Below, piece by piece: positions 1-33,538 of a stretch of DNA of 33,538 nucleotides (position 1 is the first letter of the stretch; the number at the start of each line of letters is the position of its first letter). The stretch covers positions 1-33,538 of the forward strand of contig JAKIVT010000009.1 of assembly GCA_022750415.1 (NCBI GenBank), given 5' to 3'. A model generated the notes under the pieces. The model did not search any database. It had not been told where the DNA came from and saw nothing but the letters and a program-made list of their open reading frames with translations. The translations under genes were made by a program, and so were the position numbers. This DNA comes from Thermoplasmata archaeon. GTDB taxonomy: Archaea; Thermoplasmatota; Thermoplasmata; Lutacidiplasmatales; UBA184.

Positions 1-486
1 ATCGGCACGCTTCCGAAGACGTCGGCCGCCAGGGTCTTACTCGTCGGCGATGCGGCCGCCCAGGTGAAGCCGCTCTCCGGAGGGGGAATCTTCACGGGGA
101 TGCGGTGCGCCGAGATCGCCGCGGATGTGGCGGACCGCGCGCTCCGCTCCGGGGACCTTTCGGCGGCCGCGCTCTCGGCCTACGACGAGGCGTGGCACGC
201 CGAGCTCGGGGAGGAGTTCCAGCGCGCGATGTACCTTCGACGACTGTTCGTCCGGCTCTCGGACCGGGACCTCGACCACGTGATCGAGGCGCTGCAGGGC
301 GCCGAGCTGAAGGCGTCCATCGTGGCGTTCGGCGACATCGACTTCCCGTCCCACGTGGCCCGGCAACTTCTCCGTCAGTCGCCGTCGTTGCTGCGCCTCT
401 TCCCCAAGGCCGTCTCGGCATGGCTGGGAGGCGGTCCTGCTTTGGCCCCTGACCTCGAGCGGGGACCACGGCGAACGGCCCAATAG
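1..486 (+). CDS. Geranylgeranyl reductase family protein, C-terminal part (5' end outside window)
   Basis: The frame is open from base 1 and ends at TAG 484-486, so only the last 161 residues are present. The stretch VGDAAAQVKPLSGGGIFTGM matches the FAD-binding GD...GGGI signature of the geranylgeranyl reductase family, followed by the usual R-C-A-E helix. In archaea these flavoproteins saturate the isoprenoid chains of membrane lipids at the membrane face. The distal part (about residues 60-150) is helical, as in the family's C-terminal domain. The 3' end overlaps the convergent gene on the minus strand by 112 bases. Family assignment is good. The exact substrate (digeranylgeranylglycerophospholipid or another polyprenyl compound) cannot be decided from this fragment. 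Confidence 0.85.
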   Translation: MGTLPKTSAARVLLVGDAAAQVKPLSGGGIFTGMRCAEIAADVADRALRSGDLSAAALSAYDEAWHAELGEEFQRAMYLRRLFVRLSDRDLDHVIEALQGAELKASIVAFGDIDFPSHVARQLLRQSPSLLRLFPKAVSAWLGGGPALAPDLERGPRRTAQ

Positions 487-1193
487 CCTCCAACGCCTGC
501 CAATACCAAGGCTCCGGCGAGGACGACCGCGAGGGCGACCGGGAACGGATTCGATCGGACGAGAAGGGCGGTCTCCGGAAGGACTCCGGAGACTCCCAAA
601 CGCGTCGCATTGAGCGAGGAGGGCGTGCCCGGCGCGGCCGTAGCGTTCTCCCACTCGGCGGGCGTGAAGAAGCCACGGGACTCGAGGAGGTACGGTTTCC
701 CTCCGACCACGAACGTGAGGGAGATACGAATCGCATAGGTTCCCTGAGGAGCACCGGACGGAACGCTGACCAAAACTGGGATCGAACCCGGCGAGGAGAA
801 GGCTGGACTCCCCGGGGTGAGGTTGCCGACCAGGATGGAAGCGGGTCCGGGAGGTGGGGGCGGACCGTAGGTTGGGCTGGAGCCCTCTCCGCCGAGAAGC
901 CTCGGGGCTTGGGACGGAATCGGCCCTGTCGCGTTTCCCGGCCAGGCGTTGAACGCGTACAACCCGAGGGTGAGGACTACGCTCGACATCGGGACTCCGA
1001 GCGGGTCGCCCAGAGTGAATGCCACTACGCCGGTACTCGCTGGAGTCAGAGTAGGAACCTCGATGCCCGTGAGAAATTGACCCCACTCCCCGACGGGAAT
1101 CGGGGCGGGGGTCGCCCGGGTCAACGGGAGGGCGCTCGGGAGGACGAGAGCGAGGAGGAGGAGGAGCGCGAGGACGGCGCGCCGGTTACGCAC
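375..1193 (-). CDS. Small membrane-anchored exported protein, third gene of BlaI/M48 cassette
   Basis: Not recognised as a named family. I chose the GTG at 1193 because it overlaps the stop of the upstream peptidase (TAA at 1188-1186) and is followed at once by RNRR and a long Leu/Ala signal or anchor segment (residues 5-23). A longer frame to 1283 lies inside the peptidase gene. The 272-residue product has an exported domain of about 190 residues with several N-x-S/T sites and a Pro-rich loop, a single membrane segment near residues 218-240, and a basic cytoplasmic tail of about 30 residues. This is a type I membrane layout. Translational coupling to the peptidase suggests it is that enzyme's substrate, partner or sensor, which is inference. 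Its 3' end overlaps the convergent reductase gene by 112 bases. Confidence 0.7.
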   Translation of the reverse strand: MRNRRAVLALLLLLALVLPSALPLTRATPAPIPVGEWGQFLTGIEVPTLTPASTGVVAFTLGDPLGVPMSSVVLTLGLYAFNAWPGNATGPIPSQAPRLLGGEGSSPTYGPPPPPGPASILVGNLTPGSPAFSSPGSIPVLVSVPSGAPQGTYAIRISLTFVVGGKPYLLESRGFFTPAEWENATAAPGTPSSLNATRLGVSGVLPETALLVRSNPFPVALAVVLAGALVLAGVGGYWAVRRGPRSRSGAKAGPPPSHAETALGKRRSNDGD

Positions 1194-2085
1194 CGTTTCC
1201 CTCTGCGAACGCGCCGGACTCGGCCATCGCGACGAGGCGGCGGATCCGTTCGAGCGCTTCGTTCCGTCCACGCTCGCCCGCACCGCCGAGGAACGAATCC
1301 GCGCCGACGGGAAATGGCCCCGGTGCTGCGCTCATCGCCTTGTACAGGGCCCGGGCCAAAGCGAGAGGGCGCCGGGTGATGCGGGCCGCCTCGGCGTCCG
1401 CTCGGAACTCTTCGCGGCGGGTCAGGGTGTACGCGAGGTACGCGAGGAGCGGGTCCCAACGCATCATCCGCGAGAGGGTCCGCAGGAATGTAAGGTAACG
1501 GCTGTCGAGCCCGCGGATGTGGCCCAACTCGTGCGCCACGACCGCCTCGACCTCCTCGGGGGTCAGTCTACGCTCAAGACCCTCGGACATCAGGATCACC
1601 TCGCGCCGGTGCGCCACGAACTTCCCTCCCAATTCGAGGAGGGTGAAGGAGAACGCTTCCGGCCGGTCCGAGGGGAACACTAGGAACGAGGTCCAATCCC
1701 GGGGCGCTGGGAGGTTGGGCGGCCATGTTCGCTCCGACGGGTGCAGGAGATGGAGGAAGCCTCGGCCCACGAGCTGGTTCAGTAGAAATGCAACGGCGAA
1801 CACGAGGAAAGCGCCGATTGCCCCCTCGACCCAGAGGATCGCCGCGCTCGGGCGGAACAAGAGGAGCGGATGTTGCGCGAGCGCCACGATGGCGCTCCAG
1901 CCGCCCTGGGTGAGGACCCACGCCAAGGTCGTCGTCGCGAGAAGCGCCCACAACGCGAGAAACGTCGCGGCGAGTCGCAACACCACGGGCGGGGCGGACC
2001 GCCGGAAGGCATACAAGAGGCCGAGCCCCGTGGCCGCCCAGACGACGACCGGGATGTACAACGCCACGAAAAGAGGCGAGGCCAT
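1186..2085 (-). CDS. Membrane M48-family zinc metallopeptidase (BlaR1/HtpX-like)
   Basis: The 299-residue protein has three or four N-terminal hydrophobic segments (about 5-27, 34-57 and 82-105) and then a cytoplasmic-type metallopeptidase domain. The zinc motif HELGH is at 185-189, and the third ligand is probably E226 in EFRAD (226-230), the pattern of M48 enzymes (Ste24/HtpX). A shorter hydrophobic stretch lies near 210-220. It sits 19 bases downstream of a BlaI-like repressor gene. In bacteria BlaI/MecI repressors are paired with the membrane peptidase BlaR1 (M56), which leads to repressor inactivation. Here no penicillin-binding sensor domain is fused, and a separate membrane protein gene follows instead. 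The peptidase call is firm. The signalling role is inferred from context, and general membrane-protein quality control is the alternative. Confidence 0.85.
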   Translation of the reverse strand: MASPLFVALYIPVVVWAATGLGLLYAFRRSAPPVVLRLAATFLALWALLATTTLAWVLTQGGWSAIVALAQHPLLLFRPSAAILWVEGAIGAFLVFAVAFLLNQLVGRGFLHLLHPSERTWPPNLPAPRDWTSFLVFPSDRPEAFSFTLLELGGKFVAHRREVILMSEGLERRLTPEEVEAVVAHELGHIRGLDSRYLTFLRTLSRMMRWDPLLAYLAYTLTRREEFRADAEAARITRRPLALARALYKAMSAAPGPFPVGADSFLGGAGERGRNEALERIRRLVAMAESGAFAEGNGA

Positions 2086-2104
2086 CCCGTCTGCCCTGGG
2101 CCGG

Positions 2105-2461
2105 CTACAGCTTCAGTCGGCGGCGGAGTTCTCGCTCCTCGGCCGGTTTGAGCTTGGCGAGCTCTTGGTTCAGGTGGACGACACCGGAGGGGCCGAAGAG
2201 CGTCACGACCCCCCGCAAGACGTCGCGCAGGTACTCCCGCTCGAAGTTGACGCTCCGGTACAGGTACCGCTCCCCGCCCCGGCAGGTCTCCCGTCGGCGT
2301 CGGACCAAGCCTTTGTCGAACAACCGCCCCAGGCTGGTGGCGACCGTCGTGTACGCGACCCGGACGCCTCGTAGCTTGAGCCGGGCCTGGACGTTCCGCG
2401 CTGGAGCTTCGTCGAGCTCCCGGAGGGCGCGGAGAACCTCGGCTTCCAGTGATCCGATCAT
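2105..2461 (-). CDS. BlaI/MecI/CopY-family winged-helix transcriptional repressor
   Basis: The start is set at ATG 2461, giving 118 residues, the usual length of the family. The frame extends upstream to a GTG at 2512, but that would cover the probable promoter. Residues 1-70 form the winged helix: a LEAEVLRALREL helix, the recognition-helix segment VAYTTVATSLGRLFDKGLV and a basic wing ending in YLYR. Residues 73-118 resemble the BlaI dimerisation helices. The segment VVHLN (94-98) plus the following KPAEERELRR aligns by eye with the MecI region that holds its Asn-Phe scissile bond, here Asn98-Gln99. It is the first gene of a cassette with the M48 peptidase and the small membrane protein, and is expected to bind its own promoter as a dimer. 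The ligand or signal is unknown. Confidence 0.82.
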   Translation of the reverse strand: MIGSLEAEVLRALRELDEAPARNVQARLKLRGVRVAYTTVATSLGRLFDKGLVRRRRETCRGGERYLYRSVNFEREYLRDVLRGVVTLFGPSGVVHLNQELAKLKPAEERELRRRLKL

Positions 2462-2497
2462 CGGGGAGGTGGGGAAGGACGGGGAGTCGCTCGACCG

Positions 2498-2504
2498 CTT
2501 TAAC
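2498..2504 (-). promoter_or_regulatory. Probable TATA box for the BlaI cassette
   Basis: The minus strand reads GTTAAAG about 40 bases before the ATG at 2461, in an otherwise GC-rich spacer. This would give a leader of roughly 15 bases. It lies back to back with the promoter of the CBS operon, so repressor binding here could affect both directions. Prediction only. Confidence 0.45.
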
Positions 2505-2531
2505 TTTCCCACACTAACAGTTCGGACAGAC

Positions 2532-2537
2532 CTTAAT
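2532..2537 (+). promoter_or_regulatory. Probable TATA box for the transsulfuration operon
   Basis: CTTAAT is centred about 26 bases before the GTG at 2560. This is the spacing expected for an archaeal TATA box that drives a leaderless mRNA. Confidence 0.55.
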
Positions 2538-2559
2538 CCGACCCCACACTACCCGCCGC

Positions 2560-3957
2560 GTGGCCGACCGCCCCAGCCCCTCGACGATTCTCGACCTGAT
2601 CGGGGAGACGCCCGTCCTCCCCCTCCATCGCGTCGGCAAGGAGCTCGGGTACCGGATCCTCGCCAAACTCGAGTACCTGAACCCGGGGGGCTCGGTCAAG
2701 GACCGGATCGGGACCCGGATGATCGACGAGGCCGAGGCGAAGGGGTGGCTGAAACCCGGCGGGACGATCGTCGAAGCCACAAGCGGCAACACGGGCGTCG
2801 GACTCGCCCTCGTCGCCGCGGTCCGTGGCTACCACTCCGTGTTCGTGCTTCCGGACAAGATGAGCGCGGAGAAGATCCGGCTCCTCCGGGCCTACGGGGC
2901 GCGGGTGGTGGTGACCCCCAGCCAGCTCGCCCCGGACCACCCGATGAGCCACTATTCGGTCGCGAGACGACTCGCGAAGGAGATCCCCGGGGCATACTAC
3001 CCCAACCAGTACGAAAACGCCGGGAACCCGGACGCCCACTACCACACGACGGGCCCGGAGATCTCTCGGCAGGGGGGCGAGACGCTCGGTGCCGTCGTCG
3101 CGACGATCGGGACCGGTGGAACGATCAGCGGAATCGGCCGGTACTTCAAGGAGCACCGCCCGAACGTCCGCATCGTGGCCGTCGACCCGAAGGGGTCGGT
3201 CCTCGGCCACTATTTCCGGACCCACGAACTGACCAAGGTCACCCCGTACCTCGTCGAAGGAATCGGGGAGGACATGATCCCCAAGACCGTCCACTTCCAG
3301 TACATCGACGAGTTCGTCGAGGTGAACGACCGGGAATCGTTCTCCTACGCTCGTCGGCTCGTCCGGGAGGAGGGGCTGTTCGTCGGGGGCTCCTCCGGGG
3401 CGGCGGTCGCGGGCGTCCTCCGGTGGCTCTCGACCCGACCGATCCCGACTGGCTCCACCGTGGTCGTGCTCCTTCCCGACTCCGGCGACCGGTACCTCTC
3501 GAAGTTCTATTCCGATGAGTGGATGCGGGAGAAGGGGCTGCTCGACGACCAGGGCCGCGCGGCAGACCTCGTCCGGGCGAAAGCGGGGGTCCCGTCCCTG
3601 GTCAGCGTCGAACCGACGACGGTCGTACGCGATGCCCTCGAGCTCCTCCGAAAGCACGAGGTCTCCCAGTTGCCGGTCCTCGCGGGGACCGAAAACGTCG
3701 GCAGCGTTACTGAGGAGGAGATTCTCCAGCGGGCGCTTGCCGACGAGACCGTACTGGAGCGGACCGTCTCCTCCCTGCTCGCGCCCCCCTTCCCGGAGGT
3801 CGCCGCCGACGCCCCGCTCGGGGAGCTCCTGGTCCGGCTGAAGGAATCCCGCGCGGTCCTCGTCCGCGAATCGGGCGGGAAGCGACCGGTGGGCCTCCTC
3901 ACCCGCCGGGATGTCTTCGCCTTCCTCTCCCACCCGGAGGAAAGCCATGCGGTTTGA
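2560..3957 (+). CDS. cbs: Cystathionine beta-synthase (PLP domain plus two CBS domains)
   Basis: A 465-residue fold-type II PLP enzyme. Residues 8-325 hold the catalytic core: GGSVKDR with Schiff-base Lys47, the substrate loop TSGNTG (74-79), the phosphate cup GTGGT (184-188), EGIGEDMIP (233-241) and the late PDSGDRYLSKFYSD stretch. These last two look more like cystathionine beta-synthase than a plain cysteine synthase. Residues 345-460 form two CBS domains, usually a regulatory adenosyl-ligand module. There is no haem-binding N-terminal extension. The enzyme condenses serine with homocysteine to give cystathionine in the cytoplasm. The start is GTG 2560, leaderless behind a TATA-like box. 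The gene overlaps the gamma-lyase gene by 11 bases and heads the operon. O-acetylserine-dependent cysteine synthase activity remains possible. Confidence 0.88.
   Translation: MADRPSPSTILDLIGETPVLPLHRVGKELGYRILAKLEYLNPGGSVKDRIGTRMIDEAEAKGWLKPGGTIVEATSGNTGVGLALVAAVRGYHSVFVLPDKMSAEKIRLLRAYGARVVVTPSQLAPDHPMSHYSVARRLAKEIPGAYYPNQYENAGNPDAHYHTTGPEISRQGGETLGAVVATIGTGGTISGIGRYFKEHRPNVRIVAVDPKGSVLGHYFRTHELTKVTPYLVEGIGEDMIPKTVHFQYIDEFVEVNDRESFSYARRLVREEGLFVGGSSGAAVAGVLRWLSTRPIPTGSTVVVLLPDSGDRYLSKFYSDEWMREKGLLDDQGRAADLVRAKAGVPSLVSVEPTTVVRDALELLRKHEVSQLPVLAGTENVGSVTEEEILQRALADETVLERTVSSLLAPPFPEVAADAPLGELLVRLKESRAVLVRESGGKRPVGLLTRRDVFAFLSHPEESHAV
3936..3941 (+). promoter_or_regulatory. Shine-Dalgarno site of the gamma-lyase gene
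   Basis: GGAGGA lies five bases before ATG 3947, inside the end of the CBS gene. It decides the start, because the frame is open further upstream (to 3911). Internal operon genes here can use Shine-Dalgarno sites, whereas first genes look leaderless. Confidence 0.65.
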
Positions 3958-5095
3958 TACGAAGCTCATTCACGGAGGCCAGGGGCCGGACCCACTCACC
4001 GGGGCGGTCAACGTACCGGTCTATCTCTCGAGCACGTTCGCGCAGTCGGCCCCGAACCGCCACAAGGGGTACGTGTACAGTCGCTCCGCGAATCCGACCC
4101 GCACGGCGCTCGAGTCCGCGCTCGCCGCGGTGGAAGAGGGTGCCGTCGGTTTGGCGTTCTCGAGCGGACTCGGGGCTCTCGCGACCTTGCTCGAATCGAT
4201 TCCATCCAAATCGAGGATCGTCGCGGACCTCGACCTGTACGGAGGGACGTGGCGGCTCCTCGAGCACCACCGAAGGACGTTCGGCGTTCTCACCGACTAC
4301 GTGGACTTCACGGATCTGGAGCAGGTGCGCCAAGCGGTCGCGGCCGGCCCGGCCCCTGCTATGGTCTACGCCGAATCCCCGACGAACCCGCTCCTGCGGG
4401 TCATCGACCTCGCCGCTTCAGCGAAGGTCGCTCACGCCCGCCGGTCTTCGTTCGTCGTCGACAACACGTTCGCCTCGCCCGCGCTCCAACGACCCCTTAC
4501 GCTCGGCGCGGACATCGTGCTCCACTCCACGACGAAGTACCTGGGGGGACACTCCGACGTCATTGGCGGCGCTCTGGTCGTCCGCTCCAAGGCCCGCGGA
4601 GAGAAACTCCGGTGGCTCCAAAATGCCGTAGGGGCCGTGCCAAGCCCCTTCGACTCGTTCCTCGTCCTCCGCGGGATGCATACGCTCGGGATCCGGATGC
4701 GAGCCCACAGCGCGGGAGCTGCGGCCGCCGTCGAGGTCCTCGATTCCTCCCGGAAGGTTCGCGCCGTCCATTACCCGGGACTGGCCTCGCACCCCCAGCA
4801 CGCCGTCGCCGCCCGCCAGATGTCGGAGTACGGGGGGATGGTCTCGTTCGAGCTAGCCGGCGGGATGCCGGCGGTCCGACGCTTCCTCCGAAAGTTGCGG
4901 ATTTTCACGCTCGCCGAGAGCCTCGGCGGGGTCGAATCCCTCGTCGACCACCCCGCATCGATGACCCACGCCTCGGTGCCCCGCTCCGAGCGGGAGGCAC
5001 ACGGGGTCACCGACGGGCTGGTCCGCCTGAGCTGCGGGATCGAGGACCCCGCGGACCTGGCCGACGACCTGCGGAACGCCCTCGGGAGCCTGTGA
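3947..5095 (+). CDS. Cystathionine gamma-lyase / gamma-synthase (Cys/Met metabolism PLP enzyme)
   Basis: A 382-residue protein of the Cys/Met-metabolism PLP family at the normal family length. Landmarks are KLIHGGQ near the start, YSRSANPTR (44-52, the neighbour-subunit phosphate-binding Tyr/Arg region), the FSSGLGA cofactor loop (71-77), ESPTNP (143-148), VDNTFASP (171-178) and the Schiff-base Lys197 in STTKYLGGHSD. The C-terminal ESLGGVESL and LSCGIED segments are typical. Following a CBS gene and preceding CysRS, the likely reaction is cleavage of cystathionine to cysteine, 2-oxobutyrate and ammonia, completing reverse transsulfuration. Sequence alone does not separate lyase from gamma-synthase or methionine gamma-lyase. 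The start is supported by GGAGGA five bases upstream. Confidence 0.85.
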   Translation: MRFDTKLIHGGQGPDPLTGAVNVPVYLSSTFAQSAPNRHKGYVYSRSANPTRTALESALAAVEEGAVGLAFSSGLGALATLLESIPSKSRIVADLDLYGGTWRLLEHHRRTFGVLTDYVDFTDLEQVRQAVAAGPAPAMVYAESPTNPLLRVIDLAASAKVAHARRSSFVVDNTFASPALQRPLTLGADIVLHSTTKYLGGHSDVIGGALVVRSKARGEKLRWLQNAVGAVPSPFDSFLVLRGMHTLGIRMRAHSAGAAAAVEVLDSSRKVRAVHYPGLASHPQHAVAARQMSEYGGMVSFELAGGMPAVRRFLRKLRIFTLAESLGGVESLVDHPASMTHASVPRSEREAHGVTDGLVRLSCGIEDPADLADDLRNALGSL

Positions 5096-5099
5096 CCCG

Positions 5100-6545
5100 A
5101 TGCGCCGGTTCGAGGTCTACGACACCCTGAGCCGGGAGACCCGGCTGTTCGTCCCAATCGTCCCCCCCAAGGTCGGCCTGTTCGTCTGCGGCCTGACGCC
5201 GTACGACAACGCCCACATCGGCCACGGGAAGGTCGCGGTCACGTTCGACGTCGTCGCGCGGGCGCTCCGCCGTTGGGGGTACCGGGTGTTCTACGTCCAG
5301 AACGTGACGAACATCGACGACCGCCTGATCGCCCGCGGGGGGGAGTCCGGCACGGACCCGCTCGTGCTCGCCGACCGGCACATCTCCGCCTGGTTCGCCG
5401 AGATGGACCGCTTGGGGGTTCGGTCCGTCAACTACTATCCGTACGCCACCGACTACGTCCCCGAGATCCTCGCCCAGATCCGTACGCTGATCGAGCGGGG
5501 GCTCGCCTACGAGGCGAGGGGGTCGGTGTACTACGATATCGCCAAATTCCCGCGCTACGGGGCGCTGTCCGGCCAGAAGCTCGAGGCGCTCCGTCCCGGT
5601 GCCCGCGTCGCTCCCGAGCCCGGAAAGCGGGCGCCGGGCGACTTCGTCCTCTGGAAGGCGGCTACGCCCGGCGAGCCGACGTGGGAAGCTCCCTGGGGAC
5701 CCGGACGACCGGGCTGGCACATCGAGGACACGGCGATCACGGTCCGTCTGTTCGGTCCCCGGTACGACCTGCACGGGGCCGGCCTCGACCTGAAGTTTCC
5801 CCACCACGAGGCGGAGATCGCCCAGGCCGAGGGGACGACCGGCGAGTCCCCGCTCGTGAACTTCTGGATGCACGTCGGGCTGCTCACGATGAAGGGCGAG
5901 AAGATGTCGAAGTCGGTCGGGAACGTGGTCGGGCTGTCCGACGCCGTCGACCGGTTCGGACCGGGGGTCGTCCGATTCTACTACCTCAACGCCCACTATC
6001 GCTCGCCGCTCGACTTCGTCGCCGGGCGGAGCCTCGAAGAGGCAACCGAGGCGTACAACTCGCTGGACTCAGCGGCCGGACGACTCCGGTCCGCTCGATC
6101 GTCCGCGCCGCCCGAGGGATCCGGGGACGTTCTCGAGGCGTCCCTGGAGACGGCCGCGAACGATACGGTCGAGCACCTCGACGAGGCGCTGAGTCACGAC
6201 TTCAACACGCGCGAGGCGATCGCGCTCCTGTTCGGGTGGTCGAAGCAGCTGACCGAAGGGGTCGCGGGCCCCGAACGATTGTCCGGGGAGTCGCTGGACA
6301 CGCTTCTGGCCCCGTTCGACTGGGCGGCCGAGGTTCTCGGGCTGTTCGGCGCCACGGACTCTTCGGACGGCGGCGGGTCGCTCGGCGAAGTGGTCCAAAT
6401 CGCGCTGGACGCCCGGGCGCGCGCCCGGGAGCGCGGCGACTTTGCGGAGGCGGACCGGATCCGGACGGAGCTCGCGGCCTCGGGGATTCGAATCGAGGAT
6501 CACGGGACCACGACGCGCTGGCGACTGGTCGGGTCCGGGGGATGA
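5100..6545 (+). CDS. cysS: Cysteinyl-tRNA synthetase
   Basis: A 481-residue class I aminoacyl-tRNA synthetase with the HIGH motif at 39-42 and KMSKS at 268-272. It has the CysRS-specific sequences FVCGLTPYD near the start, the QNVTNIDDRLI region and FPHHEAEIAQ. It charges tRNA-Cys in the cytoplasm. In E. coli CysRS the substrate-sensing zinc is bound by Cys28, Cys209, His234 and Glu238. Here Cys30, His235 and Glu239 are kept, but the second cysteine is Asp210 (GWHIEDTA instead of GWHIECSA). The C-terminal third carries the helical anticodon-binding region and the family's late ADRIRTEL segment. The gene begins four bases after the gamma-lyase stop and ends in an ATGA overlap with the next gene. 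Identity is certain; only the zinc site is unusual. Confidence 0.95.
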   Translation: MRRFEVYDTLSRETRLFVPIVPPKVGLFVCGLTPYDNAHIGHGKVAVTFDVVARALRRWGYRVFYVQNVTNIDDRLIARGGESGTDPLVLADRHISAWFAEMDRLGVRSVNYYPYATDYVPEILAQIRTLIERGLAYEARGSVYYDIAKFPRYGALSGQKLEALRPGARVAPEPGKRAPGDFVLWKAATPGEPTWEAPWGPGRPGWHIEDTAITVRLFGPRYDLHGAGLDLKFPHHEAEIAQAEGTTGESPLVNFWMHVGLLTMKGEKMSKSVGNVVGLSDAVDRFGPGVVRFYYLNAHYRSPLDFVAGRSLEEATEAYNSLDSAAGRLRSARSSAPPEGSGDVLEASLETAANDTVEHLDEALSHDFNTREAIALLFGWSKQLTEGVAGPERLSGESLDTLLAPFDWAAEVLGLFGATDSSDGGGSLGEVVQIALDARARARERGDFAEADRIRTELAASGIRIEDHGTTTRWRLVGSGG

Positions 6546-7576
6546 GGGGGCTCGGCTTCGCCGAGCACGGGGACCTCTCCCGCGTCGGCTTCGTCGACAT
6601 CCCAGAACCCCACCCCGGGGATGGCGAAGTCCGGATCCGGGTCCGCGCGGCGGCGTTCAACCGGTTGGACCGCCACGTGCTGAGCGGGATTCCCGGAGTT
6701 CCTGTGGAGCGGCCTCACGTGCTCGGTTCCGACGCCGCCGGCGTCGTGGACGCGGTCGGCGGCGGGGTCGAAGGGCTCCGACCTCGGGACCGAGTCCTCG
6801 TCAATCCGGGACTGTGGGACGGTACCTGCGAATCGTGCCTCGCCCACCAAGAATCGATGTGCCGCTCGTATCGGATCGTGGGCGAGCATACCCAGGGCAG
6901 CGCCACCGAATTCGTTGTCGTGCCCCGCCGCAACGTCCACCCGATTCCCGACGGCTGGTCGTTCGCTCAGGCCGCCGCCGTCCCACTGGTCTTCCAAACG
7001 GCGTGGCGGGCGATTCGGACTATCGGGGAAACCCGACCAGGCTCGACCGTGGCGATCATCGGGGCGGGAGGCGGGGTGGCCTCGGCGGCCGTGCAGGTCG
7101 CGAAGTCGCTCGGCGCGACGGTCGCCGTGACCACCCGGAGCGATGCGAAGGCCGCGGCCGCCCGCTCGTTGGGAGCCGATGCGGTGCTCCAAACCGGCCC
7201 CGACCGGCCCCTCGACCGGGTCCTCTGGGAATGGTCGGGAAAGCGAGGGGTTGACGTGATCTTCGACTCGGTCGGCCGCGAGACGGTGGCGCGGTCGGTC
7301 AAGGCGCTCGCCCGCGGAGGCCGGGTCGTGGTGATCGGGGCGACCACCGGACCCTTGGTGGAAGTCGACCTCCGGACGCTCTTCTGGCGGCAGGGTTCGA
7401 TCCGCGGGAGTACGATGGGGAGCGCCCGGGAATTCGAGGAGGTCTTTCAGGAACTCGCGGCCGGACGGTTGCACCCGGTCATCGACCGGGAATACGACTT
7501 TGAGCAGGGCCCGGAGGCGTTCGCCCGGCTGGACGCTCCGGACCTGTTCGGCAAGGTCGTTTTGCGAGGTCCGTGA
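6542..7576 (+). CDS. MDR-superfamily NAD(P)H:quinone oxidoreductase-like protein
   Basis: A 344-residue medium-chain dehydrogenase/reductase whose ATG overlaps the cysS stop (ATGA). Residues 1-150 form the GroES-like catalytic domain, and 165-300 a Rossmann domain with GAGGGVAS (174-181). The usual catalytic-zinc Cys is Asn40, and the GHE motif reads GSD (62-64), so catalytic zinc is not expected and a quinone or enone reductase is more likely than an alcohol dehydrogenase. A structural-zinc lobe is still recognisable with C96, C99 and C107, but its first cysteine is Asp93. Operon membership with cysteine genes hints at thiol- or redox-related work, but the substrate is unknown. Confidence 0.8.
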   Translation: MRGLGFAEHGDLSRVGFVDIPEPHPGDGEVRIRVRAAAFNRLDRHVLSGIPGVPVERPHVLGSDAAGVVDAVGGGVEGLRPRDRVLVNPGLWDGTCESCLAHQESMCRSYRIVGEHTQGSATEFVVVPRRNVHPIPDGWSFAQAAAVPLVFQTAWRAIRTIGETRPGSTVAIIGAGGGVASAAVQVAKSLGATVAVTTRSDAKAAAARSLGADAVLQTGPDRPLDRVLWEWSGKRGVDVIFDSVGRETVARSVKALARGGRVVVIGATTGPLVEVDLRTLFWRQGSIRGSTMGSAREFEEVFQELAAGRLHPVIDREYDFEQGPEAFARLDAPDLFGKVVLRGP

Positions 7577-7646
7577 CCCTCCGGACGGGCTCGCGTTATA
7601 CGACACCGGTGCGAGAACCGACCACCGCCCCGGCGAGCCAAGATGG

Positions 7647-7654
7647 TTTTTATA
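7647..7654 (+). promoter_or_regulatory. Strong TATA box of the giant zinc-ribbon membrane protein
   Basis: TTTTTATA is centred about 30 bases before GTG 7680 within a 103-base spacer. It is the most AT-rich promoter core in the window and suggests a well-expressed, leaderless mRNA. Confidence 0.7.
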
Positions 7655-7679
7655 GCGGGAGTTTCACTTAATTTCGGTC

Positions 7680-10600
7680 GTGGACCGTTTTGTAGTCCCC
7701 CCTCCACTTGGGAGAGGGACGGCGTTTGCCCGTCGCCGACCGTCCGGCCATTGGGTTCTCGGCTTCTTGCTCCTTCTGGTCGTTGTCAGCCTCCTTGCGG
7801 TGCCGGCCTCCCCGTCCGGCGCCCGGGCGGTGGGGATCCCAACCCACTCGGGGGCTCTGACGGCCTCGCATCCCGCCGCGATCACCCATGGCGACCTCGT
7901 GGTCGGGCCCTCGAACTCCCCCTACACGATCAGCCCCGGCTCCGCTTCGTACCAAATCTACTACCAGGGCGGGAACGTCACGGTCCTCCCCGGCGGCCGG
8001 CTCTACATTCTCGACACGGACTTCCAGTTCGTCCAGTACATCGGGACCACGGGTAATATTGCGAGCCGACTGAGCCACATCTACACGTTCAACGTGGGCG
8101 GCAGCGTTTGGTTCCAGACCTCGACCCTCACCACCGACCTCGCCGTCCTGAACGCCTACCCCAAGGTCACCGTCAACGTCACCGCGCCGGGCCAACTGTA
8201 CGTCAACGCGAGCAATCTCCAGTTCGCCGGTTCGGTCTCGGTCTCGGGCCTTGGCGCGGGACTCTGGGTCAACGGTTCCCAAATCCTCCCCAACGGCAAC
8301 AACGTGGCGCTCCCGAACGGAACCGCGGCCACCAACGATAGCCTGTACTCTCCGAGCCTCTCCGTCACGGGCGGCGCCCACCTGACCATCGGGGGGACGG
8401 TTCAGCGCTCGACGTACGCCGACAACTGGACCCTCTCCGGTGCGCCGCAGCCGAACCCGCTCGCCGACTCCGTGGCGACCTCGATCTCCTCCTCTCAACA
8501 GGGGACCTTTTCCGCGTTCACCGCCGCGAATGACCCCGGCTCTCTCCTGATGGACACCTTGTACCATTCCGTCAGCTCCGGGTCGATCGTGATCGGCTAC
8601 AACGCCACGGTCGACGAACAAGCCACGGTCAACTCCGTCACGTTCACCGGCACGACGAACCTCGGCACGATCGCCTATGCCGCGGCCAACACCGAGGTCG
8701 CCGTACCCCTCCCCCTCGCGGTGATCGCCGAGATCAACCAGGTCGGGGTTCCCGCCTTCTTCGCAGCGGCCACGTCCGGTGGGGTCTCCGTCTCTCTGGG
8801 CACCACGAACTCCGTCACTCCCGTGGCCCTCTCCCTCATCCAGATCAGCCTGGTGGCGGGGACGTCGTTCAACATCACGGTGTCCGGATCCGGCAGCACG
8901 CTCACCGTCGCGGATTCGACCCTCGGGATCAACTGGTACCCGGTCCCACCGTTCCCCCGGCCACCGTCGGCTCCCCCGCAGTCGATTCCGTGGCTCTCGA
9001 ACAAGGTCGTCCTGTCCAACGGCGCCCACGCCTTCATTGCGGACCTCGCCACGGCCGTCTCGCCGAATCCCCAGAACGTCACCGACATCTCGGCGATCCT
9101 CCCGGACGCCACGAGCCAGGCCTACCTGTATCGGTGGATGTTCATTCCGGTCTACGGAGCGGGCAACCAGCCGGTCACCGGCGCCTCCGCCGTCGCCTAC
9201 TACGCGTACGACAACAACCAGCTCAACAACGCGAGCACGACCGCGCTCAACAACCTCGCGACCGCCGACCCGGACCTCGCCGGATACGTGACCGCCTGGG
9301 ATGCGTCGCACGGCGCGAGCGCCTACGGCGAAACGAATCCGCTCACCGGAATGGCCTCCCTGCTGCTCCTCGCCGGGAACCTCACCGCGAGCACGCTCCA
9401 GGATGGGCTGTTCCTGGGAACCTACCACGTCGTCGTGACCGTCGCGGGCGGGCGTGCGGGTCCACCGGAGTGGTTCACCGGGTCGGTCTCCCCGTACCCG
9501 ACCGACATGGCCCCCTCGGGAGGGCAGACGGGCGACACGCAGGCCCCCACGGTGTTCCCGCTCTACCGCCCCGCCCTCGGCGCCGCCATCTCGGGCGTCA
9601 CGGTCGGGGTGAAGAACGCGACGGCCAACGACAACGGCACGCTCGCGATCGGCGAATCGACCAATTTCACGGTCACGGTCTCGAACATCGGTACGGGCGC
9701 GGTCGCCTCGTACAACGTGTCGCTGGAAGCGCTCCCGACCAGCTCGCACGGCAATGCGACGGTCCTCGGCAGCCTGAACGCCTCGACCCCGCTCGCCGTC
9801 GGGGCCAACATCAGTTTCCAGTTCCCCTGGGTGGTCAACGAGACGGTCACCGGGATCCCCAATCCCCCGGTGAACCAGACGTTCCTCGTCGTCGTCCTCT
9901 GGAACAAGGGCGTCGCGCCCATCGGCGGCCTCGTGGAAGCTTCGCTCAACCGGACGATCGACCCGTCGTTCATTTCCCTCACCTACAGCGGCCCGGTGGG
10001 TCAGCTGACCCCCGGCGCGAGCTACGTCGGGTCGGTCACGGTCTTGTTCGATGGCAACCAATCGGCGTACCTGAACGTGACCGCGAAGGGGACCGCGGGC
10101 GACTACGCCCTCGCGACCCAGTCGGTCGTCTCGGGGAGGGGGCTCACCCTCGAGCTGTTCATCCCGAGCTCGATGGCGAACGGCCAGTACTCCGTCACCG
10201 TGTCGGCGTACCACCAGGGGCGGACCGTCACCAAGGTCGTCACCGATGAGTTCTCGATCGGGCCGCCGCCCTCCGGCGCCCCGAGCTTCTGGAACCAGAA
10301 GATCCTCGGCCTGATCCCCCTCTGGCTGCTTCTCGTCATTGTCGCGGCCGTCATCGTGGGTCTCGTCTTGTTCCTCGTGGTCGTCCAGCGCGGCGCGAAA
10401 GGGAAGCTCGTCGAGTGCGGCGAGTGTGGCAACCTCATTCCGGAGGACGCCACGACGTGCCCCAAGTGCGGTGCCGAGTTCGAGGCGGACCTCGTCCGGT
10501 GCAGCCGCTGCGGTTCCACGATCCCCGCGAACTCCGAGGTCTGTCCGGAGTGCGCCGCCCAACTGCTCGGGAAGGGCGACCAGGAGACCACCGACCCCGA

Positions 10601-11096
10601 GCGCCAGGGGTACGCTGACTTCGTCGGCCGGTTCCGCGCCGAAGCGAAGAAGGAGCTCGGCGACAACTACGGCGAGGGCGCCTTCTGGGACTGGTGGAAG
10701 CGCCAGTCGACCTACCTCCCGTACAGCCAGTGGAAGCTGCAGCAATCGCAGGGCTCGCGCGCCGGCATGACGGCCCCGCCCGAGGGCCTGGCGGCGGTCG
10801 AGCAGGCGCCTTCCGCGTCGATTCCCCCGCCCACGGCCCCGCCGAAGCGGGGCGGAGGCTCGGGCGGCGGCTCGGCTCCCCCGGCTGCATCTCCCGCCGC
10901 TCGAAGTCCCCCACCGAAGCCGGCGTCCCCGCCCGCCTCCGCCGCGCCGGTCGCCTCGACGCCCGCTCCGATGGCGGCCGCAGCTTCCTCGACCGCCGGC
11001 GGCGGTCAGGCGCCGATGAAGGCGTGCTCGAACTGCAGCAAGGAGATTCCGCCGGAGTACCTCGTCTGTCCGTTCTGCGGCGCGGTCACGCAGTAG
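7680..11096 (+). CDS. Giant membrane-anchored surface protein with cytoplasmic zinc ribbons
   Basis: A 1138-residue protein starting at GTG 7680, leaderless behind a clear TATA box. A hydrophobic signal or anchor segment lies at about 24-42. Residues 60-870 form a Ser/Thr/Asn-rich exported region with many N-x-S/T sites. Residues about 640-745 resemble a CARDB-type Ig-like fold (AIGESTNFTVTVSNIGTG). A membrane segment follows at about 873-903. The cytoplasmic part has two adjacent zinc ribbons (about 913-933, CxxC...CPKC; about 941-958, CSRC...CPEC), a short helical Trp-rich region near 976-1023, a Pro/Ala linker, and a third ribbon at about 1116-1133 (CSNC...CPFC). The layout is consistent with relaying or anchoring between surface and cytoplasm. 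Multi-ribbon membrane proteins of this kind are, as I recall, common in Thermoplasmatota. No enzyme motif is visible and the function is unknown. Confidence 0.8.
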   Translation: MDRFVVPPPLGRGTAFARRRPSGHWVLGFLLLLVVVSLLAVPASPSGARAVGIPTHSGALTASHPAAITHGDLVVGPSNSPYTISPGSASYQIYYQGGNVTVLPGGRLYILDTDFQFVQYIGTTGNIASRLSHIYTFNVGGSVWFQTSTLTTDLAVLNAYPKVTVNVTAPGQLYVNASNLQFAGSVSVSGLGAGLWVNGSQILPNGNNVALPNGTAATNDSLYSPSLSVTGGAHLTIGGTVQRSTYADNWTLSGAPQPNPLADSVATSISSSQQGTFSAFTAANDPGSLLMDTLYHSVSSGSIVIGYNATVDEQATVNSVTFTGTTNLGTIAYAAANTEVAVPLPLAVIAEINQVGVPAFFAAATSGGVSVSLGTTNSVTPVALSLIQISLVAGTSFNITVSGSGSTLTVADSTLGINWYPVPPFPRPPSAPPQSIPWLSNKVVLSNGAHAFIADLATAVSPNPQNVTDISAILPDATSQAYLYRWMFIPVYGAGNQPVTGASAVAYYAYDNNQLNNASTTALNNLATADPDLAGYVTAWDASHGASAYGETNPLTGMASLLLLAGNLTASTLQDGLFLGTYHVVVTVAGGRAGPPEWFTGSVSPYPTDMAPSGGQTGDTQAPTVFPLYRPALGAAISGVTVGVKNATANDNGTLAIGESTNFTVTVSNIGTGAVASYNVSLEALPTSSHGNATVLGSLNASTPLAVGANISFQFPWVVNETVTGIPNPPVNQTFLVVVLWNKGVAPIGGLVEASLNRTIDPSFISLTYSGPVGQLTPGASYVGSVTVLFDGNQSAYLNVTAKGTAGDYALATQSVVSGRGLTLELFIPSSMANGQYSVTVSAYHQGRTVTKVVTDEFSIGPPPSGAPSFWNQKILGLIPLWLLLVIVAAVIVGLVLFLVVVQRGAKGKLVECGECGNLIPEDATTCPKCGAEFEADLVRCSRCGSTIPANSEVCPECAAQLLGKGDQETTDPERQGYADFVGRFRAEAKKELGDNYGEGAFWDWWKRQSTYLPYSQWKLQQSQGSRAGMTAPPEGLAAVEQAPSASIPPPTAPPKRGGGSGGGSAPPAASPAARSPPPKPASPPASAAPVASTPAPMAAAASSTAGGGQAPMKACSNCSKEIPPEYLVCPFCGAVTQ

Positions 11097-11122
11097 TCGA
11101 ACCCGTTCGTTCCGCCGAAGCG

Positions 11123-11128
11123 TTTTAA
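11123..11128 (+). promoter_or_regulatory. Probable TATA box for ahcY-gcvH
   Basis: TTTTAA lies 33-38 bases before GTG 11161 in the 64-base spacer after the zinc-ribbon protein gene. The spacing fits a leaderless or very short-leader transcript. Confidence 0.5.
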
Positions 11129-11160
11129 CCCGGGGCCCGTGATGGGCCTCCGGGTCGACG

Positions 11161-12393
11161 GTGGCGGGAGATCTCGAGCGGGGCCGACAGAAGGTCGACT
11201 GGGCCCGCCGTCACATGGCGGTGCTCGAGGGGATTCGCGCCCGGTTCGAGCGGGAGCGACCGTTCGCGGGACTCACGCTGTCCTGCGTGTTGCACGTGGA
11301 AGCGAAGACCGCCGCCCTTGCCTTGGCCCTTCAGGCGGGCGGCGCGACGGTCCACATGGCCGCCGGAAATCCGCTCTCGACCGACGACGACGCCGTCGCG
11401 GCCTTGAACGCCGCCGGCGTGCGAACCCTCGCCAAGAAAGGGGAGTCGACCGCCGACTACCATGCGGCGATCCGGGCCATGCTCGACGCCGACCCGGACA
11501 TCCTCATCGACGATGGCGCCGACCTGGTCGCGCTCGCGCACACCGACCGGCCGGACCGGGGCAAGATCCTCGGGTCGACGGAGGAGACCACGACCGGCGT
11601 GACTCGGCTTCGGGCCCTCGAGAAGTCCGGTAAGCTCCGGTTCCCGGCGATCGACGTGAACGACGCCGAGATGAAGCATCTGTTCGACAACCGCTATGGT
11701 TGCGGCCAGTCGGTGCTCGACGGGTTGTTCGGAGCGACCAATCTACTGATCGCCGGTCGGACCGCGGTCGTGGCCGGCTACGGTTGGTCCGGGAAGGGAA
11801 TCGCGTCCCGCCTCCGAGGGATCGGGGCCGACGTCATCGTGACAGAGGTCGACGCCGTCCGAGCCATCGAGGCCCGGTTGGAAGGGTTCCGGGTGATGCC
11901 GATGCTCGACGCGGCGGCCGAGGCCGACCTGATCGTGACCGTCACCGGCAACCGGGACATCGTCCGGGCGGAGCACCTGCGGGTGCTGAAGGACGGCTGC
12001 CTTCTCGCGAACGCGGGACACTTCGACATCGAGATCTCCAAGCCCGACCTCGAGGGGCTCGCCACCTCCCACGCGGTCGTCCGACCGGGGGTCGAGGAGT
12101 ACCGATTCGCCGATGGCCGAATCGCCTACCTCCTCGCCGAGGGCCGCCTCATCAACCTCGCGACGGGCCAGGGCCACCCGGTCGAGATCATGGACCTCAG
12201 CTTCGCCCTGCAGGCGTTGTCGGCGGAACACCTCGCCAAGCACGGGAAGACCCTCGCGATCAAGGTCCACCCGGTCCCCCCCGCGCTCGACCGGGAAGTC
12301 GCCGAAGCGGCCCTCGTGCCCCTGGGGGCGGCCGTGGACACGATGACCCCCGGGCAACGGAAGTACGCCGAGAGCTGGGAGAGCGGGACATGA
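11161..12393 (+). CDS. ahcY: S-adenosylhomocysteine hydrolase (adenosylhomocysteinase)
   Basis: A 410-residue NAD-dependent hydrolase that splits SAH into adenosine and homocysteine, regenerating the methyl cycle. Visible signatures are STEETTTGV (139-147, substrate glutamate), NDAEMKHLFDN with catalytic-region Lys172 and Asp176, YGCGQS (179-184), the NAD-binding GYGWSGKG (206-213) and NAGHFDIEI (284-292). It lacks the Lys-Tyr C-terminal extension of eukaryotic enzymes, as expected for short archaeal forms. Some archaeal members prefer S-inosylhomocysteine, which cannot be excluded here. The start is GTG 11161. The stop overlaps the gcvH start (ATGA), so the two are co-translated. The homocysteine product is the substrate of the CBS encoded 7 kb upstream. 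Confidence 0.92.
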   Translation: MAGDLERGRQKVDWARRHMAVLEGIRARFERERPFAGLTLSCVLHVEAKTAALALALQAGGATVHMAAGNPLSTDDDAVAALNAAGVRTLAKKGESTADYHAAIRAMLDADPDILIDDGADLVALAHTDRPDRGKILGSTEETTTGVTRLRALEKSGKLRFPAIDVNDAEMKHLFDNRYGCGQSVLDGLFGATNLLIAGRTAVVAGYGWSGKGIASRLRGIGADVIVTEVDAVRAIEARLEGFRVMPMLDAAAEADLIVTVTGNRDIVRAEHLRVLKDGCLLANAGHFDIEISKPDLEGLATSHAVVRPGVEEYRFADGRIAYLLAEGRLINLATGQGHPVEIMDLSFALQALSAEHLAKHGKTLAIKVHPVPPALDREVAEAALVPLGAAVDTMTPGQRKYAESWESGT

Positions 12394-12785
12394 GCGCCGG
12401 CGCGATCCCTCCCGAGCTGCGGTACACGAAGAGCCACGAGTGGATCCGGACCGAAGGGACCGAGGTCGTCGTGGGAATCACCGACCACGCGCAGCAGGAA
12501 TTGACCGACATCGTGTTCGTCGAGTTGCCGAAGCCCGGAACCGAGCGGAAGGCCGGGGCTTCGGTCCTGATCCTGGAGTCGGTGAAGACCGTCGCAGACG
12601 TGTACGCGCCCGTCGAGGGTCGGGTCACTGCGGCGAACGAGGCGCTCAAGGCGCACCCGGAACTGGTGAACCGGTCGCCCTACGGCGACGGCTGGTTGTT
12701 CCGGATGTCGGCTTCTGGCTCGAGTTTGACTCCAACGCTTTCAGCGGCTGAGTACGAGGCGTTCGTCGCCTCAGGCGTCCCCTGA
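12390..12785 (+). CDS. gcvH: Glycine cleavage system H protein
   Basis: A 131-residue lipoyl carrier with the family hallmarks: KSHEWIR (14-20), VVVGITDHAQQELTDIVFVELP and the lipoylation site ESVK with Lys66, followed by the DVYAPVEGRV beta-hairpin and NRSPYGDGWLFRM near the end. The lipoyl arm carries the aminomethyl intermediate between the P and T proteins. No gcvP, gcvT or gcvL is present in the window. Here gcvH overlaps ahcY by four bases and so shares its mRNA. Its last 15 bases overlap the convergent glycosyltransferase gene. The family is certain; the immediate partner genes are elsewhere. Confidence 0.93.
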   Translation: MSAGAIPPELRYTKSHEWIRTEGTEVVVGITDHAQQELTDIVFVELPKPGTERKAGASVLILESVKTVADVYAPVEGRVTAANEALKAHPELVNRSPYGDGWLFRMSASGSSLTPTLSAAEYEAFVASGVP

Positions 12786-13790
12786 GCCGCGAGGCCGCTC
12801 CCCAAGGGCGGCGAGGAAGGTGTCGGTCGCCTGCTCGACCGTCTGAGGGCTCATCGGGGGAAAGCGGGGTCGCGTCGCGAGCGAATCGAGGACACGTCGC
12901 AGCTCCGCTGAGTTCGGGGAGCACCGGAGTACCCCAGGGCCACCGGGACCGTAGCAGACACCCGCCAGGATGACGGGCCGGCCCAGGACGAGCGCCTCGA
13001 GAGCCAACGTTGGGACTCCCTCCGAAATCGAGGGGAGGACGACTGCGTCGGCCGACCGAATTAGCGCGACTTTGGCGGCCTCGGGAATCGTTCCGAGATA
13101 CTCCCAGCGGGTACCCGGATGGCGCCGAGCCACCGCCTCCACTTCCGCGAGACCGCCTCGGTCCTGGCCCGCCAGGACGAACCGATACCCGGATCCGTCC
13201 AGTGCCTCCAACAGGGCCCCGAAGTTTTTCCGTCGGTCGATTCGGGAGACGGAGCAAATGTAGCGGGTGGACGTCGGACCCGGCCTGGGAGGCGCCCCGG
13301 CCGCTTCGAGGAACTCGCGGGTCAGGTATAGCCCGACAACAGTGATCCGTTCCCCGGGGATTCCGAAGAAAGCCCGGACGTCCGACCCCTCGCCCTCCGT
13401 CAATACGAACCATCGGTCGAACCGCCCGAATACTCGGCGACCAACAGCGAGGTCGAACCAATGTCGCTCGTAGTATGCCGCCGAGGGTGACCAGGTCCCG
13501 GAAGCCCGGAGCTCCGCCTGGTGTACTTCTTCGAGGAACGAACCGTGGGTGAACAGGGCGAGTCCGGGTCCGCCGACCCGCGGCCGGGCGTACCGGAGCA
13601 TTGCGAATCGATGGACGCCGTCAAAAACAAGCCAGTCCGCTCGCCGGGCGACGTCTCGTCGAACTGCTTCCGGCCGCACAATCGAGGCAGCATGGCCACG
13701 GCGACTGAGCTCTTCGACGAGCCCCGCGGCGTGTCGCTCAATCCCGCCCCGAACTCGTTCCAGGGTCTCGCTGACGAAGACAAACCGCAC
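12771..13790 (-). CDS. Family 4 glycosyltransferase (GT-B fold)
   Basis: The start is set at GTG 13790, where VRFVFVSETLERVRGGIERH begins like a normal GT4 N-terminal strand and Gly-rich loop, giving 339 residues. The frame stays open to 13934, but that extension is Arg-rich and crosses the divergent gene's start. The C-terminal domain holds ICSVSRIDRRKNF and the GT4 E-x7-E pair in SEGVPTLALEAL, which bind the sugar-nucleotide donor. The enzyme most likely adds one sugar to a lipid-linked glycan on the cytoplasmic face. It is divergent from the GT-C-like giant and convergent with gcvH (15-base overlap). Donor and acceptor are unknown. Confidence 0.83.
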   Translation of the reverse strand: MRFVFVSETLERVRGGIERHAAGLVEELSRRGHAASIVRPEAVRRDVARRADWLVFDGVHRFAMLRYARPRVGGPGLALFTHGSFLEEVHQAELRASGTWSPSAAYYERHWFDLAVGRRVFGRFDRWFVLTEGEGSDVRAFFGIPGERITVVGLYLTREFLEAAGAPPRPGPTSTRYICSVSRIDRRKNFGALLEALDGSGYRFVLAGQDRGGLAEVEAVARRHPGTRWEYLGTIPEAAKVALIRSADAVVLPSISEGVPTLALEALVLGRPVILAGVCYGPGGPGVLRCSPNSAELRRVLDSLATRPRFPPMSPQTVEQATDTFLAALGERPRGSGDA

Positions 13791-13826
13791 CGGTAGTTTT
13801 CCCTCGGCTGCCGATACGGCCCAACG

Positions 13827-16800
13827 ATGATAAGTCGGGCCCAAGTCCGTCGTCTGGGACGGCCGGAGAACCCGGTCTTCCGGTGGCGAGGCGTGGCGGG
13901 CGAGGCGGCGAAAACGAGTTCGGAACGGTCCCATCCGAATTCCAAGGCCACCGCCGACCTCCTTCCCGAGTGGCGATCGGTTCTTTCCCGAAGCGCGGCG
14001 AGGCTACCGGCGTGGGCGGCGAAGTTTGCGCGGAGCCCATGGCCCTTCGTGTTGCTGGCTGCCCTCGGCCCGCTGTACTGGGCGAGACCGTTTGGCGATC
14101 TGATTTACGGCCAAGATTCGACCCGGCTGTTCCAGCCGTTCTCCTTCAACGACTCCCCGATGATCCCCTACAGCTACCTGTTCTCCTCGACGTTTCCTGT
14201 CCCCGATTTCACGACCTCCTTCTACATCGATTCGACCCTGCGGGTACTGGGTTCTCTCGGTGCCGCGCCTTGGCTAGCCGAGCGGCTGGTGATCGGGGTA
14301 TTCGCTGGACTCGCCGCGGCCGGCGCGGTAGTCCTCCTCCGCGCGATTGACGCGGCCCGCGACCATCCCGCGGCCGCCCGGGGTTGGGTGGTCGGACTCG
14401 TCGTACTCGTCTACGTTTACAATCCGTTCACCCTTTCCGTCACGTTCTGGCACGTCGAAGGCTGGACCCTGTTCCTGGCCCTCCTACCCTGGATCGCCGC
14501 CCTGGTCGTTCGCGTGGTCAATGACCGGACACTGCCGCTCCGCCTCGCCGTCGTCGTGACCCTGATTGGGATCTACCTCGCTCCCGGGGCGATTTCGTCG
14601 TTCGCCGTACCGGTCGTTCTGGTCTTCGCGTGGGGTTGGGTCGCCGTGTGGACCCGCGCCGGAACCCAGCGTCTCGGGTGGCGGAGCCGCACGGCCCGAT
14701 CGATTCTGCTCCTTCTCGTCGGGCTCGGGATCGAGCTCTGGTCGTTCGTCCCATTCCTGCTGACACCGAACATCGCCTACACTTCGAACAACTACGTCAC
14801 GCCGGAGAATCTCGTGGCGACCTACCTCCAGGCGTCCTCGACCTGGGGCCCATACCCGGTCCTCACGCTGACCGCGCTCTCCTGGATTTCCCACACCCCG
14901 TCGGCGTATCCATGGATCGCATACCTCCCTGCCTTGACGGTGGCCGCTGCAGTGTTTCCCTTCGTCCTGCTACTCGGGGCCCGCCGCCTCCGGGACAGCC
15001 CCGGGGCTCTGCTCGTCTACGCCATCGGTCTTAGTGCGATCCCGTTCATGATCGGAATCGTGTTCCCGATCGCCGAGTTCAATGAGGACCTGCTTCGATT
15101 GGGCGGCCCTTTCCTGATCCTCGTCGGAGGATTCTATTTCCTGGCACCGGTGTACCTTCTTGCCGCAACTGCCGGTCTCTACGAGACCCTTGGGCGCCAC
15201 GTGCGAACCGGTCCAAATCAGTGCACGGACGCGGCTGACCAAGTTAGTCGCCTCCCCCGTTTCCGGGCTCCCCATCGGCGACTACCGACCCCGACTCAGG
15301 TCGCGGCCCTTGCCCTCGGTGGGTTCCTTTTGGCAAGCGCCCTCCCCTTCGCCCTTGCAGAAGTCTACCAGACCGGCGGTCCGAACGCGGACATTGTAAG
15401 CGTCCCCCCGTCATTCCCGGCGCTCGCGAGCTTCTTCGGGACGCCCCCCTCCGGACCCGACTACTACGTCCTCGTTCTCCCGATGAGTGACCAGAACGGG
15501 GTGTATCTCGATTTGGGAGGCAGACAGTTCCTCGACACGGGGAATTTGCTCGCCTCGTACATCCCGTATCCAGTGCTTGAGGCGAACAACGGCCCTACCG
15601 CCGCCTCGATCGAGCAGACGTTCACGTTCGGACCACCGCCGAACCTCTCGGCACTTCTCGCCGACCTCCATGTCCGGTTCGTCGTCGATAATCCGTTCGC
15701 GAATGCGAGTGCCCCGGCATCGAACGAAGCCCCTGGGGGGGCCGCCGTCGACTACACCGCGATTCTCGCCGCGCTCGAATCCCAAATCGGCCCGGGCACT
15801 TCCGTCGGGCGCTTCACGGTATTCTCGGTTCCCGATGCAATTCCCCTCGGCTGGTCGACCTCGGAGCTCGTGGGGATCCAGTCGCCCTCGGACGTGGGGG
15901 CGCTCAGCCTCGTCGGTTCGGTCACTGCCGCTCCCCCCGGGTGGACCCAAGCTCTTGCGAGCGCACTATGGAGCCCGGACGGTGGGCTTCCGGGCTGGTC
16001 TATCACTCCGGTTCAGGTGACGGGCCCCACGACTCAATTGACGCTAACTGCCGATGACCGTGCCACGGTTGTGCACGATTCTGGCGATTGGTCAGGGGCG
16101 CCATGCCAGTCCGGCGCCTGCGAATCGAACGGAACCGACTACAACTGGCGGGCGAATGTTCTTACCGCCCAAGGCACGAGCGAGCGGTCGACGGAACGCT
16201 CCGGAGAATTCACGGCCGTGCCATCGGGGGGAACCGAAGGTTCGTGCAACGCTCCGGCAGGGACCCTCACTTACGCTTCGAATGGGACCGTAACAGGACC
16301 GGCCTATGTTACCGCGAACGTCGTGCTTCAGTCTCCCGGCCCGGACAACTGGGTCACCCTCGAATTGACGAATGGGAACCTTTCTCTGGTCCTCCAAGCG
16401 TACCAAAATGGGACGAGTGGACCTGCGAGCATTGGCCTGAATGCCCTCTACCGGGGGACATCCTTCGTCTGGCACAACGAACCCGCCCCAATCGCCTCCA
16501 GTGCCGGAACCGCCCTCAAGCTCCTGCTGACCTGGAATGCCTCAACGGCCTTTGGCTCGTTGGCAGAGGGGTCCCAAACCGCGGTGACCGAGCTCGCCTT
16601 CGGCAACCCGGCCGTCGATGCGACCAACCCCGGGTTCGCCCCGAGTGCGGCTCCTTCGTTGCCGGCGAATTTGACCACGGCCAACGCCTCCGTCTCCCTC
16701 TCGGGCGGGGTATTCTGCCTAGGGAATGCATCAGTCGACCACGTGCCCGACGCAAAGTTCCTGGTGGCGGTCGGCCCGGGGTCCCCGATCGGGGGTCCGA

Positions 16801-17180
16801 CTATCGGAATGGCCAGCTCTGTGGGGAGCTCGGGCGATGTCCGCGTCGACTCCGCTGGTGCCTCGTTCGTCGTCCTCGGCTATCCGTCTGACCAACTCTG
16901 GAGTGGGACTGCCTCCTCGGGCGCCCCCCTCACCGAACTTGCCGGTGCACCGTTCGCGAACGTGCTGGAGGTCGGCGGGCCCCCCCGTGGGGTGCTCGTC
17001 ACCTTCCATTTCCGGACAGCGATCCTCCTCGGCTTGGAAGGTTCATGGTTCGAGTCCGGAGGCCTCCTTCTCGCCGTGGTCTACCTCACCGTGCGGCGGT
17101 CCCGGCCTCGGGTGGAGGCTGGTCCTCCCAGTATGCCCGGTGCACCGCCTTCGGGGCCACCGCCTGGCCAAGCGCCGTAG
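13827..17180 (+). CDS. Very large polytopic membrane protein, candidate GT-C glycosyltransferase with exported C-terminal domain
   Basis: Up to 1117 residues. The start is uncertain: ATG 13827 gives the longest product, and GTG 13893 is an in-frame alternative before the first membrane segment (about 72-86). Residues 72-520 contain roughly ten hydrophobic helices. The first exported loop has YGQDSTRLFQP with Asp97, which resembles the acidic loop residue of GT-C enzymes that use polyprenyl-phosphate sugars. Residues about 520-1070 form a long exported region rich in Gly, Ser and N-x-S/T sites, and a last membrane segment lies near 1080-1100 before a Pro-rich tail. The size and layout recall AftD-like arabinosyltransferases. 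Three GT genes and a methyltransferase surround it, which supports a role in glycan assembly. This is inference, and a glycan exporter or scaffold is also possible. The 3' end overlaps the convergent GT2 gene by 95 bases. Confidence 0.6.
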   Translation: MISRAQVRRLGRPENPVFRWRGVAGEAAKTSSERSHPNSKATADLLPEWRSVLSRSAARLPAWAAKFARSPWPFVLLAALGPLYWARPFGDLIYGQDSTRLFQPFSFNDSPMIPYSYLFSSTFPVPDFTTSFYIDSTLRVLGSLGAAPWLAERLVIGVFAGLAAAGAVVLLRAIDAARDHPAAARGWVVGLVVLVYVYNPFTLSVTFWHVEGWTLFLALLPWIAALVVRVVNDRTLPLRLAVVVTLIGIYLAPGAISSFAVPVVLVFAWGWVAVWTRAGTQRLGWRSRTARSILLLLVGLGIELWSFVPFLLTPNIAYTSNNYVTPENLVATYLQASSTWGPYPVLTLTALSWISHTPSAYPWIAYLPALTVAAAVFPFVLLLGARRLRDSPGALLVYAIGLSAIPFMIGIVFPIAEFNEDLLRLGGPFLILVGGFYFLAPVYLLAATAGLYETLGRHVRTGPNQCTDAADQVSRLPRFRAPHRRLPTPTQVAALALGGFLLASALPFALAEVYQTGGPNADIVSVPPSFPALASFFGTPPSGPDYYVLVLPMSDQNGVYLDLGGRQFLDTGNLLASYIPYPVLEANNGPTAASIEQTFTFGPPPNLSALLADLHVRFVVDNPFANASAPASNEAPGGAAVDYTAILAALESQIGPGTSVGRFTVFSVPDAIPLGWSTSELVGIQSPSDVGALSLVGSVTAAPPGWTQALASALWSPDGGLPGWSITPVQVTGPTTQLTLTADDRATVVHDSGDWSGAPCQSGACESNGTDYNWRANVLTAQGTSERSTERSGEFTAVPSGGTEGSCNAPAGTLTYASNGTVTGPAYVTANVVLQSPGPDNWVTLELTNGNLSLVLQAYQNGTSGPASIGLNALYRGTSFVWHNEPAPIASSAGTALKLLLTWNASTAFGSLAEGSQTAVTELAFGNPAVDATNPGFAPSAAPSLPANLTTANASVSLSGGVFCLGNASVDHVPDAKFLVAVGPGSPIGGPTIGMASSVGSSGDVRVDSAGASFVVLGYPSDQLWSGTASSGAPLTELAGAPFANVLEVGGPPRGVLVTFHFRTAILLGLEGSWFESGGLLLAVVYLTVRRSRPRVEAGPPSMPGAPPSGPPPGQAP

Positions 17181-18189
17181 CGGTCAACAGTACGTTCATC
17201 ACTGGGTCGGAGTAATGGGCATGCCGGGCCAACCGCGCCGCACGACAAACCGTTGCAAGTCGGTCGACCTCCCCCTCTCGAAGTCCCTCAAGCAAGTCAA
17301 AGTACGCTCGGTCGCGGTCCACCCAAGGAAGGAGCCACTTGGCCCCACGACCGTCAACGAGATCGCGGAGGGCCCCAATCGACGCGAGTCGCCCCTCTCG
17401 GGTTTGCGAGGGCTGGGCGACCTCGAATGGACCGAGCGTCCGCGGGCCCCGGGAGCGATTCCAGGTGTGAATCCGGTACTCCGTCCACGGTGCCGGGTCA
17501 AACACGAGGTCTTCCCCAGAACTGGCCCCCGCGTAGAACATGAACGAGTCGATGAGCCGGGTCGTAGCCCGAAGGTGGCCCGAGCACCGTTCGAGCGACG
17601 AACGTCGGATGGCGACGGAGCTATTGTTGAAGTACGACCCCCAACGGGCGACCCGTCCAGGATGGTGCCGAAGCTCTTCGCTCGTTACACGCCTCGGCGG
17701 GCCGGTCGGGGAACCGGCGAACTTGCGGAGATGACGTCGCGCCACTGGCTCGGGCGTGGGACGGCCGGCTCCGTCGACGAACTTCTGTCCGTTGTGATAG
17801 TAGCCGGCCGCCGGGAACCGTCGGAGGGCGGCCGCCACTGCCCCGAGCCTCCTCGGGTCCCAGCGATCATCGTCGTCAAGGGGAAGGATGAAATCGGCCC
17901 GAAGCGCGCTCAGGCCATCCGCGAGAAACGGCCCCTCCCCGATCGCCTCACTCCGGATTACCGTGCAACTCCAACCCCGAGTCTTAAATCGGTCGGGCAC
18001 CTCTATTGACACATCGGGGCTGCGGACGACGACGATCTCGAGACCGGGAAGTTCGTCCACTTGGGCAGCGACCGACCGCAGCGCCTCCCTGTAGAATCGG
18101 GAGCGGTGGAACACGGTGACGAGTACGCCGAGCGTCGGGGAACTGACCGGTCGTGAGCGCGGAGGCGCGCTCTCTGGGGCGTCCTCCAT
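17086..18189 (-). CDS. Family 2 glycosyltransferase (GT-A fold)
   Basis: A 367-residue protein if it starts at ATG 18189; GTG 18201 would add four residues. LGVLVTVFHRSRFYREALRSV near residue 20 is the nucleotide-binding strand-helix of GT2 enzymes. LPLDDDDRWDP near residue 105 supplies the metal-binding Asp cluster (DxD). GSYFNNSSVAIRR and the following SGED stretch (the GED-type acidic motif) complete the catalytic domain. The remaining 130 residues are helical and unassigned, with no membrane segment. It probably adds a sugar from a nucleotide donor in the cytoplasm. The gene overlaps the 3' end of the GT-C-like gene by 95 bases and is divergent from the next GT4 gene. Confidence 0.82.
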   Translation of the reverse strand: MEDAPESAPPRSRPVSSPTLGVLVTVFHRSRFYREALRSVAAQVDELPGLEIVVVRSPDVSIEVPDRFKTRGWSCTVIRSEAIGEGPFLADGLSALRADFILPLDDDDRWDPRRLGAVAAALRRFPAAGYYHNGQKFVDGAGRPTPEPVARRHLRKFAGSPTGPPRRVTSEELRHHPGRVARWGSYFNNSSVAIRRSSLERCSGHLRATTRLIDSFMFYAGASSGEDLVFDPAPWTEYRIHTWNRSRGPRTLGPFEVAQPSQTREGRLASIGALRDLVDGRGAKWLLPWVDRDRAYFDLLEGLREGEVDRLATVCRAARLARHAHYSDPVMNVLLTATALGQAVAPKAVHRAYWEDQPPPEAGTAAR

Positions 18190-18269
18190 CCCCGGGGGCA
18201 CCCCGGCGTGCCCTCTTCAACTTCTTGGCCGGACGAGTGGGCTCACACACTCATCCGCTTGAGGAACCG

Positions 18270-19532
18270 ATGCCCGAGAGTACTGGGGACCGACTATCCG
18301 TCCTATGGCTCAACCAGCTCGACCCGGGTCACCCTTGGGCCGGAGGGGCGGAGCGCCACATCGCCGAGGTGGGCCGTCGCCTCGTGGCCCAGGGTCACTC
18401 GCTCACGATAGTTTCCGAGGCGTTCGAGGGATTGCCTGCCGAGGAGACCCGCGGCGGGATCCGAACCCTTCGTCCCGTTCGACGGGGCCTGCTCCACGCG
18501 TGGGTGCTCTCCAACGCCGCCCGACTGGTCCGAGACCTTAGGATCGATGTCGTGCTCGGGGACCTCTCGAAGATTGTTCCGTGGGGCAGACACTCGATTG
18601 GAGGCGCCCCCCTCGTTTCGGTGGTCAGGCACTTCAGCGGCCACACCATCTTTGCCGAAGTGCCGTTCCCCGCGCCTCCCGCACTCTGGGCGGTGGAGAG
18701 ACTGACTCCGATTTTCCTCCGCGGAAGCGCTATCGTCACGGAGTCGCACGCCACCGCCACCACCCTCGCGCGTCTCGGCGCCGGCAACGCCAGGATCACC
18801 CTCATTCCCCCGGGGGTGGATTCAAGCCGATTCTCTCCCGACCCAGAGCAGCGATCCCCGACGCCGCTCATCATCTACATCGGGCGTCTGAAACGGTACA
18901 AGCGGCTCGACCTCGCGGTGAGGGCGTTCGCCTCCATCCGAGTCTGCCACCCCGACGCAGTATTCCTCATCGGGGGCAGCGGTTCGGACTACGAACGGCT
19001 TCATCGGACGGTCGCCCGGCTGGGGCTCGAGGGAAGCGTTCAATTTCTGGGGACCCTTCCTGTCGACGAGGTCGTGCGGCTGTACCGCCGCGCTTGGGTT
19101 CACGTCCAGCCGTCCGGCGCCGAAGGCTGGGGGTTGACCGCCTTGGAATCGATGGCGTGCGGCACTCCGGTCGTCGCGTTCAACTCGGGATCGCTTCCCG
19201 AATCCGTGGGCCCTCGTTGCGCGGACTTGTTGGCCGAGGACGCGAACGTCGGCGCTCTCGCGGCGGCATTGACTCGCGGGCTCGCCCGTCCGGAAGTCCA
19301 CGACCCGACGGAGGCCATGGCGCTCGCTCAGTATGCGCGCCAGTTCAGCTGGGATGCCACAGCCGACCGGTACGGCCAGCTCCTTGCTGAGGCCGTCCGT
19401 TCGTGGGTCCGGCCCCTCCCGGAGACCATCTCTCTTCCGGTCCCAAGTCGCTGGTCCCGGACGAGTTCGTCATCGGTTCGTTCTCCCAGTGAGGGGGTCG
19501 AACGAGTGACCGAGCATGTCGAACCCGCCTGA
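18270..19532 (+). CDS. Family 4 glycosyltransferase (GT-B fold)
   Basis: I place the start at ATG 18270, with a weak GAGG nine bases upstream, giving 420 residues. VLWLNQLDPGHPWAGGAERH provides the GT4 N-terminal Gly-Gly acceptor loop. IYIGRLKRYKRLDLAVRAF starts the donor domain, and the E-x7-E motif is in AEGWGLTALESMACGTPVVA. The protein resembles mannosyl- or glucosyltransferases acting on lipid carriers. The C-terminal 45 residues are Ser/Arg-rich and probably disordered. The last 17 bases overlap the next methyltransferase gene, so the two are translationally coupled. Sugar specificity is unknown. Confidence 0.85.
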   Translation: MPESTGDRLSVLWLNQLDPGHPWAGGAERHIAEVGRRLVAQGHSLTIVSEAFEGLPAEETRGGIRTLRPVRRGLLHAWVLSNAARLVRDLRIDVVLGDLSKIVPWGRHSIGGAPLVSVVRHFSGHTIFAEVPFPAPPALWAVERLTPIFLRGSAIVTESHATATTLARLGAGNARITLIPPGVDSSRFSPDPEQRSPTPLIIYIGRLKRYKRLDLAVRAFASIRVCHPDAVFLIGGSGSDYERLHRTVARLGLEGSVQFLGTLPVDEVVRLYRRAWVHVQPSGAEGWGLTALESMACGTPVVAFNSGSLPESVGPRCADLLAEDANVGALAAALTRGLARPEVHDPTEAMALAQYARQFSWDATADRYGQLLAEAVRSWVRPLPETISLPVPSRWSRTSSSSVRSPSEGVERVTEHVEPA

Positions 19533-20355
19533 AGGGCCTCCGCGCGGACTTTCCCCATCGGAACACAATCCCGGAGGAAGCCAGGTTCCGGTCTCGGACG
19601 ACCTCGCCTCCGAGCGCGGACGCTACGAGCGCCACGGGGGCGACCACGTCGCCCGCTATCGGTGGGTCGCCTCGCAAATCCGTGGGGCCCGGGTCCTCGA
19701 CGTGGGATGCGGCCACGGATTCGGAGCGCTATTCCTAGAGAGATTCTGCCGTGAATACCGCGGGATCGACGTCGATCCCGAGGCAATCGGGTGGGCGTCG
19801 CGCGTCATTTCGCCCGTCGTTTCGCGGGCCCGGTTTCGGGAGACGGCGGACGTCGGCGCAGAAGGCCGCTTCGACGCGGTGGTCTGCTTCGAGGTCCTCG
19901 AGCACGTGGCGGACCCGCTTCGTTTGCTTGGGGACCTCCGGGCTGCCCTAGCACCCGGGGGCCAGGTCTTCCTATCGACACCCAACGGGGCGCATTCAAT
20001 CGGTCGCCCCGGATGGTACATGTCCCCGTTCCACCTCAACGAGTACACTCTTCCGGAGGTCGGTGGGATGATCAGTTCGGTCTTCCCCGACCCCGGGGAG
20101 TACTACGGCCAATCGAGGGTCGACGGCCTTGATTGGCTGCCCCAACTCCTCCGACTGAAACTCGGCGACTCGGGTCGGAGGACCCCCGGGGAGCGGGCCT
20201 CAGCCGCTACTCCCCCGCTCGCACGCCGCGCGCACGCCCTACTCCGCCGATTCCCCTCGCCAGCAGCGCTTTGGAAGATCCGGCCCTTCCCGCCTCCTCT
20301 CCGCGCGGGCCTGCGGTATTCCCACATCCTCTGGGCGGCTCGGCCTTCCAGTTAG
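19516..20355 (+). CDS. Class I SAM-dependent methyltransferase of the glycan locus
   Basis: A 279-residue protein. Motif I is VLDVGCGHGFG at 60-70, with acidic IDVD at 84-87 for the SAM ribose. FDAVVCFEVLEHVADP and LAPGGQVFLSTPNG follow as motifs of the Methyltransf_11/UbiG-like group. The N-terminal 30 residues are Pro/Gly-rich, and the C-terminal 70 are basic without a clear fold. Overlap with the upstream GT4 gene suggests that it methylates a sugar or lipid-linked glycan built by the neighbouring enzymes. This rests on context only, since the family also modifies small molecules and proteins. Confidence 0.8.
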   Translation: MSNPPEGPPRGLSPSEHNPGGSQVPVSDDLASERGRYERHGGDHVARYRWVASQIRGARVLDVGCGHGFGALFLERFCREYRGIDVDPEAIGWASRVISPVVSRARFRETADVGAEGRFDAVVCFEVLEHVADPLRLLGDLRAALAPGGQVFLSTPNGAHSIGRPGWYMSPFHLNEYTLPEVGGMISSVFPDPGEYYGQSRVDGLDWLPQLLRLKLGDSGRRTPGERASAATPPLARRAHALLRRFPSPAALWKIRPFPPPLRAGLRYSHILWAARPSS

Positions 20356-20384
20356 GCCGACCCCGTCCCTGAACCAGACGCCCG

Positions 20385-22277
20385 TTACAATTCTTCGCGG
20401 AACGTGGAAGCCGCTACCCGAATCTCCTCGACGGTGGCGTCGTCTTCGAGCGTGCTGATGTCGCCCACCTCGCCGCCGCGGACGAGCGCGGCGACGACCC
20501 GCCGCATGATCTTTCCGGATCGGGTCTTCGGGAGCTGCCGTACGAATCGAATCGATTCCGGCTCCGCCATGCCACCGATGGCGTCGCGAACCCGGCGTCG
20601 CAGGTCTGCCTCGAGCTCCGCCGAGGGCGTCACCCCGGGCTTCAGGACGACGACGGCGAACGGGAGCTCGCCCTTCACCTCGTCCGGGACGCCGACGACC
20701 GCCGATTCCGCGACCGACGGGTTCCCGATGAGCGCGTTCTCGAGCTCGATCGTGCCGAGCCGGTGCCCGGCGACCTTGAGGACCTCGTCCGCCCGACCGA
20801 GGAACCAGACGTACCCGTCGTCGTCGATGAGCGCGAAGTCCCCGGCCGTGTACCGGCCCGGGAACCGCTCGAAGTAGACCGAGCGGAATCGACCCGGGTC
20901 GTTCCACAATCCGAGAAACTCTCCCGGCCAGGGACGGTCAATGACGACGAGACCCCGCTCGCCCGGGGCGGCGGCCGACCCATCCGGTCGGACGACCCGG
21001 AGGTCGACCCCCGGGAGCGGCAGCGTCGCCGACCCGGCCTTCTCCGGAACGAACGCGTGCCCCGATTGAGCGGAGACCATCGTCGCGCCGGTCTCCGTCT
21101 GCCACCACGTGTCGACGATCGGACACCGGTTGCCGCCGATGTTCGAGCGGTACCAGTGCCACGCGGCCGGATTGATCGCCTCGCCGACGCTCCCGAGCAG
21201 TCGCAGCGACCGAAGGTCGTGGCCGTTCGCCCAACGTTCGCCCGCGCGCATCTGCGCGCGGATCGCCGTCGGCGAGGTGTGGAGGATGGACACACGGTAC
21301 CGCTCCACGATCTCCCACCATCGGTCCGGCGCGGGATGGTCCGGCGCCCCTTCGTAGAGCACGGAGGTGGCGCCGACGAAGAGTGGACCGTAGACGATGT
21401 AGCTGTGGCCCGTCACCCACCCGATGTCGGCGGCGCACCAGAAGACATCGTCCGCGGTCACTCCGAAGACGCGCTGCATGGTTCGGTGGACCCAGACCAT
21501 GTACCCACCGGTGCCGTGCGTCACCCCCTTCGGCCGACCCGTCGTGCCCGAGGTGTACAGGATGAACGTCGGGTCGAGGCCCGCCCTGGGCACGGCCGAA
21601 ACTTCCGCGACGGACCGCTCTGTGTCGAACCAAACGTCCCGGGTGGGCGACGTGTCCACCGGGCGGCCGGTCCGGCGGACGGTGACGACACGGGTGACGG
21701 ACGGGCATTCGCGGACGGCCCGGTCGACGATTTCTTTCAACGGCAGGACCTTGCCGCGGCGATATCCTCCGTCGGCGGTGACGACCAGCCGGCTTTCCGA
21801 GTCCTGGATTCGGCCGGCGAGCGCCTGTTCGGAGAACCCCGCGAAGACGACCGAGTGGACCGCTCCGATCCGCGCGCTGGCCAGCATCGCGGCCGGGAGC
21901 TCGGGGATCATCGGCAGGTAGATCGTGATCCGGTCCCCGGGTCGGACGCCGGCTTCGAGGAATACCGTCGCCCACCGGTGCATGTCCTTCGCGAGCTCCG
22001 CGTACCGGACCGTTCGCCGGTCGCCGTTCTCCCCCTCCCAATAGTACGCGACCTTCGCGCCGAGCCCTTTCGCCAAATTCCGGTCGATCGCGTTCGCTGC
22101 CAGGTTGGTCGTCCAGCCCGCGAACCATCGGCCGAACGGGGGATCCGTCATCGGCTCGAAGACCGGGCCGTGACGGGTGGACCAGTCGAGCGCCGCGGCC
22201 GCTTCCCGCCAGTACGCCTCGGGGTCGGCGAGTGCGAGAGCGTTCTCGCGCTTGACCGCGTCGAGAGACGTGTCCAT
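20385..22277 (-). CDS. acs: Acetyl-CoA synthetase (AMP-forming)
   Basis: ATG 22277 gives 630 residues, close to the roughly 650 of Acs enzymes. A TATA-like box centred 28 bases upstream supports it, although the frame is open to 22598. Motifs are the adenylate-forming P-loop YTSGTTGRPKG near 241-251, DTWWQTETG near 386-394 whose Trp restricts the acid pocket to acetate or propionate, GRADEVLKVAGHRLG near 520-535, and the C-terminal RSGKIMRR near 585 with the lysine that is acetylated in bacterial Acs. The reaction is acetate + ATP + CoA to acetyl-CoA + AMP + PPi in the cytoplasm. The gene diverges from a CoA-transferase gene across a 125-base spacer with a TATA box on each strand. Propionyl-CoA synthetase is the main alternative. 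Confidence 0.9.
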   Translation of the reverse strand: MDTSLDAVKRENALALADPEAYWREAAAALDWSTRHGPVFEPMTDPPFGRWFAGWTTNLAANAIDRNLAKGLGAKVAYYWEGENGDRRTVRYAELAKDMHRWATVFLEAGVRPGDRITIYLPMIPELPAAMLASARIGAVHSVVFAGFSEQALAGRIQDSESRLVVTADGGYRRGKVLPLKEIVDRAVRECPSVTRVVTVRRTGRPVDTSPTRDVWFDTERSVAEVSAVPRAGLDPTFILYTSGTTGRPKGVTHGTGGYMVWVHRTMQRVFGVTADDVFWCAADIGWVTGHSYIVYGPLFVGATSVLYEGAPDHPAPDRWWEIVERYRVSILHTSPTAIRAQMRAGERWANGHDLRSLRLLGSVGEAINPAAWHWYRSNIGGNRCPIVDTWWQTETGATMVSAQSGHAFVPEKAGSATLPLPGVDLRVVRPDGSAAAPGERGLVVIDRPWPGEFLGLWNDPGRFRSVYFERFPGRYTAGDFALIDDDGYVWFLGRADEVLKVAGHRLGTIELENALIGNPSVAESAVVGVPDEVKGELPFAVVVLKPGVTPSAELEADLRRRVRDAIGGMAEPESIRFVRQLPKTRSGKIMRRVVAALVRGGEVGDISTLEDDATVEEIRVAASTFREEL

Positions 22278-22301
22278 CGCAGCCGTGCCACCCAGCCGGC
22301 C

Positions 22302-22309
22302 TAGATATC
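22302..22309 (-). promoter_or_regulatory. Probable TATA box for acs
   Basis: The minus strand reads GATATCTA about 28 bases before ATG 22277, consistent with a leaderless acs mRNA. Confidence 0.6.
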
Positions 22310-22373
22310 CGTGCGGCCCGGCAAACGGCGCCTCGCGACGGGTCCCCGGGGGGTTTCGAGGTGAACCTCGCGG

Positions 22374-22379
22374 GTTAAT
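22374..22379 (+). promoter_or_regulatory. Probable TATA box for the CoA-transferase operon
   Basis: GTTAAT is centred about 26 bases before GTG 22403. With the acs box it makes a compact divergent promoter in 125 bases. Confidence 0.6.
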
Positions 22380-22402
22380 CACCGTCGACCGGCAGTTTCG
22401 GG

Positions 22403-23725
22403 GTGGCGGGGGACGCTGGCCCGCCGCGGCTCGTTCCCCCGTTCGGACCCCTTTCCGGCTTGACCGTGGTCGACTCGGCCCGATTCGTTGCGGGTCCATG
22501 GGCCGCGACGTACCTCGGGGAGTTCGGCGCCCAGGTGATCCACGTCGAGGGACCTCCCTTCGCCCCGCCGTACTCCGACGCGACCCGATTGCTCCCACCG
22601 CTGCTCCCCGAGGGGGCCGACCCCACGACCGGGGTCTCCGAGTCGTGGGTGCAGTACTCCCGGAACAAGCTGTCGCTCGGCCTCGACCTCCGCCGATCCG
22701 AGGGCCGGGAGGTGTTCCTCGACCTGCTCCGGCGCGCCGACATCTGGGTCGAGTCGTCCCGGCCGGGGACGTACGACCGGCTCGGGCTCAGCGACCGGGA
22801 GGCGTGGGAAGCGAACTCGAAGCTCGCCATCGTCCACGTCTCGGGGTTCGGACAAACCGGTGCCCCGGAGCGGGTCGCGGGACCCTCGTTCGACCTCATC
22901 GGTCAGGCGTTCAGCGGTTATCTCGCGCTGCAGGGACGGCCGGACCCGGACCCGCCGATGCGCGCGGGCACCGCCATGAACGACACCGTGACCGGCCTGG
23001 CGGCCGCCGCTGCCGCGATGATGGCCTACGTCCACGCGAACCGAACCGGCCGCGGGCAGTCCGTTGACGTCGCCCAGTACGAGATGTTCTTCGTCCTCCT
23101 CGAGAACCTCGCCCTCGACTACTTCGCTCGGGGCGTCGTCCGTGGCCGGCACGGGACCGGTCACGCACGCCTGTTTCCCTACGACGTCCACGCCTCGCGC
23201 GACGGATGGGTCGTCGTCGCGGCCCCGACGCAACCGACGTGGGAGCGGCTGCTGACGATGATCGGCCCCACGCCGGCGGAATGGCAAGAGCCGTCGTACC
23301 GTCAGGCCCACCGGGACGAGGTGGGCCACCGACTCGACGAGTTCTGCGGGAGTCGGTCCGGCGAGGAACTCGAGGCTCTCGGCCGCCAGCACGACGTCGC
23401 CATCTCGCGGGTCTACGACATCGCAACCATCGCCCGGGATCCCCACTATCGGCAGCGGGAGATGTTCACCGAGTGGTCGGACCCGGTCGCCGGGCGGGTG
23501 AAGGGGGCGGGGATCGCTCCGAAGTTCTCGGACACCCCCGGGCGCGTCTGGCGAGGGGCGCCCTGGCTCGGCCAGGACAACGAAGGGATCCTCACCGTCC
23601 TGCTCGGGTACTCTCTGGAACGGGTTCAATCTCTTCGGGCGACCGGGGTGGTCGGGGAAGCTCCGCCGCGGACCGCGGGTTCGGCGGCACTCCCTCCCCC
23701 GTTCTTCGTGCGGGAGGGAATCTGA
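22403..23725 (+). CDS. CaiB/BaiF-family (class III) CoA-transferase
   Basis: A 440-residue protein, starting at GTG 22403 behind a TATA-like box. The N-terminal LSGLTVVDSARFVAGPWAA and GAQVIHVEGP are the family's CoA-binding start. The catalytic aspartate is probably Asp194 in GTAMNDTVTG, the residue that forms the acyl-anhydride/CoA-thioester intermediate. GRGQSVDVAQYEM follows as usual. Class III enzymes move CoA between carboxylic acids such as carnitine, formate/oxalate, succinate or bile acids. With acs, an acyl-CoA dehydrogenase homologue and a hydratase/dehydrogenase next to it, a role in activating an acid for beta-oxidation-like breakdown is likely. The actual acid cannot be read from sequence. 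Confidence 0.87.
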   Translation: MAGDAGPPRLVPPFGPLSGLTVVDSARFVAGPWAATYLGEFGAQVIHVEGPPFAPPYSDATRLLPPLLPEGADPTTGVSESWVQYSRNKLSLGLDLRRSEGREVFLDLLRRADIWVESSRPGTYDRLGLSDREAWEANSKLAIVHVSGFGQTGAPERVAGPSFDLIGQAFSGYLALQGRPDPDPPMRAGTAMNDTVTGLAAAAAAMMAYVHANRTGRGQSVDVAQYEMFFVLLENLALDYFARGVVRGRHGTGHARLFPYDVHASRDGWVVVAAPTQPTWERLLTMIGPTPAEWQEPSYRQAHRDEVGHRLDEFCGSRSGEELEALGRQHDVAISRVYDIATIARDPHYRQREMFTEWSDPVAGRVKGAGIAPKFSDTPGRVWRGAPWLGQDNEGILTVLLGYSLERVQSLRATGVVGEAPPRTAGSAALPPPFFVREGI

Positions 23726-23784
23726 CCGCACCGCCTGCGAGCATCGTTCCGCCCAGCCCGATTTCCAGCGAGGTTGCGGCCGCC

Positions 23785-24873
23785 GTGGAGGAGCTGCGGC
23801 TCCCGGTGCGCGGGGAGGAGCTGGACCGCGAGCCGGCGTTTCCTCGGAGGGAGTTTCGCGAGCTCGGGGAGCGTCGGCTCCTCGGCCTCAGCACGGCGCG
23901 CCGGTGGGGCGGCCGGGGACTGCCGCTGCGCGACGCGGCGACAACGCTCCACGCGTTGGCGTACCGGTCGGGGACGACGTTTGCCAAGCTCTCGATGCAG
24001 CCCGAGTTCTGTAGCCTCCTCGCGGAGCACGGCTCCGATTCCCTCCGGTCCGAGTTCTTCGACCCGCTCCTGACGGGGCAACGGCTCGTCGGGAACCACG
24101 TGACCGAGCCGGGCGCCGGCTCCGACATCGGCGGGCTCGCGATGCGCGCAACCCGCTCGGGGGAGGAGTACATCCTCGACGGAACGAAGTCGGAAGCCGC
24201 GTTCGCCGTCGACGCGGACGCCGCGATCGTCTACGCGAAGGTCAGGGAGGACGCCGTCTCGGCCTTCCTCGTGCCCCAAGGACTCGAGGGGATCGAGCGG
24301 ACGCTCTCGCCCCCCGACCTGGGGGAGCGGTGGATGCGGCGGGGGACCGTTCGGTATGCCGGCGTTCGAGTACCCGTCGGACACCGGATCGGGCCGGAGG
24401 GAGGCGCGCTCGACCTTCTGAAGGGCGAATTGACGCGCGATCGACTCTTCCTCGCGGTGATCTATCTCGGAGTCGGCCGTTCGTCGTTCGACGACGTGGT
24501 CGAGTACGCGGGGACACGCGCGACCTTCGGACGCCCGCTCCATGCGCACCAGGCGGTGGGATTCCCTATCGCCGACGACTGGGCCCGGCTCGACGCCACG
24601 TGGCTCTACGTCGAGCGCTCGCTGGTCCGACTCGAGGCGGGGGAGGACGTCGCCGCGGAGGCCGCGCTCGCGAAGCGGATGGCGACGACCGTCGCCCTCG
24701 CGGCGATCGACCACGCCGTCCAATTCCACGGGGGCCGCGGCTACTCGAGCGCCCTTCCCCACGAGCGTCGCTGGCGAGACGTCCGGAGCGGGGCGCTGGC
24801 GCACGGGCCGAACGAGCTCATGCTCCGGACCGCGGCCGGCCGACTCTGGCCCCGCGCGCCCCGACCGCCTTAG
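23785..24873 (+). CDS. Acyl-CoA dehydrogenase family protein with altered catalytic position
   Basis: GTG 23785 gives 362 residues. Similarity seems to begin a little earlier (ISSEVAAAVEEL), where no ATG, GTG or TTG is in frame, so the start is uncertain and could use a rarer codon overlapping the CoA-transferase stop. The helical N-domain is followed by TEPGAGSDIGG, the family's flavin/substrate signature, and DGTKSEAA in the beta-domain. The C-terminal helical domain has RATFGRPLHAHQAV and FHGGRGYSS. At the position of the usual catalytic Glu (YEGT in medium-chain enzymes) the sequence reads AHGP, with His340. In helix G, where isovaleryl-CoA dehydrogenase keeps its Glu, this protein has Asp (TRDRL). 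Oxidation activity is therefore uncertain. The gene ends in a 4-base convergent overlap with the fusion gene. Confidence 0.8.
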   Translation: MEELRLPVRGEELDREPAFPRREFRELGERRLLGLSTARRWGGRGLPLRDAATTLHALAYRSGTTFAKLSMQPEFCSLLAEHGSDSLRSEFFDPLLTGQRLVGNHVTEPGAGSDIGGLAMRATRSGEEYILDGTKSEAAFAVDADAAIVYAKVREDAVSAFLVPQGLEGIERTLSPPDLGERWMRRGTVRYAGVRVPVGHRIGPEGGALDLLKGELTRDRLFLAVIYLGVGRSSFDDVVEYAGTRATFGRPLHAHQAVGFPIADDWARLDATWLYVERSLVRLEAGEDVAAEAALAKRMATTVALAAIDHAVQFHGGRGYSSALPHERRWRDVRSGALAHGPNELMLRTAAGRLWPRAPRPP

Positions 24874-26801
24874 CGGCCCTCGAACTTCGGCTTCCGTCGC
24901 TCGAGGAAGGCGTTCATCCCTTCGGTCCGGTCCGAGGTCCCGAACGTGTGACCGGCCGACTCGCCCTCGAGCCGCAGCGAGGAATCCAGGGTGGAGTCCG
25001 CGCCGCGGTTGACCACCGCCTTCGCCCAGGCGACGGCCAGTGGAGCGCGCTCCGAAATCATCGCCGCGAGCAGGGCGACCTCCTCTCGGATCCGGTCGGC
25101 CGGGTACGTGCGAACCACGAAACCGAGGCGCGCGGCCTCCTCGGCAGAGACCGGAACGCCGGTGAAAATGAGGAGCTTCGTTCGGGCCCGCCCGATGAGG
25201 CGGGTCAGCCGGCTCGCACCCCCGAAGCCGGGGTGAATTCCGACCGTCGTTTCGGGCAGCCCCAGCTGAGCGCCCTCGGCGGCGACGATGAAATCGGCGG
25301 CGAGGGCGAGCTCCAGTCCCCCGCCGAGGGCGTACCCTTCGACGAGGGCGACCACCGGGGCGCGGAACTCCTCGATCCGCTTGCAGACCGCCTGCCCGGC
25401 GAAACCGAACGCGCGGCCGTCGGCCAGGTCCTTCTTCGCCATCTCGCCGATGTCGGCCCCCGCCGCGAAGACCGGGCCGGATCCGGCGAGGACGACGCAC
25501 CGAACCTCCCGGTCGACCTCGAGGTCGACGAAGGCGCGGTCGAGTTGCGCGAGTACCTCGGAGTTGAGCGAGTTGAGGACCTCGGGCCGGTCGAGGAGCA
25601 CCCAGGCGACGGGTCCTTCCTTCTCGACCCGGACCAGTCGAAGGGGCCAGCTCCGGTCGCCCCGGCGCGCCCGGTCGCTGAAGTCGCGGGAGACGGGGAA
25701 CGCCTCGCCCCACTGGGCGGCGTACACCTCGACGGTGACGAGCGCCGGCCGGAGCCCGAGCTCGTTGAGGAGCGCGAACGGCCCGCGCTTCCAGCGGAGC
25801 CCAACGACGGCGCCGCGGTCGGTCGCCTCGGCGGAGGCGACCCCCTCCTCGACGAGACGGGTCGCGATCCCGAGGACGAGCCCGAGGAACCGGTCCCGCA
25901 CGATCCCCTTCTTCTCCGGCTCGACGACCGTGTCGCGCCATGCCCACGGCTGCCCCTTCCCGAACTGGGTGACGAGCCCCGCCGACGGCGCGTACGCCCG
26001 GCCGAACGCCTTCTCGAGGGAGCCCATCGAATGGTGGGCGATCGGGATTCCGGTGACGTTCATCAACTCGAAGGGGCCGAGGGTCGCGCCGAACACCTCG
26101 CGACCGACCTCCTCGATCGTGGCGAGCGAGGCGACTCCCTCGCCCGCCATTCGGGCCGCCTCGTTGAGGTAGGGCACAAAGTACCGGTTGACCGCGAACC
26201 CGGCGGCGTCCCGGACTCGGATCGGGACCTTCTTCAGACGGTAGCCGAACTGCTCCAACCGGACCAGCGTCGCCTCGTCGGTCTCGGCGCCTCCGACGAC
26301 CTCGAGGAGTTTGTTGACGGCCGCCGGGAAGAAGAAGTGGAGTCCGGCGAATCGGCTCGGGTCGGGGAACCCTTCCGCGAGGCGGGTCACCGAGAGCGAC
26401 GAGGTGTTCGTGGCCACGATGGCGTCTGGGCGCAGATGAGCGGCGACGTCGCGGAACAGCTCCCGCTTGACGGTCTCCTCCTCGAAGACGGCCTCGATGA
26501 CGATACCGGCATCCCCGACGGCGTGGGCCAGGTCGGTGGTGAATTCGATCCGGGAGAGGACGTCGGCCTTCTTCTGAGGCGTCGACTTCTTGCGTTGAAT
26601 GGCCCCGTCGAGGGTCTTCTCGATCAGCGAGCGCCCCCGCGCGAGGAGCCCGTCGTTGAGGTCTCGGAGTCGGACCTGGTAGCCGGCTTGCGCCGCGGCC
26701 TGGGCGATTCCACTTCCCATGTTGCCGGCGCCGAGCACCGCCACGACCATCGGCGGCGCCACCGCCGGCCTCACCATTCTTCGGACCTCGGAGGGGGACA
26801 C
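24870..26801 (-). CDS. Fused 3-hydroxyacyl-CoA dehydrogenase / enoyl-CoA hydratase
   Basis: GTG 26801 gives 643 residues and fits a TATA-like box about 33 bases upstream; ATG 26777 is the alternative. Residues 18-390 are the NAD-dependent dehydrogenase: GAGNMGSG (24-31), NTSSLS, then HFFFP...EVV with the catalytic His and Glu, and the C-terminal helical dimer domain. Residues 400-640 are a crotonase-type hydratase with the oxyanion-hole AAGADIGEM and both catalytic glutamates, in GGGLELAL and GLPETTVG, plus HPGFGG. The fusion hydrates enoyl-CoA and oxidises the 3-hydroxyacyl-CoA. The same domain order occurs in the crotonyl-CoA hydratase/dehydrogenase of the archaeal hydroxybutyrate CO2-fixation cycles, and in fatty-acid breakdown. 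No diagnostic cycle gene is in the window, so beta-oxidation is the simpler reading. Confidence 0.92.
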   Translation of the reverse strand: MSPSEVRRMVRPAVAPPMVVAVLGAGNMGSGIAQAAAQAGYQVRLRDLNDGLLARGRSLIEKTLDGAIQRKKSTPQKKADVLSRIEFTTDLAHAVGDAGIVIEAVFEEETVKRELFRDVAAHLRPDAIVATNTSSLSVTRLAEGFPDPSRFAGLHFFFPAAVNKLLEVVGGAETDEATLVRLEQFGYRLKKVPIRVRDAAGFAVNRYFVPYLNEAARMAGEGVASLATIEEVGREVFGATLGPFELMNVTGIPIAHHSMGSLEKAFGRAYAPSAGLVTQFGKGQPWAWRDTVVEPEKKGIVRDRFLGLVLGIATRLVEEGVASAEATDRGAVVGLRWKRGPFALLNELGLRPALVTVEVYAAQWGEAFPVSRDFSDRARRGDRSWPLRLVRVEKEGPVAWVLLDRPEVLNSLNSEVLAQLDRAFVDLEVDREVRCVVLAGSGPVFAAGADIGEMAKKDLADGRAFGFAGQAVCKRIEEFRAPVVALVEGYALGGGLELALAADFIVAAEGAQLGLPETTVGIHPGFGGASRLTRLIGRARTKLLIFTGVPVSAEEAARLGFVVRTYPADRIREEVALLAAMISERAPLAVAWAKAVVNRGADSTLDSSLRLEGESAGHTFGTSDRTEGMNAFLERRKPKFEGR

Positions 26802-27119
26802 TCCCTCGAGGTCGGCGGGAGCCTGCCCACGATATTAGACGTTCTACGGGGGACCGAAGAGTTTCGGACCCCGCCGCGCCCCTTCGAGGTCGTGGTTCCC
26901 TGGGAACGCGGGGGCAAACCCAACCTCCTAGGGTAGCTTGATGCGTCGCGCCCCCTCGGATGGGCGGGAGGAGGCCCGGACTCGCCGATGGAGAAATCCC
27001 TGAGGTCCGAGTCGACCGGTACGCCCCGAAGAGAGGGCCCAATCAGGCCCGACGCGGGTTCCAACCAGCCGAAGTGGTCCGAGCCGAGGAGCGATCCATG
27101 GGGCGGCCGGGACGTCGGG
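26802..27119. other. Spacer between the fusion gene and the methyltransferase gene
   Basis: Apart from the TATA-like box at 26831-26837 I see no RNA gene, repeat or inverted repeat. A plus-strand frame from ATG 26988 runs into the downstream methyltransferase. Its first 44 codons encode a charged, low-complexity stretch and use A-ending and AGA/AGG codons unlike the gene proper. I therefore treat it as leader or spacer, though a longer N-terminus is possible. Confidence 0.45.
26831..26837 (-). promoter_or_regulatory. Probable TATA box for the dehydrogenase/hydratase fusion
   Basis: The minus strand reads TAATATC about 33 bases before GTG 26801. It is the only AT-rich core in this spacer and supports the upstream GTG over ATG 26777. 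Confidence 0.5.
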
Positions 27120-27851
27120 ATGGTCGCGACGATCGCCGGCCACCGGTTCATCCGGGAGGTCCTACGGCTCGTGGCCCGCCCGACGCTCGACCGGTTCGCT
27201 CGGATGGCGAGCCTCCAAACGACGGAGGTTGACCGAGCCGTTCGCGCGGTCGTCGAGATCCCGGACGAAGACCTCGCGCGCTGGGCCGGCGAGTACGATG
27301 CCCTCGACCCTCCCGCGTCGAGCCCTCGCACCGGAACGGTCGACCCGCTCCGATGGACCGTGGAGGACCTGCACGCGAAGCTGCTCTACCTCGTCGTGCG
27401 CCGACTCCGCCCCGAAACGATGCTCGAGACCGGGGTCCATCACGGACTGTCGACGAGGGCGGTCCTCTCGGCCATGGCCCAAAACGGTCGCGGCCGGCTC
27501 GTGAGCACCGAGGTGTCGCCCGACGTGGGAGACCTCGTCCCCACGTCCCTCCGCGACCGATGGGAGCTGCGCGTCATCCGACCGACGATCCCCGCCCTCG
27601 AGCGCGCGGTGCGGAATGTCGGCGCCATCGACGTGTTCCTCCACGACAGTCGGCACACCTACCGGTGGCAACGGGCCGAGTACCGACTTGGCTGGGCGGC
27701 CCTCCGCCCCGGCGGCCTCTTCCTCTCCGACGACATCGATTCCTCGTATGCGTTCATCGATGCGTGCCGACGGTGGCGCATCCCTCCGGTCGTCCTGGTC
27801 GGGCGGACCAAGGTCTTCGGGATGGTCCGTAAGCCGGCGCCCAGCCCCTGA
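27120..27851 (+). CDS. Methyltransf_24-type SAM-dependent methyltransferase
   Basis: ATG 27120 gives 243 residues; ATG 26988 would add 44 disordered residues. The core MLETGVHHGLSTRAVLSAM is the SAM-binding loop in the E-x-G form typical of the Methyltransf_24/cephalosporin-hydroxylase-like group. Next come LVSTEVSPD for the ribose-binding acid, then FLHDSRHTY in place of the family's DG-x-HSY motif, and LRPGGLFLSDDID. The N-terminal 65 residues are helical. Such enzymes methylate small molecules or sugars and are often found with glycan genes. Here the neighbours are an acyl-CoA enzyme and a GNAT enzyme, so the substrate is open. Confidence 0.72.
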   Translation: MVATIAGHRFIREVLRLVARPTLDRFARMASLQTTEVDRAVRAVVEIPDEDLARWAGEYDALDPPASSPRTGTVDPLRWTVEDLHAKLLYLVVRRLRPETMLETGVHHGLSTRAVLSAMAQNGRGRLVSTEVSPDVGDLVPTSLRDRWELRVIRPTIPALERAVRNVGAIDVFLHDSRHTYRWQRAEYRLGWAALRPGGLFLSDDIDSSYAFIDACRRWRIPPVVLVGRTKVFGMVRKPAPSP

Positions 27852-27894
27852 CCTCGCGGAGGGTTGAAGTACCGACCGACGGGTCGGCCGACGG

Positions 27895-28749
27895 ATGGAA
27901 CGGCCGGCCCCAAGCCTACGATTTGCCGACCGCGCGTTGGCGTTCGACCGGGCGTTCGTCCTGGCGCTCGGGGGATTCTCGTACGACGTCGCCGGCGCAG
28001 CGTTCGTCACCCACGAGCGGATCCCCGTTCCGCGATTCAATTTCGTCCTCACCGGTCCGGTCGGGGCCGACCGCCAGACCTCCTTCTTCGAGCGCGCCCT
28101 CGACCACTACTTCCAACGAGCGCTCCGCCCGTCGTTCCGAGTCCCCGTCCCGGTTCCGCCGCACATCCACGACGGGCTTCGAAGGTTTTCGTTCACCCGG
28201 CGCTTGGAGCCGTACACGGTCCTCTGGGCCCGTCCCGAACGGCACCCCGTTCGGAAGGGTGGGGCAACGGTCCGGACGGCCGGGGAAGACGACCTAGACC
28301 TCGTGGCCGGCCTATGGACGGAAGCGCGGGGCAAGGGCGAGGTCCGGCGAGCGATCGACGTCCTCTGGAACCACCCCAACCCCGACGAGGTCGCCACCCC
28401 TCTCCTCGCCGAGATCGATGGCCGGACCGTGGGCGGCGGCGTGGTCTATGAGCACGGGGGCGTCGCCGGGCTCCACGGGATCGGGACGGTCGCCGCGACC
28501 CGCGGGAAGGGGGTCGCCACAGCTCTCGTCACGCACGCCCTCTCGCTTCCGTCGGTGGCACGGTGCGAAGCCGTCGTCCTCGGCACGGACTCGTCCCGGG
28601 CGATCGCGCACCTCGAGCCGCTTGGGTTTGCGGTGTTGCAAGAGTGCGCGGAGTACGAACTCCCGGTCGGGGCCGAGCTCGACCTCCCCGATCCGGGCCC
28701 CCCCCAGCCGCCGCGCTGGCGCCCTCCCCGGCCGGCGGGGGCCGGCTGA
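27895..28749 (+). CDS. GNAT-family N-acetyltransferase
   Basis: A 284-residue protein starting at ATG 27895, 43 bases after the methyltransferase. A weak AT-rich stretch (GTTGAAGTA, 27863-27871) may be its own promoter. Residues about 125-255 form a clear GNAT domain: VRTAGEDDLDLVAGLW at its start, the acetyl-CoA loop GTVAATRGKGVATALVTHAL, and a closing LEPLGFAVLQECAEYEL. Residues 1-120 end in RFSFTRRLEPYTVLWARPE, which looks like the last strands of a second, degenerate GNAT unit. The C-terminus is Pro-rich. The substrate amine is unknown. Confidence 0.75.
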   Translation: MERPAPSLRFADRALAFDRAFVLALGGFSYDVAGAAFVTHERIPVPRFNFVLTGPVGADRQTSFFERALDHYFQRALRPSFRVPVPVPPHIHDGLRRFSFTRRLEPYTVLWARPERHPVRKGGATVRTAGEDDLDLVAGLWTEARGKGEVRRAIDVLWNHPNPDEVATPLLAEIDGRTVGGGVVYEHGGVAGLHGIGTVAATRGKGVATALVTHALSLPSVARCEAVVLGTDSSRAIAHLEPLGFAVLQECAEYELPVGAELDLPDPGPPQPPRWRPPRPAGAG

Positions 28750-28797
28750 ACCGGTTCCGCGCCACGACCGGCGGCGATCCAGGGGAGGACCTGCCCG

Positions 28798-31700
28798 TTA
28801 GTCGGGCGCAGGGGGGTCGGAGGAGCCGGGAAGTTCGTCGCCCGACGCCTCGGGCACGCCGTCGCCCGGGACCGGGCCTCGAGCGGCCCGCTCGGAATTG
28901 TCGGCGGGCGGCCTCCGGTGCGCGCGCCGGCGGACCAGCAGGACACTCGCAGCGACCGCCACAATGGCGAGGAGTACGACGACGACGGGGCCGAATTCCG
29001 CCCACGCTCGTCCGAGGGCGGTCGTCGTCGGCACGACCGTGAAATTGACCAACTGCTCCACCGACCCGCCGACGGTGTCGTTCACCCACACCGTGACCGC
29101 GTACGTGGCCGCGGCGCCGAACGTGTGGCGGACCGTCGGCCCCAGCCCCTTCGAACCGTCGCCGAATTCCCAGGCATAGGCGAGGACGCCGGTCCCGCCG
29201 GTGCCGTTCGCGACGAACGACACCGATTGCCCGGGGATGGGAGAGGAGGGGTTCGCCAAGAGTTCGGCGGAAAGGCCGGGGGCCACGACCACCGGCACCG
29301 GGGCCGAGAGGGCCGAGACCCCATTCGAATCGGTCACCCGGACGCGGGTCTCGTACGAGCCGGATTGGACGGGAGCGCACGTGAGGAGGTCGATTCCGAT
29401 GGTGCAACCCGTGGGAACTCCCATCCAGACGTCGACGAAGCCGCCGGACCCGAGCCCGGGAGTCGCCCGAAGGGTCACGGATTGGCCCACGTCGAGGGCG
29501 GGTCGATCCGTGCTGAGGTTCGCCGTCGGGTCCTGGTAGACCGTGAAGACCGTCGCTTCGCTCCGCACGGTGCGGTTGTTCGAATCCGTGGCCTCCATCT
29601 GGACCGCGTACTGTCCCGCCGCCGAGACCCGGCATTCCACCGGGTCGGTGGTCCCGCCGCAACCGGCGGGAAGGCCCGTCCACGCGAACCCATACCCACC
29701 GGAACCGAGATTGACCGTCGAGGTGAACGTCACGTTCTGACCTACGTCGGCCGAGATCACCGAGGGGGATGGGGGGGAGAGGGACGGGTCGTTGAGCACG
29801 GTGAAGGAAAGGTACCCGCTGGCCGGCGAGGTGTCATTGTTCGAATCCGTGACCGCCACGGAAATGGAGAAGGTCCCGGCCGGAAGGTCCGGCCCCGAGC
29901 ACGTGACGGACGCCCCGGTCCCCCCGCAACCGCCGGGGAGTCCGCTCCAGGAGTAGTCCACGTACACGCCGGTTCCGAAGGTCGCATTGGTCCGGAACGT
30001 GGCATTCTGACCCGCGTCCACCTGACCCGAAATCCGGTTGCTCACGGGGGTGGCCGCCACCGCGTCCGGGGAGACGGTAAAGTTCAGGCCCGGGCCGGTG
30101 GCCGAGATTCCGTTCGAGTCGGTCGCTTGGACGAAGATTGCGGAGGTCCCGACCGTGTTCGGAGTACAGTGAACGGAACCCGAGGTACTGCGACACGGGG
30201 TTGGGAGCCCCGACCAGACGAACGTGTACGGGCCACTGCCGGAGGTCGCCGAGGGGCTGAAGGTGACGGGCTGGCCGACGTCTACGGAGGCCGGGGAGGC
30301 GGTGGGCGCTCCCGCCTGGGGGTCGGTGTTCACGGTGACGACCGTCGTCGCGGTATGGCCCAAGGCGTCGACGAGGCGGACGTTGAACGACCCGGACGCC
30401 GTCACGAGGGGGGCCGTGAACCGGGCGACCAAAGATCCGGAGGAATTCGTCCCGAGGTTGCCTCCGTTGCAGGAGCCGGCAAGGGCCATGGTGCAGTTAA
30501 GCGCAAACGGGCCGAGCGTGAACGTGGCGATGGCCACCGAGCCCCCGAAGCCGGCGCCTTTGACCGTGACGGTCTGGCCGGCGTCGACGCTGCCGGTCGC
30601 GGTGGGGATGGTGACGGTCGAGTTGATCGTGAAGGGGGTCGTTGCGTGCTCCCCGTCGGTGAGGACGGTCGTGTTGTTCGCTCCCGCATTCGCCACGAAC
30701 ACCTCCCCCTGGCCGGAATCGTAGACGACGCCTACCGGAAAGACGCCCACGGCGAGCGTCGCGACCACCGAATCGGTGGCGTCCGAGAGGATGCTCACGT
30801 TGTTTCCGCCGGAGTCGGCGACGAAGACCTCGCCGAGACCGGGGTCGTACGCGAGGCCGTGGGGATCGACTCCGACGGGGATCGAGGCGACCACATTGTT
30901 CGTCGCATCGGCAATGACGCTCACATTCTGCGCCATGAAGTCCGCGACGAACATCTCGCCGCGAGCGGGGTCATACGCGAGCCCGTACGGGTACGTGCCC
31001 ACTCCGACCCAGGCGACGACGGTGTTGTTCGCGTCGGAGATCACGCTGACGTTGTCCGAGAGGAGATTGGCCACGAAGACCTCGGCTTGCCCCGGGTCGT
31101 AGGCGACACAGGAGGGATAGTCGCCCACGGAGATGGTCGCGACCACGCTATTGTTCGTGTCGGAGATCACGCTCACGGTGCCGGAACCGGAGTTCGCCAC
31201 GAACACCTCCCCCAACGCCGGGTCGTACGCGATCGCGAGCGGGTAGTCCCCGACGGCGACCGTGGCGACCACGGTGTTGTTCGTATCGGAGATCACGCTC
31301 ACGTTCTTCGATTCGAAATTCCCGACGAAGACTTCGCTGCGGCCGGCGTCGTAGGCGACGCTGGCCGGGGAGCAACCCACCGACACGGTGGCGACGACCG
31401 AGTTGTTCGCGTCCGAGATGACGCTCACGTTGTGGGTGTTGCAGAGCGTGTTGCCGGAGTTCGCGACGAACACCTCGTGCCGCGCGGGGTCGTAGGCGAG
31501 GCTGTACGGCGAAACCCCGACCATAGTACCACCCACAATCTTCGCTCCGTCCGATGCCGCGACGATCTCCGTCCCCCCAGGGGCCGCGGGAACCGTGAAT
31601 GCGCAGGGCCATCCGGTGGTTCCGGGGAAGCTCCCGGTCGAGTCCGACGAGCAGCGGGAGATCGTCGACTCCCCCGAGAACCCGAAGGTGATGGGGGAGT

Positions 31701-32298
31701 TCGCGAGGAACCCGGTTCCCACCCCGCGTACGCCGCCCCCGACGACTCCGCTCAGGGGGACGAGCGAGAAGGTCGAATTGACCCAGAAGGACGCTGCCGC
31801 CGAGGTCGACCCGTCGGAGGCCGACACGGCCGCCGGGCCTCTCGGGGTCGCCGGAACGGTGAACGCGCATGCGGTGCCGCTCGTTCCGGGAAAGGCACCG
31901 CTCCGGTCCGACGAGCACGTCCAGGCCACTGCAACGCCGGCGAAGGAGAGGGAAATCGAGGCATTGGAGGAAAACCCCGTTCCGGTCGCGTTGACGGCCC
32001 CCCCCACGGGTCCGGACGGAGCCGAAAGCGAGAGGGTTCCTGCGAGGAGTGGAGCGACGACGGCGGCGGAGCGGACCCCGAGCTCGAGAGGACGGGACGC
32101 GGCCCCACCGATGGTCGGTACCGTCACCACGAGGAGGGTGGCCAGCAAGAGGGAGAGCGAGCGACCGGCGATCGCTCGGGAGCGGGGGAGCCCACCCCGG
32201 ATCCGGCTCCGACCCCGGAGGGACGTTGCCGCGAACCGAGCCGGCAACGGCCGTCCGGCACATGACCGAGGCGGCCGACTCGTGACCGGCGCCGTCAT
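28798..32298 (-). CDS. Giant surface protein: YVTN beta-propeller plus PKD/Ig-like repeats, membrane-anchored
   Basis: I set the start at ATG 32298 (1166 residues), about 40 bases after a TATA-like box; a GTG at 32334 would begin at the TATA box itself. A signal segment lies at about 46-66. Residues about 85-250 hold two related domains, each with a Cys pair (WTCSSD...ACAFTVP and SRCSSD...PCAFTVP). Residues about 258-549 are seven 42-residue YVTN propeller blades (YDP...EVFVAN...NVSVISD.NN.VVA). Next come one IPT-like domain and five Ig-like domains of about 85 residues. Four of these have a short Cys pair, and the last is a classic PKD domain (WEFGDGS). A membrane segment at about 1099-1122 and an acidic cytoplasmic tail close the protein. 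N-x-S/T sites are frequent. It is probably a glycosylated surface or adhesion protein, similar in layout to archaeal S-layer-associated proteins. Confidence 0.85.
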   Translation of the reverse strand: MTAPVTSRPPRSCAGRPLPARFAATSLRGRSRIRGGLPRSRAIAGRSLSLLLATLLVVTVPTIGGAASRPLELGVRSAAVVAPLLAGTLSLSAPSGPVGGAVNATGTGFSSNASISLSFAGVAVAWTCSSDRSGAFPGTSGTACAFTVPATPRGPAAVSASDGSTSAAASFWVNSTFSLVPLSGVVGGGVRGVGTGFLANSPITFGFSGESTISRCSSDSTGSFPGTTGWPCAFTVPAAPGGTEIVAASDGAKIVGGTMVGVSPYSLAYDPARHEVFVANSGNTLCNTHNVSVISDANNSVVATVSVGCSPASVAYDAGRSEVFVGNFESKNVSVISDTNNTVVATVAVGDYPLAIAYDPALGEVFVANSGSGTVSVISDTNNSVVATISVGDYPSCVAYDPGQAEVFVANLLSDNVSVISDANNTVVAWVGVGTYPYGLAYDPARGEMFVADFMAQNVSVIADATNNVVASIPVGVDPHGLAYDPGLGEVFVADSGGNNVSILSDATDSVVATLAVGVFPVGVVYDSGQGEVFVANAGANNTTVLTDGEHATTPFTINSTVTIPTATGSVDAGQTVTVKGAGFGGSVAIATFTLGPFALNCTMALAGSCNGGNLGTNSSGSLVARFTAPLVTASGSFNVRLVDALGHTATTVVTVNTDPQAGAPTASPASVDVGQPVTFSPSATSGSGPYTFVWSGLPTPCRSTSGSVHCTPNTVGTSAIFVQATDSNGISATGPGLNFTVSPDAVAATPVSNRISGQVDAGQNATFRTNATFGTGVYVDYSWSGLPGGCGGTGASVTCSGPDLPAGTFSISVAVTDSNNDTSPASGYLSFTVLNDPSLSPPSPSVISADVGQNVTFTSTVNLGSGGYGFAWTGLPAGCGGTTDPVECRVSAAGQYAVQMEATDSNNRTVRSEATVFTVYQDPTANLSTDRPALDVGQSVTLRATPGLGSGGFVDVWMGVPTGCTIGIDLLTCAPVQSGSYETRVRVTDSNGVSALSAPVPVVVAPGLSAELLANPSSPIPGQSVSFVANGTGGTGVLAYAWEFGDGSKGLGPTVRHTFGAAATYAVTVWVNDTVGGSVEQLVNFTVVPTTTALGRAWAEFGPVVVVLLAIVAVAASVLLVRRRAHRRPPADNSERAARGPVPGDGVPEASGDELPGSSDPPAPD
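30650..31530 (-). repeat. Seven tandem 126-base coding repeats (propeller blades)
   Basis: The blades of the surface protein repeat with a 42-codon period. The segment encoding NVSVISD and the following NN.VVA is the best conserved at DNA level (for example near 31040, 31160, 31290 and 31410). Such near-identity makes this stretch prone to recombination and to assembly collapse. Confidence 0.8.
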
Positions 32299-32336
32299 GA
32301 TTCCGCGCCGCCCCCGGCTCGCGGGATGTTCCACCG

Positions 32337-32346
32337 CTTAACTAAC
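32337..32346 (-). promoter_or_regulatory. Probable TATA region for the propeller protein
   Basis: The minus strand reads GTTAGTTAAG about 43 bases before ATG 32298, the only AT-rich core in the 169-base spacer after the PEP synthase stop. Prediction only. Confidence 0.45.
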
Positions 32347-32467
32347 TCGGCCGAGACTCCCAGTCCTTGGGGGCGCAGCGGCGGCCGTCCAAGGAGGGAG
32401 GTTCCCTCCGACCGCGACCCCAAGGGGAGCCGTCTCGGGACTCCGGGTCGACCGATGGGGAAGCCGG

Positions 32468-33394
32468 TCACGCGGGGCTGCGTCGCAGCCCATCGAGCTT
32501 CAACCGCTGCTCGAGGGACGCGATGGTGCGGATGGTCGAGACGACGGTGTCGGCGTTCAGGCTGATCGAGTCGATCCCCTTTCGGACCAGGAACTCCGCG
32601 AACTCCGGGTACACGCTCGGACCCTGCCCGCAGATCCCGACCGTCCGTCCCTCCGCATGCGCCCCCTCGAGCAGCAGCTCGATCGCGCGCTTGACCGCCG
32701 GGTCCCGCTCGTCGAAGTACCCCATCCGGCCGAGCGTTTCCGAATCCCGGTCGGCGCCCAGGACGAGTTGCGTGAGGTCGTTCGAGCCGATCGAGAATCC
32801 GTCGCAGTGCTGCGAGAACTCGCGCGCGAGGAGCACGGTGGAGGGGACCTCCGCCATAAGGTAGAGCTGGAAATCCCGGGTGCGCTTGAGCCCCTTGTCG
32901 CGCATCATCCCGGTGATCTCTTCGAGCTCCCAGGTGTTCCGGACGAACGGGAGCATCACCATGGCGTTCTTCAGACCCTTCTCGACGCGGACCTTCTGGA
33001 TCGCCTCGAGCTCGCAGAGGAACGCCGGTTTGTAGATCGGGGAAATGTACCGGGAGCACCCGCGCCAGCCGATCATCGGATTCTCCTCGTGGGGCTCGAA
33101 CTCCTCGCCCCCCGGCATCCCGCGGTACTCGTTGGTCTTGAAGTCGGACGTCCGGATGATGACCGGCCGCGGGTGGAACGCCTGGCAGACCTTCGTGATC
33201 CCCTCGACGAGCCGGTCGATCAGTTGCTCGCGCTTCCCCTGTTTCAGGAGGGCGAGCGGGTGGTCGCGGACGTGGGCGGTGAAAATGAACTCGATCCGCA
33301 TGAGGCCGACCCCCTGGACGGGGAGCCGAGCGTACTCGGCCGCCTTCTCGGGCACGCCGACGTTGACGTACACCTTCGTGGCCGTGACCGGCAC
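32468..33394 (-). CDS. ppsA: Phosphoenolpyruvate synthase, C-terminal (PEP/pyruvate-binding) domain
   Basis: From GTG 33394 the frame gives 308 residues that match the TIM-barrel domain of PEP synthase: [13 protein letters not shown] at the domain start, [11 protein letters not shown] with its substrate arginine, [47 protein letters not shown], and the catalytic Cys255 in GICGQG. The whole enzyme (usually about 780 residues) makes PEP from pyruvate and ATP for gluconeogenesis, through a phospho-His swivelling domain that should lie upstream. In the same frame upstream there is a TAA at 33430-33428, directly before this domain, so as given the gene is split. It may be translated from GTG 33394 as a separate subunit, be a pseudogene, or carry a sequence error. 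Confidence 0.85.
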
Positions 33395-33427
33395 ATGGCT
33401 GTGGTCGGAGGCCCCGGCATGTCCAAC

Positions 33428-33538
33428 TTACGCCCCGGACGTCGCAGATCCCGCTCCGTTCGCGGCGGTCCTGTAGAACGGGAGCACCCGATTGTCCTTC
33501 CCAAGACCCCCATCGACGCTGACCGTCTCGCCGTCGAC
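33428..33538 (-). CDS. Probable end of the PEP synthase swivelling domain (partial, ends at in-frame TAA)
   Basis: From the window edge the minus strand reads VDGETVSVDGGLGKDNRVLP and 16 more residues, then TAA at 33430-33428. The first part resembles the end of the PEP synthase phospho-His domain (a DG-x-x-VTVD-like strand before the linker). The last part is a Gly/Ala/Ser-rich linker. It is in the same frame as the C-terminal domain downstream, separated by the stop plus 11 codons before GTG 33394. Only 36 residues are visible, so the assignment is tentative. Confidence 0.5.
   Translation of the reverse strand, partial: VDGETVSVDGGLGKDNRVLPFYRTAANGAGSATSGA

Follow-up and report, generated by a model that had tools for sequence, protein, structure and literature searches.

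A putative BlaI/BlaR-type proteolytic switch upstream of an apparently older envelope-protein gene in Thermoplasmata archaea

BlaI-BlaR pairs are already known in bacteria. In the BlaI-BlaR1 and MecI-MecR1 systems of Staphylococcus and Bacillus, a winged-helix repressor of the BlaI family is encoded beside a membrane gluzincin. BlaR homologues without a sensor and self-contained BlaI operons have been described as well: the Mycobacterium tuberculosis BlaR homologue is paired with BlaI and described as lacking a sensor domain (PMC9834060), and Clostridium thermocellum BlaI_1845 regulates nothing but its own operon, in which BlaI and BlaR1 are accompanied by two hypothetical genes (PMC8457756). 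For archaeal BlaI-protease pairs, no paper was found in the open-access literature searched. Here, we analyzed a stretch of 33,538 nt (hereafter, the window) from a Thermoplasmata archaeon (contig JAKIVT010000009.1 of a 2.0-Mb genome in 219 contigs), whose nearest named relative at the locus, with 91% peptidase identity, is Thermoplasmata archaeon AcS1-3, a Lutacidiplasmatales genome (PMC9287336). An earlier note had read three of its genes as a split-sensor proteolytic signalling system. Judging from the sequences, what appears to be new is an archaeal hybrid M48/M56 peptidase, its associated dyad, and the apparent capture of an older envelope gene.

The three genes lie on the minus strand, flanked by a divergent cysK-metB-cysS row and a convergent geranylgeranyl/digeranylgeranylglycerophospholipid reductase gene (GGR). 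The first (2105-2461; ATG at 2461-2459) encodes a BlaI/MecI-type winged-helix regulator of 118 aa and is followed, after a gap of 19 nt, by the gene for a 299-aa membrane zinc peptidase (1186-2085). The GTG start of the third gene (375-1193; 272 aa) falls inside the final 8 nt of the peptidase gene (GTGCGTAA; 1186-1193, minus strand), with a purine-rich, RBS-like sequence just 5' of this start/stop overlap. The 3' end of the third gene overlaps the 3' end of GGR (1-486, plus strand; NCBIfam matches below cut-offs for a 140-aa fragment) by 112 bp of convergent coding sequence (375-486), and the overlap is of equal length in many relatives. A functional long C-terminal tail of the third protein was considered and rejected, since this tail is encoded antisense to GGR and relatives with shorter overlaps lack it. 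At the other end, the intergenic region at 2462-2559, containing a TATA-like TTAAAG box (2498-2503), is common to the BlaI operon and to cysK (2560-3957, plus strand), which heads the divergent row and encodes a cysteine synthase-like PLP enzyme with CBS domains (PALP, 2.7e-84; CBS, 4.6e-15). Elsewhere in the window, positions 7680-11096 encode a large, exported-looking protein in which several zinc-ribbon motifs of the CxxC type and a proline-rich stretch come after a membrane helix.

A peptidase orthologue search over 61 genomes of the family placed the gene in genera g1, g2, g5, and g6; 45 of these loci were analyzed, making 46 with the window, from four genera of one Thermoplasmata family of soil archaea related to Lutacidiplasmatales. 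BlaI preceded the peptidase in 45 of the 46, the sole exception beginning at a contig start, with gaps of 3-30 nt across the set, and the third gene was immediately 3' of the peptidase in 44. Of the remaining two loci, one reaches a contig end (L071) and the other carries an insertion of ~2 kb between peptidase and third gene (L042 / L326, G033). The 8-nt overlap was exactly the same in 36 of 44 loci, and the layout recurred in orthologues down to ~50% peptidase identity. Conservation of the layout over four genera rules out chance adjacency of the three genes, which are predicted to form a conserved operon. The same-strand trio with a 19-nt gap and an overlapping start, as first described from the window alone, is thus borne out by its coordinates and its recurrence in orthologues, and the triplet proves to be conserved in related archaea.

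The regulator matched the Penicillinase_R profile at 56.9 bits (cut-off 22.6; E = 3e-15 on a 135-aa reading) across profile positions 1-114 of 115. Since this exceeds the curated cut-off over nearly the whole domain, the BlaI-like winged-helix assignment stands. The gene is the only one of BlaI type found in its genome, and its relatives are 60-99% identical. Each of the 44 sequences has a single cysteine, which belongs to a CRGG/CQGG site of the wing region, and thiol or metal sensing through this invariant residue is possible. In addition, a conserved C-terminal GVVHLN(E/Q)E region is located, as judged by eye only, close to where the Asn101-Phe102 site of S. aureus would fall.

The peptidase passed the M48 profile (42.9 bits; cut-off 20.3) and fell narrowly below that of M56 (28.5 bits; cut-off 31.0), and both profiles matched all 26 aligned members (M56 at E ≤ 0.01). 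In the alignment, H185, E186, and H189 are invariant, and the HELGH zinc-binding/catalytic motif (residues 185-189; 1519-1533, minus strand), D194, and the third-ligand motif E226xxxD230 (1396-1410, minus strand) are invariant or nearly so. The distance of 41 residues from H185 to E226 equals that of H201 to E242 in BlaR1 (numbering from PMC9834060), and an Asp of the peptidase matches BlaR1 Asp210. Approximately three N-terminal membrane helices precede the catalytic domain, a predicted arrangement that also resembles BlaR1. Structural matches to the AlphaFold model were weak, the best being ZMPSTE24 (2ypt, E = 4.7e-4), followed by BlaR1 (8exs, 2.7e-3) and Ste24p (4il3, 2.8e-3), with BlaR1 8exq also among them. 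By its profile matches, the enzyme appears to be an M48/M56 intermediate and not a plain M48 enzyme. Therefore, of the earlier description as a HELGH multi-pass M48 peptidase, the motif, the membrane helices, and the M48 match hold, whereas the plain M48 label does not, as M56 matches too. Neither profile searches nor the model revealed a sensor domain, including the C-terminally fused penicillin-binding kind, and the protein ends soon after its catalytic part, in agreement with what the earlier note had said on this point. The loop after the first helix is positively charged, which suggests that the N-terminus is outside and the catalytic domain in the cytoplasm, as in BlaR1. The loop between helices 2 and 3 is short.

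Like BlaI-BlaR1 and MecI-MecR1, the locus places a BlaI-family winged-helix protein beside a membrane gluzincin, with identical HExxH...ExxxD spacing, and most relatives of the window carry a dyad at the operon's own promoter. It differs from them in its archaeal host, in lacking both the penicillin-sensor domain and the fourth helix after the catalytic domain of BlaR1, in a peptidase that scores higher to M48 than to M56, and in its proposed output, an Ig-fold envelope protein. The operon of C. thermocellum BlaI_1845 is similarly self-contained, being autoregulated there through inverted repeats (PMC8457756), but it is bacterial, its repeats differ in sequence and arrangement, and it contains a gene annotated as BlaR1. 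HtpX and Ste24 (M48) share with the window peptidase their fold, catalytic motifs, and a Pfam M48 match above cut-off, and the closest relatives outside the family are M48/HtpX-like enzymes; in the flanks examined, no BlaI was found beside the bacterial ones. However, the window peptidase is paired with BlaI, and the conserved His-Pro before the RI motif, which is typical of HtpX-type M48 enzymes, is absent from the aligned members.

In the sequences 5' of BlaI, expectation-maximisation recovered an 18-bp dyad, GTACGAAC-nn-GTTCGTaC, with a log-likelihood of 299 against 43-48 for shuffles. It scored ≥14 in 29 of 44 BlaI promoters as compared to 0.02 expected from shuffles, a count that is optimistic because the test reuses a motif fitted to the same promoters; the fixed spacing to the TATA box was not fitted. 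At 29 of the 44 promoters, the dyad lies 15-18 bp 5' of the TATA box, and of the 28 that have a TATA-like box 10-22 bp away, 22 show a spacing of exactly 16 bp. One of the strong sites is that of G034 (GTACGAACCGGTTCGTTC). Exact matches to the degenerate pattern were almost confined to the BlaI promoter in the 35 genomes searched, and the pattern was absent from the BlaI-less loci examined. Weaker dyad-like sites, with 2-3 mismatches, occur elsewhere in the genomes, so other BlaI targets are possible. In M. tuberculosis, BlaI (Rv1846c) has targets elsewhere (blaC and the ATP-synthase region), whereas here near-perfect sites occur almost only at the relatives' own operon promoter. The dyad is located in the intergenic region shared with cysK, and its distance to the presumed cysK TATA box varies, whereas the spacing on the BlaI side is fixed; control of cysK as the main role of BlaI is not favoured for this reason. 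Since the dyad is upstream of the TATA box and not over it, activation is possible instead of repression. The window's own BlaI promoter contains no recognisable dyad (best score with the family model, -2.1; generic dyad scan no better than shuffles), and its three closest relatives lack a clear site as well, so the regulatory step rests on the other relatives. In one locus (L063, G058), a single break near residue 82 interrupts the BlaI frame, with peptidase and dyad intact, reflecting either a pseudogene or an assembly error.

In the third protein, a signal peptide, a beta-sandwich ectodomain, and a single membrane helix near the C-terminus are accompanied by a basic tail, and the model (mean pLDDT 84) likewise shows the signal helix, the sandwich, and the C-terminal membrane helix, as expected of an anchored exported protein. 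It had no match among Pfam, NCBIfam, or PDB sequences, and Foldseek returned weak, generic matches to Ig-like, cohesin, and YcnI domains, i.e., beta-sandwiches. In a class-wide search, the family was found in 164 of 300 Thermoplasmata genomes. In sampled g3 and g7 genomes, the gene is flanked by cysK and GGR, with neither BlaI nor the peptidase; in g4 it adjoins GGR, and in other orders it is often beside GGR or unrelated housekeeping genes. Across many Thermoplasmata orders, members of the family lie next to GGR. Whether or not the pair is present, the motifs GxYxVR...SRGxF and LGVSGxxPE(T/S) can be recognised, and motifs of both the ectodomain and the juxtamembrane part are conserved in lineages that have no peptidase. 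Since the family is class-wide, occurs in pair-less lineages, and retains these motifs, it probably serves some function independent of the peptidase, and it appears to be far older than its link to the BlaI-peptidase pair. In one genome of the window's own genus (G052, L172), the pair is gone and the third gene intact; a decayed BlaI C-terminus (VEHKYLVNVLR...PSGVVHWDEE) remains just upstream of that gene, and GGR groups this genome next to a pair-bearing one. By these traces, the locus is apparently a natural deletion of the BlaI-peptidase switch. The earlier note had named independent occurrence of the third gene's family as grounds against its reading, and the family does occur independently in all of these settings.

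More distant Thermoplasmatota (G447, G442, G415, G264, G486, G436, G426, and G290) also carry BlaI closely followed by a membrane M56/M48 peptidase. These peptidases are mostly ~430-560 aa in length, as opposed to 299 aa here (the copy in G486 spans two frames). Between predicted membrane helices 2 and 3 they carry an extended extra-membrane stretch that the window peptidase lacks, and several exceed the M56 cut-off. No relative of the third gene was found beside these pairs. In G264 and G290, the next same-strand gene after the pair encodes an FtsX/MacB-like permease, and such a partner, varying across lineages, fits an output gene. FtsX/MacB-like permease genes lie beside BlaI-M56/M48 pairs of other Thermoplasmatota lineages at L317, L320, and L325.

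We consider it somewhat better than an even bet (roughly 55%) that an envelope gene already in place has come under the control of a BlaI/BlaR-type proteolytic switch that was inserted upstream of it. BlaI would bind near its own promoter and hold the operon down; the membrane peptidase, with its catalytic site presumably in the cytoplasm, would be activated by a membrane or envelope signal and cleave BlaI, and this cleavage would switch on blaI itself together with the peptidase gene and the third gene, which is presumably coupled to it in translation. The output would be the third gene product, a pre-existing, anchored Ig-fold surface protein. What we infer from this arrangement is repression, cleavage of BlaI, an inducing signal, and the part played by the third protein. 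Some relatives have the third gene but no switch, and G052 preserves a remnant of a lost one. Since the third gene is older and exists without the pair, its product is more likely controlled by the switch than one half of a split sensor.

It seems unlikely to us that the third protein detects an external signal with its ectodomain and uses its membrane helix to activate the sensorless peptidase for cleavage of BlaI. The absence of a sensor domain from the peptidase, the conserved operon coupling, the missing helix 2-3 stretch of the distant pairs, and a partner built of an ectodomain and a single helix would all suit such a receptor, and of the earlier proposal, the conserved operon, the sensorless BlaR-like peptidase, and the anchored exported protein stand. 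The third protein as detached sensor is weakened, however, by the age and independence of its family, its retention in G052 after loss of the pair, its motifs conserved where no peptidase exists, and the permease that takes its place in other lineages; moreover, the sensorless M. tuberculosis BlaR homologue (PMC9834060) suggests that a separate sensor may not be required. A sensor role acquired secondarily is possible, because the helix 2-3 loop is short here and longer in distant pairs. Recruitment of the existing Ig-fold protein as a detached sensor by a sensorless archaeal BlaR-like protease is an improbable outcome in our estimate but, if true, would constitute a two-membrane-protein proteolytic signalling receptor not described before.

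It also seems rather doubtful that the pair simply landed upstream of the third gene, the overlap only securing translation, and that the main targets of BlaI are its own gene or others, e.g., the divergent cysK-metB-cysS row, perhaps by thiol sensing through its invariant cysteine. The order of cysK-metB-cysS and GGR is itself conserved, such that the adjacency could be inherited synteny, and both the single cysteine in 44/44 sequences and the placement of the dyad in the region shared with cysK are consistent with this. However, the dyad keeps a fixed distance only to the BlaI-side TATA box, near-perfect copies are almost unique to that promoter, and the third gene would by its position be co-transcribed regardless of other BlaI targets. 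We regard as very unlikely a quality-control role, in which an HtpX-like M48/M56 peptidase processes or degrades the third protein and BlaI is an ordinary regulator of its level. The M48/HtpX-like enzymes nearest to the family, with no BlaI found nearby, point in that direction; against it, the 3' loop lacks the HtpX-type His-Pro before the RI motif, the layout is BlaR1-like, some of the distant archaeal pairs have a peptidase that is clearly M56, scoring above cut-off, and the third protein is kept in the absence of the protease.

BlaR1 systems guard a murein wall, which is missing in most archaea, and an archaeal version would offer a testable route to the signals of sensorless BlaR proteins. 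The proposed switch, which has a predicted operator and probably just one output, should itself be testable, and it points to a widespread, uncharacterised family of surface proteins in the Thermoplasmata.
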